The notes under the pieces: generated by a model
What the model was told of the DNA's origin: nothing
The model's input: only the letters and a program-made list of their open reading frames with translations
Databases searched by the model: none
Made by a program: the position numbers and the translations under genes
Shown here: piece by piece, positions 1-51,971 of the stretch
How the letters are laid out: the number at the start of each line of letters is the position of its first letter
How positions within the stretch are numbered: position 1 is the first letter of the stretch
Source of the DNA: a virus
IMG/VR virus record: IMGVR_UViG_3300023274_000005
Location: 1-51,971 of that record
Reading direction: 5' to 3' (one strand)
DNA length: 51,971 nt

Positions 1-80
1 TTTTTTTTGTTATAACTATATTATAATGGGGATCTTGAGAGAGTGGGGGACCGGTACGTTGGAAGTACAGAAGTGGGCGG
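1..80. repeat. Left copy of the terminal direct repeat
   Basis: This stretch recurs in the same orientation at the right end (about 51902-51971). A 23-base core, positions 43-65, matches 51936-51958 exactly; the flanks align without large gaps but the right copy differs mostly by changes to T or A. This means either a terminally redundant genome or an assembly that runs past the circle point. The poly-T at position 1 looks like a low-quality read end. Confidence 0.8.
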
Positions 81-127
81 AAAACATGTGTTACCGTGTG
101 TAAGATGATGGCGAGGTCACATGTCCG

Positions 128-157
128 TTGTGTCCCCGCGAGTAACCGATATATAAT
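128..157 (+). promoter_or_regulatory. Sigma70-like promoter before the left-arm genes
   Basis: TTGTGT at 128-133 and a perfect TATAAT at 152-157 are separated by 18 bp. Transcription would start near 164, just ahead of the GGGAGG ribosome site of the first gene (ATG at 177). The same geometry occurs at 5629-5658. Confidence 0.6.
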
Positions 158-176
158 AGGCGTAGGGAGGTACACT

Positions 177-542
177 ATGGGCTGGGATCCGGATGACGGC
201 GAGGTTGAGCGGCTGCGTTCGCAGGACCGTGCCTGGGTGAGCGACGACGACATCAGCGCGCTTCTAATGGAGCGACTCACGGGTGCAAAGACCGACGGGG
301 ACTCTGAATCGCCAACGGCGCAGGCGCGTCGCATGATTCAGGAGGCTTCTCCGATGGCCGCTGCGTCCCTTGTGCGACTAGCCCAACACTCAGAGCACGA
401 CAGCATCAGGATGAGGGCTGCGCTGGAGATCCTCAACCGCGCCGAAGCCATGGGCGCGACCGTGGATGGCAAGGAGCCCTGGGCGGAGCTGATCGACACG
501 ACCTCCGTCGAGGCGCACGCCAACAAGGGGGGTGAGAAGTAA
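177..542 (+). CDS. Putative terminase small subunit
   Basis: The 121-residue protein starts at an ATG preceded by GGGAGG at 7 bases; an upstream in-frame ATG at 96 lacks a ribosome site and lies before the promoter. The C-terminal half holds an alpha-helical stretch (about residues 50-95) ending in an ALEILNRAEAMG-like segment, which resembles the conserved C-terminal helix of small terminases in actinophages. Position just before the large terminase (1452) supports a role in recognising phage DNA and starting packaging. No clear N-terminal HTH can be read by eye, so the call is contextual. Confidence 0.55.
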   Translation: MGWDPDDGEVERLRSQDRAWVSDDDISALLMERLTGAKTDGDSESPTAQARRMIQEASPMAAASLVRLAQHSEHDSIRMRAALEILNRAEAMGATVDGKEPWAELIDTTSVEAHANKGGEK

Positions 543-670
543 TGCCGGTAGACAAGGTATTCCTGGTCATCGCAGTGGTTCTGTTCCTGGTTTCGGCCTT
601 CTGGAACCCGCCACGTGTTTCCCTGATCAGCCTGGGTCTGGCTTCGCTGGCTCTGGCATTCCTGCTGTAA
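542..670 (+). CDS. Small two-helix membrane protein (42 aa)
   Basis: The ATG overlaps the TAA of the previous gene (TAATG) and follows a GGGGGGTGAG ribosome site. The product is almost entirely two hydrophobic helices (residues about 6-21 and 27-42) joined by a short NPPR turn. That fits a tiny inner-membrane protein; holin-like roles are possible but nothing proves one. Confidence 0.55.
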   Translation: MPVDKVFLVIAVVLFLVSAFWNPPRVSLISLGLASLALAFLL

Positions 671-759
671 CCACTTCTCGCTGACCACCTACGGCAAAAG
701 GCCGAACCAGCGAACAGCACACGCACAAGCGCCAACAGGAGCGCAAAGAAACCCCAGGC

Positions 760-798
760 GTGTGGAGTTTGGAAGGCGGCTCGAGCGGTTAGTTTAAC
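760..798 (+). promoter_or_regulatory. GTGTGGAG/TTTAAC element, rightward
   Basis: GTGTGGAG (760-767) is followed by TTGGAA (769-774), an 18-bp spacer and TTTAAC (793-798). The gene at 815 starts 16 bases later. The layout is that of a sigma70 promoter with an extra conserved box overlapping the upstream side of -35. The near-identical mirror copy at 48911-48949 sits at the same distance from its gene. This is one of about eleven related boxes in the window. Confidence 0.6.
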
Positions 799-814
799 AC
801 GGTAGGGAGCCGCA

Positions 815-1018
815 GTGACGGTCACGCATTTCAAGATCAGGTTCCTGACTATTATATTAGGCGTCTGGGGGATTGTTGTCGCAGCCGCCTTGTATAAGTA
901 CCTTTTCCGCGACGGGCCGCTTCCCGATCCAGTACTGCTAGGTATACCTACGGGGGCTTGGCTAGTGGTGTTCCCGCCATTGCCCAGACCGAGGGAAGAG
1001 GCAAATGCAGAGGCTTAG
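815..1018 (+). CDS. Small membrane protein (67 aa)
   Basis: GTG start with GGTAGGGAG 6 bases upstream, directly after the promoter-like element at 760-798. A long hydrophobic segment (about residues 10-30) and a second weaker one (about 40-53) predict two membrane passes, followed by a charged Pro/Arg/Glu tail. I do not recognise the family. It is the first of three consecutive small membrane-protein genes between the terminase genes. Confidence 0.6.
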   Translation: MTVTHFKIRFLTIILGVWGIVVAAALYKYLFRDGPLPDPVLLGIPTGAWLVVFPPLPRPREEANAEA

Positions 1019-1208
1019 TTACCTAGAGCAAGTGGCGTTCTCCATTGTGACCATTGGCGGAACGGGGTGGTTCTTGGGTACGGTAATTGAGCTGGTGAGA
1101 AGGAAGGTGACGCGTGCGAACACTAAGCCCCCAGTGGCGCTCGGTCCTGATCGGGTCGTGGGTCATGATTCTCGTCCTAAGCATAGGCTTCCTCATCCTC
1201 TACGTTGA
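1005..1208 (+). CDS. Possible small membrane protein, overlaps both neighbours
   Basis: The ATG lies inside the end of the previous gene behind GAGGGAAGAGG, suggesting coupled translation. The first 40 residues form a plausible membrane protein (hydrophobic residues about 9-30, then a basic VRRKV stretch). The remaining 27 residues overlap the next gene by 95 bases and are Arg/Pro/His-rich, as expected of out-of-frame reading. A shorter functional product or a false ORF are both possible. Confidence 0.4.
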   Translation: MQRLSYLEQVAFSIVTIGGTGWFLGTVIELVRRKVTRANTKPPVALGPDRVVGHDSRPKHRLPHPLR

Positions 1209-1452
1209 CAACAAGCGGACGCGCGAGTGCATGGCAACGTACATGCGTAAGGATGCAGCGGCTACGGCTCCGCGCCTTCAGGCAGCCGCTGAAAGGAACG
1301 CTGCCATGGACAAGCTCGTGGCGACAATGCTGACGGTCAAGACGGGTGCTGAGACGCGTAGGGCGTTGGAGGAGTACGACGCGACTACGGAGGCGGCTGA
1401 GACGAAGCGCCTAGCTAGCCCGCCGCCACCATTCCCGGAGGGATGTGCCTGA
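1114..1452 (+). CDS. Membrane-anchored coiled-coil protein (112 aa)
   Basis: GTG start behind AAGGAAGGTGA. One N-terminal transmembrane helix (about residues 11-30) is followed by a long Ala/Glu/Arg-rich helical region (about 40-95) likely to form a coiled coil, and a Pro-rich end. The topology resembles i-spanin-like proteins, but the position next to the terminase is unusual for lysis genes. The TGA overlaps the terminase ATG (TGATG). Confidence 0.6.
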   Translation: MRTLSPQWRSVLIGSWVMILVLSIGFLILYVDNKRTRECMATYMRKDAAATAPRLQAAAERNAAMDKLVATMLTVKTGAETRRALEEYDATTEAAETKRLASPPPPFPEGCA

Positions 1453-2897
1453 TGGGCAAGGTCATTGACAAGCGCCTGTTCTTCAAGAAGGTGGGCTACG
1501 AGCCCCACCCGAAGCAGTGGCTGTTTCACGACAGCACTGCTCGCTTCAGGGTGCCTGTCTGTGGCCGGCGCTTCGGCAAGTCGCGTATGTCCTCTATGGA
1601 CGAAGCTCCTGGCTTGATGATGCCGAACCGGCGAGGCTGGATCGTGGGTCCGACCTACGATCTGGCCGAGAAGGAGTTTCGGGTTCTCTGGGACTTGTTC
1701 ATCATCCAGCTCGAGTTCGGTCGGAACAAGAAGGTCAAGAAGGCGTATAACAAACGTTCGGGAGACATGTACATTGAGTTTCCCTGGCGCACGCGCGTGG
1801 AATGTCGCTCTGCAGATCACCCCGAGAATCTGGTTGGTGAGAAGCTCGACTTTGCCATCATGTCTGAGGCCGCGAAGCATAAGAAGGATACCTGGGAGCG
1901 ATTCATTCGTCCTGCTCTTGCTGACAAGCGGGGCAATGCCTCATTCCCTACTACGCCTGAAGGCTTCAACTGGCTTCATGGTCTTTGGCAGGTGGGCCGT
2001 GATCCGAACGAGCCCCAGTATGAGTCCTGGCAGTTCCCGTCGTGGGACAATCCATACGTGTACCCACTTGGCCGTCAAGATCCGGAGATCCTCGGTATTG
2101 AGCGAACGACTGCTCACGAGTGGTTCCTTCAGGAATATGGCGCCGACTTCTCGGCGTTCGTAGGTAAGATCTATGGCGAGTGGCAGGAGAACATACATGT
2201 CACAGACGTCAAGTTTAACCCTGCATGGCCGAGCTACGTTGGTTACGACCCTGGCTACACCAACCCATGGGCTTGGGTGTTCTTCCAGATGGACCCTCAA
2301 GACAACGTGTACGTTTGGCGAGAGCACTACGCTCCGTACCTACAGCTCGCTGAGCACATCGCTCTTATGCGAAACCTGCCGGAGCCCGAAGGGTACCACC
2401 TGGATCTCGCCTTCGGTGACGCAGCTGATCCCGAGGCTTGTGTTGCGATCTCCCAGAACTTCGTACCCGCGTTCGCTGAACCGGAAGCTAAGAAGAATTG
2501 GCGAGAGGGTATCGACCTCGTCAAGAGCTTCCTGAAGCTCCAAGACGTTCTTAGCCCCGCTGGGAACTTGGTGGTGACGGATGAACATGGGACGCCTCTT
2601 AAGCGGCCCAAGCTCTTTGTTGATCATTCGTGCAAGAACCTCATCTTCGAATTCAACAACTATCGTGCTCCGGACACTCGCCCGGAACAAAACGTGCGGG
2701 AGCAGGCGAAGAAGCACGCTGATCATGCATTGGACGCACTCCGATACGGACTGATGCATATCGTCAAGCTCGGCTGCAATTCGCGACTCACCGACCTTTA
2801 CCAGGGTCTGAACGACCCTAACGAGAGTCGATTCGGTGACATGCTGGAACCTTCTGGTGATGGTGGGTTCTTCGACTGGGACAGTTTGGAGTTCTGA
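1452..2897 (+). CDS. Terminase large subunit
   Basis: This is the packaging motor and nuclease. A Walker A-like CGRRFGKS lies at about residues 37-44 and a Walker B-like DFAIMSEA at about 133-140, where the usual acidic pair is read as S-E. The C-terminal RNase H-like nuclease shows GYDPGYTNPWAW (about 255-267) and HADHALDALRYG near residue 430. At 481 residues it has normal length. I chose the ATG at 1452, overlapping the previous TGA, because GGAGGG is 7-8 bases upstream; the ATG at 1443 abuts that site. Portal follows with a TGATG overlap. Confidence 0.9.
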   Translation: MGKVIDKRLFFKKVGYEPHPKQWLFHDSTARFRVPVCGRRFGKSRMSSMDEAPGLMMPNRRGWIVGPTYDLAEKEFRVLWDLFIIQLEFGRNKKVKKAYNKRSGDMYIEFPWRTRVECRSADHPENLVGEKLDFAIMSEAAKHKKDTWERFIRPALADKRGNASFPTTPEGFNWLHGLWQVGRDPNEPQYESWQFPSWDNPYVYPLGRQDPEILGIERTTAHEWFLQEYGADFSAFVGKIYGEWQENIHVTDVKFNPAWPSYVGYDPGYTNPWAWVFFQMDPQDNVYVWREHYAPYLQLAEHIALMRNLPEPEGYHLDLAFGDAADPEACVAISQNFVPAFAEPEAKKNWREGIDLVKSFLKLQDVLSPAGNLVVTDEHGTPLKRPKLFVDHSCKNLIFEFNNYRAPDTRPEQNVREQAKKHADHALDALRYGLMHIVKLGCNSRLTDLYQGLNDPNESRFGDMLEPSGDGGFFDWDSLEF

Positions 2898-4411
2898 TGG
2901 CAGAAAAGGAAGACCCGGGCTCCGTCGCACTGTCGGAGGTCTTGGAATCGCACGCAGTCGTCGACGCCTACCCCAGCGCCGACGGCTCCTTCATGGTCGT
3001 GGCATCGAAGACGGACGAGAGCAAGCAGCTCGTGGAGGTGATCGATGTTGGTCCGGAGATCGGGTATTCGTCCCCTTCTCCGTGGACCTCCTGGACGCGT
3101 GAGGAGTGGAACCCGAAGCTCCGTGACAAGCTCGGCGTTACGGAATACTACCGCATGAAGCGTCTCGATGGCATCGTGCGAGGCTCTCTGCGTGTGTTCA
3201 AGACGCCTGTGATGTCGGCACGCTGGTTCATCAAGCCTGGCGGAGAGTCCAAGGCGGATATCAACGCTGCTGAGTGGCTCGAGGACAACATTCGCAATCG
3301 GATGAATGTCTCGTGGTCGCGGACGCTGGAAGACATCCTGCTCATGTGCGAGTACGGCTACATGTGCATGGAGAAGGTGTACCAGCTCGACTCGGACGGC
3401 CGGGTCTCCTTGCGTAAGCTGGCTCCGCGTCATCCTGCGGACATCCAGAAGTTCGAGTATGACGAGAATGGTGGCCCTGCCGGCATCGTCATGGAGCCAC
3501 TGTCGATCAACACCGCGTCTGCTTCGGACTACACGAGTGTGTCTGTTGACACCCAAGGCATCAGGATCCCCATCAGCAAGCTGGTGATCTACAGCCTCGA
3601 GGCCGAGGCAGGCGACCTCCAAGGCATCTCGATCCTGCGCTCCGCGTACAAGCACTACAAGTACAAGGACACGCTGTACAAGATCGACGCCATCCAGAAG
3701 GAGCGTCACGGCATCGGCGTTCCGATCATCAAGATGCCTCCTGGCTGGACGCGGGAGGATAAGATTCTGGCTGAGCGAATCGGCCGCAACCTGCGAACGA
3801 ACGAGCGTGCGCATATCACACTGCCTCCGCAGTGGGAGATCATGTTTGCCAAGCTCGAGGGCCAGCCGGTCGATTGCATGAAGTCGATCGAGCACCACAA
3901 CAACATGATCATGGTCAACGTGCTGGCCCCGTTCCTGACGGAGGTCAACACGAGCAAGGAGGGTCTGGAAACCTTCTACAAGGCTACCAGATACGTAGCG
4001 GATACGGTGGCTGAAACCACCACACGCCATGTCTTCGACGACCTGATCAAGATGAACTTCTCACGCGTCAAGACGCCTGAGATGAAGGTCCGTCGGATTG
4101 GAGAATGGGAAGATGCACGTACCCAGTCCTTCACCCTCCGTAACCACGTCGGGGCAGGGCTCATTCTGCCTGACGACGTCCTCGAAGAGCACCTTCGTGA
4201 AGAGAACGACCTCCCGCCCATCGACTGGGAGACTCGACGAGAAATTGAGGCGCCGCAGGATCCGACTACAGAAGACGGTGACGGTCCTGGGAGCGAGACC
4301 AACGCTCCCGGTAGTCCTAAGCCTCCTCGGGTTGGGCCTCCTCGTCAAGCTGCTCCGAAGGCGCAGCCGCCTCGTGGCAACGCGGGCGTAGACCGTTCGG
4401 GAGGTAAGTGA
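2897..4411 (+). CDS. Portal protein
   Basis: The 504-residue product has the size and pattern of SPP1/Mu-type portals: a charged N-terminus, a basic clip/stem region, a GDLQGISILRSAYKHYKYKD-like motif (about 235-255) and a Pro/Gly/Ala-rich disordered tail (from about 450). It forms the ring at the capsid vertex through which DNA enters and to which the terminase docks. It starts by overlap with the terminase stop and ends by overlap with the next ATG, so the three genes are one operon. Confidence 0.85.
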   Translation: MAEKEDPGSVALSEVLESHAVVDAYPSADGSFMVVASKTDESKQLVEVIDVGPEIGYSSPSPWTSWTREEWNPKLRDKLGVTEYYRMKRLDGIVRGSLRVFKTPVMSARWFIKPGGESKADINAAEWLEDNIRNRMNVSWSRTLEDILLMCEYGYMCMEKVYQLDSDGRVSLRKLAPRHPADIQKFEYDENGGPAGIVMEPLSINTASASDYTSVSVDTQGIRIPISKLVIYSLEAEAGDLQGISILRSAYKHYKYKDTLYKIDAIQKERHGIGVPIIKMPPGWTREDKILAERIGRNLRTNERAHITLPPQWEIMFAKLEGQPVDCMKSIEHHNNMIMVNVLAPFLTEVNTSKEGLETFYKATRYVADTVAETTTRHVFDDLIKMNFSRVKTPEMKVRRIGEWEDARTQSFTLRNHVGAGLILPDDVLEEHLREENDLPPIDWETRREIEAPQDPTTEDGDGPGSETNAPGSPKPPRVGPPRQAAPKAQPPRGNAGVDRSGGK

Positions 4412-5622
4412 TGGCTGCTCCTGCGACGGTAACCGTTACTGGTGACTTTAACCCTGAGTTGAAGGTGCGCGAGGTTCAGTTCTTCATTCCTACTCTGATT
4501 CGCCACAACGCAGGGCCGTCGATCGTCCCTCGAATGACGATCGTGGCTGAGGTGTCGGAGGTCGATGGTACCTTCACAGTTCCGCTGTATGGTACCAACG
4601 ATCCTGACTGGAGTCCTGCGAACTGGAACTACAGAGTACGTATCCTTGGGGATAACATCACCGAGGAGTTCTTCGCGCAGGTGCCATACGATGCAGGCAC
4701 GCTGAACTTCTCAGCGCTGCTGCCTGCACAGTCAGCTTCCCTGGGGACTCTCTATGCAGCATTCAACCATACGCACGATGGAGGAGGTAGCGGAGGATCT
4801 GGCCCTTCTCCTGCCACAAGCGTACAGGCAGCTACTTCCTACGGAGTCGCCTCTTCCGTCGGCGCAGCAACGACTTATGCGCGAGGCGACCATCAACATG
4901 GAACGCCTTCGCTTGGAACGACAGGTACGACGGCGGCTGCGGGAAATCACAACCACTCGGGCACTTATGATCCCGCAGGCACGGCAGCGTCTGCTGTAGC
5001 TGCACATGTTGCAGCAGGCGACCCTCACGTGCAGTACCAGTTGGAGTCGACTCTTACTGAAGTAGTTCAGGACATCGTAGGCGCCATGCTCGTTGCGGGC
5101 GCCAACGCTACGGTGAGCTACGACGACAATGCTGGCACTGTCACCATCTCCGCTAGTGGCGGTGGCGGTGGAGGAGCTGTTGCTACGTTTGCACGCAATC
5201 GCATAAGCTCGGGCAGCTTCACTACGACGAGCGATGCCAGCTTCACCGTTGTGCCGGGCCTGACGATGTCGATTGCAGCAGTGGCAGGCGACAATGTGAC
5301 GCTGAGTGTTGAGTGCCTACTCGACATGACCTCTAGCGCTACAGAGTTCTTCGATGCAGTCGTTCTGGTAGGTGGATCGGCTGTCCGCTACTCGTCGACG
5401 GGTACCAACACCCCCGCAACTGAGGGTGACCCTTCTCTGTACCCGAATAACAACGTACGCTTCTTCCGCACGACGTTCCAGTGGAACCTAGCGGTAGCCG
5501 GCGGTGACCTATCCGGAGGTAACGTCACCTTCGCATTTGCACACAAGGGTGCAGGTGCCGCGATCATCCTGGCAAATGCCAACTACCCGTTCCGATGGAC
5601 TATCCGGAACGATCACCAATAG
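4411..5622 (+). CDS. Head-fibre or tail-fibre-like structural protein
   Basis: The 403-residue protein begins at the ATG overlapping the portal stop, behind GGGAGG. The N-terminal 105 residues look like a particle-attachment domain. Then come an HTHDGGG segment, Gly/Ser/Thr repeats with GDHQHG and NHNHSGTY motifs typical of phage fibres, a TEVVQDIVGAML segment (about residue 217), a Gly run, and a beta-rich C-terminal head. Lying between portal and protease rather than in the tail cluster suggests a fibre on the capsid or neck. Exact attachment is an inference. Confidence 0.6.
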   Translation: MAAPATVTVTGDFNPELKVREVQFFIPTLIRHNAGPSIVPRMTIVAEVSEVDGTFTVPLYGTNDPDWSPANWNYRVRILGDNITEEFFAQVPYDAGTLNFSALLPAQSASLGTLYAAFNHTHDGGGSGGSGPSPATSVQAATSYGVASSVGAATTYARGDHQHGTPSLGTTGTTAAAGNHNHSGTYDPAGTAASAVAAHVAAGDPHVQYQLESTLTEVVQDIVGAMLVAGANATVSYDDNAGTVTISASGGGGGGAVATFARNRISSGSFTTTSDASFTVVPGLTMSIAAVAGDNVTLSVECLLDMTSSATEFFDAVVLVGGSAVRYSSTGTNTPATEGDPSLYPNNNVRFFRTTFQWNLAVAGGDLSGGNVTFAFAHKGAGAAIILANANYPFRWTIRNDHQ

Positions 5623-5628
5623 GATACG

Positions 5629-5658
5629 TTGATTTTTCCTAGGGTCCCACTATATAAT
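5629..5658 (+). promoter_or_regulatory. Sigma70-like promoter for the capsid genes
   Basis: TTGATT at 5629-5634 and TATAAT at 5653-5658 are 18 bp apart, right after the fibre gene and 32 bases before the protease ATG. It would give an extra rightward transcript over protease, decoration and major capsid genes, which are needed in large amounts. Confidence 0.7.
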
Positions 5659-5689
5659 AAGGTCAGCCGAGTCAGGGCGGGGAGGTGAA

Positions 5690-6952
5690 ATGGCACGCTT
5701 CGGGTACTATGCAGATCTTCGAGGCACTCAGTTCAGTGAGGCCAACAAGTCGTGGATCTGTGCGATGCGAGTGGGTGAGTACAAGCACCCGACGTACGGC
5801 AAGATCAGCTTCACCGCCGATCGGCTGAAGCGCTTTGCCGATAGCGTCAAGAACAAGGTCCGTGGCATTGCCTTGGACATCGACTACGATCACAAGGCCG
5901 ACCCTACGAAGGGGAACGAGGCTGCGGGCTGGGTCGAGGACGCGAAGGTCGAAGGGGACAGTCTTCAGCTGTTGGTCGACTGGACGGCACCAGCCGTGCA
6001 GAAGATCAAGGAGAAGGCATACCGCTACTTCAGTCCGGAGTTCCAGGACGAGTGGACGGATTCCGACGGTGTTGTCCACCGGGACGTGCTCTTCGGTGGT
6101 GGCATTACGAACAGGCCCTTCCTGAAGGACCTGCTTCCGGTCAACCTGAGCGAGCTCACGTTCGCCGAACAGAAGAAGGAAAGGAAGGGTATGGACATCA
6201 AGGAGCTTCGCCAGCTCTACGGTCTGCCGGAAGACGGTTCCCAGGACGACCAGATCGTCACGCGGGCCAAGTCGGATCGTGAGGCGGCCACCAACAAGAG
6301 CCAGCCGGTGGACCGTACGGCCACCACTCACGCACCGAACACCGGTGCGACGACCAACCCGCAGGGCACGCTGGACGGCTTGCCGTTCGACGCGACCACG
6401 GCGACGCAGGTCGACAACAAGGGCAACATGGTCACGCCGGGCGAGGTCGAGCTCTCCGAGCTGGCCAAGACCAACCCGGCGCTGGCGATCATGCTGCGGG
6501 AGCAGATCAAGACCAACCAGGCCATGCAGAAGCAGCTCGCCGAGCTGTCGCAGAGCAACAAGCTCAACAGCATCAAGGTCAAGCTCAACGAGTACCGCAG
6601 TGGCGACCACGTCGTCGCGCCGGCGATCCTCGACGAGGCGACCAAGGCGCTGACGGCCCTGCCCGAGAGCATGCACGCCCCGATCCACGCGATGCTGGCG
6701 GAGGTGCAGAAGCTCGGCGGAAACGCGTCCGTCAAGCTCGGCGAGAGTGGTGCCACCGGGCAGCAGTCCCGTCGCACCGACGGCAAGTCCGCCTTCCAGC
6801 TGGCCGAGGAGCGAATCGGTGCGCTGCGCAAGCAGTTCTCGGAGTCGGGCAAGGGCGAACTGTCCTACGCCGACGCGATGACGCAGGTCTTCGAAGAGGA
6901 CCACGAGCTCTTCGCCGCGTACCAGACCGAGTCCTACAGCTTCCAGGCCTGA
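5690..6952 (+). CDS. Capsid maturation protease and scaffold (Mu gpI-like)
   Basis: Starts behind GGGGAGGTGAA. The N-terminal 170 residues resemble the Mu I-protein protease family: LDIDYDHKADP (about 62-72) contains the conserved histidine and YRYFSPEF (about 111-118) the characteristic core. The C-terminal 200 residues are polar, Gln/Lys/Glu-rich and helical, as in scaffolding domains. The protein would guide procapsid assembly and then cleave itself and the capsid proteins. The gene has its own promoter at 5629-5658. Confidence 0.8.
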   Translation: MARFGYYADLRGTQFSEANKSWICAMRVGEYKHPTYGKISFTADRLKRFADSVKNKVRGIALDIDYDHKADPTKGNEAAGWVEDAKVEGDSLQLLVDWTAPAVQKIKEKAYRYFSPEFQDEWTDSDGVVHRDVLFGGGITNRPFLKDLLPVNLSELTFAEQKKERKGMDIKELRQLYGLPEDGSQDDQIVTRAKSDREAATNKSQPVDRTATTHAPNTGATTNPQGTLDGLPFDATTATQVDNKGNMVTPGEVELSELAKTNPALAIMLREQIKTNQAMQKQLAELSQSNKLNSIKVKLNEYRSGDHVVAPAILDEATKALTALPESMHAPIHAMLAEVQKLGGNASVKLGESGATGQQSRRTDGKSAFQLAEERIGALRKQFSESGKGELSYADAMTQVFEEDHELFAAYQTESYSFQA

Positions 6953-6968
6953 GGGGAGGTAACATAAT

Positions 6969-7391
6969 ATGAGTGGTCCGAACTACGTCCTCGACAAGGG
7001 GTACAACCTCTCCAACTCGAGCGCGGCGCAGAGCATCTACCGCTTCATGAAGCTCGCCGCGGACGAGAACAAGGTCGTCCAGTGCTCCGCCGTCACCGAC
7101 AAGCCGCTCGGCGTTACGCAGCAGCGTATCGACGCGGCCGACTCGGCGACCGGTAACGTACAGGTCCCCGTTCGTATCCTCGGCATCTCCAAGGTCGAGG
7201 TCGGCGCCGCGAATGCCGGCGTCGTCGGTCTCATGGCCTTCGTGGCAACCGATGCCTCAGGGTGTGCCCAGGTCGCAGCCGCGACGCAGTACGCGATGGG
7301 CATCGCGCTCCAGGCATCCACGGCCGCCGGCCAGTGGATCGACGTCCTGCTCCTGCCCTACTGCCGTTCGACGGCAATGGGTACGGCGTAA
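6969..7391 (+). CDS. Capsid decoration protein (DUF2190-like)
   Basis: The 140-residue protein has an SIYRFMKLAAD start and repeated GV, V.V and AG turns (GVTQQRIDAADSATG, QVPVRILGISKVEVGA) typical of small beta-rich capsid-stabilising proteins. It sits between protease/scaffold and major capsid, the usual place. A GGGGAGG site lies 10 bases before the ATG. Confidence 0.7.
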   Translation: MSGPNYVLDKGYNLSNSSAAQSIYRFMKLAADENKVVQCSAVTDKPLGVTQQRIDAADSATGNVQVPVRILGISKVEVGAANAGVVGLMAFVATDASGCAQVAAATQYAMGIALQASTAAGQWIDVLLLPYCRSTAMGTA

Positions 7392-7417
7392 CAACTATCT
7401 GAGGAAGGAGGAATACC

Positions 7418-8410
7418 GTGCCGGTTTACAACGCAAACGGTGGCGGCAACGTTCACATCGACAAGATCCTGACTCAGATCAGTATCGCGTGGCCCCAGAA
7501 CGGCTTCGTCGGTGAGGCACTCTTCCCCGCCGTTCCCGTCAACAAGCAGTCGGACATCTACTACGTCTACGGGCGTGAGGCCTGGCTGCCGGAGCGTGGC
7601 GACGAACGTGCGCCGGGTACCGAGGCGAACGAGATCCCGGGCATGCAGGTCTCGACGCAGCCGTACTACTGCAAGGAGCACGCGCTCCAGATCGCGGTGA
7701 CGGACGAGGAGCGGGAGAACGCGGACAGTCCGCTGTCGCCCGACCGAGACGCCACCGAGCTCGTCACGTCCAAGATCATCCTGGGTCGCGAGCTCGGCAT
7801 CCGCAACCTGGCCGTCACGGCGGCCAACTACGCGACCGGCAACAGCGTTACGCTCGCCGGCGTCGACCGTTGGGACTCGGGTGACGCGGCAGGCTCCCAG
7901 CCGATCGCGGACATGAAGCTTGGCATCACCGCGGTGCACGCCAAGCTCTTCATGCGGGTCAACACGGTCATCATGCCCTACCAGGTCATGGCGGCGCTGG
8001 AGGACCACGCGACGCTGCTGGACCGTATCAAGTACTCCGAGCGCGCCATCTTCACGCCGGAGCTGCTGGCGGCCCTCGTCGGCATCGACCGCTGGATCGT
8101 ACCGGGCGTGGGCTACAACACGGCGATCAACTACGGTGCCGCGGAGACGCTCGGCTACGTCTGGGGCGACGACGTGGTGATGGCCTGGGTGCCGCCGCGC
8201 CCGGGCCTCAAGACGCCGGCCTACGGGTACGAGTTCGTCTGGCGCTACCCGGGTGCCGGTGTGCAGGCCACCGACCGCTGGCGGGAGGAGAAGCGGAAGA
8301 GCGACGTCATCCGCGTCTCGCGCCGGTACGACCTCAAGCACACGGCCCTCGACGGGTCGGGCAAGGTCGTCGCCGGCTACCTCATCAAGGACGTCCTCGC
8401 GGCGAGCTAA
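7418..8410 (+). CDS. Major capsid protein
   Basis: The 330-residue product starts at a GTG behind AAGGAGGAAT. Its placement after protease and decoration protein, its size and features such as WPQNGFVGEALFPAVPV near the N-terminus and an extended loop with RGDERAPGTEANEIPG (about 63-78) point to an HK97-fold capsid subunit of the type often found in actinophages and Mu-like heads. It assembles the icosahedral shell. Confidence 0.8.
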   Translation: MPVYNANGGGNVHIDKILTQISIAWPQNGFVGEALFPAVPVNKQSDIYYVYGREAWLPERGDERAPGTEANEIPGMQVSTQPYYCKEHALQIAVTDEERENADSPLSPDRDATELVTSKIILGRELGIRNLAVTAANYATGNSVTLAGVDRWDSGDAAGSQPIADMKLGITAVHAKLFMRVNTVIMPYQVMAALEDHATLLDRIKYSERAIFTPELLAALVGIDRWIVPGVGYNTAINYGAAETLGYVWGDDVVMAWVPPRPGLKTPAYGYEFVWRYPGAGVQATDRWREEKRKSDVIRVSRRYDLKHTALDGSGKVVAGYLIKDVLAAS

Positions 8411-8419
8411 GGAGCCAAC

Positions 8420-8782
8420 ATGGCAAGCAAGACCTGGTACGCCGTGACCAAGATCCAGCACGGCAAGCGCACCGAAGACGGCTCGGCCGAGGGCAAGTAC
8501 AAGCGTACGACCTTCGAGCCGGGTGACAAGGTCACCGGCCTCACCAAGGAAGACATGGTGGGTCTGTACAACGCCGGCGCGATCTCCAGTCGACGTCCGG
8601 AGTGGCTGGACGACGAAGAGGACGAGGTCGAGGTCGAGGAATCTCCGGCCAAGGAGACCCCCTCCGAGGAGGCCCCCTCCGAGACCTCGTCGACTCCTGC
8701 CAAGAAGGCCGTACCGGCGAAGAAGGCCGCGCCGGCCGCGGCGCCTCCCGCTCCGACTTCCTCCGGGTCGAGCGGGAGCTGA
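8420..8782 (+). CDS. Head-associated protein with disordered Ala/Pro/Glu tail
   Basis: The 120-residue product has a short folded N-terminus (about 1-60, with FEPGDKVTGLTKEDMVGLYNAGAI) and then an acidic stretch and a KKAVPAKKAAPA-type low-complexity tail. The tail resembles histone-H1-like basic/Ala/Pro segments. The position after the capsid gene and before a strong terminator suggests a head-to-tail or capsid accessory protein. No family is recognised. Confidence 0.6.
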   Translation: MASKTWYAVTKIQHGKRTEDGSAEGKYKRTTFEPGDKVTGLTKEDMVGLYNAGAISSRRPEWLDDEEDEVEVEESPAKETPSEEAPSETSSTPAKKAVPAKKAAPAAAPPAPTSSGSSGS

Positions 8783-8788
8783 GGGGAT

Positions 8789-8823
8789 GGGGCCCATAGG
8801 CTAGTCCGTCGTCTATGGGCCCC
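8789..8823. terminator. Hairpin terminator after the capsid block
   Basis: An 11-bp perfect stem, GGGGCCCATAG (8789-8799) with CTATGGGCCCC (8813-8823), lies right behind the stop at 8782. No long T-run follows, so it may attenuate rather than stop transcription of the connector and tail genes. Confidence 0.75.
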
Positions 8824-8842
8824 ACACAGATAGGAGTAGACA

Positions 8843-9259
8843 ATGCCACTGATCACTCTCCAGGAAGCTTCTGCCTGGGGCGAGAAGTCTAAGCTGGCAC
8901 CTGCTCTTGTCGAGCTCGATCTCGATCTGCTGGCACAGATTGAGGTAGAGGTACTTGGTCGTATCGCAGCAGTAGCAGATACGGTCACTTGGGTAGACTC
9001 GTCATCGGCGCCGAGTCTAGTCAAGACGATCATTGCCAAGTACTACGTGGCGTGGCTGATCGACAGGCAGTACTCCGAAGACGAGGAACTGTCAGCATAT
9101 GCAACGCTCCTGCGTACATCGGCACTGCGCTTGCAAGAGGCTATCCTGAGCTCGGAGATTGACATTCCGGGCGCTACTGTCAACTCGGACGGACTTCCCA
9201 GCATCTGGCCGATCGACGATGACCCGTACTTTACCATGGCCGAAGGCCCAGCACGCTGA
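8843..9259 (+). CDS. Head-to-tail connector protein
   Basis: The 138-residue, mostly helical protein has the length and layout of gp6-like connector (head completion) proteins: an ITLQEASAWGE start, a helix with KTIIAKYYVAWLIDRQYSEDE (about 60-80) and a variable C-terminus. It would stack below the portal. It starts behind ATAGGAGTAGACA and follows the terminator hairpin. Confidence 0.65.
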   Translation: MPLITLQEASAWGEKSKLAPALVELDLDLLAQIEVEVLGRIAAVADTVTWVDSSSAPSLVKTIIAKYYVAWLIDRQYSEDEELSAYATLLRTSALRLQEAILSSEIDIPGATVNSDGLPSIWPIDDDPYFTMAEGPAR

Positions 9260-9269
9260 GGAGGGGATA

Positions 9270-9980
9270 ATGGCTAGTGGTGATGGCCAGGTGTCCATTG
9301 CTCAGATTGCTGAGGCTGTCGGCAAGATCAGATTCGACAGGCACCTTGAGCGATTCGAGTTCAAGCCGTCGATCGGCATCGTTGCCAAGCAGCTTCAGGC
9401 TCTCGGCGAAGAGCTTAAGGACATGCGGGAACCTTTGACCAAGTCGGTCAAGGATGTCATGACCATTTCGCTGCTTGAGAACTTCATGTCGGGTGGCCGT
9501 CCGGACAAGTGGGAAGAGCTTACCTACTACACCAAGAAGCGTCGCCGCGAAGCTGCGCCTATGATCCTGGTACGTACTGGTGCCCTTGCGGACGTTGCAT
9601 CGTCACCAGGCATCTGGTCGATCGGGTCGCAGACGGCAGTCATTCGTGACATCCCCCAGAAGGTCTGGTACGGTAAGGTACACCAGGGCGGTGCCGAGGG
9701 CGATGACGCGTCAGGCAGCGTCTCAGCAGGTCAGTGGTTCAAGAAGTATCAGGACGCTGCACGCAAGGTAGAAGGTTCTGAGGCGACCCAGAAAGAAATT
9801 GACGACACTGCGTACAAGCTCTTCGACAAGCGTCTCTCCAAGCACGGCTTGGCTCCTCAGGCTACAGCCGACATTCCTGCACGTCCGTGGGCACTCTTCC
9901 AGGAAGAGGACATCGACGCCATCCAGAACATCTTCGCCGAGTGGGTTGAAGAGAAGCTCGAAGCCTTCGGGAGGATGTGA
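9270..9980 (+). CDS. Virion morphogenesis / tail completion protein (Mu gpG-like)
   Basis: The ATG at 9270 follows GAGGAGGGGATA; the longer reading from 9159 lies in the previous gene. The 236-residue protein shows FMSGGRPDKWEELTYYTKKR (about 70-90), MILVRTGALADVASS (about 97-111) and a VWYGKVHQGG motif (about 128-138), the pattern of the phage virion morphogenesis family, which helps join heads and tails. The C-terminal RPWALFQEEDIDAIQNIF segment is also typical. Confidence 0.75.
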   Translation: MASGDGQVSIAQIAEAVGKIRFDRHLERFEFKPSIGIVAKQLQALGEELKDMREPLTKSVKDVMTISLLENFMSGGRPDKWEELTYYTKKRRREAAPMILVRTGALADVASSPGIWSIGSQTAVIRDIPQKVWYGKVHQGGAEGDDASGSVSAGQWFKKYQDAARKVEGSEATQKEIDDTAYKLFDKRLSKHGLAPQATADIPARPWALFQEEDIDAIQNIFAEWVEEKLEAFGRM

Positions 9981-10462
9981 TGGCACACGCGAAGATGCCT
10001 TCGGAGGTGGCTCAGCGCATTCTAGCACTGTTCGAGCGTGACAAGGATACGCTCTATCCGCCGGCTGACAATGCAGGTCAGAGTGCTCAGGTGCTCTACG
10101 GTGACCAGGATAGGATTGGCATTACGCCAACCATCTGCGTTGAAGCAGGTGTCGTAGATCGATCCTTGGCAAGTGCTATGGGTCCTCGTGGACGTGTCGA
10201 GAATGCCATCACCGTCTTCATCATCGTGTACTATGCACGTGTTGACGACAATCAGGTCACAAAGTTGGCTGCTGAGCAGTGCGCTGAGGCAGCAGCCAAC
10301 TACATAGACAGCAACCCTCAACTGGTTCTGGACGATGACGGCAAGGTTATTCACGGTTATGTCCGCTCAGTTGACCATGGCTACGCACGTAAGAACAAGA
10401 CATTGATGTACGGTAGCCGACTCACTTGGGTTGGCAAGACGAAGATGCAGTTGGGGGTGTAA
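9980..10462 (+). CDS. Probable tail terminator / minor tail protein
   Basis: The ATG overlaps the previous TGA behind GGGAGGATG. The 160-residue alpha/beta protein has the size and location of tail terminator proteins that cap the finished tail tube, between the completion and tube genes. Motif evidence is weak and the call rests on synteny. Confidence 0.5.
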   Translation: MAHAKMPSEVAQRILALFERDKDTLYPPADNAGQSAQVLYGDQDRIGITPTICVEAGVVDRSLASAMGPRGRVENAITVFIIVYYARVDDNQVTKLAAEQCAEAAANYIDSNPQLVLDDDGKVIHGYVRSVDHGYARKNKTLMYGSRLTWVGKTKMQLGV

Positions 10463-10755
10463 TGAACTACTACAAGGTGACAGCACCTAAGGGTGAGGGC
10501 GATCAGATCGTTCCTCACCTGGGCATCTTCCAGCCAGGTGAGACGCGTCACTTCAGCCAGGACGAGATCGACCAGTACGTCGCCATGAACGGTGTTCCTC
10601 TCGAAGGTGAGCCCCTTCCGAAGGGATTCAAGATCGAGCGCGGCACCAAGAAGGCCGCCACCGAAGAGGCCGAGGAGCGGGAAGAGGCAGCCGTCACGGA
10701 GCAGGAGGAGAACGCCGCAGCGCTTCTCAAGCAGGCCCAGAAGGAGGGTAACTGA
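10462..10755 (+). CDS. Small tail-region protein (97 aa)
   Basis: Overlaps both neighbours by a single base or codon (TAATG upstream, TGATG downstream), so it is part of the tail operon. The N-terminus looks folded (HLGIFQPGETRHFSQDEIDQ) and resembles short modules that bind a partner, while residues 60-97 are a Glu/Ala/Lys-rich helix. Function unknown. Confidence 0.6.
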   Translation: MNYYKVTAPKGEGDQIVPHLGIFQPGETRHFSQDEIDQYVAMNGVPLEGEPLPKGFKIERGTKKAATEEAEEREEAAVTEQEENAAALLKQAQKEGN

Positions 10756-11696
10756 TGGCAATCGGCGTTGGCGCCAGCGGCGTTCTCGGCGTGTCACTCG
10801 AGACGGTTTCCGGGACGTATGTCGCTCCCGTGAAGTTCGTACCGTTCAACAGTGAGAGCCTTAACTTCATTACCGAGACCAACTTCCGTCGGTCCATCCG
10901 GAACAGTCCCGACGTGAACTTCGCGGTGCCCGGCAACACGCGCATCGAGGGCGACATCGAGATGGACGCCACGGACGACGTCGTTCCGTGGTTCATGTAC
11001 GCATCGCGTATGTCGGTCGTCAAGACCGGTGCCGGCCCGAACTACACCTACACCGGCACGCCGAACGCGAACGCCACACCGGCGAAGACGATGTCGATCA
11101 CGATCGTCCGCAACGGCATCGTCTTCGGGTACGTCGGGTGCGTGGTGGGCTCGTTCACATTCGGCATCGACGACGGCACGCTCACGTACAACGTGTCGAT
11201 CGTCGGGCAGGACGAAGCAACGCAGTCGGCACCCACCCCGACCTGGCCCACCACGACGCCGTTCGGTATGGGTCAGTACAGCATCGAGATCCCGACCTCG
11301 ACACCCGTGACCGACACCGACACGTTCGAGTTCCAGGTCGAGGACAACGCCGAGGCGAACTACCGTCTCAAGACGCCGTCACGTGGTGCACAGTTCGTCG
11401 CATTCGGCGAGCGCGAGGTCACGCTGTCGCTCACCCGCGACTTCGAGTCCAAGACCGACTACGACGCGTTCAAGGCGCTCACGTCGCAGACGCTGACCCT
11501 CACGGCCACCAAGGGTGCGAACAACTCGATCAGCATCGTCACGCCGGTGGCCCTGAAGGACACCTACGAGACCAACCTGGACTCCCAGGGAGACGTCGTG
11601 CGTGCGGAGATCGAATACCAGTGCCTGGTGGGCGCTGCGACGCCGTCATACACCCTGACAGTCAAGTCGCAGGAGACGCACGCCCAGCTGACGTAG
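10755..11696 (+). CDS. Major tail tube protein
   Basis: The 313-residue beta-rich protein begins MAIGVGASGVLGVSLETVSGT, typical of phage tail tube subunits, with FRRSIRNSPDV (about 39-49) and IEGDIEMDATDDVVPW (about 58-73) repeating the usual tube pattern. It lies just before the tail-assembly chaperones and tape measure. It polymerises into the tail tube around the tape measure. Confidence 0.8.
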   Translation: MAIGVGASGVLGVSLETVSGTYVAPVKFVPFNSESLNFITETNFRRSIRNSPDVNFAVPGNTRIEGDIEMDATDDVVPWFMYASRMSVVKTGAGPNYTYTGTPNANATPAKTMSITIVRNGIVFGYVGCVVGSFTFGIDDGTLTYNVSIVGQDEATQSAPTPTWPTTTPFGMGQYSIEIPTSTPVTDTDTFEFQVEDNAEANYRLKTPSRGAQFVAFGEREVTLSLTRDFESKTDYDAFKALTSQTLTLTATKGANNSISIVTPVALKDTYETNLDSQGDVVRAEIEYQCLVGAATPSYTLTVKSQETHAQLT

Positions 11697-11708
11697 CAGC
11701 GGAGAGGC

Positions 11709-11746
11709 GTGTGGAGTTTGAGTCTGCACGCCTCTACCAGTTAAAC
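11709..11746 (+). promoter_or_regulatory. GTGTGGAG/TTAAAC element, rightward
   Basis: GTGTGGAG (11709-11716), TTGAGT (11718-11723), a 17-bp spacer and TTAAAC (11741-11746) form a promoter-like unit before the tail-chaperone gene. The same DNA also makes a hairpin, GAGGCGTG with CACGCCTC, so it could both terminate the tube transcript and restart transcription. Confidence 0.6.
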
Positions 11747-11838
11747 AAGGTGGGAAGATGATCGAGGCAGTCGTCTTTGCTATCCACTTGTTCGAGTTTC
11801 AAGTGTTCATGTATTACCTGTTCAGAAGGAGAACAGCA

Positions 11839-12255
11839 ATGCCAGTCGCAACCATCATCGCCGCGCCGCAGCGTTACGAGCTGAAGACGCTGCCGGACGC
11901 CTACGTCATCATCCGACAGATGACGTACGGTGAGAAGATGCATCGACAGAATCTCACCGGTGCCATGAAGATCCTCAAGGACATCAAGTCCGACTTCGCA
12001 GGCGAGCTCGCCATGGAGACCCAGAAGCTCACCGAGTGGGACTTCGCCAACCTGGTCGTGGAGCACAACCTGGAGGGTCTGAACGATCCGCAGGACTCGA
12101 GCAAGGGCACGTTCAAGCTCGACTTCAAGAACTCCCGACACGTGTCGATGCTGAATCCTCTCGTCGGTGAAGAGGTGGGCACCTACATCGACAAGCTGAA
12201 CACCTTCGACGAGGTGGAGCAGGGAAACTTCGAAGGCGATTCAGAGCAGCGGTAG
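11839..12255 (+). CDS. Tail assembly chaperone, upstream product (G-type)
   Basis: Made by normal reading, 138 residues. I chose the ATG at 11839 (AAGGAGAACAGCA before it); the frame is open back to an ATG at 11758 with only a weak site, which would add 27 hydrophobic residues. The acidic, helical protein precedes the tape measure, as G proteins of long-tailed phages do. Near its end is the slippery heptamer G GGA AAC at 12222-12228 in the correct register. It coats the tape measure during tail assembly. Confidence 0.8.
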   Translation: MPVATIIAAPQRYELKTLPDAYVIIRQMTYGEKMHRQNLTGAMKILKDIKSDFAGELAMETQKLTEWDFANLVVEHNLEGLNDPQDSSKGTFKLDFKNSRHVSMLNPLVGEEVGTYIDKLNTFDEVEQGNFEGDSEQR

Positions 12256-12467
12256 TTCAGAATCGCCCTGATGCTGAGCTGGCCGAGTTTCTGAACCTTC
12301 ACTCGATGTGCAAAGAGTTCGGCCAGCTCCCTTACCCTGGTGGACTGTTAGATCAGCCGTTCAAGCTGTATCTAGTCTTGGAGATGATCCAGACAGCCTA
12401 CTTTGAGAAGCAAGCCAAGGACGCGGAGAAGCAGCATAAGGAGGCGGCACGTGCCCGCAGCCGTTAG
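11839..12467 (+). CDS. Tail assembly chaperone, -1 frameshift product (GT-type)
   Basis: Ribosomes that slip back one base on G GGA AAC (12222-12228) enter a frame open from 12228 to the TAG at 12465-12467. It adds about 79 residues, including ELAEFLNLHSMCKEFGQLPY and a Lys/Glu/Ala-rich end. The extension overlaps the tape-measure start (GTG at 12451), the classical G/GT layout. I checked each codon of the -1 frame and found no stop before 12465. Confidence 0.8.
12222..12228 (+). other. Programmed -1 frameshift site GGGAAAC
   Basis: Zero-frame codons are GGA (12223-12225) and AAC (12226-12228) preceded by G, exactly the X XXY YYZ arrangement. Slipping gives GGG and AAA pairing in the -1 frame. 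Downstream zero-frame translation stops after nine more codons. Confidence 0.8.
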
Positions 12468-15400
12468 GGATATTCTCCTCCTGATTCGCTCTAAGGAGGA
12501 GGCAAGCCGCGCCATCAACAACGTGGCTGCTTCGATGCGTCGTGCGGGTGCCGCTGCTGAGGCCGCCAGTGCGAGGGCGCGAGCTGCCCAGCTGCGTGCA
12601 GCTGCTAGGCAGGCACAGCTCGCAGGTGCAACGCGTGCTCAGGTCGTGGCGCTTCAGCAGCAGGCACGTGCTTACGATCAGCAGGCTGCCAAGATTGAGC
12701 AGAATCGCAAGCGCTCCATGAACCTTGGCCATGCCATGGAAAACGTGGGACGGACTGCTCAGACTGTTGGCATGGTAATGATCGGTGCGGGGGTTGCTAC
12801 TGCATATGGTTTGAAGAAGGCTGTCGATGCGGCAGTTGCCTGGGACAAGCAGGTACGTCTGACGTACACTCAGGTGGACAAGCGCTTCAAGCCTAGTCTC
12901 CAGGAACTGTCGGCTATCGGGTTGCGAGTGGCGCACGACATTGCTATCCCGTTCGAGAACGTGCAGGAAGCACTGTTCGACGTCTTCTCGTCGACCGAAG
13001 CCAATCTGCCGCAGGCCGAGAAGCTCTTGCGTAGCTTCGCCAAGGCTGCCGTGGCAGGTAACACCGACGTGCAGACCGCTTCGCGTGCGACGATCGGTCT
13101 GATGAATGCCTACCAGGTACCTTTCAAGGATGTCAACAAGCTGCTTGACATTCAGTTCCAGCTGGTGCAGGAAGGTGTTGGTACCTATGAGGAGTGGGCA
13201 CAGCGAATCGGTCTCGTTACGCCGTCAGCTGTCCGTGCCGGTCAGTCCATTGAGACTATGGCCGCCGCGCTGGCGACTGCTACGCGACTGGGTACGTCTG
13301 CTGCTCGAGCGGGAACTGCTGTTGCTCGAGCTTTCGATGCGATGTCGAATCCTAAGACGGAAGCATCGCTGAAGCGCATTGGGGTTAATGTTCGTGATGC
13401 TAAGGGTAACTTCAGGCCACTAGTTGCAGTGCTTGCCGACTGGCGCAAAGAGCTGGAGAAGATGCCCAAGGAAGATCGCATCAAGAACATCCTTGACACG
13501 CTAAAGGGTGCTGGCTCAACTATCGAGGCACGTCGCTTCCTCCAGAACATCCTGCTCACTAAGGGCGGTCTCGAACTCTTCCAGGATCAGATTAAGGAGT
13601 TCGCGACTGACAAAGGTGCGTTCCAGAATGCGTACAACGAGATGGCAGGATCTGTTGCTGCCAAGACGCAGCTCCTGCGCAACGCCTGGATGTCGCTTAA
13701 GGTGTCAATCGGCGAAGCACTGATGCCTACCTTCAGTGCCTTGATTGGTAAGCTCCAGGGTTTGCTAGACTGGTTCAATCGTCTGCCCAAGAGTACGAAG
13801 AGTCTGATCGCACAGTTCCTGCTTTGGGGTTCTATCCTAGCAGTCGTAGGCGGTGCGATAGCAATCTTCATCGGCGCAGTAGTTACGCTTGCAGGCATCC
13901 TAGCTGTTGCAGGCGCCGCGTTGACTCCTATGCTGGCTGCCTTTGCCGCTGTCGGTGCTGTCGTCACTGTAGCAACAGCTGCCATTGCTGCATTTGGTAT
14001 TGCACTCTATACTGCTTACCAGCGCATGGGTCCGATTCGTAGTCTTCTGATCACTCTTAAGGAGTTCTTCGCAGCCGCCTTCAATAGCCTACGCGAATCG
14101 GCAATTAAGACTTGGCAGACGCTCTCGACTACCCTAGGACCTGGCCTGCGAGCCATCTGGGACGTAATTCAGAACAAGGTTGTGCCAGCGATCACTACCA
14201 TGGTCAACTGGCTCCGCAATAATCTTCTCCCGGTCTTGCAGGCTGCATGGCGAATCTTCTTGCAGCAGATACAACCCGCCTTGCAGCACCTCGGCGACAC
14301 GATGCGTAACTACGTAGCACCAGCGATCGCACAGCTCACAGCGTGGTGGAATCGTAACAAGGCTTCCATCTTGCCCCTCATCAAGATCCTCGGCGTGCTA
14401 GTTGCGATGATGCTACTCACGGCTGGTACCGTTCTTGGTGCAGTGATCACCGCTGTCAGTTCAGGGATTCGCATCTTCTTGATGTGGGCTAAGATCCTGA
14501 CGACGACTGTTAGGGTTGCGTGGCTGATCATCAAGGCTGCAATGTCTACCACGATTGCAGTCATCAAGGCGATCATCAACTGGTTCTCTAACCTTGGCAG
14601 CAAGGTGCAGGCCACGATGAGCCTCGCCAAGAATGCTGTGCAGAATGGCATCAATGCCATTAAGGGCTTCTTCAGTGGTGCCGGTAGTTGGCTTATCAGC
14701 GCCGGACGTGACATGGTCATGGGCCTTGTAAATGGCATTAGAGGTGCTATCGGCTCCGCTGCTAGTGCGGCGGCAGATATGGCTAAGTCTGCTATCACTG
14801 CTGCCAAGAATGCGTTGATCATCAAGTCGCCTTCTCGTGTGTTCAGAGACATTGGTGCTAACGTCGTTCGAGGCTTTGTCCTAGGCGTGCAGGGGAACCG
14901 CAAGAAGATCCAGAGTACCATGTTCGCGTTGGCTCGAGACATTCGCCGTTCGATCAACGATGCTGACATCAGCCGTACTGCCAAGCGTCAGATGTTGACT
15001 AAGTGGAACAAGCAGCTAGCGTTCAGCGAGAGTACTCTTCTGTCGCTAGAAGCGAAGCGTGCGAAGCTCCAGACGAAGCTGAACGCCGCAACTACTACGT
15101 ACAACAATCTGGTGAAGGCACGTACTGAGCTAGTCGACAAGATCAGGGACTCGCTTAGTTCGCTAACCGACCTCACCAGTCTGGACGAGGCACAGCAAGC
15201 GAATCCCCAGTCCATGATTCAGGGGCTCAAGGATCGCTTCAAGGCGCTAGTTGACTTCCAGAACAACCTGCTCAAACTTCGCCAGAGAGGTTTCGACCAG
15301 CTGACGATTGCCGACCTGGCGACTAAGGGAGTAGACGCTGCTGGTGGCATTGCGTCGCAGTTGGCTAACGCGACCGATGCTCAGCTGAGCGAGATCAACA

Positions 15401-15867
15401 GCCTTCAGCAGCAGATTCGCAATGCGTCTGACATGACTGCCAATAACATTGGCGACAGCCTTTACAAGGCAGGCATTCAGGCTGCACAGGGTCTGATCAA
15501 GGGTCTTGACAGTCAGATCGACAAGATCACTGCGCAGATGGTTCGCATTGCTAATGCTCTCGTGGCTGCAATCAAGAAGCAGCTGGGCATTCGCTCGCCT
15601 TCGACTGTGTTCCAGAACCTTGGTGTCAATACGGCTCAGGGTTACATCAACGGATACGTAGAGAGCATGAACGCGGCGCAGGCACGCCTAGCGCACGCTA
15701 CGATGTTCAATCCCGCCGCACCCATAATGCCTCCAGCTGGTGGTGGTAACGTTTTGGGTACACAGGTCATCAAGAACTACTACCAGGACATCAACATCTC
15801 CACACAGGAGATTGACCCGCGCAAGCACTCCGCTGAGCTGGGCTGGGAATTGCAGGCGAGGATGTGA
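12451..15867 (+). CDS. Tape measure protein
   Basis: The longest gene, 1138 residues from the GTG at 12451, which follows TAAGGAGGCGGCAC and lies inside the end of the frameshifted chaperone. The N-terminus is an Ala/Arg/Gln-rich coiled coil (about 1-110), followed by a TP901-type tape measure core. Hydrophobic segments lie at about residues 455-530 and 640-690. Two SPSRVF/SPSTVF motifs (about 790 and 1050) are common near the ends of tape measures. It sets tail length and is ejected with the DNA. Confidence 0.9.
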   Translation: MPAAVRDILLLIRSKEEASRAINNVAASMRRAGAAAEAASARARAAQLRAAARQAQLAGATRAQVVALQQQARAYDQQAAKIEQNRKRSMNLGHAMENVGRTAQTVGMVMIGAGVATAYGLKKAVDAAVAWDKQVRLTYTQVDKRFKPSLQELSAIGLRVAHDIAIPFENVQEALFDVFSSTEANLPQAEKLLRSFAKAAVAGNTDVQTASRATIGLMNAYQVPFKDVNKLLDIQFQLVQEGVGTYEEWAQRIGLVTPSAVRAGQSIETMAAALATATRLGTSAARAGTAVARAFDAMSNPKTEASLKRIGVNVRDAKGNFRPLVAVLADWRKELEKMPKEDRIKNILDTLKGAGSTIEARRFLQNILLTKGGLELFQDQIKEFATDKGAFQNAYNEMAGSVAAKTQLLRNAWMSLKVSIGEALMPTFSALIGKLQGLLDWFNRLPKSTKSLIAQFLLWGSILAVVGGAIAIFIGAVVTLAGILAVAGAALTPMLAAFAAVGAVVTVATAAIAAFGIALYTAYQRMGPIRSLLITLKEFFAAAFNSLRESAIKTWQTLSTTLGPGLRAIWDVIQNKVVPAITTMVNWLRNNLLPVLQAAWRIFLQQIQPALQHLGDTMRNYVAPAIAQLTAWWNRNKASILPLIKILGVLVAMMLLTAGTVLGAVITAVSSGIRIFLMWAKILTTTVRVAWLIIKAAMSTTIAVIKAIINWFSNLGSKVQATMSLAKNAVQNGINAIKGFFSGAGSWLISAGRDMVMGLVNGIRGAIGSAASAAADMAKSAITAAKNALIIKSPSRVFRDIGANVVRGFVLGVQGNRKKIQSTMFALARDIRRSINDADISRTAKRQMLTKWNKQLAFSESTLLSLEAKRAKLQTKLNAATTTYNNLVKARTELVDKIRDSLSSLTDLTSLDEAQQANPQSMIQGLKDRFKALVDFQNNLLKLRQRGFDQLTIADLATKGVDAAGGIASQLANATDAQLSEINSLQQQIRNASDMTANNIGDSLYKAGIQAAQGLIKGLDSQIDKITAQMVRIANALVAAIKKQLGIRSPSTVFQNLGVNTAQGYINGYVESMNAAQARLAHATMFNPAAPIMPPAGGGNVLGTQVIKNYYQDINISTQEIDPRKHSAELGWELQARM

Positions 15868-16718
15868 TGGACGAGTTCGAGTACAAGCTAGGCGACACTG
15901 GCACTATTCTGAACCCTACGGATCAGACGGTGCCCTTCGTCGACATCACCAAGGTCAAGGGCCTTGACTCACCTGACTTCCGGTCGACCGAGCGTGACCA
16001 CGAAGGCGTCGACGGTGGCTTCCTGGATGCCGAGTTCGAGAAGATGCGTACCTTCACTTTTGAGGGACGCATTATCACGAACCACATCAATACGGAGACC
16101 TTCCTGGATACGTTGCGAGAGGAGTGGGCACCAAGTCGTACTCTGAAGCCCTTCTACTTCCAGCATCCAGGCATCGCAGAGCGTGTGGCGTTTGTTAAGC
16201 CCCTGGGCGTCAAGTTTGACATCGATGAGCTCCGTCGCGTTGGAAGCGTAGACGTGCAGTTTATGTGTCAGGCCGAGAATCCTATGCTCTTCGATAGCAC
16301 GTTGCAGACGCTGCCTATCGCGCAGGGCGTCAGTGCTATGACGGGTTTCGGATTCCCTCTCGGATTCCCATTCGGCTATGGTGCTCCTGTTGACCCTACT
16401 ACGACCAATGCTTACAATGGTGGCAATAGGCCAACACCGCCTACATTCACCATTCCTGGACCTGTAACCAATCCTCGCATCTTCCACCAGGGACAGTCTA
16501 AGGAGATGGTGTTCAGCATTACCCTTGGTGCTTCGGATACGCTTGTAGTCGATGCCTACTACCGAACGGTAAAGTTGAACGACACTGTATCACGCAGAGG
16601 TGCGTTGGTGCGTCCTGATTGGTTCTTCCTCGATAAGGGCGACAACTTCTTACAGTACCGCGCAGACACCACGGGCAACCCGCCAATGTCTGTCTCCTAC
16701 CGAAACGCCTGGAGGTAA
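15867..16718 (+). CDS. Distal tail protein (Dit-like)
   Basis: The 283-residue protein starts by overlap with the tape-measure stop. Its N-terminal half has the siphovirus tail component pattern (KGLDSPDFRSTERDHEGVDG, then RTFTFEGRII) and the C-terminal half begins with a Gly/Phe/Pro stretch (FGFPLGFPFGYG, about 160-171) before a beta domain with DWFFLDKGDN near the end. It would form the hexameric hub that joins tube and tip. Confidence 0.75.
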   Translation: MDEFEYKLGDTGTILNPTDQTVPFVDITKVKGLDSPDFRSTERDHEGVDGGFLDAEFEKMRTFTFEGRIITNHINTETFLDTLREEWAPSRTLKPFYFQHPGIAERVAFVKPLGVKFDIDELRRVGSVDVQFMCQAENPMLFDSTLQTLPIAQGVSAMTGFGFPLGFPFGYGAPVDPTTTNAYNGGNRPTPPTFTIPGPVTNPRIFHQGQSKEMVFSITLGASDTLVVDAYYRTVKLNDTVSRRGALVRPDWFFLDKGDNFLQYRADTTGNPPMSVSYRNAWR

Positions 16719-16720
16719 CC

Positions 16721-18031
16721 ATGGCAATTCTGAACCCTCCAGCGTTCATGCAGAACGCTGGCGCTACTCACAGTGCCGAGCTGACGCGGCAGGCTATGGG
16801 CATGGGACAGGCGGGCCCCCGATCCGCCGCGTCCATGGTGCCGCGCAGTGGTGTGCACCCCCACCTGGGTGGCATGATGGCCGTCACTCAGAACGGCTCC
16901 CCCAACATGTCGGTGAACGTCGCCAACGGCGTAGCGTTCATCGGTGGTAGTGAGGGCCAGCAGTCCGGCTACGTCGTCTGTGCTACGTCAACTACGAATG
17001 TTACGATCACCGCTGCGCATGCATCGCTGCCGCGCATTGACATCATCGTGGCCAACATTCGTGACTCGGCCTACAGTGGTGCGAACAACGACTGGCAGCT
17101 GCAAGCCATTGCAGGCACGCCGGCAGGTTCTCCTACGGTACCGACTGCACCAGCCAATTCGATCGTACTGGCACAGGTTGCTGTAGCTGCTGCCGCTACG
17201 ACGATCACCAACGCCAACATCACCGACGTCCGTCCGTACTCTGCATATGGCGTCACGGTATGTCGTAGCACTGCCGACTACCCGAACCCTGCCGTTGAGG
17301 GTATGGTCGTGTACGACATGGCACTCAACGGTCTTGCCACCTACGACGGCACTACGTGGACGAACCCTCGCGGTGTACAGTTCTGGCAGCGAGTCATCTT
17401 CACTGCTTCAGGAACCTTCACCAAGGCAAGCTACGCCGGCCTCAAGAAGGTGTTCGTTCAGGTGCAGGGTGCGGGAGGTGGCGGCGGTGGCTCAGGTGCT
17501 GCCGGCGTTGGTGCTGACTCCTGTGGTAGCGGCGGGGGAGGTGGCGCCTATGCTGAATCGTGGCTCGATGCTTCGGCTCTTGCGAGCTCAGTGACAGTCA
17601 CAGTTGGTACTGGTGGTGCTGGTGGCGTTGGTGCCGCTAACGGTACTGCCGGCGGGTCCAGTTCGTTCGGTGCGCACGTTGTATGTGCGGGCGGTGCGCT
17701 AGGGGTCAACCGTCCTGCGAACATCAACAGCTTCGCAACCGCTGGTGGTGCTGGAGGTGCTGCCTCGGCTGGGGACGTACGCGTTGCTGGCGGTGCTGGT
17801 CAGTGGTGCTACGGTGACGCTAGCTACGCTGCCGGAGGCACTGGTGGTCATGCACGTATGGGCGGAGGCGGAGTAGCACCTGCGCTGAACGCCACAAGCA
17901 GCAATGCTAGTGGCAACGCTGGTGGCCTCTACGGCGGTGGTGGTAGTGGTGCAGCTACTACTGCTTCGGGAGCGGCTGCAACGGGAGGAGCGGGCGCTGC
18001 CGGCATTGTCATCGTGGATCTGTACATCTAA
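16721..18031 (+). CDS. Tail tip protein with glycine-rich C-terminal domain
   Basis: Residues 1-220 form a tip or baseplate attachment region. A short YDGTTWTNPRGV linker follows, and from about residue 240 to the end the chain is a glycine-rich domain with runs such as GAGGGGGGSG, GSGGGGGAY and YGGGGSGA, ending IVIVDLYI. Such domains in tail proteins are known to bind receptors or surfaces through polyglycine-rich folds. It is probably part of host recognition. Confidence 0.7.
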   Translation: MAILNPPAFMQNAGATHSAELTRQAMGMGQAGPRSAASMVPRSGVHPHLGGMMAVTQNGSPNMSVNVANGVAFIGGSEGQQSGYVVCATSTTNVTITAAHASLPRIDIIVANIRDSAYSGANNDWQLQAIAGTPAGSPTVPTAPANSIVLAQVAVAAAATTITNANITDVRPYSAYGVTVCRSTADYPNPAVEGMVVYDMALNGLATYDGTTWTNPRGVQFWQRVIFTASGTFTKASYAGLKKVFVQVQGAGGGGGGSGAAGVGADSCGSGGGGGAYAESWLDASALASSVTVTVGTGGAGGVGAANGTAGGSSSFGAHVVCAGGALGVNRPANINSFATAGGAGGAASAGDVRVAGGAGQWCYGDASYAAGGTGGHARMGGGGVAPALNATSSNASGNAGGLYGGGGSGAATTASGAAATGGAGAAGIVIVDLYI

Positions 18032-18043
18032 GGGAGGTGAGAC

Positions 18044-18892
18044 ATGTCTAGCTGGGTAGTCGTTCCGTGTCTACTGACGCTGCGAGACGAGTTCAACTAC
18101 GTCAGTCCGAACCGCGACAAGGGTGCCGACGGAACGATCGGCGACAGTGCACACACGAGTAGTTCCGACCACACGCCCGATGAGGACAGCGACGTCCTAC
18201 GTAGTAAGGACGCGGACAGCAAGAACGAAGTGCACGGTCTCGACATCGACTCGACCGGTCCGTGGCCGTGGTCGTTCGACTCGAAGATCAAGGCAATCGT
18301 CGCACAAGAGCGGTCGCGTTGGCTCGACCCGAACGACGTCTGTCGTCTCCAGAACGTGATCTGGAATGGGAAGATCGCTTCTGTCTCGTGGGACTTCGAG
18401 TGGCGCGACTACGACGGTTCCGATCCCCACACCAACCACGCACACTTCAGCGCAAGGTACCTAACACAGGCCGAGAACGATACGCGCCCCTGGGGCGTCA
18501 AGGGAGGTTGTCCGCTCATGGGAGTCTGGGATAGCGAAGCGGAGTACAAGGCATACCACGAGAGCCTGATCAGTCCTACCACCAAGGGCATCCGGAACGC
18601 GGTGCAGGACGACGAGGAGACTCGGGCGGCACTGATCCAGCTCTACGCGGACGGCATGACCGAGTGGATGTGGCGTGGGCTGCACTACCTGCGCAACGAC
18701 TCGACGTACCAGAACGCACCCGAGAGTTCGACGGATCCGGCGGTGCTCACCAAGAAGAAGATGCGGAGCGCCGGCGATACCTACCGGATCATGTGGCGCG
18801 CGGCCTTCCTCGCTGAAACGTCGAAGCATGCCGGAACGGCTCCTCCGCTGCTGCCGATCGAACCGCCCCCGCCGGGCTCGACGAGTAAGTAA
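18044..18892 (+). CDS. M15-like peptidase, probable endolysin
   Basis: The 282-residue protein has the VanX/endolysin-type metal site: SSSDHTPDEDS (about 40-50), VHGLDIDS (about 65-72) and PHTNHAHFS (about 127-135), supplying the His/Asp ligands. It should cut peptide cross-links of peptidoglycan. The C-terminal 120 residues are helical and Pro-rich at the end. There is no signal peptide. It stands among tail genes, so it may be a virion-bound lysin rather than, or as well as, the late lysin. Confidence 0.75.
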   Translation: MSSWVVVPCLLTLRDEFNYVSPNRDKGADGTIGDSAHTSSSDHTPDEDSDVLRSKDADSKNEVHGLDIDSTGPWPWSFDSKIKAIVAQERSRWLDPNDVCRLQNVIWNGKIASVSWDFEWRDYDGSDPHTNHAHFSARYLTQAENDTRPWGVKGGCPLMGVWDSEAEYKAYHESLISPTTKGIRNAVQDDEETRAALIQLYADGMTEWMWRGLHYLRNDSTYQNAPESSTDPAVLTKKKMRSAGDTYRIMWRAAFLAETSKHAGTAPPLLPIEPPPPGSTSK

Positions 18893-18901
18893 GGGATCGC
18901 A

Positions 18902-19984
18902 ATGAGCTCCGAGATCCGCTACATCTTTGGCGATGTTCTCACCAATGAGGTCATCGAGGAGATCCCCTGCTTCGGCGTCTCGATCTCTGACAGCCTAGAC
19001 GGTGGCGAGTTTCGGGGCTCATTCGCCCTTGATCTAACCGGTAAGAACAATGCTGATCTGATCACTGCTACGCTGCCTGGCAAGACGTGGATCATAGTAG
19101 AGCGTAATGGTGTACCCATCTGGGGTGGGCTCAACTGGTCGCGCACCTACCAGAGCCAGGCTAAGAGCGTGCAGCTCTTTTCCAAGACGATGGATCAGTA
19201 TCTGACTCTGCGGAACATCGATACTGACCAGACGTTCGTAGGAGTCGATCCTCGTAACATCTTCAGGACGTTGCTATCCGACATGATGCTCACGGCTAAC
19301 ACTCCTCAGTGGGTACTGCCTGGTGTATTCGATACTGTAACGCCTGTCGACTTCAGCATACCTGGCTCGGAGCTTCAGTCCTACATAGAAGCCGTCGACA
19401 ACCTGAGTACGGTTCAGGATGGCTTCGAGTGGCGCGTCAACGTATCTAAGGCTGACGATGCATACAGCTGGTCCGTGCAAGTAGGCCTTCCGATGATCGG
19501 GCAGCCGCTGTCTGACTCTAGCGTGGCCTTCGATTACCCTGGCAACATCTTGAACTACTGGCAGAATGATACGCTTGGCGGTGCTGGCACTAACATCCAC
19601 GTTGCTGGTGCTGGTGAGGGTGATGCCATGGCAGTGGTGGAGATTGTGCATCAGGATCTGCTCGATGCCGGCTTCATCCGTATCGATCAGAACATCTCCC
19701 TCAAGCAGGTAGACGACATCGATCGCTTGGAGCAGCTGGCACAGGTTCAGGCGCAGATTCGTAAGGCACCTATGCCTGTCTACACAGTGGAGACCAAGGC
19801 CGATCGCGATCCGCAGTTTACCGACTGGACCTTGGGTGACTACGCTATCCTGAACTTTGAGGACGCGCTGCATCCTGAAGGACTACAACACGCCACACGC
19901 ATTCTGAAGTGGGAGTACACACCTCCGTCGAGCGACGCGACAGAAGAGGTTCGGCTGACCTTTGAAGGAGAGGATGCCGAATGA
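18902..19984 (+). CDS. Minor tail protein, tail hub (ReqiPepy6 gp37-like)
   Basis: The 360-residue protein has a beta-rich N-terminus with a VSISDSLDGGEFRGSFALDL segment and a WIIVERNGVPIWGGLNW motif (about 60-77). Both are typical of actinophage tail hub proteins that resemble gp37 of ReqiPepy6. It ends with an acidic RLTFEGEDAE. The stop overlaps the next start (ATGA). Confidence 0.65.
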   Translation: MSSEIRYIFGDVLTNEVIEEIPCFGVSISDSLDGGEFRGSFALDLTGKNNADLITATLPGKTWIIVERNGVPIWGGLNWSRTYQSQAKSVQLFSKTMDQYLTLRNIDTDQTFVGVDPRNIFRTLLSDMMLTANTPQWVLPGVFDTVTPVDFSIPGSELQSYIEAVDNLSTVQDGFEWRVNVSKADDAYSWSVQVGLPMIGQPLSDSSVAFDYPGNILNYWQNDTLGGAGTNIHVAGAGEGDAMAVVEIVHQDLLDAGFIRIDQNISLKQVDDIDRLEQLAQVQAQIRKAPMPVYTVETKADRDPQFTDWTLGDYAILNFEDALHPEGLQHATRILKWEYTPPSSDATEEVRLTFEGEDAE

Positions 19985-20691
19985 CAAGCAACATCCAGCA
20001 GTACAGAAACGTACCCGACCTGATCGAACAGATCAAGCGTCTCGAGAAGCGCATTGCGGTCCTCGAGACGTCTAAGCGTATCGGCTCGTCCTCCGTTGAC
20101 AGCGGCTCGCTCATCATCAACGACGGCGACCTGATCATCAAGGACGCCAGTGGCAGTGAGCGCATCAGGTTGACTCGAGGCGTCAACCCTAGTGTGTATC
20201 AGCGTGCAGCCAATGCAACAGACGAAGCGAGAGCGCGTGCCGTAGCGTTCGAGCAAGACGGCAAGCTTCAGTATCAGCTGTACGTGGTGCGGGACTCAGA
20301 CGGAGCAGGTGACGGAGGCAAGCTCCTGCTGACTCGCGAGTACGCGTACCTGTCGCACCAGCCAGCGTCTGGCGAGGAAACGTTCATTGGCCTCTCGGCT
20401 TATGCTGCCTATGACAACCACTTCCTCTTCAGGGGCAAGTGGATCTCTGACAACCAGTTCGCTGACTGGAATGCAGTGTTCATGGGCACTGCGAAGGTGG
20501 AGTCGGGGTTCAGTGGGTACGCACACACCTACGACTATCCCTATCCGACGACGCCGCTAGTCCTGTACTCTGTGACTGGCAACCCGGCAACCTTCACGCA
20601 CAGCATCACAGCCACCAGCACTACGGGCTTCACCGTAACATGGTCTGGTACGGCAGCCCACGATGTCAACTACTTGATCCTGCGGAGGTAA
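19981..20691 (+). CDS. Minor tail protein with N-terminal coiled coil
   Basis: The 236-residue protein opens with a short coiled coil (IEQIKRLEKRIAVLET, about residues 15-30), then a GSLIINDGDLIIKD beta repeat and a C-terminal beta domain. That is the design of short trimeric tail fibres or tip proteins of actinophages. It overlaps the previous gene by ATGA. Confidence 0.6.
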   Translation: MTSNIQQYRNVPDLIEQIKRLEKRIAVLETSKRIGSSSVDSGSLIINDGDLIIKDASGSERIRLTRGVNPSVYQRAANATDEARARAVAFEQDGKLQYQLYVVRDSDGAGDGGKLLLTREYAYLSHQPASGEETFIGLSAYAAYDNHFLFRGKWISDNQFADWNAVFMGTAKVESGFSGYAHTYDYPYPTTPLVLYSVTGNPATFTHSITATSTTGFTVTWSGTAAHDVNYLILRR

Positions 20692-20692
20692 C

Positions 20693-21100
20693 GTGAAGAT
20701 CCAAAACCCCGCACGGGCTGACGACCGCGTTGCCGTGGAGATCATCATGGCAGATGACAGCAAGCTGCTGTTCACATTCGCGGGGGCTACCGTACAGGCT
20801 ATCATGGATGAGGAGAGTGTCGGACGCGAGGAGGCCGTTCGCAAGATCATCCAGCAGCACATACCGACCGAGGAGCTTGATCCCCTGGGGGACTTGCTTC
20901 CGACTCTGGAGGGAGTCATCGATGAAGTACAGCAAATTGATCGCAGCGCTACTCGCTGGGCTGGTAGTGGCGGTTCCGATCCTGACGGCGGGAGCGCAGG
21001 ACGGACACCTGAGCCTCTTCGAAGTCCTGTCGACACTGGCGACGTTCTTCCCGGCAGTCGTCGTCGGGTTGTCGCCGGCGAACAAGCTCGACACCGCTGA
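20693..21100 (+). CDS. Small tail-end protein, possibly over-extended
   Basis: GTG start directly behind CGGAGGTAAC. Residues 1-78 look like a genuine acidic alpha/beta protein. The last 57 residues overlap the next gene in another frame and are Arg/Gly/Pro-rich, as expected from a shadow, but no stop intervenes. Either a real 179-base overlap or a missed base near 20920 explains this. Function unknown. Confidence 0.5.
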   Translation: MKIQNPARADDRVAVEIIMADDSKLLFTFAGATVQAIMDEESVGREEAVRKIIQQHIPTEELDPLGDLLPTLEGVIDEVQQIDRSATRWAGSGGSDPDGGSAGRTPEPLRSPVDTGDVLPGSRRRVVAGEQARHR

Positions 21101-21200
21101 CCTGGTCAGCCAGATCAACAAGAACCCCGACATCAACCTCGTCGACATCAAGGCGGACGTATCTGGCCTCATCAAGAGGCCCGGAGAGGAACTGAAGTGA
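20922..21200 (+). CDS. Holin-like small membrane protein
   Basis: Starts behind GGAGGGAGTCATCG. The 92-residue product has an N-terminal hydrophobic helix (about 5-24) and a second one (about 32-50, FEVLSTLATFFPAVVVGLS), then a polar C-terminus. Size, topology and position before the last rightward gene fit a holin that would release the lysin. A secreted-protein signal followed by one helix is the main alternative. Confidence 0.5.
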   Translation: MKYSKLIAALLAGLVVAVPILTAGAQDGHLSLFEVLSTLATFFPAVVVGLSPANKLDTADLVSQINKNPDINLVDIKADVSGLIKRPGEELK

Positions 21201-22246
21201 TCAACCGTATCAGCAGGGCGCTCGCGGCGCTCGTCATCGTCCTGGGGATCGGTATCGCCGCCCCGCCCAGCCAGGCAGCTCCGGCGAGCAAGGCTGACCC
21301 CGCTAAGGGCTCGCCCATCGTCGACCAGAAGACCCACAAGGTCATCGGCGACCTCGGCAACCACAAGGCAAGCAAGTCGCCCTGCGGAGGCGTGTGCCGG
21401 CAGTACCTGGAGAGCATCCAGTTCATCGGAACCGGTTCCCCCGGTACCGGTGCGTCGGCCGTGAAGCTGGCCACGAGCCAGCACAACACGTACCGGTCGT
21501 CGAACAGCTACCACACGCTCTGGGAGGTGTCGGCTCAGGGAGTCTCGTCCAACGGTACCGACGGCAACATCGTCGAGATCGGCTGGCGCAAGACGGGTAC
21601 CACCACCGGCCAGGCCGGCTGCTCGAGTACCACGAACCCGTGCCTCTTCCTGTACGCATGGGTGAACGGCGTCGGTCAGGGCTACGGCTCGGACGCGGGC
21701 TCGAACTACGTGGACAACCCCAACGAGCCCGTCGACAACACCACACCCCTTGCGGTTACCGCCGGTGGTGCATCGCCGACTGTGTTCTACGAGTACGGTG
21801 CGCGACACATGACGACGCCGCCGTCGTGGTGTACGACGACTCCGGGTGTCGGTGCTTGGGTCATGACGCAGCAGAACGTGGGGGCCACCCGTGACATCGC
21901 GTGCTACAAGGACACGCTGTGGACCAGTCAGGGGGAGACCTTCACGGAGATCCACCTGACGCAGGCGTTCAACGAGATCGCCGGCACCGACTCCAACCCG
22001 TGTACCGATATGGGCTCAGGAGTGTTCGGCGTGTCCACGACACCGTCGGCCGCGCAGTGGGTGAAGAACTACACCCTCACCGGGGCTACGGCTTCCTGGG
22101 CTGTAGCGGACGTGCATGCGAGTCCTTCCACTCTGTCGCCGACAGCGTTCCGCATCAACAGGAACAGCTCGACGGAGACTCGCAACGGTGGTCCGGGGTA
22201 CAACGGTCTCGGCGGCACTTCAACCGGAACCGTGGGCTCCTGCTAA
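21197..22246 (+). CDS. Secreted neprosin-like protein
   Basis: GTG start overlapping the previous stop (GTGA). Residues 1-27 are a signal peptide with an APPSQAAPA cleavage region. The mature part has several cysteines and features of the neprosin (DUF239) glutamic-peptidase family: a VEIGWRKTG strand (about 130-138), an LFLYAWVNG segment and CTDMGSGVFG near residue 275. It is the last rightward gene, before a strong terminator. Secretion suggests it acts on the cell wall or outside the host; the substrate is unknown. Confidence 0.6.
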   Translation: MINRISRALAALVIVLGIGIAAPPSQAAPASKADPAKGSPIVDQKTHKVIGDLGNHKASKSPCGGVCRQYLESIQFIGTGSPGTGASAVKLATSQHNTYRSSNSYHTLWEVSAQGVSSNGTDGNIVEIGWRKTGTTTGQAGCSSTTNPCLFLYAWVNGVGQGYGSDAGSNYVDNPNEPVDNTTPLAVTAGGASPTVFYEYGARHMTTPPSWCTTTPGVGAWVMTQQNVGATRDIACYKDTLWTSQGETFTEIHLTQAFNEIAGTDSNPCTDMGSGVFGVSTTPSAAQWVKNYTLTGATASWAVADVHASPSTLSPTAFRINRNSSTETRNGGPGYNGLGGTSTGTVGSC

Positions 22247-22257
22247 CTGAATAGACA

Positions 22258-22310
22258 CCAGGCCCCGAACCGCCTACTGCCTCGGTAGGTCCTTCCGGTT
22301 CGGGGCCTGG
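22258..22310. terminator. Bidirectional terminator between the two arms
   Basis: A 15-bp perfect stem, CCAGGCCCCGAACCG (22258-22272) with its complement at 22296-22310, encloses a second small hairpin. It sits between the stops of the convergent genes at 22246 and 22314, so it can end transcription from both sides. Confidence 0.9.
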
Positions 22311-22313
22311 CTT

Positions 22314-22505
22314 CTAGTTGATGACGCCCATCTGATGTGCTGTGTGTACCAGGTGTGCGCGGTTGCGACTGGCCGTACGCTTGTACAGCTTGACCAGAAT
22401 CGAGCCTATGGCTGCCGGCGTGGTGTCCATCGCCTTGGCGATCTCTGTGTCGGTCAGACCGTCGGCCACGTGCTGGATGATGAGTGTTTCGTCCTTGTCA
22501 AACAT
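22314..22505 (-). CDS. LuxR-type HTH DNA-binding protein
   Basis: The 63-residue product is almost only a GerE/LuxR helix-turn-helix: VADGLTDTEIAKAMDTTPAA (about 13-32) then VKLYKRTASRNRAHLVHTA. There is no receiver or sensor domain. The ATG overlaps the stop of the upstream resolvase gene (TGATG). As the last leftward gene it may regulate phage or host promoters. Confidence 0.75.
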   Translation of the reverse strand: MFDKDETLIIQHVADGLTDTEIAKAMDTTPAAIGSILVKLYKRTASRNRAHLVHTAHQMGVIN

Positions 22506-22996
22506 CAGCGCAGCTTCTCCAGCCAGGTGTTGTCCTTCAGCGTGAAGGTGACGTAGTAGAGGTAGTGCCGTGCAGCGTCTCGGGCATGGCGATCCATGCC
22601 TTTCCACAACCCCACACGCTTGAGCTTGTCGTCGTTCCAGAAGGTCTTCCCCTCCTTGCTGACGACGGTAGAGGGGCTCTGGAGGATGAGGTCGAGATTC
22701 CGTTGTGCACACCAGAGCTTGACGACACCGACGTACTCTGCCGCGTCGAAGTTCAGGTGCTCGCGGGTCTGTGCCTTCTCCTTCTGGTACTCGAACTTCT
22801 CCAGGATGACTGTGGTGACGGTATCCTGGTGCGCGTCTAGCCAGTCGTACAGGTACTCGTGCGGACAGCTCCAGCCACCTGCCTTGGTTGCCTCTGCGCC
22901 GAGGTCGAGGGTGACGGCCCAGTGTCCGGGGTAGCCGTTCCGACGGGAATCTGCGAAGACGCCTGTGTGAGGTCCGGGATCAATTGCCAGGAGCAT
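22505..22996 (-). CDS. RuvC-like Holliday junction resolvase
   Basis: The 163-residue protein has the RNase H-like resolvase layout: LAIDPGPHTGVF at residues 3-14 (first acidic residue), VILEKFEYQ (about 63-71, second) and HARDAARHYLYY (about 136-147, the last Asp). It would resolve branched DNA before packaging. It overlaps the upstream gene by 17 bases. Confidence 0.75.
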   Translation of the reverse strand: MLLAIDPGPHTGVFADSRRNGYPGHWAVTLDLGAEATKAGGWSCPHEYLYDWLDAHQDTVTTVILEKFEYQKEKAQTREHLNFDAAEYVGVVKLWCAQRNLDLILQSPSTVVSKEGKTFWNDDKLKRVGLWKGMDRHARDAARHYLYYVTFTLKDNTWLEKLR

Positions 22997-23408
22997 AAAG
23001 CTCTCCCTCCACGACGATGATGCTCGGCCGATGCGGCATGCAGGCTAGCTGACCCGTCTGCGCCAGCATCCCATCCAGGTTGTCCAGTGCGTACTCGAAT
23101 TTCAGTCCGCTGCGGAAGTTGTTCTGGAGATCGCCCAAACTCCACACGCACTTGTAGACATCGACGAGCGCGCGGTTGTGGTCCGCGGGCTGGTGTGGGA
23201 GCATCTTTCCGCAGGGGCCCCAGTTGGTCTTCTCCACATGCATCTGAACCATGCGGAAGGTGCTCATCACTGCATTGGCGTTCGGCTCCACGATGACTCG
23301 TGACCAGTAGGGGTAGCCACTGGTCTCCATCCCGTCGAGCAGCCACTCGATCAGCTTGGTGGTTCGTCCCGTTCGCCTGTCTCCTACGATGACCTTCATG
23401 ATCTCCAT
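22980..23408 (-). CDS. P-loop-like protein of unknown function
   Basis: The protein begins near MEIMKVIVGDRRTGRTTKLI, a Walker A-like loop (GDRRTGRTT) at the very N-terminus, and ends with a Walker B-like SIIVVEGE strand. The start is uncertain: ATG at 23408 or 23399, neither with an ideal ribosome site. It may be a small NTPase linked to the resolvase next to it. Upstream lies the TTAGAC repeat cluster. Confidence 0.55.
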   Translation of the reverse strand: MEIMKVIVGDRRTGRTTKLIEWLLDGMETSGYPYWSRVIVEPNANAVMSTFRMVQMHVEKTNWGPCGKMLPHQPADHNRALVDVYKCVWSLGDLQNNFRSGLKFEYALDNLDGMLAQTGQLACMPHRPSIIVVEGELYAPGN

Positions 23409-23418
23409 CCCATCGGCC

Positions 23419-23426
23419 GTGTGGTG
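23419..23426 (+). repeat. GTGTGGTG box
   Basis: GTGTGGTG followed by TTTG matches the first half of the dispersed element seen at 43749-43756. No TTTAAC follows at the usual distance, so this is a partial copy at the start of the leftward gene. Confidence 0.35.
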
Positions 23427-23445
23427 TTTGTCGGTTACAGCTAAC

Positions 23446-23553
23446 AGATAGACGAGAGATAGACACAAAGGATCTTGTGGGCTTATAGAGGTATTTAACC
23501 TGCCACGTCCTTTGGTCTAAACTCTCGTCTATCTGGTCTAACTACTCGTCTAT
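23446..23553. repeat. TTAGAC/GATAGAC repeat cluster A
   Basis: A perfect 13-bp inverted repeat, AGATAGACGAGAG (23446-23458) and its complement (23522-23534), is accompanied by further copies: GATAGAC 23458-23464, GTCTAA 23515-23520, GTCTAA 23536-23541 and GTCTAT 23548-23553. On the minus strand TTTAGA-N17-TTAAAT could be a promoter whose -35 overlaps one copy. The region has no gene and is upstream of the 23408 gene. A related cluster is at 41031-41148. Confidence 0.7.
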
Positions 23554-23562
23554 CTTACCCTG

Positions 23563-23868
23563 CTAGAGCTCTTTCTCGAGCTCGATGATCCACTCTTGCC
23601 GGTCCTCGATCTCCTTGCGGTACTTGGCGATCCTGGCCTGAATGGACTTCTTCTTGTGGCTCTCGGCTAGGACGATGTTGTCCGGATGCAGGTTGCGGTG
23701 GCTGCCGTCTTCAAAGACGGCACGCTCGCCTGGGAGGAGCTTCCTGCCGAGCTTCTTCTCCAGGATCAGGACGTGCTTGCCAACCCAGCCGTTCTCCGTC
23801 TTGACCTGCGTGTAGCCGTTGGCGTTGATCGTCTCAGTCCCGATCGGACTTGGCTTCCCTCTAGGCAT
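23563..23868 (-). CDS. HNH-like DNA-binding protein, active site altered
   Basis: The 101-residue protein follows the phage HNH pattern (INANGYTQVKTENGWVGKHV, then LGRKLLPGERAVFEDG and NLHPDNIVL), but the first catalytic His pair reads VF where VHH or VVH is usual. Residues 75-101 form a Lys/Glu coiled coil. It may bind DNA without cutting, or be a weak nickase. It overlaps the upstream gene by 8 bases. Confidence 0.65.
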   Translation of the reverse strand: MPRGKPSPIGTETINANGYTQVKTENGWVGKHVLILEKKLGRKLLPGERAVFEDGSHRNLHPDNIVLAESHKKKSIQARIAKYRKEIEDRQEWIIELEKEL

Positions 23869-24121
23869 CGAACCCTCTCAGGGTTGACTTCTTCTCCTGC
23901 GGGTCGAGCTCGTCGGCCTTGGCACGAAGGAAGCCGGCGATGACCTTCGGGCTGTGGCTCGAGAGGTCCTCGGTCTCGACCCACTCTTCGAAGATGTCCG
24001 GGAGGGACCTTCCCTCCGAGGCCGCAACCTTCCGCTCCTCCGGGTCGTAGTAGACCGTACCGCTCTGGAGCTCCGAGATCACGACGCGGTACTTGTTGAT
24101 GAGGTTCTTGGACCTACGCAT
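23861..24121 (-). CDS. Hypothetical protein (86 aa)
   Basis: A soluble, charged alpha-helical protein with no family I recognise. The ATG overlaps the DNA polymerase stop (TAATG) behind GGGGAGAACTG, so it is translated with the polymerase. Confidence 0.65.
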   Translation of the reverse strand: MRRSKNLINKYRVVISELQSGTVYYDPEERKVAASEGRSLPDIFEEWVETEDLSSHSPKVIAGFLRAKADELDPQEKKSTLRGFDA

Positions 24122-26526
24122 TACAGTTCTCCCCAGTTCTTTCCGTGACTGATGTCAACAGCGAATGGAACGTATTCAGTTATCTCACGAGCTGCTTGGA
24201 CCATCTCAGCTCGTAGCATCTCAGACACCTGCTCCAGTCGTGACTCGTGGCACTCGACGACGAGCGCGTCATGGATCGTAAGGCGAATGAAGCCCAGACC
24301 ACGAAGCTTGGGTCGAAGCCGAATGAGAGCTGTGAGGCAGATGTCGGAAGCGATCGATTGTGGCAGGTAGCTGAGTGCTTCCTTGAGGACGTCTTGCTTG
24401 GTCTGTTCGGTGATGAGTGCGAACCGACGACGACGTCCGAACGGACTGATGAGATCGTGCCCTTCGAGGACGCGACGCTTGATCTCAAGCTGCCATTCAG
24501 CGACCTGCGGAATCGTAGCGAAGAAGGCTTCCAGGTCGCGCTGAACCGTCGAGACAGGAAGTTTGTACTCCTTGGCGATCGAGTAGGCTTCCCGGCCGTA
24601 GCTGAGGCCGTAGAAGTACGCCTTGACTCGGACACGTTGCTCCTTGTTCTCCGTACTGAATCTTTCCTTGTACAGCCCAGCGCCTAGGCTGTTGAAGAGG
24701 TCTTCCCCCGACTCGAAGATGTTCCGAAGGAATTCATCCCGGGACAGCCACGCAATGACGCGGCCTTCAGCCTGTTTGTAATCCGCCTGGATGAATATGT
24801 TCTCAGAGCGACTAACGGCGAATTGCCGCCGAATAGCCTTGTCCCGAACAATATTCTGAAGGTTGGGGTTACGTGAAGCCAGTCGTCCCGACGTGGTACC
24901 GTGCAGGAGATAGTTGGTAAAGACACGTCCACCGTAGAGCCTTTGACGAATACCCTTGACGAACGTTCCGTAACGCTTCGCCTCGAAGCGATGAACCAGT
25001 AGCCCGTTGACAAACATTCCCGCAGGCAACGTCGGGTTGAGTCGCTCGTCGAGTGCATTCAATACCTCCTTGTCGGTCTTCTCGACCTTGATCCCCTGGC
25101 TGTAGAGGAACTCCTTGACCTGCTTGGGCGACCTCGGGTTGATTCGAGGAATCTGTCCGTCGGTTGCGAAGTTGACGATGTCGCTGAGGCTGTCTTCCAT
25201 CTCGTTCAGCTTGCGGACGTAAGCGAGAGACAGCTGGGTGTTGTACTCGACATCGACAGCAATGCCGTTGAGCTCCAGGAACATCAGCTGGTTGCTGGCA
25301 CTGACTAGGAAGTCGTGCCAGTCTCGAAGAGTCTTGACGGGAAGATTTGGGTACGGCCACTCTTTCTTCCCGCAGCCAATTGGATCCTCCGCCATCTCTG
25401 CTGTGAAGACTTCGTAGAGGTCCCAGGTGCAGGCGACGTCGTAGGCGTTATACTTGAAGAGGAGCTCTCTGGGAATGTTGGCGTAGCTTCTTCCGCCGGA
25501 GACGTACTGCTTGATCTCGTCATCATATTGCGGAGCGCCAAGCCGTTCCACGGAAAGGACCTTGAGACCATGGCCTCCAGACCTCTCGTCCAACGCATAG
25601 TGAGCAAGCATGGTATCGAACCACAGTTCCAGTCGCGGGAAGAGTGGCCAGAGACCAGCGAGATCGAACTTGCCGTTGTGCGCAATAAGCCTGCTGCGGC
25701 GAAGAAGTCGTTCCAGACGGCCACGCACCTGGGCCGATTCAAGCGCGCCAGAGCCAATGACACCTGCTGCTCCCTTCTCCCAGCACAGTCCGATGCAGAG
25801 CATCTCGTACATGTTCGGGTGATCGAAGGACGTGTCCTTCTCGATGCCGACCTCGATGTCGGTGACCAGCTCGTAGTGCCCCGTGATGTCTTGCCACTTC
25901 CAGAGCCAGTCGAGGAACTGAACCGCTACGAGCGGTTCGTCGAATGCCTGCCACTTCGGCTCTTGCCACGGAGCCACCTGGCGATGCGTAACCTTCTCGA
26001 TGTCCGCTGCCATTGTGGGAAATGCGTCAGGGTTACGGAGGCAGTAAGCTGGGTGCCAGGTCGGTACAACTCGTTCAACAGTTCCACCGCGAACGCGCTG
26101 TCCAGGTGCCTTGGGAGGACCGACGCGAAGTTGCGTGATGGAGCGTGGATCGTCCACAGTTGCTCCTGCTGCGGTCCCACCAAGTGCAAGGATATCTCGC
26201 ACCCCTGCCCTATGGAGTTCTCCACGTAGACGTCCACTACATGCAGCTTGCGCAGCTGCAGGAGGCGTAGCGTTGTCCGGAGGACGACAAAGTACGACAT
26301 TGGTGTATAGCACCTCCTTCTTGTCGATCCCGTGGTAGTCCAGAACGGTCTTGAGGAGCTTACCGGAAGGTCCCACAAAGGGCCGACCGTATACCACTTC
26401 CTGGAAGCCTGGTGCCTCACCGATGACTGCGAGGGTGGCCCCTCCCACCGGAATGGTGGAAGGAGCCATCTTCTCGTCCTGGAGAGGGCAGTTGGAGCAG
26501 TCAGCTCCGGGTGCCTTCGATTCCAC
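24121..26526 (-). CDS. Uracil-DNA glycosylase / DNA polymerase A fusion
   Basis: The 801-residue protein has three parts. Residues 1-185 resemble [4Fe-4S] family 4 uracil-DNA glycosylases: CSNCPL, GEAPGFQEVVYGRPFVGPSG, LCRPPDNATPP and WHPAYCLRNP. Residues about 215-400 look like a DEDDy 3'-5' exonuclease (TDIEVG, IAHNGKFDLAG). The rest is a family A polymerase with motif A ADYKQAEGR (about 582-590), motif B-like RVKAYFYGLSYG (about 635-646) and motif C IHDALVVE (about 752-759), where Ala replaces the usual Glu after HD. It starts at a GTG behind GGAG, overlapping the DpdA gene by 26 bases. This is the replicative polymerase. Confidence 0.85.
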   Translation of the reverse strand: MESKAPGADCSNCPLQDEKMAPSTIPVGGATLAVIGEAPGFQEVVYGRPFVGPSGKLLKTVLDYHGIDKKEVLYTNVVLCRPPDNATPPAAAQAACSGRLRGELHRAGVRDILALGGTAAGATVDDPRSITQLRVGPPKAPGQRVRGGTVERVVPTWHPAYCLRNPDAFPTMAADIEKVTHRQVAPWQEPKWQAFDEPLVAVQFLDWLWKWQDITGHYELVTDIEVGIEKDTSFDHPNMYEMLCIGLCWEKGAAGVIGSGALESAQVRGRLERLLRRSRLIAHNGKFDLAGLWPLFPRLELWFDTMLAHYALDERSGGHGLKVLSVERLGAPQYDDEIKQYVSGGRSYANIPRELLFKYNAYDVACTWDLYEVFTAEMAEDPIGCGKKEWPYPNLPVKTLRDWHDFLVSASNQLMFLELNGIAVDVEYNTQLSLAYVRKLNEMEDSLSDIVNFATDGQIPRINPRSPKQVKEFLYSQGIKVEKTDKEVLNALDERLNPTLPAGMFVNGLLVHRFEAKRYGTFVKGIRQRLYGGRVFTNYLLHGTTSGRLASRNPNLQNIVRDKAIRRQFAVSRSENIFIQADYKQAEGRVIAWLSRDEFLRNIFESGEDLFNSLGAGLYKERFSTENKEQRVRVKAYFYGLSYGREAYSIAKEYKLPVSTVQRDLEAFFATIPQVAEWQLEIKRRVLEGHDLISPFGRRRRFALITEQTKQDVLKEALSYLPQSIASDICLTALIRLRPKLRGLGFIRLTIHDALVVECHESRLEQVSEMLRAEMVQAAREITEYVPFAVDISHGKNWGEL

Positions 26527-27268
26527 GAGCCCACTCCATGTACGTCTTGATGTTCTTGTCGAGCAGCTCTGACCACAGGTTCCAGTTGCGCTCGAAGTAC
26601 CCTTCGGGTCGGTGCACTCGAGTAGTTGCGTCCAACGCCACCCCTGCTGCCGTGTAGTTGAACGGCATGGAACTGTCGACTGAACGCACCCAGGGATGCC
26701 GCCGTGCGATGTGCAGGATCTCGCTCGGGAAGATGGGACTAGTACCGAGCAGGTGCACCCTGAACCGCTTGTCGAATCCGTTGTTCCGAATCCAGGTGAG
26801 GATGCGATCTCTCATCCAGACGTCGGATTCTGTGTTCAGGTGTCGCGGAACGCCTAGCGTCTTGATCCTGGGAATATCGGCGAAGTGTCTGATGCACTTG
26901 ATGACGCTACCCATGTCACCTTGGGCCTGAACCACTCCCATGAAGGAGTGACCAGCAGTCTCGATGAGCTTGCTGTACTCCTTCATGAAGGAGTCGACCG
27001 CGTCGATGGTAGCGTCGGCACTACCGAGCACATCCGGTAGTACGATCTCGTCCGCACCGTAGAGGTACGCCTTCTCGAAGAGGATGTCCGGCTGGACCAT
27101 CTGCCCTTCCGCCGCACCGTTGTCGACGATGATGTGGTCGTCCGCACTGACGTCGTACTGGTAGACGCCGACGTACGTAGGATCGCACACCTGCGCCAGT
27201 ACGAGGTGGATGTCCGACCGTGTCGCGTAGTTGTAGTATCCCCTAGGAGGGATCAGTGCGGCTCTCAT
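26501..27268 (-). CDS. dpdA: DpdA-like 7-deazaguanine DNA transglycosylase
   Basis: The 255-residue protein resembles the tRNA-guanine transglycosylase fold in its short phage DpdA form: HIIVDNGAAEG (about 46-56, with the catalytic-type Asp), DEIVLPDVLGS (about 73-83), GVPRHLN (about 137-143) and RVHLLGTSPI (about 168-177). DpdA exchanges guanine in DNA for preQ0 or a derivative. It lies next to the polymerase and the whole preQ0 pathway (folE, queE, queD, queC), which strongly supports this role. Confidence 0.75.
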   Translation of the reverse strand: MRAALIPPRGYYNYATRSDIHLVLAQVCDPTYVGVYQYDVSADDHIIVDNGAAEGQMVQPDILFEKAYLYGADEIVLPDVLGSADATIDAVDSFMKEYSKLIETAGHSFMGVVQAQGDMGSVIKCIRHFADIPRIKTLGVPRHLNTESDVWMRDRILTWIRNNGFDKRFRVHLLGTSPIFPSEILHIARRHPWVRSVDSSMPFNYTAAGVALDATTRVHRPEGYFERNWNLWSELLDKNIKTYMEWARGIEGTRS

Positions 27269-27582
27269 ATCTCCCTCTTCCCGTCGATGAAGTGGGGCTG
27301 CGCGAGAGGACCGTCGTAGCCCTCCTTAGCCAGTCCGATCTCGCCGGCCGTTTCGATCACCTTGACGATGTCGTCGCGGAGCATGGCGAGCTTGATGTAC
27401 GTGAACATGGCGTAGTTGCCAAGGTCGAGTACTTCGTCCATGGCGTGCTGGATCGTGTCGACCTTGAGCCACGTGCCGGGACCGTACTTCTTCTCACCCT
27501 GCTCGTGACGCTGTCGACGTAGCGCTTCGAACTCGTTGGCGTACTCGTTGAGCTTCTTCGCCATCTCTTCGGAAGCACTCAT
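27265..27582 (-). CDS. Small helical protein, MazG-like
   Basis: The 105-residue protein carries RRQRHEQGEKKYGPGTW (about 22-38) and AMDEVLDLGNYAMFTYIKLA (about 47-66), which resemble all-alpha nucleotide pyrophosphohydrolases of phages. It overlaps both neighbours (TGATG upstream, ATGA downstream). It could clean the nucleotide pool for modified DNA synthesis, but the metal-binding acidic residues are not all clear. Confidence 0.5.
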   Translation of the reverse strand: MSASEEMAKKLNEYANEFEALRRQRHEQGEKKYGPGTWLKVDTIQHAMDEVLDLGNYAMFTYIKLAMLRDDIVKVIETAGEIGLAKEGYDGPLAQPHFIDGKREI

Positions 27583-27965
27583 CAGTAGGGACGCTCCGAG
27601 TCACCGTAGGGGTTGTGCACGTGGAAGTCGTGCTTGTCCTGTTCGCCGAAGCGTGCCTGGTTGAAGTCACGCTTCTCGTTCCAGATGCTCTCCCAGTTCA
27701 CATCACGGAACTCCGGAAGGCCCATCATGTTGATGAGGTAGATGAGAACGTCTACCATCTCCTCGCTGACGAGCATCTTGACCTCGTCGAGCGTCTTGCT
27801 GCCGCGCTCGACCTTCTTGATGAGGTTACACACCTCACCGACCTCACCGGCCATGGCCAGAGCCATGAAGGCGGGCGACTGCGCCTGAGGGAACCACTTC
27901 ACGCTATCCGTAGCGCAGGCGTAGATCATGTCGGATAGATTGAGGTTCATCTTACCCTGTGCCAT
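27582..27965 (-). CDS. MazG-like nucleotide pyrophosphohydrolase
   Basis: The 127-residue protein has the MazG metal-binding signature in two helices: AGEVGEVCNLIKKVERG (about 39-55) and SEEMVDVLIYLINMMG (about 67-82), with an ExxE then ExxD arrangement. It would hydrolyse NTPs or dNTPs to monophosphates. It starts at TAATG overlapping the folE stop, so it belongs to the preQ0 operon. Confidence 0.75.
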   Translation of the reverse strand: MAQGKMNLNLSDMIYACATDSVKWFPQAQSPAFMALAMAGEVGEVCNLIKKVERGSKTLDEVKMLVSEEMVDVLIYLINMMGLPEFRDVNWESIWNEKRDFNQARFGEQDKHDFHVHNPYGDSERPY

Positions 27966-28639
27966 TACTTGATCGCCTCCAGGAATTCCATCTTGGCGGT
28001 ACGGGAGTGATCGGCGAACACTCCGAGGGTCTCGACGATGCGAGTAGTGGTACCAGGAACCTGAGCACCACGAAGCGTCATGCAGAAGTGCTCGGCCTCA
28101 GTGACCACCATAAGGCCCTTCGGCTTAAGGTGTCCTTCCAGGAAGTTCACCACTTCCTGTGTGAGTACCTCCTGCACTTGCAGCTTGCGTGCGAAGTGGT
28201 TGAGCACGCGTGCGAACTTGGACAGGCCGGCGACCTTGCCATCGGGCACGTAGCCGACCCACGCGAAGCCGGAGAACGGAATGACGTGGTGGTTGCAGAC
28301 CGAGTAGAATGGGATCTTCTTGACCACGATCATCTGGTCGACGCTCTCGGGGAACGTCTTCCACTTCATGCAGTCACCGTTGCAGTTCTTGTGCGACGTG
28401 AGTTCGTTCAGCATCGCCAGGAACCGTCGAGGCGTATCCTTGCCGTGCTCCGAGTTCAGATCGAGCCCGGCGTAGACCGCGAGAAGGTCTTCGGCGCAAC
28501 CAGGAACCTCGTGCTTCTCGTCTTGGGAGAGCATCGGACGCTGCACGTCCCTTATGTCCCGCTCCATCTCATCCAACGGAATGTCCACCTTTCGAAAGGG
28601 TGAGGGAAAGACTTCACCTAGGTTCTTGAACTGCTGCAC
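27965..28639 (-). CDS. folE: GTP cyclohydrolase I
   Basis: The first enzyme of the 7-deazaguanine pathway, converting GTP to dihydroneopterin triphosphate. The family core is plain: YSVCNHHVIPFSGFAWVGYV (zinc-binding Cys/His and active-site His, about 111-130), GLSKFARVLNHFARKLQVQE (about 137-156) and EAEHFCMTLRGA (about 180-191). At 224 residues it is of full length. The GTG start follows AGGGGGTCTAAC, just behind the queE stop. Confidence 0.9.
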   Translation of the reverse strand: MQQFKNLGEVFPSPFRKVDIPLDEMERDIRDVQRPMLSQDEKHEVPGCAEDLLAVYAGLDLNSEHGKDTPRRFLAMLNELTSHKNCNGDCMKWKTFPESVDQMIVVKKIPFYSVCNHHVIPFSGFAWVGYVPDGKVAGLSKFARVLNHFARKLQVQEVLTQEVVNFLEGHLKPKGLMVVTEAEHFCMTLRGAQVPGTTTRIVETLGVFADHSRTAKMEFLEAIK

Positions 28640-28640
28640 G

Positions 28641-29372
28641 TTAGACCCCCTGCTTGTCCGGGTGCCAAACGTACTTGTGCACCTGTACGTTGAGGTTCCA
28701 GGGGAGGCGATCCTCGATCATCCAGGCACACAGCTGCTCGGTGGTCAGCTCCTGCCCCCAGACGACTCCTGCGTACACCCGAGGCCCGCTACGAGTGACG
28801 TCGACGTACTCCTCGTAGCGGCGCTTGGCTTCGACGTAGTCCTTACGATCCTTGATCGTAAACTTGACTGCATCCTCCTGGTTGAGCTTCTCGAGGTTCG
28901 AGAAGAAGGCGGCTTCGTCCTTGTACACCTCACCAGAGCCAGGAAGTTTCCAGTCCAGGATGAAGTTTCCGATGAGATGCACGATGTTGTGATCCCACCA
29001 TAGCGCTCCGTTGGTAAAGCACTCGACGTTGGCGAAGCTGTTGACCTCACTCACGAACGCCTTGAGTGCCTCCGTGTTCTGGAGGAAGACCTCGCCACCG
29101 GTGAGGCAGACGTTGTCGACACCGAGTTCCACCACTTCCTGGGCCAGAACCAGAGGGTCGACGACGCGCTGCGTCTTGGTGAAGAGCTTCGGATCGATGG
29201 CGTGCTGTGTGTCACATGGCCACCCAGGGCACTTGAAGTTGCAGCCCGCGAAGCGGACGAAGACAGTGGGCCGAGAGGTGTTCGGTCCTTCTCCCTGATA
29301 CGAGACATAGGTCTCCACCACCCTCAGCTTGGGACCGGATACGGCCTCCGAGATGACGTCTGTGTAGGTCAT
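28641..29372 (-). CDS. queE: 7-carboxy-7-deazaguanine synthase (radical SAM)
   Basis: QueE rearranges carboxytetrahydropterin to 7-carboxy-7-deazaguanine. The N-terminus has VETYVSYQGEGPNTSRPTVF (about 18-37), the family opening, and the Fe-S cluster motif GCNFKCPGWPCDT (about 43-55). The cysteine spacing is C-x3-C-x4-C instead of the usual C-x3-C-x2-C. VCLTGGEVFLQ (about 88-98) is the SAM-binding GGE motif. It overlaps queD by four bases. Confidence 0.85.
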   Translation of the reverse strand: MTYTDVISEAVSGPKLRVVETYVSYQGEGPNTSRPTVFVRFAGCNFKCPGWPCDTQHAIDPKLFTKTQRVVDPLVLAQEVVELGVDNVCLTGGEVFLQNTEALKAFVSEVNSFANVECFTNGALWWDHNIVHLIGNFILDWKLPGSGEVYKDEAAFFSNLEKLNQEDAVKFTIKDRKDYVEAKRRYEEYVDVTRSGPRVYAGVVWGQELTTEQLCAWMIEDRLPWNLNVQVHKYVWHPDKQGV

Positions 29373-29854
29373 CGAACGATCGCTTCCCTGTTGCCGTAGA
29401 TCGCCATGACCTCTGCACCGTTGGTTCGCGTCTCAGCGATTCGACAGATGACGTCTACGTGGAACGATTCGGCCGCCCACAGTGCGATCCACTTGCAGAG
29501 GTTCTCGACGGTCGGATCGCCCGGGAAGGTCTTCAGGCCAGGCAACTTCTGCTCGACCCCATTCTCCCACTCCTCACCATGGAAGTAGAGGTTCTGTGCC
29601 CAGTCATCACGCTCGTTGAGGAGCAAGTGGTGGTCGTAGTCCTCGTCGATGTGGGCACGGAACGACTTCTTGATGGCGGAGAAGTCGAGGATGTTTCCCT
29701 CGCGGTCCTTCGCCATACCGGTTTCGAGGTCCTGCGCAAGTTCGAGCAGCACCAGTTCGATCTGAAGACCGTGCCCGTGGATCTGTTGGCACTTGCCGGG
29801 TGACTGCGACAAGCGATGTGCAATCTCCGCATTGTGCCGAACCATCATTCTCAC
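29369..29854 (-). CDS. queD: 6-carboxytetrahydropterin synthase
   Basis: QueD makes carboxytetrahydropterin from dihydroneopterin triphosphate. HRLSQSPGKCQQIHGHGLQI (about 13-32) carries the zinc-binding His and catalytic Cys, LDFSAIKK and DHHLLLNERD follow, and DPTVENLCKWIA closes the active site. I chose the GTG at 29854 because GAGGGAG is 6 bases upstream; the longer frame to 29941 would run through the promoter-like element. At 161 residues it is full length. Confidence 0.85.
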   Translation of the reverse strand: MRMMVRHNAEIAHRLSQSPGKCQQIHGHGLQIELVLLELAQDLETGMAKDREGNILDFSAIKKSFRAHIDEDYDHHLLLNERDDWAQNLYFHGEEWENGVEQKLPGLKTFPGDPTVENLCKWIALWAAESFHVDVICRIAETRTNGAEVMAIYGNREAIVR

Positions 29855-29871
29855 AGCGCGCTCCCTCGTGC

Positions 29872-29941
29872 GTGTGGAGTTTTGTCCACTACGGATGTCT
29901 AGTTTAACACAGGCCGCATGAAGCTGATTCAAACTCCACAC
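29872..29941. promoter_or_regulatory. Paired inverted GTGTGGAG elements upstream of queD
   Basis: GTGTGGAG (29872-29879) and its complement CTCCACAC (29934-29941) face each other 70 bp end to end with GTTTAAC in the middle (29902-29908). Rightward: box, then TTTAAC at 29903-29908. Leftward: TTGAAT (29927-29932), 19-bp spacer, TTAAAC (29902-29907), placed to drive queD. The central sequence is shared by both half-sites. The same architecture is at 43744-43825. Confidence 0.65.
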
Positions 29942-29949
29942 GGCCTGTG
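29908..29949 (-). terminator. Hairpin after queC
   Basis: CACAGGCCG (29908-29916) pairs with CGGCCTGTG (29941-29949), a 9-bp stem with a 24-base loop, 8 bases past the queC stop. It overlaps the paired GTGTGGAG element, so ending of queC transcripts and new initiation toward queD appear to share one DNA segment. Confidence 0.5.
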
Positions 29950-29956
29950 GGTCCTA

Positions 29957-30832
29957 TTACTTCTTGACGGCCGTCTTCCAGAACTCGGCGTCCTCGTACT
30001 TGGTGTTGTCTCGGGGTTCGTTCACCTGGTACTCGTGGCTGTTGTCCCACAGCTTGATGGCCTCGTCGATGGCCTCCAGGCGCTCGACGCACGTGCCGCA
30101 CTTGCCGCAGTGCATGCTGTCGCCCTTGTAGCAGCTCCAGGTGTTCTCGAAGGGCACCTTCAGCTTGAGTGCCTCGTAGGCGATGTCCGCCTTGGACATC
30201 TCCAGGTACGGAGCCATGATGAACTGCGGAACCTCCGTACCCGGCTCCAGCTTCGGAATGCTGCCGAAGCCCTCGTTGCCGAGGACGATCGCGACGCTGG
30301 TTGCCATGATGAACTGCGGGCGACAGTCCGGGTACACGAAGTGGTCGCCGGCGTGTACTGCCGTTGCGACACCCTGGTAGCCGTTGTTGACGGCGATGCC
30401 GGCTGCGATGGACAGCATGATCATGTTCCGATTCGGAACGACCGTGAGCTTCATGTTGTCCTCGGCGTAGTGGCCCTCCGGTACCTCGATCTCGTCCTCG
30501 TGCCTGACGGGACCGTTGGGGTCGACGTTCTTCGAGGAGGTGAGGGCCGAGTTGCTGATCAGGTGGGTCAGGTCGGAGAGGTCGATGCAGTCCCAACGCA
30601 GTCCGAGGAGCTGTGCGGTACGTTCGGCGAACACGAGTTCCTTCTTGTGTCGCTGTCCGTAGTTGAACGAGACTAGGTGGGGCGTGTAGCCCCTGCTGAG
30701 CAGGCCGTAGACCAACGTCGTCGAGTCCATGCCCCCGCTGAAGATCACGGCAATGTCCGGCTCCTTGGTGAAGTCGGGGTTCTCTCGCCTGAAGTCCAGG
30801 TAGGACTGCTCAGTGTTGATGGGCTGGGTCAC
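29957..30832 (-). CDS. queC: 7-cyano-7-deazaguanine (preQ0) synthase
   Basis: QueC converts carboxydeazaguanine to preQ0 with ATP and ammonia. The PP-loop IFSGGMDSTTLVYGLLSRGY (about 29-48), SFNYGQRHKKE (about 54-64) and VPNRNMIMLSIAAGIA (about 132-147) match the family, and the zinc site CYKGDSMHCGKCGTCVER lies at about 231-248. It is a single-domain QueC without an attached amidotransferase. The GTG start overlaps the primase stop (GTGA) behind GGAGGAG. Confidence 0.9.
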   Translation of the reverse strand: MTQPINTEQSYLDFRRENPDFTKEPDIAVIFSGGMDSTTLVYGLLSRGYTPHLVSFNYGQRHKKELVFAERTAQLLGLRWDCIDLSDLTHLISNSALTSSKNVDPNGPVRHEDEIEVPEGHYAEDNMKLTVVPNRNMIMLSIAAGIAVNNGYQGVATAVHAGDHFVYPDCRPQFIMATSVAIVLGNEGFGSIPKLEPGTEVPQFIMAPYLEMSKADIAYEALKLKVPFENTWSCYKGDSMHCGKCGTCVERLEAIDEAIKLWDNSHEYQVNEPRDNTKYEDAEFWKTAVKK

Positions 30833-33021
30833 TTTACTCCTCCGATGAGTGGGTAGTACATCTGTGCACCAGACTCAGTCCGCTTCATGGTGATCTGGCC
30901 ACGTTGGATGAGGGTGTCGAACGTCGTGTTCGCTTGCTGTGCTGTCAGATGGTACGATTGCATCAGGCGCGACCTAGTGATGCCTGGCCGCTTCAGGATG
31001 GCGGCGAGGATCCTTTCGAGCTCACGCTCGTACATGTTCTTGCCGATACCGCCGACTACTTCGATTGCGTAGGCCCTCCACTGGATGCAGTAGCGGATGG
31101 CATGCAGGATGTCCTCTACTTCTACGACAACGTTGTCTTCTCCTACCTGTCTAGCTGCCGATATGAGTACGGCAGCCTTCAGCGTGTTCTTAGCTAGGCG
31201 GTCGAACAGCGGTGTCATCAACTCGGGCTTCTCCGAGTTGAGTCCACTCTGGAGTAATGCACTCTCCAGTTCGTTGTAGCGTACCCAGGCTTCTCGAGTC
31301 AGTGAAGCATCCCAGGTCTCGCGAGCAGGTACGCGTTGTCCTAATGCCTTGACGTACGCCTGCCTGCTCTGACCATAGTGTGCAACCATGGCCTCCATCC
31401 TCTCGAGGAGGATGTCACGATTGCCTAGATCCCTTGCGGTGGGGGGCCCAAGGGGCTGTAGCCTGGACGTGTCAGACTCAGCCGTGACGAAGATGAAACG
31501 GGGGATGAAGCCTGAGGAAACGTGCTCATGTGTGAGCAGTCCCTGTACGCGATTGCGAATGCCTCCCGCAAGGATAAGGAGGATAGGGTGCCTAACCACA
31601 ATCTCTTCCTTGCGCAGGATTCGCTTCTGCATCTTTCCGTCATACAGCTTGGTGAGCACCTCAGCCATGCCAGCATAGTAGTCCTTCTTCGTGATCATCT
31701 CCAGCAAGCCGGAGAACTCATCCCTCAAGAAGATCGATGGTCGCCTCGGCCTCGTGGAGAGACCTTGCATGAGGCCTTCCACCGAGCCGTCGGTAGCCAG
31801 GATTGCGTCCGGATCCACATCCATCAGAAGGTCCGTTGCGATGTCCATCGCCGTCGTCTTGCGTGTCAAGGTCGTGTCGCCCAGGATCATGAACCACAGG
31901 TTCGGTACTACCGGGCCGTAGCTCGTCGGAAGTGTAACACGTCCCGACAGCAATGCACTCAGGATTGTAAATGCACCAGCCTGATGGTACTGGGTCGCAG
32001 CGTCTCCCAGTGATGAGGCCCATTCGATGTACTCCTCTACGAATCCCGTCTGCCTGTTGGCTATCTTGAGTTCCTCCTCCGTCAGGAGCTCAGCGATATC
32101 CGCACCGGGGTAGATGGTCGCGTTGACGCGATCGGTGTACGCAACGAACGCTCTACAGACTTCGACCCAGAGGTAGCTCTTGTCCTTTCCATCTCGGCGA
32201 TACTTGTTGCAGGCACTCTCCCAGGCCACGACAAAAACCTCTTCGCGTGACATGCCCATCTCAAGGAGACACATCTCCAGCTTCCAAAGCTTTTCCGACC
32301 AGCTGTTGTCGTCTGGCGTTACGGCGAACAGGTCGTATACGTTCGGAAGCAACGCGTGCTTGTACTTCTGGAGAATGTCCTCTGCTGGCTCTTGCGGAAG
32401 CTCGGCCGCAGAGGGCATAGGCGTCCGCATGAACTGGCTGGTCTTGACTTCAGGGTAGTCTTCGAAGTCTCGAGGGCTGTACATCGCCCTGAGCTCGCCA
32501 CCCTTGATCATGACCTCGGGCTCGCCGGCATACTTGTAGTTGACGGTACTAGGAACACGAAGCAGCTGAGTCAGATCCCAGCCACTCCTGTCGCAACCGT
32601 CCTCTGCATGGAAGTAGGCGATGCGCTTGCAGAGGTCTTCTGCGATGTGCCCAGGCAGCGGGTGACTCATTCGCCAGAGTGCTTGGTAACGTCTGGGCGA
32701 GCTCTCGACGATGACCGAAGGAGGCTTCAGCATCTTGGTAGGAGGGCAAGTGTCCAGGTCTGCCCAGAGGGTAGGACACGACGCAACAGCGCTCTTGGTC
32801 CTGGTAGTAGTTTCGAACAGCTGAGGACAGTAGTACACGTCGGCGGAGAACTTGCTGTCGTTTGCAAACTTGGCCGCGGCATCAACCTGCTCAGGGTAGC
32901 GGAAGAACCTCTCCTGCATCGACCGCTTGCCTGAGCCAAGGCCGAGTAGCGATACGCACAGGTAGCCTCTAGCTGATGCGCCGAAGACCAGCTGGAAGAA
33001 GGTCTTGATCTGTTGTTCCAT
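30829..33021 (-). CDS. Primase-helicase (RepB-like primase plus DUF3987 ATPase)
   Basis: The 730-residue protein joins an archaeo-eukaryotic-type primase, with WADLDTC (about 86-92, metal-binding D-x-D), RRYQALWRM (about 110-118) and DLTQLLRVPSTVNYK (about 149-163), to a DUF3987-type ATPase whose Walker A is ILGDTTLTRKTTAM (about 379-392) with IFLRDEFSGLL as the Walker B region. The last 60 residues look like a winged helix. It should prime and unwind DNA for the fused polymerase. The ATG at 33021 has AGGG 7 bases upstream. Confidence 0.75.
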   Translation of the reverse strand: MEQQIKTFFQLVFGASARGYLCVSLLGLGSGKRSMQERFFRYPEQVDAAAKFANDSKFSADVYYCPQLFETTTRTKSAVASCPTLWADLDTCPPTKMLKPPSVIVESSPRRYQALWRMSHPLPGHIAEDLCKRIAYFHAEDGCDRSGWDLTQLLRVPSTVNYKYAGEPEVMIKGGELRAMYSPRDFEDYPEVKTSQFMRTPMPSAAELPQEPAEDILQKYKHALLPNVYDLFAVTPDDNSWSEKLWKLEMCLLEMGMSREEVFVVAWESACNKYRRDGKDKSYLWVEVCRAFVAYTDRVNATIYPGADIAELLTEEELKIANRQTGFVEEYIEWASSLGDAATQYHQAGAFTILSALLSGRVTLPTSYGPVVPNLWFMILGDTTLTRKTTAMDIATDLLMDVDPDAILATDGSVEGLMQGLSTRPRRPSIFLRDEFSGLLEMITKKDYYAGMAEVLTKLYDGKMQKRILRKEEIVVRHPILLILAGGIRNRVQGLLTHEHVSSGFIPRFIFVTAESDTSRLQPLGPPTARDLGNRDILLERMEAMVAHYGQSRQAYVKALGQRVPARETWDASLTREAWVRYNELESALLQSGLNSEKPELMTPLFDRLAKNTLKAAVLISAARQVGEDNVVVEVEDILHAIRYCIQWRAYAIEVVGGIGKNMYERELERILAAILKRPGITRSRLMQSYHLTAQQANTTFDTLIQRGQITMKRTESGAQMYYPLIGGVK

Positions 33022-33040
33022 ATACTGCCCTAGAGGTTAA

Positions 33041-33073
33041 GAACCGCCCCGAGAGGTGCGCTCGGGGCGGTTC
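33041..33073. terminator. Terminator after the ssDNA-binding protein gene
   Basis: A 13-bp perfect stem, GAACCGCCCCGAG (33041-33053) with CTCGGGGCGGTTC (33061-33073), lies 9 bases beyond the stop at 33083 and upstream of the primase start, splitting the leftward operon. Confidence 0.9.
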
Positions 33074-33082
33074 GAAGGCGGA

Positions 33083-33571
33083 TCAGGAAGGCAGCAGCGA
33101 GGTACCCGTCTTGGCGGACGCGGTCTGACTCTGCGAGCCGACCTTCACCTGCTGCTCGGCCAGCGTGGCGAACGACTTGATGTCGTTGCGCTCGTCGTAC
33201 TCCTTGTCGCCGACCTTGCGCGGCGGGGTGATGGTGATGCGGGCCATCAGCTCACCGCCGATCAGGTCGTCGCCCTCGGGGATCTCGAGTTCACCCTCGT
33301 CGACCTCGTAGCCGAGGCCCTTGAGGATGGCGATGATCGTGTAGAGGGCGCCGTCCCAGAGGCAGGCGTTCGTGAAGACCTTGCGGCCCTCGAACTCGGC
33401 CGGCTCGTTGACGGTGAACTCCATGGCGTACATCGGCTTGCCGTTGTTCTTCTCGGACTTCGACTCCTTGAGTGCGACGTCCGAGATGGTCACCTTGTAC
33501 CAGCCCCGGGGGAGCATGACGAGGTTGCCGGCTTCCGACTCCTTCTTGGAGACGTTGACCTGAATGCCCAT
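33083..33571 (-). CDS. ssDNA-binding protein (DUF669-like)
   Basis: The 162-residue protein has an OB-like beta pattern (GNLVMLPRGWYKVTISDVAL, about 16-35; NNGKPMYAMEFTV, about 42-54) and an EGDDLIGGELMARITI strand, as in phage DUF669 single-strand binding proteins, with a disordered Ser/Gln/Thr end. It follows the Sak4-like ATPase gene with a four-base gap, which fits a recombination/replication pair. ATG at 33571 chosen over the GTG two codons upstream. Confidence 0.65.
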   Translation of the reverse strand: MGIQVNVSKKESEAGNLVMLPRGWYKVTISDVALKESKSEKNNGKPMYAMEFTVNEPAEFEGRKVFTNACLWDGALYTIIAILKGLGYEVDEGELEIPEGDDLIGGELMARITITPPRKVGDKEYDERNDIKSFATLAEQQVKVGSQSQTASAKTGTSLLPS

Positions 33572-33573
33572 TG

Positions 33574-34356
33574 TCACTTCTTCTCTCGTGTAGTGGTGTA
33601 GTAGTCGAGGATCGTTTTCATGGTTACGGGTTCCTCTACCCCGATCACAGCCGGCATGCGGCAGCCACGCACCTTGGCCGTCGCGTTGTCCGTCTGTGCG
33701 GTCAGAAGCAAACGCTTCTGATCCCCGTCGACCTCCTGGTTGTACATGAAGAAGACGAGATCGGGAATCTGTGGGACCTTCATCTGCGTCTTACCGTTCA
33801 GCAGCGGCATCCACTTCTGCTTGCCGCTGTTGAGCTTGACGCGCTCGGCGTGAGCGATGAAGATCACATTCATCGGCAGGTCACGGTACAGGCGAATGAG
33901 GCGGAGCAGGCGAACCTGCATCTTACCCCACTCGCGAAGGGAAGGCACGTCCGCGTCGCGGCTCTCGTTCTCCGGATCGGCCTTCATCTCGACCATGACC
34001 TGTTCGCGGTTCTGTTCGTTGATCTCCGACAGCGAGTCCAGAACCACCGTCTGGTATCCGTGCCCGCCTGCCTTGAGGGCATGGTAGACACTGGTGTAGT
34101 CCTGCCAGGCGGTACACCTGAGCATCTCTACTTCCGGCCACTCCCGAAGCGTGACAGAACCGCCCTCAGCATCGAGGTACAGTACGTTACGCATAGTTGG
34201 AACAGCCGAAGCAGAACCAGCAAGCCAAGTCTTGCCAACGCCAGCCTCCCCGTAGAGGAGCATGTTGATCCTGTCGATGCCCTGCGTCTGTGGTCGCTGG
34301 ATCTTCAGCCCTGCGAAGTTGGTAGGGGTGAGAATCTCAGAAGCGGAACTCACCAT
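33574..34356 (-). CDS. Sak4-like RecA-fold ATPase
   Basis: The 260-residue protein has Walker A LYGEAGVGKTWLAGSAS (about 34-50), Walker B-like YQTVVLDSLSEINEQN (about 100-115) and a VIFIAHAER strand (about 164-172). This AAA_24/Sak4 type helps pair single strands during phage recombination, together with the ssDNA-binding protein next to it and the nuclease two genes upstream. It overlaps the DUF397 gene by 20 bases. Confidence 0.75.
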   Translation of the reverse strand: MVSSASEILTPTNFAGLKIQRPQTQGIDRINMLLYGEAGVGKTWLAGSASAVPTMRNVLYLDAEGGSVTLREWPEVEMLRCTAWQDYTSVYHALKAGGHGYQTVVLDSLSEINEQNREQVMVEMKADPENESRDADVPSLREWGKMQVRLLRLIRLYRDLPMNVIFIAHAERVKLNSGKQKWMPLLNGKTQMKVPQIPDLVFFMYNQEVDGDQKRLLLTAQTDNATAKVRGCRMPAVIGVEEPVTMKTILDYYTTTREKK

Positions 34357-34570
34357 TCTTCACCCCCTTGACGAAGGCGTCCCACTCTTCGTGGGTGAAC
34401 GCCAAGACCTGATCAGGCCTGTTGCTGTTACGGATGAGGACGGAGCTGCCCACCTCGGCAACCTCGACGCACTGTCCACCGCTACAGAACGATGCCTTGC
34501 GCCACTGAGCCTGCTGCACCTCAACGCAGGAGCCGTTCGCGCAGTGTGCTGCGCGCTGCCACTCGCTCAT
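34337..34570 (-). CDS. DUF397 protein
   Basis: The 77-residue protein ends with the DUF397 pattern: QWRKASFCSGGQCVEVAEVG (about 22-41), LIRNSNRPDQ (about 45-54), and FTHEEWDAFVKGVKNGEFRF (about 58-77). The N-terminus, EWQRAAHCANGSCVEV, looks like a second incomplete copy of the first motif. In Streptomyces such small proteins pair with XRE-type regulators of the WhiJ kind and affect development. In a phage it may bind a host regulator. It overlaps genes on both sides. Confidence 0.8.
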   Translation of the reverse strand: MSEWQRAAHCANGSCVEVQQAQWRKASFCSGGQCVEVAEVGSSVLIRNSNRPDQVLAFTHEEWDAFVKGVKNGEFRF

Positions 34571-35913
34571 ACCTGTTCCATCCTCTTGTCTGTACTGGGC
34601 TCCTGATCTTCCCAGTAGTGCCTGTCGAGCTTGTCGAACATTGTGTTCAGCCCGTACTGGACATCTTCGCCACGATTAGTACCGAGGCATACTTCGAAGA
34701 AGGCGCATCCAGAAAAGGTGCTGAAGCCCTTGCAGTGGAACCGGCCAGCGTTGGGGTAGATCGGCAGGCTCGGGTTGGTCATGTCTCGAGCCTCGAGGTA
34801 GATCATCCTCTGGGCCTCTTCGCATTCAGAGTCGTTGCGCTGCACCTCGTGGCGGTAGTGGAAGATTGGTCCCTCTTCCTTCAAGTAGTCCAGGAAGTCA
34901 TCGTACCTACCCGACTCGAAGGCGATGGGATCGTTTTCCTCTACTGTCGACTTGTAGAGGTCATACGTCGTGTCGAGGTTCTTCGAGACAGAGAAGCGAC
35001 GCCCGAGGCGAACGACCTTGAGGGGTTCTGGTTCGTCGGGGACGGCCTTCTTGAGCTCCATGTAGATGAAGCCGAGGATGGGCAGACCAAGCATCCGTAG
35101 CGCCCACACGTAGGAAGTGATCTGGTCGTCGAGTTCCAGGTACTCGTCGTTAACTTCCACTCCGGAGAGACGTGCCGCCGTCTTCCAGTCGCCGATCCAG
35201 TAGTTACCGAACTCGTCCTCGAAGAGGATGTCAAGTCGACCTCCGTAGGTGACGGGCAGACCCTTCCAGATCTTGAAGTACTCCTGCTCAGCAGTCTCAC
35301 CCTGTCCGCCGCAGAGCTCGTCGATGGCCTCGAGGTAACGCTCCCAGCTCCCGTACTCCTTGCGGTACACATCTGACTTCTTAAAGCGACGCCAGCACCA
35401 GTCACACTTGCACCAGAGGTCCTGCTCGCCGGTATCAGGGTTGAGGATGGGGACTTCGAACTTGATCTCGACCTTAACGGGCTTGAGTCGACCGAAGTGC
35501 TCGAGTCTATCGACGTCTGGGTAGAGCTTGCCGAAGTAGTACCTCAGCATACCCTCGCCGAGTCGGACGCGATCGTCGTAGTCGGCCTTCATCTCATCGT
35601 CGATGCCACCGTTCAGGCGGATGTACTTCTCCCGCTGCTCTCGGGTGACTCGCTTGAAGGTAGCGAGTGCAATGGCGAGGGTTGCGGTGGGATCAGGATC
35701 GACGAAGAGTTCCAGACGATTGCGATATGCTGCCTCCATAGCTGCGTGGAAAGCAACTCCGAACTCAAGCGGGCGAGGAGTGACACGTGGGTAGTAGAAC
35801 TGTCGCGAGATCCAGTCCCACCGTCTACGGCATCCACGGAATGACCTCCTCTCAGAGGTATGTATCGAGTGGGTCAAGCCTGCCTCGATGTAGTCGTTCA
35901 CAGTTGAGAGCAT
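34567..35913 (-). CDS. PD-(D/E)XK nuclease (Cas4/RecB-like)
   Basis: The 448-residue protein has RSFRGCRRRWDWISRQFY near the N-terminus, LEFGVAFHAAMEAAY (motif I His), GGRLDILFEDEFGNYWIGDW followed by KTA (about 222-244, the catalytic D and D-x-K) and DDQITSYVWALRMLG (Q-x3-Y motif). Cysteines at both ends (CRRRW and CAFFEVC) suggest an Fe-S cluster. It would trim DNA ends for Sak4-type recombination. The ATG at 35913 lies 41 bases downstream of the -10 at 35954 behind AAGGAC. Confidence 0.75.
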   Translation of the reverse strand: MLSTVNDYIEAGLTHSIHTSERRSFRGCRRRWDWISRQFYYPRVTPRPLEFGVAFHAAMEAAYRNRLELFVDPDPTATLAIALATFKRVTREQREKYIRLNGGIDDEMKADYDDRVRLGEGMLRYYFGKLYPDVDRLEHFGRLKPVKVEIKFEVPILNPDTGEQDLWCKCDWCWRRFKKSDVYRKEYGSWERYLEAIDELCGGQGETAEQEYFKIWKGLPVTYGGRLDILFEDEFGNYWIGDWKTAARLSGVEVNDEYLELDDQITSYVWALRMLGLPILGFIYMELKKAVPDEPEPLKVVRLGRRFSVSKNLDTTYDLYKSTVEENDPIAFESGRYDDFLDYLKEEGPIFHYRHEVQRNDSECEEAQRMIYLEARDMTNPSLPIYPNAGRFHCKGFSTFSGCAFFEVCLGTNRGEDVQYGLNTMFDKLDRHYWEDQEPSTDKRMEQV

Positions 35914-35953
35914 CTGCGCGTCCTTGAGGCTATGTTGTTCTTTGTTACCTCTA

Positions 35954-35982
35954 AGTATAATAGACCCCAAGTGGAAAATCAA
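35954..35982 (-). promoter_or_regulatory. Leftward sigma70-like promoter for the recombination genes
   Basis: On the minus strand TTGATT (35982-35977) and TATACT (35959-35954) are 17 bp apart. The predicted transcript would begin near 35947 and runs into the nuclease, DUF397, Sak4 and ssDNA-binding genes. The -35 overlaps the stop region of the upstream gene. Confidence 0.65.
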
Positions 35983-36143
35983 GCCACGCGCTTGTAGTCC
36001 AAGAGGTCTACGTTGGGCATCAAGTCCACCTGGATCTTGTGCCCGTCGAACCAGACGACGCAGAGCAGATTTGCACTGTACCCCGCTACGTAGATCGTGC
36101 CGCGGTACTTAGTCCTGCGTCGCCTGTGGTAGACGCCGATCAC
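35979..36143 (-). CDS. Small SH3-like protein (54 aa)
   Basis: The GTG start overlaps the previous TGA (GTGA). The basic, beta-rich product (YHRRRRTKYRGTIYVAGYSA, then VVWFDGHKIQVDLMP) resembles short SH3/Tudor-like modules seen in phages. The longer frame to 36278 lies inside the neighbouring gene and looks like shadow sequence. Function unknown. Confidence 0.55.
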   Translation of the reverse strand: MIGVYHRRRRTKYRGTIYVAGYSANLLCVVWFDGHKIQVDLMPNVDLLDYKRVA

Positions 36144-36556
36144 TTGACGACCTTGTCGGTTCGGAAGCCGAGGACGAACTTGCGGTCCTTCAGATCTTCC
36201 TCTTCCGGCCCCAACAAGTTCTTCGGGTGGATGGTCTGGAAGCCATGAGGCTTCATGCACAGCGTACAGAGAAGCCACCCGTACTTCTTGGAGCGACCTC
36301 TAGCGACGCAGGTCAGTCCCGTGCCCTGCTTGGCCAGTGCGTTGGGAAGTACGTAGGGCGGGTGACACTCACACATCTTCGTCGGTGCTTGCCACATAGC
36401 CTCGACAGTCACCCGCTCTAGGCTCTTGTAGCCGTACTCTCCTGTCCCGTTGCCGTTGTCCTTCTCGAAGGCGAAGAGTACATTGCCCTGCCTGACGGCC
36501 TCGACAAAGGCGTCGGCCTCGTCGTTGTCCTCGACGGCGATCAGTACGAGCCTCAC
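36140..36556 (-). CDS. Hypothetical protein with cysteine pairs (138 aa)
   Basis: The N-terminus MRLVLIAVEDNDEADAFVEA looks like an alpha/beta domain. Two cysteine pairs, MCECHPPY (about 61-68) and LCTLC (about 95-99), could hold a zinc. No family recognised. It starts by ATGA-type overlap with the upstream gene. Confidence 0.6.
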   Translation of the reverse strand: MRLVLIAVEDNDEADAFVEAVRQGNVLFAFEKDNGNGTGEYGYKSLERVTVEAMWQAPTKMCECHPPYVLPNALAKQGTGLTCVARGRSKKYGWLLCTLCMKPHGFQTIHPKNLLGPEEEDLKDRKFVLGFRTDKVVK

Positions 36557-36864
36557 TTGACCTCCAGAACGCGAATGAGTTCCGACAGGAACTCGTTGGT
36601 GACTCGTTGCTGTTGCAGCACCTGCTCGAGCAGCTCAGCATGTGCTAGGTTGGCGTACATGTTGCACTGCTGCATGTTCCACTGGTTGTCGGCGATCAGC
36701 TCCTTCGCCTGGACGCTCTGCATGAAGGCATAGATCTCGTCCTTCACCCTAGTACCTTTGGCAAAGGCTGCCTGCCTTGCCTCACCCTGGCCCTTGTAGA
36801 TGTCCTCGCGGGACTTGAGGGCTCGCGAGAACATCTCGTACATGTTCCTCAGGTTTACGGACAT
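36553..36864 (-). CDS. Hypothetical helical protein (103 aa)
   Basis: All-helical, Gln/Glu-rich and probably coiled-coil (AHAELLEQVLQQQRVTNEFL, about 73-92). The ATG at 36864 follows GAGAGGAGTGTAAAACA; a longer frame to 36909 runs through the GTGTGGAG element and is unlikely. First gene of a leftward operon with the complex control region 36896-37018 upstream. Confidence 0.65.
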   Translation of the reverse strand: MSVNLRNMYEMFSRALKSREDIYKGQGEARQAAFAKGTRVKDEIYAFMQSVQAKELIADNQWNMQQCNMYANLAHAELLEQVLQQQRVTNEFLSELIRVLEVK

Positions 36865-36895
36865 TGTTTTACACTCCTCTCGTATGCCCACACAA

Positions 36896-37018
36896 CTCCA
36901 CACGCACATCTGAATACGTTAATTGTTAAGAAACCATTTAACGTATACCGCGAAGTCACGTTAAATGTACTCTCACCTGCTCTCACAATTCCAGTGAGAG
37001 TACACCGGGCGTGTGGAG
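36896..37018. promoter_or_regulatory. Control region with GTGTGGAG boxes and two perfect inverted repeats
   Basis: A leftward GTGTGGAG box (36903-36896) and a rightward one (37011-37018) point away from each other. Between them lie CATTTAACGT/ACGTTAAATG (36935-36944 and 36958-36967, 10 bp) and TACTCTCAC/GTGAGAGTA (36968-36976 and 36994-37002, 9 bp). The 170 bases between genes 36864 and 37035 contain no ORF. It probably ends the upstream operon and starts or controls the next one. Confidence 0.6.
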
Positions 37019-37034
37019 TAGTGAAGCCATACGG

Positions 37035-37304
37035 CTACTCGGTGGACACGCCGGTCATGTTCTCGGTCAGTGCCTCCTGGGGGATCTTGCGCGTCTCACC
37101 GTTCAGGTGGTACTGCTCGTGCAGGTAGCCGATGCACGGCTGGTCCTTCTTGTGCACGTGGAACGTGGTGGTCTGTGGCTCCGGGCTACCGTACTTTCCC
37201 TGCACGCGCTTCCGCGCCTGCTCTCGTACGACGTCGTGGTCGACGTTGAGGTCCGGTCCGCCGAAGACGTGGTGGTCGCTCTCGAAGATGCCGATCTTGA
37301 TCAC
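37035..37304 (-). CDS. Hypothetical protein (89 aa)
   Basis: GTG start overlapping the previous stop (GTGA), with GGAG 10 bases upstream. The sequence is His-rich in two places (SDHHVFGGPD, FHVHKKDQP) and has one cysteine. Family unknown. The rightward GTGTGGAG box at 37011 lies just past its stop. Confidence 0.6.
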   Translation of the reverse strand: MIKIGIFESDHHVFGGPDLNVDHDVVREQARKRVQGKYGSPEPQTTTFHVHKKDQPCIGYLHEQYHLNGETRKIPQEALTENMTGVSTE

Positions 37305-37738
37305 GCGGGACGCTCCGTCTGGTTGTGGTCGACGAGACATTCGGGGTCGACGCAGATGGTCTTCTGCGGCTCTTCCGCCGGCTTGATGGTGACGTACTTC
37401 TCGAAGTGAATCGGGTCATCGTAGGGGTTGCCCTGCAAGGCATCGGCGACCCAGTCCGTGATACCGACGTCGCCCGCCTTCAGGTAGCCGAACTCCATCT
37501 CGGCCATCTGCTGCGGCGTCAGCGTTGTGACGTCGACGTCCTCGCCCGTCTCGGGGTCCTCGGCGTAGGCTTCCCTGTCCACCTCGATCTGGAGCTTGAT
37601 CTCGATGTCGAGCTTGACCTTCGGGTCCTTGTCGGCCTGCATGGCCTTCGTGACGCTCCCGATCTCGTTCACGCTGGTACTCCTCTCGTGTCCTAGTCCA
37701 GTACATTCCCGGCCGTGATCGGGACAATCCTGGCTCAT
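37301..37738 (-). CDS. Hypothetical acidic protein (145 aa)
   Basis: From the ATG at 37738 (overlapping the upstream stop, with GGGGAGGACC before it) the protein is 145 residues. A second strong site, GAGAGGAGTACCAGC, precedes an in-frame GTG at 37672, which would give 123 residues starting VNEIGSV. Two forms may be made. The body is acidic with a VKLDIEIKLQIEVDREAY strand. Family unknown. Confidence 0.55.
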   Translation of the reverse strand: MSQDCPDHGRECTGLGHERSTSVNEIGSVTKAMQADKDPKVKLDIEIKLQIEVDREAYAEDPETGEDVDVTTLTPQQMAEMEFGYLKAGDVGITDWVADALQGNPYDDPIHFEKYVTIKPAEEPQKTICVDPECLVDHNQTERPA

Positions 37739-38001
37739 CGCCAGGTCCTCCCCGTGGTGTCCTTGTGGACGGCCTTCTTGGGGTTGCGGTGCTGCTTGAC
37801 GATGCAGGGCAGCGCGTAGGTGATGGTGCCGGTCGTGCCGTTGGGGTATGCGATCTCGTCGTGCTTGGCGAGGCTGTGCAGACAGCCCTTGCTGCCGCGC
37901 ATCACCGGCGGACGGAGGTGCCGCCGTCGCTGGTTGTACGTCAGGTTGCCCTTGGACTTGTTACGGAGTCGACGCTTGCGTGCGTTCAGGCCAACGTTCA
38001 T
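37735..38001 (-). CDS. Small basic protein (88 aa)
   Basis: Starts at ATG 38001 behind GAGAAGGTGGCAGC, overlapping the helicase stop (ATGA). The N-terminal third is very basic (LNARKRRLRNKSKGN, NQRRRHLR) and could bind nucleic acid. The C-terminal part has a single HDEIAYPNGTTGTITY strand. No family recognised. Confidence 0.6.
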   Translation of the reverse strand: MNVGLNARKRRLRNKSKGNLTYNQRRRHLRPPVMRGSKGCLHSLAKHDEIAYPNGTTGTITYALPCIVKQHRNPKKAVHKDTTGRTWR

Positions 38002-39464
38002 GCTGCCACCTTCTCTCGGTCGAGGAGTCGTTTGACCCACTCCCACTTCATTTCGATCTTCTCGTTCCGTTCGAGGTCCACAGTGTCTCTGGCAACCAAA
38101 CGGATGTAGGTACAGGCGTTCTTCTGTCCCAGACGATGAAGCCTATCCTCAGCCTGCTTGTTCGCCGTCGGCGACCAATCCCAGTCCAGGAATACAGCCG
38201 TCGAAGCAGCAGTGAGGGTGATACCGACCCCACCAGCCTTGATAGTACTACAGAATACTCGAAGGCGACCTGCTTGGAACTCTTGTACCGCCAGATCACG
38301 ATCCTTCTGCGATACATCCCCAGTGAGAAGCCCTGTAGGTATTCCCACCTTTGCCAGCCGCGCTCCCAATAGGTTGATGGCTTGCTTGCTCTGTCCGAAC
38401 ACAACCACTTGACCATTGGTAGCCTCAATGATATCCATGGCCGCGTCGAGCTTGGCGCTCGGCTCGGTCAGTACCAACTGCCGGATGACTTCTCCGTCTT
38501 TGTGCTTCACCTCCAGTTGTCCGTAGGCCACAGCGAACTGTTGCAGCCGGATCAATTGACTGATGACGGCTGGCGCTGCGATGGGTTGGTCTTCGTGTGC
38601 GCCAACCCAGGCCAACATGTCCTTGGCCATGGCGTCGTATGCCTTACGCTGCAAGGGCAGCAGTTCGACGGGACGGTCTTCGTAGAGCTTCTCTGGTAGG
38701 TCCTTCCAGACCTCCAACTTGGTTCGACGAAGGTAGGCACCGCCCATCTTCTGATGGATGATGTCCTCCCCGTGTAGCCCAAGCGTCTCCCTGAAGGAGC
38801 GCTTGTGGCTCTTCCCGCAGTCCTCGGCGAGGCAGTAGCCCTCGGTGTGGTTGCGAACGATGACGTGGTGATTGACGAAGCTCCAGAAGCTTCGCCACTC
38901 TTGTGGCCAGAGCCAGTTCAGAATCGACCAGGCGTCCTGTGGCTTGTTGTCGACCCAGGTTCCAGACATGCCACACTTGTAGTACGTGTTCAGCTTCTTG
39001 AAGACCTGTGTCTGCTGCGCCTCACGGTTCTTGATGTTCTGGATCTCGTCGCCGATGACGTTGAACCACTTCACCGCCATGAGCTCTTTCCTGATGAAGC
39101 GAAGCCCCTGCCAGTGGATGACGAAGTAGTGGTACTTCGGGTTGCCCTTACTGTCCTTGGCCTGCAAGGCTTGGACGAACTTCGACCTGTTCTTCCGATC
39201 GATGATGCAGACCTTCGCCCAGGGTGCCCACTCCTTGATGTGCTTCTCCCATGCGCCCATGACGGACGTCTGGGTGACAATGAGCGTCTGCGCCGAGTAC
39301 CAGCACTTGTGCTTCTTGCGCCGCTCGATGTCCAGCACGAGGCCCTCGATCGTCTTGCCGAGGCCCATGTCGTCGCCGATCATGGATGATCGATCGCCCG
39401 TCTCATGCTCCCACTTCAAGAGCTGCGTCAGGCCGGTAGCCTGGAAGTCGAACAGCTTAGGCAT
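37998..39464 (-). CDS. SNF2-family helicase
   Basis: The 488-residue protein has the full SNF2 motif set: FDFQATGLTQLL (Q motif), MIGDDMGLGKTIEGLVLDI (about 28-46, motif I), VIGDEIQNIKN (DEIQ, motif II), GMSGTWVDNKP (motif III), FCSTIKAGGVGITLTAAS (about 415-432, motif V) and EDRLHRLGQKN (motif VI). It moves on or remodels DNA, possibly replacing a replicative or branch-migration helicase. ATG at 39464 overlaps the preceding stop. Confidence 0.85.
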   Translation of the reverse strand: MPKLFDFQATGLTQLLKWEHETGDRSSMIGDDMGLGKTIEGLVLDIERRKKHKCWYSAQTLIVTQTSVMGAWEKHIKEWAPWAKVCIIDRKNRSKFVQALQAKDSKGNPKYHYFVIHWQGLRFIRKELMAVKWFNVIGDEIQNIKNREAQQTQVFKKLNTYYKCGMSGTWVDNKPQDAWSILNWLWPQEWRSFWSFVNHHVIVRNHTEGYCLAEDCGKSHKRSFRETLGLHGEDIIHQKMGGAYLRRTKLEVWKDLPEKLYEDRPVELLPLQRKAYDAMAKDMLAWVGAHEDQPIAAPAVISQLIRLQQFAVAYGQLEVKHKDGEVIRQLVLTEPSAKLDAAMDIIEATNGQVVVFGQSKQAINLLGARLAKVGIPTGLLTGDVSQKDRDLAVQEFQAGRLRVFCSTIKAGGVGITLTAASTAVFLDWDWSPTANKQAEDRLHRLGQKNACTYIRLVARDTVDLERNEKIEMKWEWVKRLLDREKVAA

Positions 39465-39652
39465 TAGTCCTTGAGCACCTTTCCGCTCAGCCACCACACG
39501 GCTCCGATGAGTCCTGGAAAGCCAGCTATCAGCGAGACGGCGATCAGGGCTCCCCAGTCGCCGGTCGTAAAGCCCACACCAATGGCGAACATCACAATAG
39601 GTGTGAAGCAGACAGCTAGTGTCCAGAGAGCGCGCTTGTCAGTTCGATTCAT
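39464..39652 (-). CDS. Small two-helix membrane protein (62 aa)
   Basis: Two hydrophobic helices (about residues 9-28 and 33-55) flanked by short polar ends. Starts behind GGGAGGACCGAACTG, overlapping the previous stop (TGATG). Function unknown; one of many tiny membrane proteins in this arm. Confidence 0.65.
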   Translation of the reverse strand: MNRTDKRALWTLAVCFTPIVMFAIGVGFTTGDWGALIAVSLIAGFPGLIGAVWWLSGKVLKD

Positions 39653-39870
39653 CAGTTCGGTCCTCCCATGATCGTGCTCTCCAGGATAGGGAGTTCTACC
39701 ATCACGGCGGGTGGTAGGATTACGCCGTAGTCACACTCCAGCGACACCTCTCCCCCTTTGCCCAGAAGACGTCTGCGCAGGCAAGCGTCGACAACGAGAT
39801 CGAGGAATGCATGCTCCTCGTCATGGTCCAGTTCGACCGGCAGCTCGAAGGTCACCGTCACCTTCGTCAT
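39652..39870 (-). CDS. Hypothetical protein (72 aa)
   Basis: A short alpha/beta protein with an acidic LDHDEEHAFLDLVVDACLRR helix. The ATG follows GAAGAGGAGGACGG. Family unknown. Confidence 0.6.
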   Translation of the reverse strand: MTKVTVTFELPVELDHDEEHAFLDLVVDACLRRRLLGKGGEVSLECDYGVILPPAVMVELPILESTIMGGPN

Positions 39871-39882
39871 CCGTCCTCCTCT

Positions 39883-40152
39883 TCAGTTGGCCCAGTCCCA
39901 ACAGTTCTTGCACGCCCTACGTCGACCGAACTGCTCAGCCAGGCCACCGTAGCCCTTGACCCAAGCCTTCGCGTCCTGTTCGGACAATAGGGCCAGATGC
40001 TTGGCAGCAATCACGTTCAGACATATACCCTCGATGTGCAGGGTCAAATGTCTGCCTCTGAGCAGCTTTGTCCGTTCGTGGCTGATCATGTGGACAACCT
40101 TGGCCTGCGGGTGGGTGCTGGCAAAGTAGTCATATGTCAGTATTCTCGGCAC
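39883..40152 (-). CDS. Hypothetical protein (89 aa)
   Basis: GTG start behind GGGGAGGTCTG. Contains LALLSEQDAKAWVKGYGGLA and ends with ACKNCWDWAN, a cysteine pair. The last 23 bases of the previous gene overlap its start. Function unknown. Confidence 0.6.
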   Translation of the reverse strand: MPRILTYDYFASTHPQAKVVHMISHERTKLLRGRHLTLHIEGICLNVIAAKHLALLSEQDAKAWVKGYGGLAEQFGRRRACKNCWDWAN

Positions 40153-40420
40153 CAGACCTCCCCTTCAGCGGTTGATCCTTGAGGACGTCTCCGTACTTCT
40201 CGCAGTACCAGAGTATGTGCCAGACACCGTCACGCTCCTCGTAGCTGATACCTAGCCCGCCCTTGGCCATGTAGCCGTGCCTGAGCTTGTGCTTCGGGCA
40301 CCAAACGCCGTCTGGCTTGTCAGCCGACTTCGTCGTCGGAGTCCACGTCGCTCCCTGGTATCTCCTCCGTGGCCTGTACGGCCGGCTGGCTGGAGTATCG
40401 TCCGAGCTTGAAGTACTCAT
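40130..40420 (-). CDS. Hypothetical protein (96 aa)
   Basis: I chose the ATG at 40420 behind GGAGAGAGCGG, which gives a 101-base overlap with the preceding gene; the ATG at 40459 has no such site. The N-terminus is Ser/Arg/Pro-rich and the rest is a small domain with VWHILWYCEKYG. Family unknown. Confidence 0.5.
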   Translation of the reverse strand: MSTSSSDDTPASRPYRPRRRYQGATWTPTTKSADKPDGVWCPKHKLRHGYMAKGGLGISYEERDGVWHILWYCEKYGDVLKDQPLKGRSGAENTDI

Positions 40421-40634
40421 CCGCTCTCTCCACGTCGATGACGGTCCTCCCGCATGCACAGTGCTCCGCTTCGATCTTGTGGTGCCGAATAGCGCCGTAG
40501 ACCTTCTGCGGGTAAATGCCTCGCGACTTAGCGTACGGGATGGGCGCCATCTTGGTAGCGCCCTCTAGGTCGGCCAGCTTCATCTCCTCGATGAAGGCGT
40601 CGATGTCCGCCGCCGTCGCCTTCCTCTCGGTCAT
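40320..40634 (-). CDS. HTH-type DNA-binding protein (104 aa)
   Basis: After a short acidic start, PYAKSRGIYPQKVYGAIRHH (about 33-52) reads as a helix-turn-helix like those of MerR/excisionase-type proteins, followed by a cysteine pair (CACG) and an acidic tail. It may control genes of this block. Overlaps the next gene by about 100 bases. Confidence 0.55.
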   Translation of the reverse strand: MTERKATAADIDAFIEEMKLADLEGATKMAPIPYAKSRGIYPQKVYGAIRHHKIEAEHCACGRTVIDVERADEYFKLGRYSSQPAVQATEEIPGSDVDSDDEVG

Positions 40635-40636
40635 AG

Positions 40637-41005
40637 CTACCCTACCAGGATGAGCTTGTAGATCTTCCCGTCCGTGACGTCCTCACAGAGGATGTACGTG
40701 TCACGCTCCTTCAGGATCTCCAGCGTGATGTCACCTCGTTCGAGCTGCTTCGCCTCACCCGTATTCCCGTCTACGTCCAGACGCCACACCCACCGTCGAT
40801 CCGTGGTCTTGATCGGCGTCCCGTTGGTTCGGCGTCCTGTCTCGCTGGTGACGTGCGAGAGCGAAGCCAGGATGGCTCCGCGATTGTACTTGCCCTTGAA
40901 GTGCGTCTCGAGCTCGGCGATCGGGATGTCGCGGTTGGGGTATGCGTAGAAGTAGTCGATGATGTCCCGTAGCCGTCCACGCTTGAACGACGACTTTTCG
41001 TCCAT
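40637..41005 (-). CDS. Winged-helix DNA-binding protein (122 aa)
   Basis: FKRGRLRDIIDYFYAYPNRD (about 7-26) followed by IAELETHFKGKYNRGAILA and a basic RRWVWRLDV strand reads as a winged helix. Its start lies 26 bases from the TTAGAC cluster at 41031-41148, so it may autoregulate through those repeats. That link is an inference. Confidence 0.55.
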   Translation of the reverse strand: MDEKSSFKRGRLRDIIDYFYAYPNRDIPIAELETHFKGKYNRGAILASLSHVTSETGRRTNGTPIKTTDRRWVWRLDVDGNTGEAKQLERGDITLEILKERDTYILCEDVTDGKIYKLILVG

Positions 41006-41030
41006 GATTTTTCTCTCTTCACGAGGTTGA

Positions 41031-41148
41031 TTAGACGATGATTAGACGAGTTAGCAGGTGGGTTAGACGCGAGGACGTAGTTGTTTGAACCCACTACGTA
41101 AGGGCTTTAGACGCTTGAGTTAGACTCTGAACGTCTGGTGTCAGACGT
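41031..41148. repeat. TTAGAC repeat cluster B
   Basis: TTAGAC occurs in the same direction at 41031-41036, 41042-41047, 41063-41068, 41107-41112 and 41120-41125. ACGTCTG/CAGACGT (41131-41137, 41142-41148) forms a hairpin at the stop of the upstream gene, and ACGTAG/CTACGT makes a further inverted repeat (about 41075-41098). No gene lies in 41006-41140. Cluster A at 23446-23553 has the same core. Confidence 0.7.
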
Positions 41149-41476
41149 TTCGAATCTCGCCGCCACCACGCTGCTCGAGTTCAACCTGCTCCGCCAAGGC
41201 ATCGCGGACCGCCTGTGCACGAGTCGCAGACCCCGGCAGCACTGGGAAGCTCCGCTCACGCTGACCGCGCTCGACCGGCTCCGGAATTGTTCCGTCTGGA
41301 CGAAGCTGAACCGTCCAGCCGATGCCGTTGTACTCGCAGTTGGTTCCAGGGCAGGTGAGTGTGACCAGCTGTCCACCGACCTCTGCTGCTCCCTTCGGGA
41401 TTCGCCTTCTGCTCTCGACCTTGCCGGTCAGTCCGTCCCGCGGACACTGACTTGCTTCGTCCCAGCTGATAGACAC
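41141..41476 (-). CDS. Hypothetical protein (111 aa)
   Basis: GTG start behind CTGGGGGTAG. Two cysteines in CPGTNCEYNG and an N-terminal CPRDG may bind a metal. The C-terminal half is helical (ATRAQAVRDALAEQVELEQR). Family unknown. Confidence 0.55.
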   Translation of the reverse strand: MSISWDEASQCPRDGLTGKVESRRRIPKGAAEVGGQLVTLTCPGTNCEYNGIGWTVQLRPDGTIPEPVERGQRERSFPVLPGSATRAQAVRDALAEQVELEQRGGGEIRNV

Positions 41477-41478
41477 TA

Positions 41479-41673
41479 CTACCCCCAGATGAACCAGGAC
41501 ACGACCATGATCGTGCCGAAGAACAGGATCAGAGAGAAGATGACCAGCGTGACGAACGCCCAGTCGCCTCCACTACTACCCTTGCGATGAAGGGCCTCCA
41601 GCGTACGGATACGCTCGTTGAGGTCCCGTAGTCCCAGCAGCACGCCTTCCCAGCGGGGGTCGTTGTTTATCAT
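41479..41673 (-). CDS. Single-pass membrane protein (64 aa)
   Basis: A short helical N-terminus (LLGLRDLNERIRTLEALHR, about 12-30, coiled-coil-like) and one C-terminal transmembrane helix (about 38-62, FVTLVIFSLILFFGTIMVVS). It overlaps the previous gene by ATGA. The coiled coil plus tail anchor resembles phage hemolysin XhlA-type proteins, a weak similarity. Confidence 0.55.
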   Translation of the reverse strand: MINNDPRWEGVLLGLRDLNERIRTLEALHRKGSSGGDWAFVTLVIFSLILFFGTIMVVSWFIWG

Positions 41674-42104
41674 CGGACAGCTGCCTCCAGGCGCTCGATC
41701 CGAGCGTCCTGGTCCTGCGTGATACGTACGAGGTCCTTGATGCGCTGCTCCAGCTGGTGGAGTCGCGTCTGCGGCTGACGTTTCCGTTCGACGAAGTCCT
41801 TGAAGATGTCCTCGACGGGCGCCTTGCACAGCACCCACTTCGACTGCGCCTTGCCACCGCCTCGCCGCAACTGCTCGACGCAGCCCAGCTCGACCAGCGT
41901 GTTCATGATCTTGGTGTAGTACGGGTTCGCGATGTTCAGATCCGCGAACAGTCGCGTCAGGTGGCCGGTGTAAACGTCCACCTCGGACACGGGCTCGAGC
42001 TCTTCGCCCGGGGGCAGCTCCTTGCGACTCTGCTTCAGCATCTCCTCGTACACACGCACAGCGTGGTCGAAGAGAGCCGGAGTAGGCTTCTCGTCGTCAC
42101 TCAC
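41670..42104 (-). CDS. DNA-binding-like protein with C-terminal coiled coil
   Basis: The GTG at 42104 has GGAG 7 bases upstream; the longer start at 42170 has a poor site. The middle (VYTGHLTRLFADLNIANPYY, MNTLVELGCVEQLRRGGGKA) looks like a winged helix and the end is a Gln/Arg coiled coil (LHQLEQRIKDLVRITQDQDA). It resembles small phage transcription regulators. Confidence 0.5.
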   Translation of the reverse strand: MSDDEKPTPALFDHAVRVYEEMLKQSRKELPPGEELEPVSEVDVYTGHLTRLFADLNIANPYYTKIMNTLVELGCVEQLRRGGGKAQSKWVLCKAPVEDIFKDFVERKRQPQTRLHQLEQRIKDLVRITQDQDARIERLEAAVR

Positions 42105-42291
42105 AGTCACGCTCCAGTTGTTCGTAGAGCCCTTCCATGGCTCTTCGGTCTTGACGAAGCTCGGCGTCATCTTTGAGAAACGCTTCCGGCGACGTATACG
42201 ATTCGTCGGACTGACGATCCTCGAGGATGGCAGAGTTGTCCTCCAGCCACTCCCCTACGATGCGGCGAGCACGCGGCTTATCGAACTCCAC
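42097..42291 (-). CDS. Hypothetical protein (64 aa)
   Basis: GTG start behind AAGAGGTAGC, 11 bases after a perfect TATAAT. The short, charged helical product has no family I recognise. It is the first gene of its transcript. Confidence 0.55.
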   Translation of the reverse strand: MEFDKPRARRIVGEWLEDNSAILEDRQSDESYTSPEAFLKDDAELRQDRRAMEGLYEQLERDCE

Positions 42292-42301
42292 GCTACCTCT
42301 T

Positions 42302-42330
42302 ATTATACTAGATCTAACAATGGAAGTCAC
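42302..42330 (-). promoter_or_regulatory. Leftward promoter, GTGACT-N17-TATAAT
   Basis: TATAAT (42307-42302) and GTGACT (42330-42325) with 17 bp between them. The start codon of the gene at 42291 is 10 bases downstream of the -10, leaving a very short leader. Confidence 0.6.
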
Positions 42331-42354
42331 TGTGTAACTAGATCGAGATTAAAA

Positions 42355-42388
42355 GGAAGGCCGCCAACATGGTGGCTGGCGGCCTTCC
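42355..42388 (-). terminator. Rho-independent terminator, leftward
   Basis: GGAAGGCCGCCA (42355-42366) pairs with TGGCGGCCTTCC (42377-42388), 12 bp. In the leftward direction the stem is followed by CTTTTAATCT-type uridines, and the upstream gene stops at 42428. Confidence 0.85.
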
Positions 42389-42427
42389 CTGGACAGTAGC
42401 CCTACACGCCCTGCTTGGGCCTCGTAG

Positions 42428-43021
42428 CTACTCCGCCTCTTCGAGGACCTGCTCGACGGTCGCGGTCTCGGTGACCGTCTCGTCCTTCTTCGCGGCCTTC
42501 TTGGAGGCCTTCTCGGCCGCCGCCTGCTTCGTGGCCTTGACGCGCTCGACCTTGGCGTCCCACCAGGCGATGCCCTCCTCGGCCTTGAGGACGACCTTGC
42601 GACCCGGCGCGTACGGCTGGCCGGTCTCCGGGTTGATCGCGTCGCCGGCGTACTGCGGGAACGGGTTCTTGCTGTTCGGGCCGTTGTTCTTGACGTAGGA
42701 GTAGACCTCCTGCGGCTTGACCTCGGTCTTGCCCTCGGGCATCTGACCGTTCTTCTTGAGGTGCTCCGTCAGCACCTTGGCGAACTCGACCGGGGCGATG
42801 AAGCCCTCCGGCACGGCCGGTCGGGTGGTCTTGCTCTCCTTGGCCGGCTTCTCGTCGGCGGTCGGGGCCTCGACGGTGTCCTCGGCGGCGTCCGCCGGCG
42901 CCGGGGCGTCCACGTCGAAGTCGGGCTCGGTGAAGTCGGGGGTGGTGGTCTCGGTCGTCATCTCGGTGGTCTCCTGGGTCTCCTGCGCGGCCTTGCTGCC
43001 GCGACGTCCTCGCACTGCCAT
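42428..43021 (-). CDS. Abundant-looking acidic/Lys-Ala protein of unknown function
   Basis: The 197-residue protein has an N-terminal Thr/Glu/Asp/Pro-rich disordered part (1-70), a central conserved-looking domain (EGFIAPVEFAKVLTEHLKK, then EVYSYVKNNGP and ETGQPYAPGRKVVL) and a Lys/Ala/Glu tail. It has its own promoter with the -10 so close that the mRNA would be leaderless, and its own terminator, which suggests a highly expressed monocistronic gene. No family recognised. Confidence 0.65.
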   Translation of the reverse strand: MAVRGRRGSKAAQETQETTEMTTETTTPDFTEPDFDVDAPAPADAAEDTVEAPTADEKPAKESKTTRPAVPEGFIAPVEFAKVLTEHLKKNGQMPEGKTEVKPQEVYSYVKNNGPNSKNPFPQYAGDAINPETGQPYAPGRKVVLKAEEGIAWWDAKVERVKATKQAAAEKASKKAAKKDETVTETATVEQVLEEAE

Positions 43022-43027
43022 GATCTT

Positions 43028-43056
43028 ATTATACTCCGTCCTTGTGGGAATCTCAC
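43028..43056 (-). promoter_or_regulatory. Leaderless-type promoter, GTGAGA-N17-TATAAT
   Basis: TATAAT (43033-43028) ends 6 bases before the ATG at 43021, so the predicted first nucleotide is the A of the start codon. GTGAGA is at 43056-43051. The only Shine-Dalgarno-like GGAG is upstream of the -10 and would not be in the mRNA. Confidence 0.6.
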
Positions 43057-43075
43057 GCCCTCTAGCGCAAGATCT

Positions 43076-43474
43076 TTACCTGTACGTCCTTGACGTAGTG
43101 TTCTGAAGCTCGAGCTCCGTGAGCTTGAACTTCATGATGATTCCGGTCGATCTGCCCGCCTCGTCCAGCGGGTACTGGAAGGCGAAGCGGCGGCCGAAGC
43201 GTCGCACCATCTCCATTCGCGCACCCACGTACGTACCGCGCAGCTTGACAAACCTCTTGAAGAGGGTCTCGCCGGTGATCGGGTTGACGTGGTCGTAGCC
43301 GAAGGTGAAGATCCAGTCCTGAATCGGCTCTTCCGGCAGCACGCCGCTGCCCATGTCACTGCACACATCCGGCTGCGTCGTGACACGCTCCTGGATTGCG
43401 GCATCGTCTTCCAGCGCTTGCTGGTAGTCGACCTCGGCGTCCTCTTGGAGCTGTTTGCGAAGTGCGTCGTCCAC
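43076..43474 (-). CDS. Hypothetical protein (132 aa)
   Basis: GTG start behind AGGAGGTCAAAG. Acidic helical N-terminus, then a folded part with DWIFTFGYDHVNPITG (about 53-68) and a C-terminal strand IIMKFKLTELELQN. Family unknown. A TTGAAG/TATAAT promoter precedes it. Confidence 0.6.
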   Translation of the reverse strand: MDDALRKQLQEDAEVDYQQALEDDAAIQERVTTQPDVCSDMGSGVLPEEPIQDWIFTFGYDHVNPITGETLFKRFVKLRGTYVGARMEMVRRFGRRFAFQYPLDEAGRSTGIIMKFKLTELELQNTTSRTYR

Positions 43475-43506
43475 CTTTGACCTCCTAGCTTTTTTGGCTT
43501 GACTTA

Positions 43507-43537
43507 ATTATAGCTGAGGTCCCGCGGCACCCTTCAA
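43507..43537 (-). promoter_or_regulatory. Leftward promoter, TTGAAG-N19-TATAAT
   Basis: TATAAT (43512-43507) and TTGAAG (43537-43532), spacer 19. It belongs to a set with 46396-46425 and 49736-49766 sharing CTTGAA followed by G or T at -35. Confidence 0.6.
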
Positions 43538-44028
43538 GGGGCAACTTTCATCTCAGAATTGCCCGCAGTAGGTCCAGGCTCGGCGTCTCCGGCTTCGCAG
43601 GGTGCGATGCAAGGCTTCGGCGTAGGAGGCTCGATAGGTCGGGGCGATTCCTCTTCAGGGTTCGGCTCTCTGACCGGTGTTGCAGTCTCTTCTGCCGTCG
43701 GCTCGGGGGCTGACGTGGTAGGTTCATCTTGCACCCCCTCCCGGGCCCGTGTGGTGTTTTGCTTCGACGACTTCGGGGCTTGTTTAACCCGACGCGTGGG
43801 AATCGTTACAGACTCCACACGGGCCTTGGTGCTCTTCGTGCTCTTCGTAGGAACAGGCGTCACGTTACACGTGGTGCAGCTCCCGAAGTCCTGTCGAGGC
43901 GTACCCATTGGCGTGGGGGTCACGACAGGGGTGTAGTCCTTGTGCTCGATTGCCATGACGTGACCGACACCCACGGCGGGCAGCAGTCCGACGCCTACGA
44001 TGGCTGCGAACAATCCTAACGGTTTCAT
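43534..44028 (-). CDS. Secreted or membrane-anchored Pro/Thr/Glu-rich protein
   Basis: The ATG at 44028 follows AAGAGGAGGTGAC. Residues 1-25 are a hydrophobic signal or anchor (LFAAIVGVGLLPAVGVGHV). The rest is a low-complexity Pro/Thr/Lys/Glu chain with two cysteine pairs (CTTC about 52-55, CIAPC near 145). It may reach the cell surface. Its middle codons (about residues 68-95) are formed by the inverted GTGTGG element 43744-43825. Confidence 0.55.
   Translation of the reverse strand: MKPLGLFAAIVGVGLLPAVGVGHVMAIEHKDYTPVVTPTPMGTPRQDFGSCTTCNVTPVPTKSTKSTKARVESVTIPTRRVKQAPKSSKQNTTRAREGVQDEPTTSAPEPTAEETATPVREPNPEEESPRPIEPPTPKPCIAPCEAGDAEPGPTAGNSEMKVAP
43744..43825. repeat. Paired inverted GTGTGG element inside a coding region
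   Basis: GGCCCGTGTGG (43744-43754) and CCACACGGGCC (43815-43825) are an 11-bp perfect inverted repeat around a central GTTTAAC (43782-43788). Rightward reading gives TTGCTT-N18-TTTAAC (43759-43788). The plan and length match 29872-29941, but here the element lies wholly within the gene 43534-44028. Confidence 0.7.
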
Positions 44029-44288
44029 GTCACCTCCTCTTCTTCCCGATATGCCAACGGCCACAGAAGTCGCAGACATATGCATCCTTGTTGTTCCTCT
44101 TTGCGCCGTTGACCATTTACCCAGACGAAGTGCTGCCTGGGCCATGTCTCTGGCGGTGCACGATCGGGATGTGGCCTACCTGCGCAGGCGTACGAATCGT
44201 ACAGGCCATCTATGATGGTGATGCCAAGGTACTTCCTGCACCGATAGCATCGCTTCCTGTCGGGATAGATCCAGGTCAGTCCACGCAT
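44025..44288 (-). CDS. Small zinc-ribbon-like protein (87 aa)
   Basis: ATG at 44288 behind TTGGAGGTGATAGC. CYRCRKYLG near the N-terminus and later cysteines (YACAG, GCICL) suggest zinc binding. Very aromatic and basic. Overlaps the next gene by ATGA. Function unknown. Confidence 0.55.
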   Translation of the reverse strand: MRGLTWIYPDRKRCYRCRKYLGITIIDGLYDSYACAGRPHPDRAPPETWPRQHFVWVNGQRRKEEQQGCICLRLLWPLAYREEEEVT

Positions 44289-44418
44289 GCTATCACCTCC
44301 AAGTTGAGTACCCCATCGGGTGGACGGAGTTCCGGCTCCATCCACCCTCATGCAGTCCTCATCAATGGGTGTATCCTGTGCAGTTCTAACGTCAGACCAT
44401 GACTCTGCCCTCCCTTCT

Positions 44419-44501
44419 CGCTCCGTACACCGGATTCGAACCGGCGCTTCCCCCTTGCCCTGTCCTCAGAGGGCGGATCCCTAACGGAATCTCCACGGAG
44501 C
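44419..44501 (-). tRNA. tRNA-like element, possible Leu(GAG), aberrant
   Basis: On the minus strand the acceptor GCTCCGT (44501-44495) pairs with ACGGAGC (44426-44420) and a T-arm with TTCGAAT loop is clear. The anticodon arm GCCCT/AGGGC encloses an 8-base loop CTGAGGAC instead of 7, with GAG in the anticodon place. The D-arm is poor (GGA/TCC only) and the T-stem can extend to 7 bp. It may be a degenerate tRNA, an unusual suppressor-like tRNA or a tRNA mimic. No CCA is encoded. Confidence 0.45.
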
Positions 44502-44543
44502 CCCCATCCCATGGTGCCTGTACACCGAATGGAGGTGTAATGC

Positions 44544-44684
44544 CTATCCGAACAGGTACAGTGCTACGCCGCCGACGAGTCCGCCTACGCCGACGACTAC
44601 CGCGAATGCGGTTCCGACCAGCTCGCCGCACGCCAACGTAGGACCATCCCAGTTGCCGTCACGGAGCTTGAACGGGTTCCTCAC
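44544..44684 (-). CDS. Small membrane protein (46 aa)
   Basis: GTG start overlapping the previous stop (GTGA). A polar N-terminus (residues 1-20) and one glycine-rich transmembrane helix (about 22-45, GTAFAVVVGVGGLVGGVALY). The ribosome site is only GGTGGG. Function unknown. Confidence 0.45.
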   Translation of the reverse strand: MRNPFKLRDGNWDGPTLACGELVGTAFAVVVGVGGLVGGVALYLFG

Positions 44685-44923
44685 AGCACGTACCCACCGG
44701 GCCAGATCTGGATTCGCTTGTCCTGTTCGATCTTGTAGCTCGGGTCGACGACGACCTTGTAGCTGGCGTTCGGGTAGAGCCGGCTGCCCGGCGTCTTGAG
44801 GACGACCTTCTTCTTGCCGTACACCTCGGGGTCCTTGTCGCGGATCTCGCACAAGGCCTCGATCAGCTCGGCCAGGGTGTAGTCGTCCTTGGGCGCCTTG
44901 ATCGGCGACTTCTCTTGGGCCAT
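44681..44923 (-). CDS. Hypothetical protein (80 aa)
   Basis: Soluble alpha/beta protein with YTLAELIEALCEIRDKDPEV (about 15-34) and a KKVVLKTPGSRLY strand. The start overlaps the stop of the BldC-like gene (TGATG), so both are translated together. Family unknown. Confidence 0.6.
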   Translation of the reverse strand: MAQEKSPIKAPKDDYTLAELIEALCEIRDKDPEVYGKKKVVLKTPGSRLYPNASYKVVVDPSYKIEQDKRIQIWPGGYVL

Positions 44924-45135
44924 CAGACGTACCCTTCCGTGTTGCTCTGGCTAAAAAGCTCCCCCAGGAGCAGGCGAACTTCGGACTCGTGGAACCGACG
45001 GTGCCCACCAGGCGTCTTGATGCTGCTGATGCGGCCAGCAGCAGCCCAGCGGGTCACCGTCTTAGGGTCGACGCGGAACAGTCTGGCCACCTCACTGGGG
45101 GTGAGCAGTCTGTCCTCGTCGTCACTCAGCGGCAT
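44923..45135 (-). CDS. BldC-like MerR-family DNA-binding protein
   Basis: The 70-residue protein matches the small Streptomyces regulator BldC over its DNA-binding domain: LLTPSEVARLFRVDPKTVTR (about 10-29), WAAAGRISSIKTPGGHRRFH (about 30-49) and ESEVRLLLGEL. BldC binds head-to-tail at direct repeats and delays development in Streptomyces. The phage copy could steer phage promoters or the host's developmental genes. The call rests on remembered family sequence, not a search. Confidence 0.85.
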   Translation of the reverse strand: MPLSDDEDRLLTPSEVARLFRVDPKTVTRWAAAGRISSIKTPGGHRRFHESEVRLLLGELFSQSNTEGYV

Positions 45136-45883
45136 CCTGCACCGCCGGCGGCATCTCGATCTCGGCCTCGAGAGCCTCCTGCACGCCCTTGACCCACTCC
45201 TTCAGCGGGATCGACGAGTCCACGTCGAGGACCTCGATGGTGTACAGGTTCTCGACGCCGATGCCCTCGAGCAGGCCGTACCAGCTCAGCCGTCCCATCA
45301 GTGCGCCCGGACGCTGTGACGTGGTGTACCAGTACTCGCCAGCGCGGATCGCGGCGACCTTGACAGCGGCGTAGCTGTAGGCACGCCCGGTGTTGAACTT
45401 CTTCTTGAACGTGATGACCTGACCGTCCTGGAACAGGTCGTTCTGCGGAACGCCGTCCATGGCGTCGGCCTGCTGGAGCAGGAGCCGGGCCTCTCGGCGC
45501 AGGGCTTCGGTGTCGAACATGTTGTTCCTCTCATTCATCTTCTTGGCGAGGCGGTCGAGGATCTCCTGCTGCACATCGGACATGTACACCGTCTTGCCGG
45601 TGAGCTTGTCGGGCGAAAGCATGCCGTAGGCAGCTGCCTGAATCGTGGCCTTGAGCGGTGCGTCGTCCTGCGGACCGTAGTCGCGAACGAGCTTGTAGTC
45701 CTCGATGACCTGGTCGATCTCGTCCTTCCAGATCATTCCGAACTCCGGATACTTCCGGCAGTGGATGTACCCCGGGTTGGCACGAGTCAGTAGACGCTCG
45801 CGGATCCACTTGAGGTACGCGAGCTTCGGATCGCGCTCTTCGTCCTCGAACATCTCTCTGTCGTGGTCTGCCATCTCTCCCAT
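45122..45883 (-). CDS. Hypothetical protein (253 aa)
   Basis: ATG behind AGGAGTAGCC. A large soluble protein with many charged helices (YLKWIRERLLTRANPGYIHC, ILDRLAKKMNERNNMFD) and a beta-rich C-terminal part (GRAYSYAAVKVAAIRAGEYW). No catalytic motif or known family recognised. It overlaps the BldC-like gene by 14 bases. Confidence 0.65.
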   Translation of the reverse strand: MGEMADHDREMFEDEERDPKLAYLKWIRERLLTRANPGYIHCRKYPEFGMIWKDEIDQVIEDYKLVRDYGPQDDAPLKATIQAAAYGMLSPDKLTGKTVYMSDVQQEILDRLAKKMNERNNMFDTEALRREARLLLQQADAMDGVPQNDLFQDGQVITFKKKFNTGRAYSYAAVKVAAIRAGEYWYTTSQRPGALMGRLSWYGLLEGIGVENLYTIEVLDVDSSIPLKEWVKGVQEALEAEIEMPPAVQDAAE

Positions 45884-45885
45884 GG

Positions 45886-46116
45886 CTACTCCTGTCGGTC
45901 GTTGTGCTCCAGGTTCTCCTTCAGCCCCTGGAGCATCACGTCCCGAGCCTGACTGACGTCGAGATCACCGTTGACCTGGATCTCGGCCTCGTAGGCCTCG
46001 GCGACGTCAACCAGGAGGTTGAACAGGATCTCCTCGACGGTCATGTCACTCAGTGCACCGTCGTAGGTGTTCTCGCGTGCCAACCGCTCGATACGGTCCT
46101 TCTTGTGACTGTCCAC
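45886..46116 (-). CDS. Hypothetical acidic helical protein (76 aa)
   Basis: GTG start with AAAGGAG 7 bases upstream. Mostly helical and acidic. It is the first gene downstream of the tRNA-like element at 46139-46222. Family unknown. Confidence 0.6.
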   Translation of the reverse strand: MDSHKKDRIERLARENTYDGALSDMTVEEILFNLLVDVAEAYEAEIQVNGDLDVSQARDVMLQGLKENLEHNDRQE

Positions 46117-46138
46117 GGTGGACTCCTTTCTTGTTGCG

Positions 46139-46222
46139 TATCTCCGGCAGGAATCGAACCTGCTACAAACGCCTTACCCCATGCTGCAGCGGGAGGCTGC
46201 TCTGCCATTGAGCTACGGAGAC
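46139..46222 (-). tRNA. tRNA-like element with enlarged anticodon region
   Basis: On the minus strand acceptor GTCTCCG (46222-46216) pairs with CGGAGAT (46146-46140), the D-arm GCTC-AATGGCA-GAGC and T-arm GCAGG-TTCGATT-CCTGC are standard class I. Between them are 35 bases instead of about 23, and no 5-bp stem with a 7-base loop forms. CTGCAGC (anticodon GCA, Cys) and CTCCC (Gly) are candidate loops. An insertion, a degenerate tRNA or a mimic are all possible. No CCA is encoded. Confidence 0.5.
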
Positions 46223-46308
46223 TTGGGAGCCGCTAACGGCGGCAAGTCGGATGCAGCGAAGGATGCATCAGTTCCTCTAGTTGGAATTGGAGACGCGCCG
46301 GATCGTGC

Positions 46309-46353
46309 TCAGCCCCACTCGGTACCCTTGCGGGTCCAGACGAAGTCCTTCAT
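46309..46353 (-). CDS. Mini-ORF of 14 codons upstream of the tRNA-like element
   Basis: ATG at 46353 is preceded by GGAGGAGGTGACTCAC, one of the strongest ribosome sites in the window, yet the frame stops after MKDFVWTRKGTEWG. It lies between a clear promoter and the tRNA-like element. It may be a leader peptide that senses translation, or a real micropeptide. Confidence 0.5.
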   Translation of the reverse strand: MKDFVWTRKGTEWG

Positions 46354-46370
46354 GTGAGTCACCTCCTCCG

Positions 46371-46391
46371 TTAGCCAGCTTGCTTGGCTAA
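46371..46391. repeat. Inverted repeat at the predicted transcription start
   Basis: TTAGCCA (46371-46377) and TGGCTAA (46385-46391) form a 7-bp inverted repeat in the leader of the mini-ORF, directly after the -10 box. It could be an operator or an mRNA stem-loop. Confidence 0.5.
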
Positions 46392-46395
46392 CTTA

Positions 46396-46425
46396 ATTAT
46401 ACATGAGGATCAAGGGAACATTCAA
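46396..46425 (-). promoter_or_regulatory. Leftward promoter, TTGAAT-N18-TATAAT
   Basis: TATAAT (46401-46396) and TTGAAT (46425-46420), spacer 18. It drives the mini-ORF, the tRNA-like element and the genes beyond (46116 and lower). Confidence 0.7.
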
Positions 46426-46452
46426 GGGAATTCTTTGAAGATCTTTTTGACC

Positions 46453-46596
46453 TTACCTCCCGTTCGGCCAGAAGTGGTACTTGTGTGTGCTGTCGCCGAA
46501 CTTCTTCTCTTCGAAGTGGTGGATCGTCGACCCGAGGAGAAACCCACCTGCGAGGCAGGAGGTCAGGAGTCCTACTAGCACCAGGACGATCTCCAT
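46453..46596 (-). CDS. Small membrane protein (47 aa)
   Basis: ATG overlaps the previous TGA (TGATG) behind GGGAGTGATC. A hydrophobic N-terminal helix (about 3-23, LVLVGLLTSCLAGGFLLG) with a TSCLAG sequence that slightly resembles a lipobox, then a polar His/Lys/Phe-rich tail. Function unknown. Confidence 0.55.
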   Translation of the reverse strand: MEIVLVLVGLLTSCLAGGFLLGSTIHHFEEKKFGDSTHKYHFWPNGR

Positions 46597-46724
46597 CAGA
46601 TCACTCCCAGGACGATGGAGACGATCAGGCCGACGATGCCCAGGAAGAACGTGAGACCGATGACGATCTCACCTACGGGCGTAGGATCACCCATCTCGAT
46701 GCGCTGACGCTCCTCCTCGTTCAT
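46596..46724 (-). CDS. Small membrane protein (42 aa)
   Basis: ATG overlaps the stop of the previous gene (TGATG). A charged N-terminus (NEEERQRIEMGDPTP) and one transmembrane helix (about 18-42, GEIVIGLTFFLGIVGLIVSI). Coupled with the 46453-46596 gene. Function unknown. Confidence 0.55.
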   Translation of the reverse strand: MNEEERQRIEMGDPTPVGEIVIGLTFFLGIVGLIVSIVLGVI

Positions 46725-47515
46725 CAGATGTCGTTCCTGGCCGGAGTGAAGCCCTTGATCATCTCCGCGTTCACCTTGAACAGGTGACGATGCTTCGGCG
46801 GAATGACTCCCTGGAACCAGCAGTTGCGTGTGACCACGATCCACCGCCGGCCGTCGTCGGGCTCGACCGCGTCGAGTTCCTCGACCCTGAACTCCTGCTT
46901 CCGGAAGCGTTCCGCCGTCTCCTCGTCGATCACGAAGCGGAACTCCGTACCTCCGTGACCTCCTCCGCCAGCGGCGACTGCCTCGGGGTTGTCCTTCGAG
47001 ATGGTGCGGTGCACCCAGTCCGTGGTGACGATGTGCGACATGCGCGCACTGTCGGCCAGTGTGAGCCAGTACTCGTCGTACGAGTCCGTGAACGGCCCGT
47101 CGACATCGACCTTGACGTTCTTGTCGCGGTCGATGTAGGCTTCGATGTGGAAGACGTCCACCGTGCCGTCGTCGGGCCTGTTGATCCTGCGTCCCTTGTA
47201 GACGCAGAACAGGCCCCGCTGTTTGGCTCCACTTCGGGGCATCTGGTAGCTCGCCGACCTCGACGCCAGACGGTAGCCGCCCGCTTCGAGCGTCTTGATC
47301 TTGTCCAGGATGGCTTCCCAGCACGGATCCTTCGGTGCGTTGAGGTCGAAGGTGTCGTACACCTTCTCGTCCTCGCACTTCAGGATCGTCCAGCCGGAGC
47401 TGGCCGGAACGTTCTTGCTGGTGAGGGAACTCAGGCCAGCCTCGAAGTTGCGGAAACCCTGTTCCTCCGCGGCATCCTGCACGGCGATCTCGATGGTGTA
47501 CTTCCGCCGAGTCAT
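46724..47515 (-). CDS. Hypothetical protein (263 aa)
   Basis: ATG behind CAAGGAGCTGGG. A soluble, beta-rich protein with a Gly-rich turn (AAGGGGHGGTEF, about 182-193) and no motif I recognise. It is one of the two large unknown proteins of this block (the other is 45122-45883). Confidence 0.6.
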   Translation of the reverse strand: MTRRKYTIEIAVQDAAEEQGFRNFEAGLSSLTSKNVPASSGWTILKCEDEKVYDTFDLNAPKDPCWEAILDKIKTLEAGGYRLASRSASYQMPRSGAKQRGLFCVYKGRRINRPDDGTVDVFHIEAYIDRDKNVKVDVDGPFTDSYDEYWLTLADSARMSHIVTTDWVHRTISKDNPEAVAAGGGGHGGTEFRFVIDEETAERFRKQEFRVEELDAVEPDDGRRWIVVTRNCWFQGVIPPKHRHLFKVNAEMIKGFTPARNDI

Positions 47516-47784
47516 CCCAGCTCCTTGAAGTACGTCTGCTGCTTGGCCGCCTCGATGTACACCTGCGTGTACATCAGGGACAACGTGGACCAGTAGAGGA
47601 GCACGATGGGCTTGCCCTCCAGGTTCTCGTCGGCCAACTGGTCGGCGCGAACTCCCGAAGCCGCCATCGCAGCCTTGTGAACCTCCTGGTTGACGCGGTC
47701 CAGGACATCCTCGGCGTTGCCGAACTGCCCGTACTGGCTGTGAGGCAGGCCGGCCATCAACTTACCCAATTCCTCGAGCTTCAC
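47512..47784 (-). CDS. Hypothetical helical protein (90 aa)
   Basis: GTG start behind AGAGGTTAAG. All-helical (VLDRVNQEVHKAAMAASGVR, LLYWSTLSLMYTQVYIEAAK). Stop overlaps the next start region. Function unknown. Confidence 0.6.
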   Translation of the reverse strand: MKLEELGKLMAGLPHSQYGQFGNAEDVLDRVNQEVHKAAMAASGVRADQLADENLEGKPIVLLYWSTLSLMYTQVYIEAAKQQTYFKELG

Positions 47785-47974
47785 GGTACTTAACCTCTCT
47801 TCGAATCTTGTTCTTGATGTGGTACTCGGCGTTCCCCATCGCTTCCTGGTACGTCGCTCTCCATCTCGAGATCAACGTGCCGCAGGAACACTCCGCTCGG
47901 AACTTCTTGGACTGGTGCTCACGATCAGCAACCCGTATCTGGTGCTTGTTCCGAACAAATTCTTCGGGTGTCAT
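47762..47974 (-). CDS. Small protein with cysteine pair (70 aa)
   Basis: ATG behind TAAGGAGGTGAT. Basic protein with CSC at about residues 29-31 and a helical C-terminus (EAMGNAEYHIKNKIRREVKY). It overlaps the next gene by 23 bases. A short hairpin CCTCAC/GTGAGG lies just upstream. Function unknown. Confidence 0.55.
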   Translation of the reverse strand: MTPEEFVRNKHQIRVADREHQSKKFRAECSCGTLISRWRATYQEAMGNAEYHIKNKIRREVKYREARGIG

Positions 47975-48024
47975 ATCACCTCCTTAGGACATGGCCACCC
48001 TCACAGTGTGAGGATGACTACGAA

Positions 48025-48234
48025 CTAAGGAACGATCTTGCCGGGCGGGTCGATCATGACCACGTCGCCCTTAACACGCAGCACGAACGTGTGCTCCGTC
48101 GGATCCGAACTACCGTACCGGCAGTACAGGTGGTCCTCGTCGACCTGCATCACCCCGAGCTCGAGGTGCCGAATTGTATTGTCGTCAGTGAGCGCAGGGG
48201 CATCGTGCCTGGTGCACCAGATCTGGAACTTCAC
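48025..48234 (-). CDS. Hypothetical protein (69 aa)
   Basis: GTG start behind GAGGAGGACAA, overlapping the previous stop (GTGA). Beta-rich with CTRHD at the N-terminus and LYCRYGSSDPTEHTFVLRV in the middle. Function unknown. Confidence 0.55.
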   Translation of the reverse strand: MKFQIWCTRHDAPALTDDNTIRHLELGVMQVDEDHLYCRYGSSDPTEHTFVLRVKGDVVMIDPPGKIVP

Positions 48235-48392
48235 TTGTCCTCCTCGAACTTCACGGTACCACTGAAGGCAGTACCCTTGATGTCGTCATCGGTCAGACGA
48301 CCCTCTGCGTACGCCCTTCGCATCTCCTCGGCACCCTCCTCGTCCTGATCCTCGATCAGGTACGTGTAGGTGACCTTCACGATCTTGGTCAC
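48231..48392 (-). CDS. Hypothetical protein (53 aa)
   Basis: GTG start overlapping the upstream stop (GTGA) rather than the ATG at 48425 inside that gene. A short, acidic beta-alpha-beta product (KIVKVTYTYLIEDQDEEG, ending KGTAFSGTVKFEEDK). Function unknown. Confidence 0.5.
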   Translation of the reverse strand: MTKIVKVTYTYLIEDQDEEGAEEMRRAYAEGRLTDDDIKGTAFSGTVKFEEDK

Positions 48393-48580
48393 GAGTGGTT
48401 CCCTTCCCCGTAGGTCCTGCCGCACGTGTCACACGGCTCGTGGTCCGCAGCGGCCTGGTGGGGGTGCGGCATGTTGGCCAGAATGGCCTTCTCCAGCTCG
48501 GCAGCCTCACGAACGGTCAGCTTGCTGTCCAGTTGTGTCTGCTCCAGAGCGGCCCAGATGGCGTAGCGCAGCTTGCTCAT
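48389..48580 (-). CDS. Small zinc-knuckle-like protein (63 aa)
   Basis: ATG behind GAAGGACGGACG. A helical N-terminus (about 1-38) and a CDTCG motif near residue 50 with nearby His residues. It overlaps neighbours on both sides. Function unknown. Confidence 0.55.
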   Translation of the reverse strand: MSKLRYAIWAALEQTQLDSKLTVREAAELEKAILANMPHPHQAAADHEPCDTCGRTYGEGNHS

Positions 48581-48894
48581 CGTCCGTCCTTCTTGAAGTA
48601 CATCAGCGACCCGCGGCAGTTGCAGTCCTCGTCAAAGAACGGCTCTGCCCCACTGACTCCGGCCAGCATGAACACCGAGCGGTCGAACGGGTTCTTCGAG
48701 CTGTACCGCGTCCTCGGGTGGTTCTTGCAGACCAGGATCTTGTGGTAGCTCCTGTCCTCCCAGTCCACGTCGGCCTCATCCAGCGGAATCATCTCCCAGC
48801 TGAAGGCCGGCTGCACCGGTGGCTTGAACAGCTTCGGCGAGTCCTCGATCAGGCGACGGTGAATTACCGTCGCCTGCGTCTCCAGTTGCTTCAT
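48577..48894 (-). CDS. Hypothetical protein (105 aa)
   Basis: ATG behind TTGGAGAACCG, 16 bases downstream of the TTTAAC of the promoter-like element 48911-48949. Cysteines in ILVCKNHPR and DEDCNCRGS may bind a metal. Family unknown. Confidence 0.6.
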   Translation of the reverse strand: MKQLETQATVIHRRLIEDSPKLFKPPVQPAFSWEMIPLDEADVDWEDRSYHKILVCKNHPRTRYSSKNPFDRSVFMLAGVSGAEPFFDEDCNCRGSLMYFKKDGR

Positions 48895-48910
48895 CGGTTC
48901 TCCAACCTTA

Positions 48911-48949
48911 GTTAAACTACCTCGAGCAGGTAGCTTCCAAACCCCACAC
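48911..48949 (-). promoter_or_regulatory. GTGTGGGG/TTTAAC element, leftward
   Basis: Read leftward: GTGTGGGG (48949-48942), TTGGAA (48940-48935), 18-bp spacer, TTTAAC (48916-48911). Box order, spacing and distance to the start codon equal those at 760-798 on the other strand, 48 kb away, and even GCTCGAG-like spacer bases are shared. Confidence 0.65.
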
Positions 48950-48996
48950 GCACGATTGGATCGCGAAGCGATCTTCGGGCCTGTGAGGAATGGAGG

Positions 48997-49065
48997 TCAC
49001 CCTTCTAGGTACGCGATGGCTGCTGCTCCGCAGACGGTGAAGACGATCAGGAACACAATGGTCAT
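48997..49065 (-). CDS. Micro membrane peptide (22 aa)
   Basis: ATG overlaps the TGA of the upstream gene (ATGA) behind GGTGGTAGAGCT. The product is one hydrophobic helix (TIVFLIVFTVCGAAAIAYL) with a short EG end. Such tiny phage membrane peptides are often missed by gene finders. The hairpin GATCGC/GCGATC (about 48960-48974) follows. Confidence 0.45.
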   Translation of the reverse strand: MTIVFLIVFTVCGAAAIAYLEG

Positions 49066-49262
49066 AGCTCTACCACCTTCTGCTCGAGCACCTGGTAGCC
49101 AATGGAACCCTCGGAGTACAACAGGCCTACGATCTCGCCCACGGTCACGTCCTCCGGATTGATGGCATCGTCGCCGGCGAGCTCCCGATCGATCTCCGAA
49201 ACCCACTCCTGTAGGTCCTTCAGGGTCTCGTCGACCTCGATGGTCACGGTTAGCCGTGTCAC
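49062..49262 (-). CDS. Hypothetical protein (66 aa)
   Basis: GTG start behind GGGAGGCGGAT, overlapping the previous stop (GTGA). Acidic, with a LKDLQEWVSEIDRELAGDD helix. Function unknown. Confidence 0.55.
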   Translation of the reverse strand: MTRLTVTIEVDETLKDLQEWVSEIDRELAGDDAINPEDVTVGEIVGLLYSEGSIGYQVLEQKVVEL

Positions 49263-49636
49263 ATCCGCCTCCCTTGTGCGTTGCTCACCACGTCACCAGT
49301 CTGGTCTTGCAGCACCGTGGTGTTGTAAGACCCTTGAGTCGTGTTCGCGTTCCGCATCGACTTCATCGTCCCCGGCGCTTTGTCGACCGTCTTCGTACCT
49401 GTGCCCTTGGCCGCGACCATCTTGATGATGGATGCGCCTCCGCGCCCGCCCGGCACACCCTTGAGCGACCGCTCAAACGTGTTCTGCATCTTGTACCCCA
49501 GCGGCTTCGACTTCTTCTTGGCCGGAACGAAGTCCGTGCTCTGACGGCGAACCGTGTTGTCTGCCTGCCGCCACCTCTGAGCCAGAACCTTTTTGCGGTT
49601 CTCCTCGAGTTTTTGTTGCAGGTTGCTCTTCGGCAT
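49259..49636 (-). CDS. Basic disordered protein (125 aa)
   Basis: The ATG at 49636 has AGGAGG 5 bases upstream. The protein is Lys/Gln/Arg-rich at the N-terminus (QQKLEENRKKVLAQRWRQ) and Gly/Thr/Asn-rich at the end. It may bind nucleic acid. Longer readings to 49762 would translate the unusual C/A-only leader. Family unknown. Confidence 0.55.
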   Translation of the reverse strand: MPKSNLQQKLEENRKKVLAQRWRQADNTVRRQSTDFVPAKKKSKPLGYKMQNTFERSLKGVPGGRGGASIIKMVAAKGTGTKTVDKAPGTMKSMRNANTTQGSYNTTVLQDQTGDVVSNAQGRRM

Positions 49637-49735
49637 CATCGCCTCCTGTTTGGGGTTGCGGTGGTTTGGAGGGTAGGTGTGCGGAGGGTTTTGGGGTGGG
49701 TGTGTTAGTGGTTGAAGTGTTTTGTTTTTCTTTTT
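49637..49735 (-). promoter_or_regulatory. G-poor 5' leader
   Basis: From the -10 at 49736 to the ribosome site the leftward transcript would be almost only A, C and U, with about three G before AGGAGG. Such a leader cannot fold strongly and may favour ribosome loading. Confidence 0.5.
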
Positions 49736-49766
49736 AGTATACCTCAGGTTCTCTAGGACCATTCAA
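49736..49766 (-). promoter_or_regulatory. Leftward promoter, TTGAAT-N19-TATACT
   Basis: TATACT (49741-49736) and TTGAAT (49766-49761), spacer 19. Same class as 43507-43537 and 46396-46425. It drives the gene at 49636 and possibly those downstream. Confidence 0.65.
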
Positions 49767-49792
49767 GTGGTCTCAGCTGAAAAGCTGAGTGA

Positions 49793-50182
49793 CTACCAAC
49801 CTCTACGAGTCCTAGGATCGAGCCTTCTTTCCCGCGAGGTCGTGAGTCGCAACACCCGAGCCGGTGGCCTACCGGCCGCTCCGGACGGGCCGGACGCCTT
49901 CGTCATCTCGTAGGCCTTGTCGAGAATGGCCGTGAGAAGGTGCATACTGAGGTAGAACTTGTTCGTATGCATGTCCCAGTGCCTGACCAGCGCCGAATTC
50001 GGGTCGACTCCGGCGCCCACGCTCTCTCCCATGAACCCCTCGTGCAGAGCCTGAGCGAACTCGGGAAGGGCGATCCACCGTTGGAACTCCTCCTCGTTTT
50101 CGAACTGGATACGGAATGCCAAACCCGGCCTTGTCGAGTCTGCTTCGGTTACCAAGGTGACATTGTACTCGTAGATGATCAC
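49793..50182 (-). CDS. Hypothetical protein (129 aa)
   Basis: GTG start behind GAGGGAAACC. An N-terminal beta strand pair (MIIYEYNVTLVTEA), a helical middle (FQRWIALPEFAQALHEGF; FYLSMHLLTAILDKAYEM) and a basic Arg-rich end. It is the first gene left of the AT-rich gap, under the promoter at 50235-50263. Family unknown. Confidence 0.6.
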   Translation of the reverse strand: MIIYEYNVTLVTEADSTRPGLAFRIQFENEEEFQRWIALPEFAQALHEGFMGESVGAGVDPNSALVRHWDMHTNKFYLSMHLLTAILDKAYEMTKASGPSGAAGRPPARVLRLTTSRERRLDPRTRRGW

Positions 50183-50234
50183 TTTTGGTTTCCCTCTCTA
50201 GGTGAGATAGGTGATCGAATTAATCACTATATAT

Positions 50235-50263
50235 ATTATAACGTAATAGAGCTGATAACGCAA
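50235..50263 (-). promoter_or_regulatory. Leftward promoter, TTGCGT-N17-TATAAT
   Basis: TATAAT (50240-50235) and TTGCGT (50263-50258), spacer 17, upstream of the gene at 50182. The leader is about 45 bases. Confidence 0.7.
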
Positions 50264-50658
50264 GCGGCTCGATCTTTGGTAATCCCTCCTACCTCACGAT
50301 ATTTGGCTTTAGTTAGAAACCTATATGTCTGAAACCTCAGTAATTCGCTACCTTTCTACGATCCTGTAATATCGGTCTATTCAGGTTGGAATCTAGCACT
50401 TTTCTCTATTCGATCCGCTATTCAGATTTATTAATTGCCTAATTAGACTACAGCATTATACAAGTATTAATAACTAGGTATAATAGTAAATCCTTCATTC
50501 GAATTCCTAGTTTCATACGTGTATAACATACCCCTTACTAAAATAACGCCCTCAATGCGAGATCGTAACTCTTTACCTACTATTTGCAAGCGTAAACACG
50601 GTTATGAGACCCTAGGAATTCAATGCCGATTACTACCCCGGATATGGAACCTAAGTCC

Positions 50659-50681
50659 GTGTGGAGTACTGACCGGAGCCA
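50659..50681 (+). repeat. GTGTGGAG box with hairpin
   Basis: GTGTGGAG (50659-50666) overlaps a hairpin GTACTG/CAGTAC just downstream of the stop at 50704. No TTTAAC follows, so this copy is partial and may work as a transcription end signal. Confidence 0.4.
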
Positions 50682-50703
50682 GTACCCCACGTCCCCTTCC
50701 GGA

Positions 50704-50886
50704 CTAGACGTACGATCCGAGGAGATAGTAGTCCGACCCGTACACCGAGAGGCACGACGCCCTCACGATTCGCTCCGCCTCGTGGTTCCTCGACCACTTC
50801 TTGTACGCGATCGTCTCCGGTGCCGATTCCGAAGGAACGTTGCCCTGAGCGAGCTCCTCAAAGTAGACCTTGACCAATGCGGACAT
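50704..50886 (-). CDS. Hypothetical protein (60 aa)
   Basis: ATG at 50886 behind TTGGAGGACAAG. Helical N-terminus (ALVKVYFEELAQGNVP) and a short C-terminal SVYGSDYYLLGSYV. Longer reading to 50940 lacks a ribosome site. Function unknown. Confidence 0.5.
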   Translation of the reverse strand: MSALVKVYFEELAQGNVPSESAPETIAYKKWSRNHEAERIVRASCLSVYGSDYYLLGSYV

Positions 50887-50992
50887 CTTGTCCTCCAATG
50901 AGACTGATGGTACTCCTGGTTGTGGCCAGACTGGTGCCACAGGGCCGACTCCGTACTCCGAGTACGATTCCGGCTCAGCGGTACCACCCTAT

Positions 50993-51121
50993 TCAGTGGT
51001 TCCTCAGTTCCTCCTCGAGACAAGTTCCACAGACTACTTCCTCGGCGAATGGTTCCTCCTCAGCGACCACTACCACAGTTGCATCGCAACGAATGCACTC
51101 GAGTACGAACTCTTGTTCCAT
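50993..51121 (-). CDS. Small zinc-finger-like protein (42 aa)
   Basis: ATG behind GGAAGGAAACCATC. Two cysteine pairs, CIRC (about 9-12) and CGTC (about 33-36), are spaced for one zinc ribbon; the rest is acidic. A gap of about 105 bases to the next leftward gene (50886) holds no clear gene. Function unknown. Confidence 0.5.
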   Translation of the reverse strand: MEQEFVLECIRCDATVVVVAEEEPFAEEVVCGTCLEEELRNH

Positions 51122-51173
51122 GATGGTTTCCTTCCAACCAAAGATCTTGGAACCCTTCCAAGATCCATGGAAG

Positions 51174-51199
51174 GAAGGAACCACTTTCGTGGTTCCTTC
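51174..51199 (-). terminator. Hairpin after the 51211 gene
   Basis: GAAGGAACCAC (51174-51184) pairs with GTGGTTCCTTC (51189-51199), an 11-bp stem with a 4-base loop, 12 bases past the stop at 51211. A second hairpin, CTTGGAA/TTCCAAG (51146-51162), follows leftward, so the leader of the next gene is also highly structured. Confidence 0.65.
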
Positions 51200-51210
51200 G
51201 TTCCCTTGGC

Positions 51211-51516
51211 TCAGTTGGTGTGCTTGGTGACGAACTTCGTGACGAACTTCTTCACCTCTTCGTGGGTGTACCTCTTGGCACCCTTGGTCCCATTGATGAG
51301 ACCATTGCGATCGTAGTTGTACATCATCTGAGAAGGTCGCTTCTGGTCGATTCCGAGTGCTTCGAAGGTCGAGCTCATGACCTTCCAAACCTTGTAGGGT
51401 GAGAAGATCTCGTTCTCGAGACCTTCCAGAAGATCTCCAACGATGGTCTCGATGGAGAGTTCCTCGGTGACCTCGGAACCATCGATGAGATCCATCTGAC
51501 CAGTGATCTCGGACAT
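51211..51516 (-). CDS. Hypothetical protein (101 aa), possible DNA-binding
   Basis: ATG at 51516 behind GAAGGAGAGTACA. The acidic N-terminus is followed by VWKVMSSTFEALGIDQKRPS, MMYNYDRNGLINGTK and KRYTHEEVKKFVTKFVTK, which resembles small winged-helix or HTH folds. Family unknown. Codon use here is more AT-rich than in the middle of the genome. Confidence 0.55.
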   Translation of the reverse strand: MSEITGQMDLIDGSEVTEELSIETIVGDLLEGLENEIFSPYKVWKVMSSTFEALGIDQKRPSQMMYNYDRNGLINGTKGAKRYTHEEVKKFVTKFVTKHTN

Positions 51517-51594
51517 TGTACTCTCCTTCTGTTGTACTAGATCCCTTTGATCTAGTAGTACCAAGATCCTTTTCAGGATCATGATACTAGAAGA

Positions 51595-51783
51595 TCAACA
51601 ACTACATTCTCCTGTTACGCTCTTGTACTCGTAACATACGTTACAGAGTACTCTCCTTCTCATGATCCTCTTCTCTTCTTGTTCGATCATTTGATCGATC
51701 GCGAATGAACTGAGTTTCTTAGATCCGAAGTTACCAACCTTTTGGTTGATATGATCCTGACGGATTTTGAGGTTATACATCAT
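51595..51783 (-). CDS. Small cysteine-containing protein (62 aa)
   Basis: ATG behind GAGAGGATCTCACC. A basic helical protein ending LCNVCYEYKSVTGECSC, four cysteines that could form a zinc site. It is the rightmost gene, with a promoter at 51821-51849. Function unknown. Confidence 0.55.
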   Translation of the reverse strand: MMYNLKIRQDHINQKVGNFGSKKLSSFAIDQMIEQEEKRIMRRRVLCNVCYEYKSVTGECSC

Positions 51784-51820
51784 GGTGAGATCCTCTCTCA
51801 GAGGTGGATATAGGAGGAGA

Positions 51821-51849
51821 TGTATATCCTGAAGCTATTTGATTATCAA
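51821..51849 (-). promoter_or_regulatory. Leftward promoter at the right end
   Basis: TATACA (51826-51821) and TTGATA (51849-51844), spacer 17. It would be the first promoter of the leftward arm to act. The inverted repeat GGATATA/TATATCC overlaps the -10. Confidence 0.6.
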
Positions 51850-51901
51850 GGTACAGTGTTGTAGGGATGATGAGTTAGGATTTGTTTTTTTTTTTTTTTT
51901 T

Positions 51902-51971
51902 TTTATAAATATTTTTTAATGGGGTTTTTTAGAGGGTGGGGGACCGGTACGTTGGAAGAAAAGAAGTGGGG
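51902..51971. repeat. Right copy of the terminal direct repeat
   Basis: Positions 51936-51958 are identical to 43-65, and the flanks align with 9-42 and 66-80 in the same order. Differences are mainly T or A runs, suggesting read-end errors rather than true divergence. The long T-run just before (51885-51904) also looks artefactual. Confidence 0.75.

What the first reader, a model, noticed from the sequence alone, without database searches (positions are those of the whole stretch)
26501..30832. Complete 7-deazaguanine DNA modification cassette
folE, queD, queE and queC give the full route from GTP to preQ0, and a short DpdA-like transglycosylase in the same leftward arm can place the base in DNA. 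No QueF-type reductase or amidotransferase is seen, so dPreQ0 is the simplest predicted base. Two MazG-type proteins sit inside the operon and may protect the nucleotide pool. Such modification is known to block host restriction in other phages.
Basis: partly seen in the sequence, partly recalled or inferred. Interest (0 to 1): 0.75.

Follow-up and report, generated by a model that had tools for sequence, protein, structure and literature searches.

The report
Phage guanine-swapping DNA modification operon
This uncultured tailed phage carries, inside its DNA-replication operon, a complete set of genes to make an altered guanine (a 7-deazaguanine) and an enzyme to swap it into its own DNA, a known phage disguise against host restriction enzymes, here with a short and little-annotated type of swapping enzyme.

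Summary
On the minus strand, 30832 to 26501, lie queC, queD, queE, folE, a MazG-like gene, a 105-residue gene and a 255-residue gene, tightly packed and followed at once by a UDG-polymerase A gene. All four preQ0 enzymes match their families and keep their catalytic motifs. No QueF or glutamine amidotransferase was found.

The key doubt was the 255-residue protein, which matches no Pfam family. Its AlphaFold model (pLDDT 95) matches tRNA-guanine transglycosylases and the solved DNA preQ0 insertase DpdA. The TGT/DpdA active-site positions are invariant in 31 relatives. Its profile also finds an unannotated protein in Campylobacter phage CP220, whose guanines are reported to be fully replaced by dADG.

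Context was tested by searching with this protein alone: 53 of 53 uncultured phage loci with enough upstream sequence carry at least three of the four preQ0 genes (48 all four), and polymerase A follows in 69 of 69. Classical DpdA1 never occurs with it.

It is a new member of a known kind: a 7-deazaguanine DNA-modification operon with a compact DpdA, most likely the type called DpdA3. dPreQ0 is the best guess; dADG is open.

The parts
29957..30832 (-). queC, 7-cyano-7-deazaguanine (preQ0) synthase, 291 aa
   Evidence: Pfam QueC E=6.5e-53; NCBIfam TIGR00364 over cut-off; SGGMDS and Cys motif; 53% identical to QueC of Rhodococcus phage Finch in alignment A2
29369..29941 (-). queD, 6-carboxytetrahydropterin synthase, 190 aa
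   Evidence: Pfam PTPS E=3.7e-19; PHROG QueD 8.2e-25; KCxxIHGH, DHH and PTVEN motifs
28641..29372 (-). queE, radical SAM 7-carboxy-7-deazaguanine synthase, 243 aa
   Evidence: PHROG QueE-like E=8.7e-27; NCBIfam QueE 1.7e-34; C44-x3-C48-x4-C53, same spacing in four relatives
27965..28639 (-). folE, GTP cyclohydrolase I, 224 aa
   Evidence: Pfam GTP_cyclohydroI E=1.1e-50; zinc and active-site motifs
27582..27965 (-). MazG-like NTP pyrophosphohydrolase, 127 aa
   Evidence: PHROG MazG-like 4.2e-6; invariant E41, E44, E69, D72 in 17 relatives
27265..27582 (-). conserved 105-aa protein of unknown function, two-helix model; not shown to be MazG
   Evidence: no Pfam match; found in 67 of 80 DpdA loci; model pLDDT 74, no fold match; no profile match to MazG
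26501..27268 (-). compact DpdA-like DNA-guanine transglycosylase, 255 aa
   Evidence: model pLDDT 95.3, pTM 0.92; Foldseek TGT 1.4e-6 and DpdA 7ui4 7.4e-6; profile vs 7ui4 E=8e-4; invariant D49, E54, D79, H172, G175, D198, N239
24121..26526 (-). uracil-DNA glycosylase domain fused to family A DNA polymerase, immediately downstream; part of the conserved operon, not of the base pathway
   Evidence: Pfam UDG 7.7e-23 and DNA_pol_A 2.5e-61; polA follows the DpdA gene in 69 of 69 loci
30829..33021 (-). replicative primase/helicase-like protein just upstream of queC
   Evidence: PHROG DNA primase 8.6e-96; conserved neighbour
33083..35982 (-). ssDNA-binding-like protein, Sak4-like annealing protein and PD-(D/E)XK exonuclease at the head of the operon
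   Evidence: PHROG and Pfam matches; conserved gene order

Best explanation
It is a phage operon for post-replicative guanine replacement. FolE, QueD, QueE and QueC turn GTP into preQ0. The compact DpdA at 26501-27268, a TGT-fold enzyme, then exchanges guanine in phage DNA for the 7-deazaguanine by base exchange through a covalent intermediate on Asp198, with Asp49 and Asp79 holding or activating the base. With no QueF or amidotransferase the DNA should carry dPreQ0, possibly partly dADG, and so resist host restriction enzymes. Shown here: the genes, their motifs, the predicted fold, conserved catalytic residues and the fixed genetic linkage. Inferred: the chemistry, the identity of the base, its density and its protective effect.
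For: Complete enzyme set with intact motifs. TGT/DpdA fold of the 255-aa protein and profile match to solved DpdA 7ui4 E=8e-4. Asp198 aligns with the residue that, counted from the alignment, is the TGT nucleophile Asp280; D49, D79, H172 and D198 line up with the invariant DpdA1 residues. Seven residues invariant over 31 diverse relatives. Family-only search: 53/53 testable loci have at least three preQ0 genes, 48 all four; polA next door 69/69; DpdA1 in none. Among 80 QueC loci, 30 carry this type, 33 carry DpdA1, none both, P=3e-10 if independent, as expected of interchangeable enzymes. Profile finds CP220 (E=8.5e-27), a phage reported with 100% dG replacement (PMC8306585). Known precedent: FolE, QueD, QueE, QueC plus DpdA without amidotransferase gave dPreQ0 in Rosebush and CAjan and altered restriction (PMC6884629).
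Against: No nucleoside measurement exists for this phage or any uncultured relative. The DpdA match rests on remote homology and a predicted fold (single-sequence searches find nothing in Pfam or PDB). CP220 carries dADG, so the final base need not be dPreQ0. In Vibrio phage D479 the relative has folE next to it but no clear QueC, so not every family member need use preQ0. QueE has an unusual cluster-loop spacing.
Confidence: 0.88

Rival explanations
1. Same cassette, but the base in DNA is mainly dADG (amide) rather than dPreQ0, and replacement of guanine may be complete rather than partial, as reported for CP220.
For: The family's profile detects the CP220 protein at E=8.5e-27; CP220 has QueC (E=2.9e-55); CP220 and CPt10 are reported with 100% dG to dADG (PMC8306585). 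QueC is known to make the amide as an intermediate (own knowledge).
Against: The window protein is only a remote relative of the CP220 one (separate branches); QueC here has all preQ0-synthase motifs; Rosebush and CAjan with the same gene set carry dPreQ0 at about 30% of G (PMC6884629).
Confidence: 0.3
2. The enzymes make a modified dGTP that the phage polymerase incorporates; the MazG-like protein trims normal dGTP, and the 255-aa protein has another role.
For: Such a route was once proposed for Campylobacter phages (PMC6884629); a MazG-like gene and polA are in the same operon.
Against: The 255-aa protein has a transglycosylase fold with invariant catalytic residues and DpdA1 is never found beside it, as if they replace each other; no nucleotide kinase or phosphoribosyl-type gene sits in the operon; MazG is missing from 22 of 80 DpdA loci, some of them short.
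Confidence: 0.05
3. The genes raise preQ0/queuosine supply for host tRNA, with the 255-aa protein acting as a tRNA-guanine transglycosylase.
For: By fold the best-scoring solved structures are TGTs; preQ0 is a tRNA precursor.
Against: The protein is much shorter than bacterial TGT (255 vs about 350-390 residues); the closest sequence-profile match in PDB is DpdA, not TGT; no QueF to make preQ1, the bacterial TGT substrate; always packed against DNA replication genes.
Confidence: 0.05

Closest known systems
[quoted passage not shown] 2019, PMC6884629)
   Same: FolE, QueD, QueE, QueC plus a DpdA, no amidotransferase or QueF; predicted product dPreQ0
   Different: Those carry the classical DpdA types; the window uses a compact DpdA with a Gln where DpdA1 has its conserved His, and its genes sit between primase and polymerase A
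Compact DpdA of Campylobacter phage CP220, Flavobacterium phage immuto 2-6A, Cellulophaga phage phiST, Bacillus phage BSP7, Weizmannia phage Youna2, Brevundimonas phage MaInes
   Same: Same protein family by profile; same invariant residues; preQ0 genes in the same genome, in Youna2 and BSP7 with the same order and polA next
   Different: 18-29% identity to the window protein by tblastn; accessory genes differ (immuto has QueF and a formyltransferase, phiST lacks QueC)
Bacterial DpdA, PDB 7ui4, and tRNA-guanine transglycosylase
   Same: Fold and catalytic aspartates
   Different: Window protein is 255 aa against 413-436 and about 350-390
DpdA3 of Cui et al. 2023 (NAR gkad657)
   Same: From memory: the subfamily of phages with complete guanine replacement, which would include CP220-type phages
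   Different: The paper is not held here, so the assignment could not be checked against its own sequences

Membership tests
Phage preQ0-type 7-deazaguanine DNA-modification system | FolE, QueD, QueE and QueC all present with catalytic motifs | tested here: met
Phage preQ0-type 7-deazaguanine DNA-modification system | A DpdA-type DNA-guanine transglycosylase in the genome | tested here: met
Phage preQ0-type 7-deazaguanine DNA-modification system | No amidotransferase or QueF (separates dPreQ0 from dG+ and dPreQ1 types) | tested here: met
   QueF and GATase_6 searched in six frames; ArcS not searched; the record may be incomplete
Phage preQ0-type 7-deazaguanine DNA-modification system | Modified base present in virion DNA | not testable with these tools
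   uncultured phage, no DNA
TGT/DpdA superfamily | TGT-like barrel fold | tested here: met
   Foldseek E=1.4e-6 to 6ygr, 7.4e-6 to 7ui4, TM about 0.57-0.62 by query
TGT/DpdA superfamily | Catalytic and base-binding Asp residues conserved | tested here: met
   D49, D79, D198 invariant in 31 rows, aligned with DpdA1 residues and, for D198, with TGT
DpdA1 (9g-type phage DpdA) | Detected by the DpdA1 profile and carries the conserved His | tested here: not met
   no hit by the A3 profile at E<=1e-3; remote profile-profile match only; Gln114 at the His position
DpdA2 (nt-1/KVP40 type) | Same family as the KVP40/nt-1 protein | tested here: inconclusive
   A4 profile finds nothing in the KVP40 record at E<=10, but the DpdA2 gene itself was not identified and compared
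DpdA3 (Cui et al. 2023, from memory) | Homologous to the transglycosylase of phages with complete guanine replacement | tested here: met
   CP220 hit E=8.5e-27; CP220 100% dADG (PMC8306585); label itself unverified
DpdA3 (Cui et al. 2023, from memory) | All guanines replaced | not testable with these tools
   needs nucleoside LC-MS
MazG pyrophosphohydrolase (27582-27965) | ExxE...ExxD metal-binding motif | tested here: met
   invariant E41, E44, E69, D72
   hhalign probability 0.4%; no MazG match in 16 members

The most novel reading that the evidence does not exclude
A widespread, essentially uncultured lineage of about 50-kb phages has built guanine replacement into its core replication operon (exonuclease, annealing protein, primase, QueC-D-E, FolE, MazG, 105-aa protein, DpdA, UDG-polymerase A) and replaces all or nearly all guanine, in a G+C-rich genome, by a 7-deazaguanine, with the conserved 105-aa protein as a dedicated new helper of DpdA or the polymerase.
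Probability: 0.2. Interest if true: 0.6.

Novelty: new member of a known kind. Interest (0 to 1): 0.38.

Why it matters
It adds strong evidence that the compact, mostly unannotated DpdA family is a working DNA-guanine transglycosylase type, alternative to DpdA1, and that a large group of uncultured phages carries it as part of the replication operon. Annotation misses it: the window protein has no Pfam match and most relatives are labelled 'hypothetical'. The profile and its seven invariant residues give a ready way to spot phages whose DNA may resist restriction enzymes and may be under-represented in sequencing.

Tried and rejected
Nucleotide search of phage records: no match. Single-sequence PDB search: nothing relevant. 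Second MazG: rejected. Defence-system reading of QueC (QatC): considered; PADLOC and NCBIfam hits to QatC are weak beside QueC. Cellular origin: one weak relative in one MAG contig, not followed. Paper defining DpdA3/4: not held. tRNA calls in the window have odd anticodons and were not used.

Full report
Observation. The window is a 51,971-base virus record. Between 30832 and 26501 on the minus strand lie seven genes with overlaps or gaps of a few bases, then a fused uracil-DNA glycosylase/polymerase A gene overlapping the last one by 26 bases. QueC, QueD, QueE and FolE are each recognised by family models and keep their catalytic motifs. The four enzymes form the complete GTP-to-preQ0 route. 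QueF and GATase_6 were sought in six frames across the record; nothing passed a cut-off.

The insertion enzyme. The 255-residue protein has no Pfam match and no relevant single-sequence PDB match. tblastn found 18 phage records at 18-29% identity. In Youna2, BSP7, immuto, MaInes and phiST, preQ0 genes lie within a few kilobases, and in Youna2, BSP7 and MaInes polymerase A follows directly. In Vibrio phage D479 only folE is near. A profile of these seven finds the solved DNA-guanine transglycosylase 7ui4 first (E=8e-4), then, at weaker scores (E 0.16 and above), dozens of TGT chains. AlphaFold2 with 31 sequences gave pLDDT 95.3 and pTM 0.92. Foldseek against PDB returned TGT (E=1.4e-6) and 'DNA preQ0 insertase DpdA' (E=7.4e-6), and against viral models phiST (TM 0.83) and, further down, annotated queuine tRNA-ribosyltransferases of actinophages.

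Active site. D49, E54, D79, H172, G175, D198 and N239 are invariant over 31 sequences of 22-38% identity to the window protein. Profile-profile alignment puts D49, D79, H172 and D198 on invariant DpdA1 residues. In the alignment with TGT, D198 falls on the residue that by counting is Asp280, the TGT nucleophile (role from own knowledge). Where DpdA1 has a conserved His, this family has Gln114, which resembles the 'VQG' motif of TGT (own knowledge).

Genetic linkage. A QueC-based scan gave 80 loci: 30 with this DpdA type, 33 with DpdA1, none with both, 17 with neither, several of them short. If loci were independent the chance of no overlap would be 3e-10; they are partly related, so the real strength is lower. 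An independent scan by the DpdA-like protein alone gave 80 loci. Of the 53 with at least 5 kb upstream, 48 have all four preQ0 genes and 5 have three. PolA lies next downstream in 69 of 69. DpdA1 occurs in none. MazG occurs in 58 and the 105-aa gene in 67. The commonest order is exonuclease, annealing protein, primase, QueC, QueD, QueE, FolE, MazG, 105-aa, DpdA, PolA, exactly that of the window.

Which DpdA. The profile finds nothing in the KVP40, HVTV-2 or DpdA1 phage records but finds CP220 at E=8.5e-27; the CP220 protein shows the same motifs. CP220 and CPt10 are reported with 100% of dG replaced by dADG (PMC8306585); in 2019 such phages were placed among those without a DpdA (PMC6884629). 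From memory, Cui et al. 2023 named a subfamily DpdA3 for complete replacement; the paper is not held, so the label is tentative. The window protein is on a different branch from CP220/immuto, with weak support for the deep forks.

Mechanism. Most likely: preQ0 is made by FolE-QueD-QueE-QueC and exchanged for guanine in DNA by the compact DpdA, giving dPreQ0, as in Rosebush and CAjan with the same gene set (PMC6884629). The fixed place beside the polymerase suggests expression together with replication. The role of MazG (nucleotide pool) is a guess; the 105-aa protein is unknown. The base, its density and protection are not shown.

Verdict. It is a new member of a known kind, of moderate interest for the wide spread and operon integration of a little-annotated enzyme family.

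Noticed in passing
24121-26526: The DNA polymerase A carries an N-terminal uracil-DNA glycosylase domain (UDG E=7.7e-23, DNA_pol_A 2.5e-61) next to the base-modification genes.
   Followed up: partly
28641-29372: QueE has an enlarged radical-SAM cluster loop, C-x3-C-x4-C (CNFKCPGWPC), shared by four relatives; immuto and phiST QueE have an even longer loop.
   Followed up: partly
L013:10322-11482: HVTV-2 gp68, next to folE, is PF20314 (DUF6610, E=2.7e-56) and is hit by the A1 DpdA profile (E=1.5e-4); 8 of 31 window-family members weakly match DUF6610. DUF6610 is probably a DpdA-like transglycosylase of archaeal viruses.
   Followed up: partly
L110:2661-3452: Unannotated protein of Campylobacter phage CP220 belongs to this DpdA family; a candidate for the enzyme behind its reported full dADG substitution.
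   Followed up: partly
L007:9920-10777: Vibrio phage D479 has a family member near folE and beside a nucleotide kinase but no clear QueC in the genome.
   Followed up: no
27265-27582: 105-aa protein of unknown function, two-helix model, kept in 67 of 80 DpdA loci, directly upstream of the DpdA gene in the usual order.
   Followed up: partly
L077:3311-4030: In some relatives queE lies upstream of the exonuclease gene, at the head of the operon.
   Followed up: no
44420-44499 and 46138-46222: ARAGORN calls two tRNA-like genes with four-base anticodons; probably spurious.
   Followed up: no
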